A DNA stretch of 6,744 bases from Chloroflexota bacterium (lineage in GTDB: Bacteria > Chloroflexota > UBA6077 > CF-72). Location: contig JAFAWJ010000128.1 in the NCBI GenBank assembly GCA_019242065.1, positions 1-6,744 of the forward strand, written 5' to 3'. Below, piece by piece: positions 1 to 6,744 of this stretch; position 1 is the first letter of the stretch; every line of letters starts with the position of its first letter. Both the position numbers and the translations under genes were made by a program. Below the pieces are notes generated by a model. It did not search any database, was not told the origin of the DNA, and worked only from the letters and a program-made list of their open reading frames with translations.

Positions 1-114
1 CGTGTCGAAAAAGCCCAGACCCAGGTGCCGCGCCACCTCGAGGCCGACGCTGCTCTTGCCCGAGGCCGCCGGACCGTCGAGCGCGATCACATAGGGCGCT
101 GCCGACGCCGTCAC
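1..114 (-). CDS. cmk: Cytidylate kinase, N-terminal fragment (runs off the window edge)
   Basis: Cytidylate kinase phosphorylates CMP and dCMP with ATP in the cytoplasm and supplies CDP/dCDP for nucleic acid synthesis. Only the first 38 codons are present; the gene continues past base 1. Seen directly: after a short lead (VTASAAPY) comes IALDGPAASGKSS, a P-loop (Walker A) with GPAASGKSS at residues 14-22, then VARHLGLGFFDT, which matches the family's helix and the LD/FDTG stretch after the P-loop. The start is taken as GTG at 112-114, whose bases overlap the TGA of the preceding 20-codon frame (GTGA). A GGGAGG lies upstream but only one base from the start, too close for a normal ribosome binding site. 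An in-frame GTG at 130-132 would add six residues and lies inside the 59-bp repeat; a TAG at 145-147 closes the frame. It is the last gene visible in the rplS operon. Identity is firm; the exact start is less so. Confidence 0.9.
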   Translation of the reverse strand, partial: MTASAAPYVIALDGPAASGKSSVGLEVARHLGLGFFDT

Positions 115-173
115 GCCTCCCGGCCGACCCACGCCGCAGTCACGCTACCAACGCCGACCGACAGCCGCGTCAT
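111..173 (-). CDS. Candidate 20-codon mini-ORF 2, copy-encoded, directly before cmk
   Basis: This is an ATG-initiated frame of 20 codons plus TGA, in the second copy of the 59-bp repeat in transcription order. It starts MTRLSVGVGS and ends AAWVGREA. Its ATG overlaps the stop of mini-ORF 1 (ATGA) and its TGA overlaps the GTG of cmk (GTGA). It differs from mini-ORF 1 at three residues. The peptide resembles no family I know and has no clear signal or membrane segment. It may act only as a translational relay that delivers ribosomes from rluB to cmk, or it may be a by-product of the duplication with no function. Translation is an inference from the arrangement of starts and stops. Confidence 0.3.
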   Translation of the reverse strand: MTRLSVGVGSVTAAWVGREA

Positions 174-239
174 GCTTCCAGGCCGACCCACGCCGCAGTC
201 ACGCTAACAGCGCCGACCGACAGCCGCGTCATGCCTCCA
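122..239. repeat. Two tandem copies of a 59-bp unit between rluB and cmk
   Basis: Copy A is 122-180 and copy B is 181-239, adjacent with no spacer. Aligned base by base they differ at three of 59 positions (148/207, 151/210 and 176/235). Parts of a further copy are visible at each edge. The end of rluB carries CTGGAGGCATGA and the start of cmk carries CGGGAGGCGTGA, matching the CTGGAAGCATGA inside the array. As a result, start-like triplets at 230-232, 171-173 and 112-114 are exactly 59 bp apart. The unit is not a known insertion sequence; it looks like a small local duplication (minisatellite) at a stop/start overlap. Confidence 0.95.
170..232 (-). CDS. Candidate 20-codon mini-ORF 1, copy-encoded, directly after rluB
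   Basis: This is an ATG-initiated frame of 20 codons plus TGA, in the first repeat copy after rluB. It starts MTRLSVGAVS and ends AAWVGLEA. Its ATG (230-232) overlaps the rluB stop (229-231), and its own TGA (170-172) overlaps the ATG of mini-ORF 2. The last five residues, VGLEA, are also the last five residues of the rluB product, which fits descent of the repeat edge from the rluB 3' end. The GGAGG before the ATG is only one base away, so initiation would depend on ribosomes finishing rluB. No homolog is recognised. It may be a coupling device or a neutral product of the duplication. Confidence 0.3.
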   Translation of the reverse strand: MTRLSVGAVSVTAAWVGLEA

Positions 240-960
240 GCCCCACGGAGGCGCGCAGCGCGTCGACCTCGCGCGGGCGCAGCTCGCGATGCTGGCCGGC
301 GCGCAGCTCGCCCAGCAGCAACGGCCCGATCCTGATGCGCTGCAGCTCCTCGACCGCGCAGCCGACGGCCGCGAGCATGCGTCGCACCTGGCGCTGCCGG
401 CCGTCGACCAGCACTACACGGACGATGGCCTCGCGTTGTCCAGGCCTGACCAGTTGCGCGCGCACCGCGCGCGCCAGCCCATCCTCCAGCACCACGCCGT
501 GTCGCAGCTGATCCAGGTGTCGCTCGCCGAAATCCTGGCACGCGACGCGCACCTGGTACTCCTTCTCGATGCCGAAGCGAGCGTGCGTCAGCCGAAAGGT
601 CAGCTCGCCGTCGTCGGTAAGCAACACCAGTCCTTCCGAATCGATGTCCAGTCGACCGACGGGGTACACGCGGCGCGAGGCGTGCACCAGCTCGACCACC
701 GTCGGCCGGCCGTCGGGGTCGTGGGCGGTGCTGACCACGCCGAGCGGTTTGTTGAGGGCCAGATAGTGATGCGCGGTCTCGCCGCGATCGAGGGGTCGGC
801 CGTCGACCTCGATACGGTCGCGCGTCGGGTCGACCTGGGTGCCGAGCTCGACCACGAGCGCGCCGTTGACGCGCACGCGGCGGTCGCGGATCATCCGTTC
901 GGCGGCGCGGCGCGAGGCGACGCCGGCGTGCGCCAGGACTTTGTGGAGGCGCTCCTTCAC
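229..960 (-). CDS. rluB: rRNA pseudouridine synthase, RsuA/RluB family
   Basis: The product converts specific uridines of ribosomal RNA to pseudouridine. In bacteria with a single enzyme of this branch the target is usually in 23S rRNA (RluB type), but RsuA-type 16S activity cannot be excluded from sequence. It has 243 residues, a normal length. Residues 1-47 form an S4 RNA-binding domain (KVLAHAGVASRRAAERMI then VRVNG). The catalytic domain follows, with LNKPLGVVST at 69-78, YPVGRLDIDSEGLVLLTDDG at 99-118 with the catalytic aspartate at D105, and DGRQRQVRRM at 186-195. The last motif is usually written EGRNRQVRRM, so the asparagine is replaced by glutamine here. The start is GTG at 958-960, overlapping the yraN stop (GTGA). 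There is no Shine-Dalgarno sequence before it, which points to translational coupling. Its TGA overlaps the ATG of the first 20-codon repeat frame. Confidence 0.93.
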   Translation of the reverse strand: MKERLHKVLAHAGVASRRAAERMIRDRRVRVNGALVVELGTQVDPTRDRIEVDGRPLDRGETAHHYLALNKPLGVVSTAHDPDGRPTVVELVHASRRVYPVGRLDIDSEGLVLLTDDGELTFRLTHARFGIEKEYQVRVACQDFGERHLDQLRHGVVLEDGLARAVRAQLVRPGQREAIVRVVLVDGRQRQVRRMLAAVGCAVEELQRIRIGPLLLGELRAGQHRELRPREVDALRASVGLEA

Positions 961-1316
961 CAGGGGTAGACGCTCTGGAGGTGGTCGAAGCGGAGGACGT
1001 CGCCGTTGGTTTCGGTGACGATCAGGATGACGTCGATGCGGAAGGGGAGCTCCAGGAGGTCATTGTCCTGGGCGTAGGTAGTGAGCGCACGTACGACACG
1101 CGAGAGCTGCGCGTGACGCACACACTCCTCGGGCTGGACAAAGTCGGCGACGTCACGGGTTTTGACCTCGACCGCCACCAACTCCCCCTCGTGTTTGAGG
1201 ATGAGGTCAGCTTCGGCGTATTGAACGTGGTAGTTGCGCTCGAGCAGCTCGGCGCCCAGACCGACCAGGTACGCCTCCGCGAGACGTTCGCCACGTCGGC
1301 CAGTAACCAGGGTCAT
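957..1316 (-). CDS. yraN: YraN family (UPF0102) endonuclease-like protein
   Basis: A 119-residue protein of the UPF0102/YraN family, which has the fold of PD-(D/E)xK nucleases related to Holliday junction resolvases; its cellular substrate is not established. Seen: RRGERLAEAYLVGLGAELLERNY at the N-terminus, which matches the family's usual G.xGE..A..yL..Gy.il.rN opening, then AEADLIL (34-40) and LVAVEVKTR (46-54). D37, E50 and K52 match the conserved acidic and lysine positions. The canonical GEIDLI is AEADLI here, so the glycine and isoleucine differ while E35 and D37 are kept. FRIDVILI near the C-terminus is the usual last strand. It starts with ATG at 1314-1316, overlapping the rnhB stop (ATGA), with no ribosome binding site. 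The rnhB-yraN neighbourhood is common in bacteria. Confidence 0.88.
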   Translation of the reverse strand: MTLVTGRRGERLAEAYLVGLGAELLERNYHVQYAEADLILKHEGELVAVEVKTRDVADFVQPEECVRHAQLSRVVRALTTYAQDNDLLELPFRIDVILIVTETNGDVLRFDHLQSVYPW

Positions 1317-1996
1317 ACAAGGACAGGCACTTGGGCCTCCGCTTGGTCCAGTTGATCAATCAGGTCGTCGAAGGTTGTGGGTTGCAGCAGCATCAGCTTC
1401 ACGGAGCCGAAGCCCGTACGGTGAAAGGGGGTGATGCCATGCTCCCGCAAGCCCTGTCGGTGGCGGCTCGTGGCGTAGCCCACGTTCTGCTCCCACCCGT
1501 AGCCGGGGTAGCGCCGCGCCAGCTTGGCCATCAGCCGGTCGCGCGTGACCTTGGCCACGATCGAGGCGCTGGCAATCGCGTACGACAGCGCGTCGCCGTC
1601 GACCACCGTCGTATGCGGCCCGAGCTCGATATCGCGGATCGACAGCCCGTCGATCAGCGCGTGGTCACACGGCTGCACCCGCCGCAGCGCACGCCACATC
1701 GCCAGGTGCGAGGCATGGTAGATATTCAGCTGGTTGATCTCGCCCACGGACGCGGCGCCGACACCCACCGCCGCGGCGCGTTTGAGAATCTCGGGGTACA
1801 GCCGCTCCCGTTGTTGCAGTGACAGCGTCTTCGAGTCGCGCACGCCAGGGATCTTGCGGCAATACGGCTTCACCACCAGCGCCGCGGCCACCACTGGCCC
1901 GGCCAGGCACGCCATGCCAACTTCGTCCACACCCGCCACGCGGCGCGCTCCGGCTCGCCAGAGCGCCCATTCGCGCGCAAGCGTGGGGACAATCAC
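1313..1996 (-). CDS. rnhB: Ribonuclease HII
   Basis: RNase HII cuts RNA in RNA/DNA hybrids and starts removal of single ribonucleotides misincorporated into DNA. It has 227 residues, within the family's range. Seen: VAGVDEVG (20-27) with catalytic D24 and E25, [10 protein letters not shown] (30-39), DSKTLS (54-59), ALIDG (113-117) with D116, VDGDAL (132-137), and [11 protein letters not shown] (143-153). The C-terminal [14 protein letters not shown] and GITPFHR motifs are also present. The GRG motif after the DE pair, which reads the 2'-OH at the RNA-DNA junction in known structures, is GMA here (G27-M28-A29), a notable departure. The start is GTG at 1994-1996, overlapping the rplS stop (GTGA), and the stop overlaps the yraN start. 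The C-terminal 20 residues ([17 protein letters not shown]) are variable in the family. The identity is secure. Confidence 0.94.
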
Positions 1997-2397
1997 CCGG
2001 CGGCGCGTGCCCCTGCGCCAGCCCGCGCCGACTGGCCCTGGCCGCCGCGACGGCTGCCCTTTTCCTTGATGCGCGCCGCCTTGCCCGTCAAACCCCGCAG
2101 GTAAAACAGTTTGGCGCGCCGCACCGCACCGTGCCGTGCGACTTCGACCTTCTCGACGCGCGGTGACTGGAACATGAACGTGCGCTCGACACCCACGCCA
2201 TGCGTCACCCGCCGCACACGGAAGCAGCCGTCATACGCGTTGGGCTTCTTGACCTCGAGCACCACCCCTTCGAACATCTGCGGCCGCTCGCGGTTGCCCT
2301 CGACCACCCGCACGTGGACGCGCACCGTGTCGCCCGGCCGAATCGCGGGCAGGTCACTGCGCCGCTCCAGGCGCAACAAATCAGCAATCTCAGGCAT
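1993..2397 (-). CDS. rplS: 50S ribosomal protein L19
   Basis: L19 is a 50S ribosomal subunit protein near the 30S-50S interface. From ATG at 2395-2397 it has 134 residues. Seen: the typical L19 opening ([20 protein letters not shown], 19-38), [11 protein letters not shown] (42-52), [16 protein letters not shown] (59-74), and the strongly diagnostic [20 protein letters not shown] (78-97) followed by [16 protein letters not shown]. After residue 113 there is a glycine-, arginine- and alanine-rich tail of about 21 residues, a variable extension. An in-frame ATG 19 codons upstream exists, but the extra residues ([19 protein letters not shown]) do not resemble L19 and would run through the putative promoter, so I prefer the downstream start. 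Only a weak purine stretch (GACGAG) precedes the ATG. It is the first gene of a tightly overlapped operon leading to cmk. Confidence 0.96.
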
Positions 2398-2422
2398 AAC
2401 TCGTCTACAAAATCCCGCGGCG

Positions 2423-2428
2423 AGTATA
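2423..2428 (-). promoter_or_regulatory. Possible -10 box (TATACT) for the rplS operon
   Basis: On the minus strand TATACT, one base from the TATAAT consensus, sits 25 bases before the rplS ATG. Transcription would start near 2416 and give a leader of about 19 bases. No good -35 box lies at 17 bp; the best nearby match (GGCAGA, 18 bp away) is poor. It is one of very few AT-rich hexamers in a GC-rich gap and is placed where a promoter is expected. This is an inference from position and consensus only. Confidence 0.4.
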
Positions 2429-2513
2429 CCCGACAGCCTCTGGCGATCTGCCACAGCAGCATGCGCTTGAGCATCGCGCCTCGGGCGTCACACGCAGCAT
2501 CTCGGCCCAGGCC

Positions 2514-2566
2514 AAAAGCGTCACGCGCCCAGCAAAAAGCGTCACACGGCGGCCGAAAAGCGTCTC
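2514..2566. repeat. Three 11-nt A-tract repeats spaced exactly 21 bp apart
   Basis: AAAAGCGTCAC occurs at 2514-2524 and 2535-2545, and AAAAGCGTCTC at 2556-2566, so the starts are 21 bp apart. A fourth GCGTCAC without the A-tract is at 2485-2491. The block lies in the 176-nt gap between the stop of the helicase-associated gene and rplS. Spacing of two helical turns puts the A-tracts on one face of DNA, as in intrinsically bent DNA or in an array of protein sites. Read on the minus strand each copy is GTGACGCTTTT or close to it, so the T-runs could also help end the upstream transcript, although no strong stem precedes them. I recognise no known operator. Confidence 0.75.
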
Positions 2567-2573
2567 GTGCGTG

Positions 2574-4403
2574 TCACAATTTTGGTTTGAGCGGCTTGGC
2601 GCGGCTGCCCGGCCGCCGACGCGCCGTGGCGGGCGCCGGGCGGCTACCCAGCCCGCCCGCCAGCCGCTTCGCCGCCGCCCGCAGCTCGGCCAGGCGTGCC
2701 GGCGGAAACTGGTGCTCGAGCCGCTCCATGAGCGCCGTCGAGCCCTCCAGCTCCGCCAGGCGCTCCGGCCACGCCAGCTGAAACGCCAGCAAGTTGACCA
2801 GCAGAAACTCCAGCACCTGTTCATCCACCAGGCCCGCGTAGGCGCTTTTCGCGTCCGCCGCCAGCCGCAACGCGGCGTCGACTCTCGGCAGGTGGCCGGA
2901 GGCCCGCAACGCCGCCGCCAGCTCCAGCGCATCGGCGGCCGCCACCTCGACCAGCGTCGGCGCGACCCGCCCGCGCACGAACGACCGCACGCGCTCGTCA
3001 CCCGCGACGGCGTCCACGTCACCCGCCGAGCGACCCTCCAGCAGCACCGCCGGACGGATCACCAGCGCCCCGAAACGCTGGTCCCAGACTCGCAAGCGCT
3101 CGTCGACCGCGTCCGGCACGTTCGCCTGCGTCAACTGGCCCAACAGCACACGGCAATCGTCGATCGAGCCGCCGCTCGCGAGCGCCGCGGCAACGTGCGC
3201 CTGGACCAGGTGATAGCGCGAGACCCGCGAGCGCTCGCGCAGGACCAGGTACTGTTCCGCGCGCAGCAGCGCCCCCAGCCGCGTGGTGGCCGGCGCCACC
3301 AGGTCGGCGACGCCCTCCCAGCGGCACGCTTCGGGCCCAGCGGCGCCCGCGCCGGATGTCCGCGTCCGGCGTGAGATCAGCTGCCCGTCACGGCTGGCGG
3401 CCACGACCCCCAGCCAGTACAGCGGTCCCAGCACCACGTAGCGCAGGAGCGCGGCCTCAACCTGCGACCAGCCGACCTCATGCAACGCCAGCAGCCCGCG
3501 GGGACTGAGCTGTTCGCGCACCAGCGTCGGGTGCCGCTGCCGCAGCCAATCGGACAAGGCATCCAGACGCAGCCAGCCGCCTTCGGGCAACTGCTCGACG
3601 ACCGCGGTGATCGCTCGGCGCACGCCGACGATGTCCACTAGCTCGGTCCCGTCGCGCGCTTCCGCCGGCACCTCGGCAATGCCAGCCTGCGCCATGTCCG
3701 ACCAGCTCGCGTCGCGCGCATACGCTCGCCAGGCACGATCGGCGACGGTCCGCGGATCGTCGAGCAGCCGCGGCAGGTGCGGCGCCGGCGCCAGGCCGCC
3801 ATCCGCGCGGTGCACCAGCCAGCCGGCCGACAGCGCCACGTGTCGCACGAAGCTCCATCGCGCGTCCCACGCCCAGCCGCCGGGCTCCTCCGACCAGCTG
3901 CGCACCTCCTCCTCGAGCTGGCCGCCGGGTCGAGTCAGGGCACTGACCAGTGTCAGCACGCTGAAGGCGGGATCGCTCCAGCGCGGCTCAGCCGGCACGG
4001 GTGCGTCGGCTGGAGGCATCGTCACGGGCTCGGCGGCCGGCAGCACCGCGAGCACCTCGTCTGGCACCACGTACACCTCGCCCCGCAGCGGGCCGCCCGC
4101 GGCAAACACGCGGTACAGCCAGCCACGGTTGGCCAGGTCTTCGGCGGCCCCGGGGTGGTCGCTATCCACCAGCAGGCCGCGCAGCTCGCCGGCCGACGCG
4201 CGGGCTGAGGTCAGCACCGAGCGTTCGGCGTCGGTCAGGCCGCGGGCCTGTTCGTCGAGATAGGTGGGCTCGGCGAGACGATCCGCGATGCGCGCGATCA
4301 ACTCGTCGCGCGTGGTGCCCTCGTCGTGCGCCAGCCCGTGCGCCTCGGCCACGCGGCGCAACGTCGCGGTGGCCGTTTCCTCGAGCGCCTCCGCCAGGCG
4401 CAC
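2574..4403 (-). CDS. Helicase-associated domain protein (XPB/Ssl2-like C3 type) without a motor domain
   Basis: A 609-residue protein, probably cytoplasmic and DNA-associated, of unknown role. Residues 12-44 (RRVAEAHGL then TTRDELIARIADRL) look like a SAP or Rho-N type nucleic acid-binding helical hairpin. Residues 56-120 (LTDAERSVL through WLYRVF to YVVPDEVLAVL) resemble a winged helix. Residues about 393-505 (RYHLVQAHVAAALASGGSID, then NVPDAVDERLRVWDQRFGAL) resemble the helicase C3/XPB-Ssl2-like associated domain. The C-terminus from 577 on is basic, rich in R, K, P and A, and ends LKPKL. No Walker A, DEAD/DEAH or other helicase motor motif is seen. The start is GTG at 4401-4403; a TAA lies in frame 12 bases upstream, so no earlier start is possible, and AAGG seven bases upstream is a weak ribosome binding site. 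It is separated from hppA by 117 nt and from rplS by 176 nt. The domain assignment is from residue patterns only. Confidence 0.75.
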   Translation of the reverse strand: MRLAEALEETATATLRRVAEAHGLAHDEGTTRDELIARIADRLAEPTYLDEQARGLTDAERSVLTSARASAGELRGLLVDSDHPGAAEDLANRGWLYRVFAAGGPLRGEVYVVPDEVLAVLPAAEPVTMPPADAPVPAEPRWSDPAFSVLTLVSALTRPGGQLEEEVRSWSEEPGGWAWDARWSFVRHVALSAGWLVHRADGGLAPAPHLPRLLDDPRTVADRAWRAYARDASWSDMAQAGIAEVPAEARDGTELVDIVGVRRAITAVVEQLPEGGWLRLDALSDWLRQRHPTLVREQLSPRGLLALHEVGWSQVEAALLRYVVLGPLYWLGVVAASRDGQLISRRTRTSGAGAAGPEACRWEGVADLVAPATTRLGALLRAEQYLVLRERSRVSRYHLVQAHVAAALASGGSIDDCRVLLGQLTQANVPDAVDERLRVWDQRFGALVIRPAVLLEGRSAGDVDAVAGDERVRSFVRGRVAPTLVEVAAADALELAAALRASGHLPRVDAALRLAADAKSAYAGLVDEQVLEFLLVNLLAFQLAWPERLAELEGSTALMERLEHQFPPARLAELRAAAKRLAGGLGSRPAPATARRRPGSRAKPLKPKL

Positions 4404-4520
4404 GCGCCGGCCTTAGTGACTCTTGCGCAACAGGCCGCGGCCGGAACATGCCGCGACGAACTCGCCCTTCGGCACTCCGACCGCCGTCACTGACGCAACG
4501 CTCTCTTTAGACGACCCGCT
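4404..4520. other. Gap between hppA and the helicase-associated gene
   Basis: This stretch holds no gene. I see no convincing Rho-independent terminator for hppA: there is no stem followed by a T-run on the minus strand. Short GC-rich self-complementary words occur (for example GGCCGCGGCC around 4433-4442) but are expected by chance at this base composition. The downstream gene may be reached by read-through or have its own unrecognised promoter. Confidence 0.6.
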
Positions 4521-6659
<2,139 letters not shown>

Positions 6660-6672
6660 AGGAAACCCGGTT

Positions 6673-6677
6673 CCTCC
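6673..6677 (-). promoter_or_regulatory. Ribosome binding site supporting the downstream hppA start
   Basis: GGAGG (within GTGGGAGGAACC) on the minus strand lies 13 bases before the ATG at 6657-6659. The spacing is longer than the optimum, but this is the only Shine-Dalgarno match near either candidate start, and it decides the choice of the shorter product. Confidence 0.5.
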
Positions 6678-6689
6678 CACATTCCCGAC

Positions 6690-6713
6690 GACCGCCGCCA
6701 TCCAGCGGCGGTC
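6690..6713. promoter_or_regulatory. Hairpin in the hppA leader: 9-bp perfect stem, 6-base loop
   Basis: GACCGCCGC (6690-6698) and GCGGCGGTC (6705-6713) are perfectly complementary around a 6-base loop. On the minus strand the loop is TGGATG and contains the upstream candidate ATG of hppA. It is followed by GTCGGGAATG, not a T-run, so it is not a terminator. The arm at 6705-6711 can also pair with CCGCCGC at 6730-6736, giving two mutually exclusive folds. A role in hppA expression is inference. Confidence 0.6.
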
Positions 6714-6744
6714 AAGGTGTCAGGGATGGCCGCCGCCGTGCGGA

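Follow-up and report, generated by a model that had tools for sequence, protein, structure and literature searches.

Termination–reinitiation at ATGA or TGATG overlaps is a known mechanism of translational coupling, described in PMC6728339 and PMC10666635. Short upstream ORFs are also described as handing the ribosome to a coupled next gene (PMC12548453). The closest paradigms for the locus considered here are the mycobacterial MIRUs. According to the review PMC12548453, which cites Supply et al. (1997), these units appear to insert at start codons, with their own ORF coupled at −4 nt. The same review indicates that such insertion likely spares expression of the gene, and that MIRUs are found in many mycobacteria and appear to be mobile. 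In the senX3–regX3 spacer (MIRU04/ETR-D), a 77-bp unit occurs in one to seven copies, mostly together with one 53-bp unit (PMC2453075). The spacer is also reported to have promoter activity (PMC4213456), so arrays of this type should not too readily be taken to act in translation alone.

The window, a stretch of 6,744 nucleotides, carries a comparable arrangement on its minus strand. Short tandem units (59 bp × 2) lie between two co-directed genes, rluB and cmk. As in MIRUs, the unit length is 2 mod 3 and putative ORFs overlap their neighbours by 4 nt, here through three NTGA junctions in series. MIRUs are widespread and apparently mobile, whereas the rluB/cmk unit looks born from the local junction. 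By analogy the array would work like a MIRU; it is not filed as one: a search of 29 class genomes, capped at 30 candidates in some of them, showed no dispersed family, only weak matches. The likeness to classical termination–reinitiation is also close, since 4-nt overlaps of the ordinary kind form both the parent junction and those next to it and the proposed steps follow the known mechanism, but the rluB/cmk locus has three overlaps in series, connected by two minicistrons, rather than one. As with upstream ORFs, a tiny ORF would pass the ribosome on to the next gene; the difference is that two copies are present, from a tandem duplication inside an operon. The preliminary description knew of no described minisatellite that is neutral to coupling in this way. 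That statement was wrong, as mycobacterial MIRUs are coupled at −4 nt and both 77 and 53 leave 2 on division by 3, as 59 does. A literature search for rluB together with cytidylate kinase returned no paper with both terms, a faint hint that the array locus itself is not in print.

The genes flanking the array belong to a compact series, all on the minus strand. The upstream gene (229..960, stop TGA at 231–229) encodes an rluB-type rRNA pseudouridine synthase with S4 and PseudoU_synth_2 domains (Pfam PF00849, PF01479). It scores 153.9 bits against TIGR00093, above cut-off, and 139 bits against the RluB equivalog model, below that model's cut-off of 290. Its nearest relatives in the RluB comparison are from Chloroflexota MAGs. 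The downstream gene is the 5′ part of cmk, encoding (d)CMP kinase: 38 codons (1..114) from a GTG start at 114–112, continuing beyond the window. This fragment matches TIGR00017 (E 2.2e-7) and PF02224 (E 6.2e-8); the TIGR00017 score is below the full-length cut-off because only 38 amino acids are present. Upstream of rluB lie yraN (957..1316; best YraN model, E 4.4e-24), rnhB, encoding ribonuclease HII (1313..1996), and rplS, encoding ribosomal protein L19 (1993..2454; TIGR01024, E 2.2e-38). The listed start of rplS may be too far upstream; the TIGR01024 match begins at residue 31. Overlaps of 4 nt, absent from the preliminary description, join rplS to rnhB, rnhB to yraN, and yraN to rluB. Within positions 1–1000 of the window there are no terminator-like sites, and the only promoter-like match (866–894) lies on the opposite strand and at a distance from the array. 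A 609-residue open frame at 2574–4403, also on the minus strand, matches nothing in NCBIfam or Pfam at E 0.001.

The array occupies positions 109..240 on the minus strand (period 59, two units; TRF score 229). In the best registers, for example 240–182 against 181–123, its copies agree at 56/59 positions; compared ATG to ATG, they agree at 55/59. The 59-bp repeat is not a chance match. Three NTGA junctions are spaced exactly 59 bp apart, at 232–229 (GGAGGCATGA, the rluB stop), 173–170 (GGAAGCATGA) and 114–111 (GGAGGCGTGA). These delimit two putative relay minicistrons of 20 codons each, identified from sequence and frame. The first (170..232, minus strand, MTRLSVGAVSVTAAWVGLEA) begins with an ATG that overlaps the rluB stop and ends with a TGA that overlaps the next ATG. 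The second (111..173, minus strand, MTRLSVGVGSVTAAWVGREA) ends with a TGA that overlaps the cmk GTG. Sequence, frames and TRF thus bear out the earlier observation of a 59-bp repeat with stop/start overlaps at 59-bp intervals. The arithmetic attached to it also holds: because 59 is 2 mod 3, gain or loss of whole units preserves the stop/start chain. A 30-bp period, missed previously, is also detected (TRF score 137). Each 59-bp unit consists of a 30-bp and a 29-bp half, diverged from each other and both containing an RTGAC core; the halves are 77–80% alike to each other and 93–97% alike between units. RTGA words lie at 232, 202, 173, 143 and 114, with spacings of 30, 29, 30 and 29. GTG 202 and GTG 143 each lie in frame within a relay, and stop/start sites are therefore formed by only every second RTGA. 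The array RNA folds no better than shuffled versions of itself (z −1.12), of which 26 in 200 do as well, and an Rfam search of the window gave no family at gathering score.

The distance between rluB and cmk bears directly on how Cmk could be translated. The cmk frame opens 84 nt after the rluB stop and is closed upstream of 144, and its only possible starts are GTG 114 and an in-frame GTG at 132–130. A start is found within a few nucleotides of the upstream stop at all three relay steps; directly from the rluB stop to cmk this is not the case, the gap being 96 nt (GTG 132) or 114 nt (GTG 114). Huber et al. describe coupling as nearly abolished at gaps of about 20 nt, and for three gene pairs of E. 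coli 80–100% of coupling was lost at 38 nt (PMC10666635). Longer gaps are also on record: in a synthetic bicistron ribosomes reinitiated across 73 nt (work cited in PMC10666635), and phage f1 genes are coupled at +62 nt (review PMC12548453). The cmk starts lie too far away for direct coupling in most published tests, so ribosomes would reach cmk from rluB most economically through a relay of two minicistrons.

The origin of the array can be approached through 11 genome loci with an RluB relative (L001–L011). The closest are L001, L002 and L003, with RluB identities to the window of 92%, 84% and 77%. The preliminary description had proposed comparing copy numbers of the repeat in close relatives, and the outcome of that comparison is mixed. 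L001 and L002 have zero copies and a direct 4-nt rluB/cmk overlap (GTGA or ATGA), and supply a clean zero-copy comparison. L003 has another insertion of its own, of about 100 bp, at the same junction. There, the rluB stop contains the start of a 28-codon frame that has an 8-nt overlap with a possible cmk GTG (6802); cmk also has open starts that are nearer, GTG 6736 among them, and the insertion matches itself at 20/24 bases at a 45-bp lag. The array interior aligns to the rluB tail and junction of L001 over 37 columns, and none of 2000 dinucleotide shuffles scores as high; against the L002 junction, 23 of 2000 score as well. Given the match to L001, a duplication of the rluB/cmk junction itself is the best reading of the array, and on the simplest view it would have occurred after the split from L001. 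More widely, the cmk P-loop motif lies within 840 nt of the rluB stop in 20 of the 28 class genomes with an RluB match, and 9 of these 20, as judged by eye, have rluB overlapping cmk directly at −4, in the frame of cmk. A viral origin was considered and rejected, the 22-base unit start having no exact match in viral contigs.

The reading we favour, with a probability of about 0.62, is a local duplication of the junction in one Chloroflexota-like lineage that was tolerated, that likely acts as a relay and that needs no dedicated function. The following steps are proposed. (i) The junction, made of the rluB end and the cmk start with their 4-nt overlap, would have been duplicated first as a unit of about 30 bp and later as a 59-bp double unit. 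(ii) One stop/start overlap would thereby have become three in series, and the change would have been tolerated because the rluB end and the cmk start remained intact and the length is 2 mod 3. (iii) Ribosomes ending rluB would restart at ATG 232 and produce a 20-residue peptide. (iv) A second restart at ATG 173 would yield a second 20-residue peptide. (v) The last restart, at GTG 114, would give Cmk. We infer that this relay is actually translated. Each added relay step would, if anything, cost some Cmk, and the array is probably an accident that is nearly neutral to selection. A duplicated NTGA junction of this kind would illustrate a route to a MIRU-like coupled spacer that needs no mobile element.

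The relay arithmetic is close to chance, and the property is not very surprising. Random tandem duplications of 15–120 bp (20,000 at each junction) were simulated at the repeat-free sister junctions of L001 and L002. A perfect relay was rebuilt in 32.8% and 32.6% of these, respectively, and an in-frame longer Cmk in 22.5% and 33.7%; of the duplications with length 2 mod 3, 98.6–99.4% gave a perfect relay. A duplication that contains the overlap always rebuilds it, so only the frame matters. Under this null model about one-third of such duplications keep the chain at no cost, and a stop/start relay in a repeat is therefore by itself no evidence of design. Relays through mini-ORFs in the relatives were also examined as a possible signal and rejected. 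Chains to the next called gene follow 25/482 NTGA stops versus 31/471 CTGA stops, the latter a control in which the first relay step would need a CTG start, so there is no enrichment after NTGA. An earlier count with other limits and without the control had given 29/487. Direct overlaps number 130 at NTGA stops versus 43 at CTGA. Mini-ORF relays thus occur at chance rate in relatives, and the mere presence of one does not point to selection.

These rates also lend some weight to a less likely alternative, in which coupling has been lost or bypassed, ribosomes initiate on cmk independently, at GTG 114 (or 132), and duplication of an NTGA junction left the 20-codon frames as a by-product that is not translated. 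Relays at chance level in relatives, and an arithmetic that arises in a third of random duplications, are as this alternative would have it. Potential ribosome-binding words are present too: GGGAGG before GTG 114 and GGAGG before ATG 232 pair strongly with the anti-Shine–Dalgarno sequence (−10.3 kcal/mol for GGGAGG at GTG 114). However, these words stand 1 nt from the start, GGAGG doing so at both ATG 232 and GTG 114, and this spacing is too short for a usual Shine–Dalgarno interaction. GGAGG coincides with RluB tail codons; L002 has only GAGG and L003 has no such word, so that the word resembles coding sequence of the RluB tail. The upstream operon, moreover, is joined by 4-nt overlaps. No strong Shine–Dalgarno word lies 5–9 nt before the internal starts of rnhB, yraN or rluB; rnhB has AGGGG further upstream.

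The rluB/cmk junction seems often to gain or lose short sequence, and the window would represent one outcome. Three observations on Cmk relatives suggest this. In a survey of the N-termini of the 120 best Cmk relatives, 118 of which were scored for P-loop distance, the number of residues before the P-loop motif ranges from 3 to 81, the shortest being possibly truncated. Short in-frame repeats precede the P-loop in P0176 (QPFPITDP), P0237 (EPGQATQ-like), and P0132 and P0138 (TSTSTS), and P0223 has WPPxLELxR twice, 15 residues apart, of which one full copy occurs in L003. Finally, the metagenome protein P0253 holds RluB and Cmk in a single 469-residue chain, which may be a genuine fusion or may come from a sequencing error. 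The second residue of Cmk can be encoded by an A-starting codon in 108/120 relatives (57 Ser, 32 Thr, 11 Asn, 6 Lys, 1 Arg, 1 Ile), which fits the demand of an NTGA overlap for such a codon, with the caveat that Ser and Arg also have other codons and that the start choice comes from gene callers.

Under a rival reading of selected tuning, the 59-bp copy number would set the Cmk : RluB ratio through one reinitiation loss per copy, and slippage could vary it within the population with coupling intact. Whole-unit changes do preserve the chain, the senX3–regX3 MIRU spacer is described with 1 to 7 copies and units of 77 and 53 bp (PMC2453075), and in-frame repeat differences occur at the same place in a related lineage (L003 versus P0223). 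This proposal, raised in the preliminary description, is nevertheless unsupported and very improbable, as the array is absent from the two nearest relatives and its copies differ by substitutions, so that no recent homogenizing turnover is visible. Also very improbable is a MIRU-like mobile unit that came from another site in the genome and landed on the cmk start codon: the architecture is the same as that of a MIRU, and related genomes carry a dispersed motif, GCGTGACGCTTTT, that also holds GTGA, but the array matches the local junction, its core is resembled by only 1 of 55 direct overlaps in three of these genomes (G001–G003), and the 29 class genomes, in some of which no more than 30 candidates were scored, gave only weak matches (best E 0.0022, 76% over about 51 bp), one of them the orthologous junction of G001.

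The favoured reading, a tolerated local duplication, invites a broader and rather doubtful proposal, that duplication of stop/start junctions is a recurrent route in bacteria by which MIRU-like, self-coupled minicistron chains are born, later to serve as a coupling-safe copy-number dial. If this were true, nearly any 2 mod 3 duplication would make a minicistron chain in one stroke, and later changes in copy number would act as a graded dial on the downstream gene that leaves coupling intact. A first scan for junction duplications covered 2.10 Mb (the class genomes and the window) and L001–L011. The clearest further case is at L189 (8926–8980, minus strand; G019:C123), where a 17-bp unit is present three times between a MutS-domain gene and an MFS gene. 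Every copy rebuilds TGATG, giving two 5-codon relays, and 17 is again 2 mod 3. This array differs from that at rluB/cmk in its 1-nt overlap type, its genes and its sequence, and is presumably of independent origin. At L062 (4476–4547; G001:C6), a 37-bp duplication spans a gene stop; its length is 1 mod 3 and the last copy opens no gene frame. Duplications at L105 (35 bp) and L108 (38 bp, also listed at 76) are relay-forming and 2 mod 3, and were dropped because the upstream ORFs have weak coding signal. A scan of viral contigs (1.40 Mb) yielded L203, with 24 bp (0 mod 3), in-frame. When both genes had to be called and the repeat limits were loosened (L050–L189, L198–L277), only L189 remained. 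The junction duplications found are far too few to test for bias in length mod 3.

Other repeated sequence was seen around these loci. In L003, between cmk and a radical-SAM-type gene (TIGR03279-like, below cut-off), positions 7506–7628 hold a 40-codon frame built partly of GTGACG repeats of about 12 bp; its ATG overlaps the cmk stop and its end reads ATGATG at the next gene. A dispersed motif is centred on the pseudo-palindrome GCGTGACGC; TTTT follows it at some sites, and here and there it recurs every 21 bp. Sites lie at 2505–2564 in the window, 1879–1960 in L002, 2699–2754 in L110, 3409–3555 in L129 and 4274–4309 in L003/L149, the L149 cluster falling inside a called ORF. A link between the array and this motif was considered and is unsupported (1/55 overlaps). 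The 13-mer GCGTGACGCTTTT, chosen after the clusters were seen, has 8 occurrences in G001, 11 in G002 and 5 in G003, and a single one across the remaining 26 class genomes; a rearranged control occurs 0, 1 and 0 times in G001, G002 and G003. The GCGTGACGC motif may be a lineage-specific operator or a small repeat family. GCGTSACGC sites lie between called genes in 11 of 15 cases in G002, 5 of 14 in G003 and 5 of 17 in G001, and the word ranks first among 64 like palindromes in G002 and G003 and seventh in G001.
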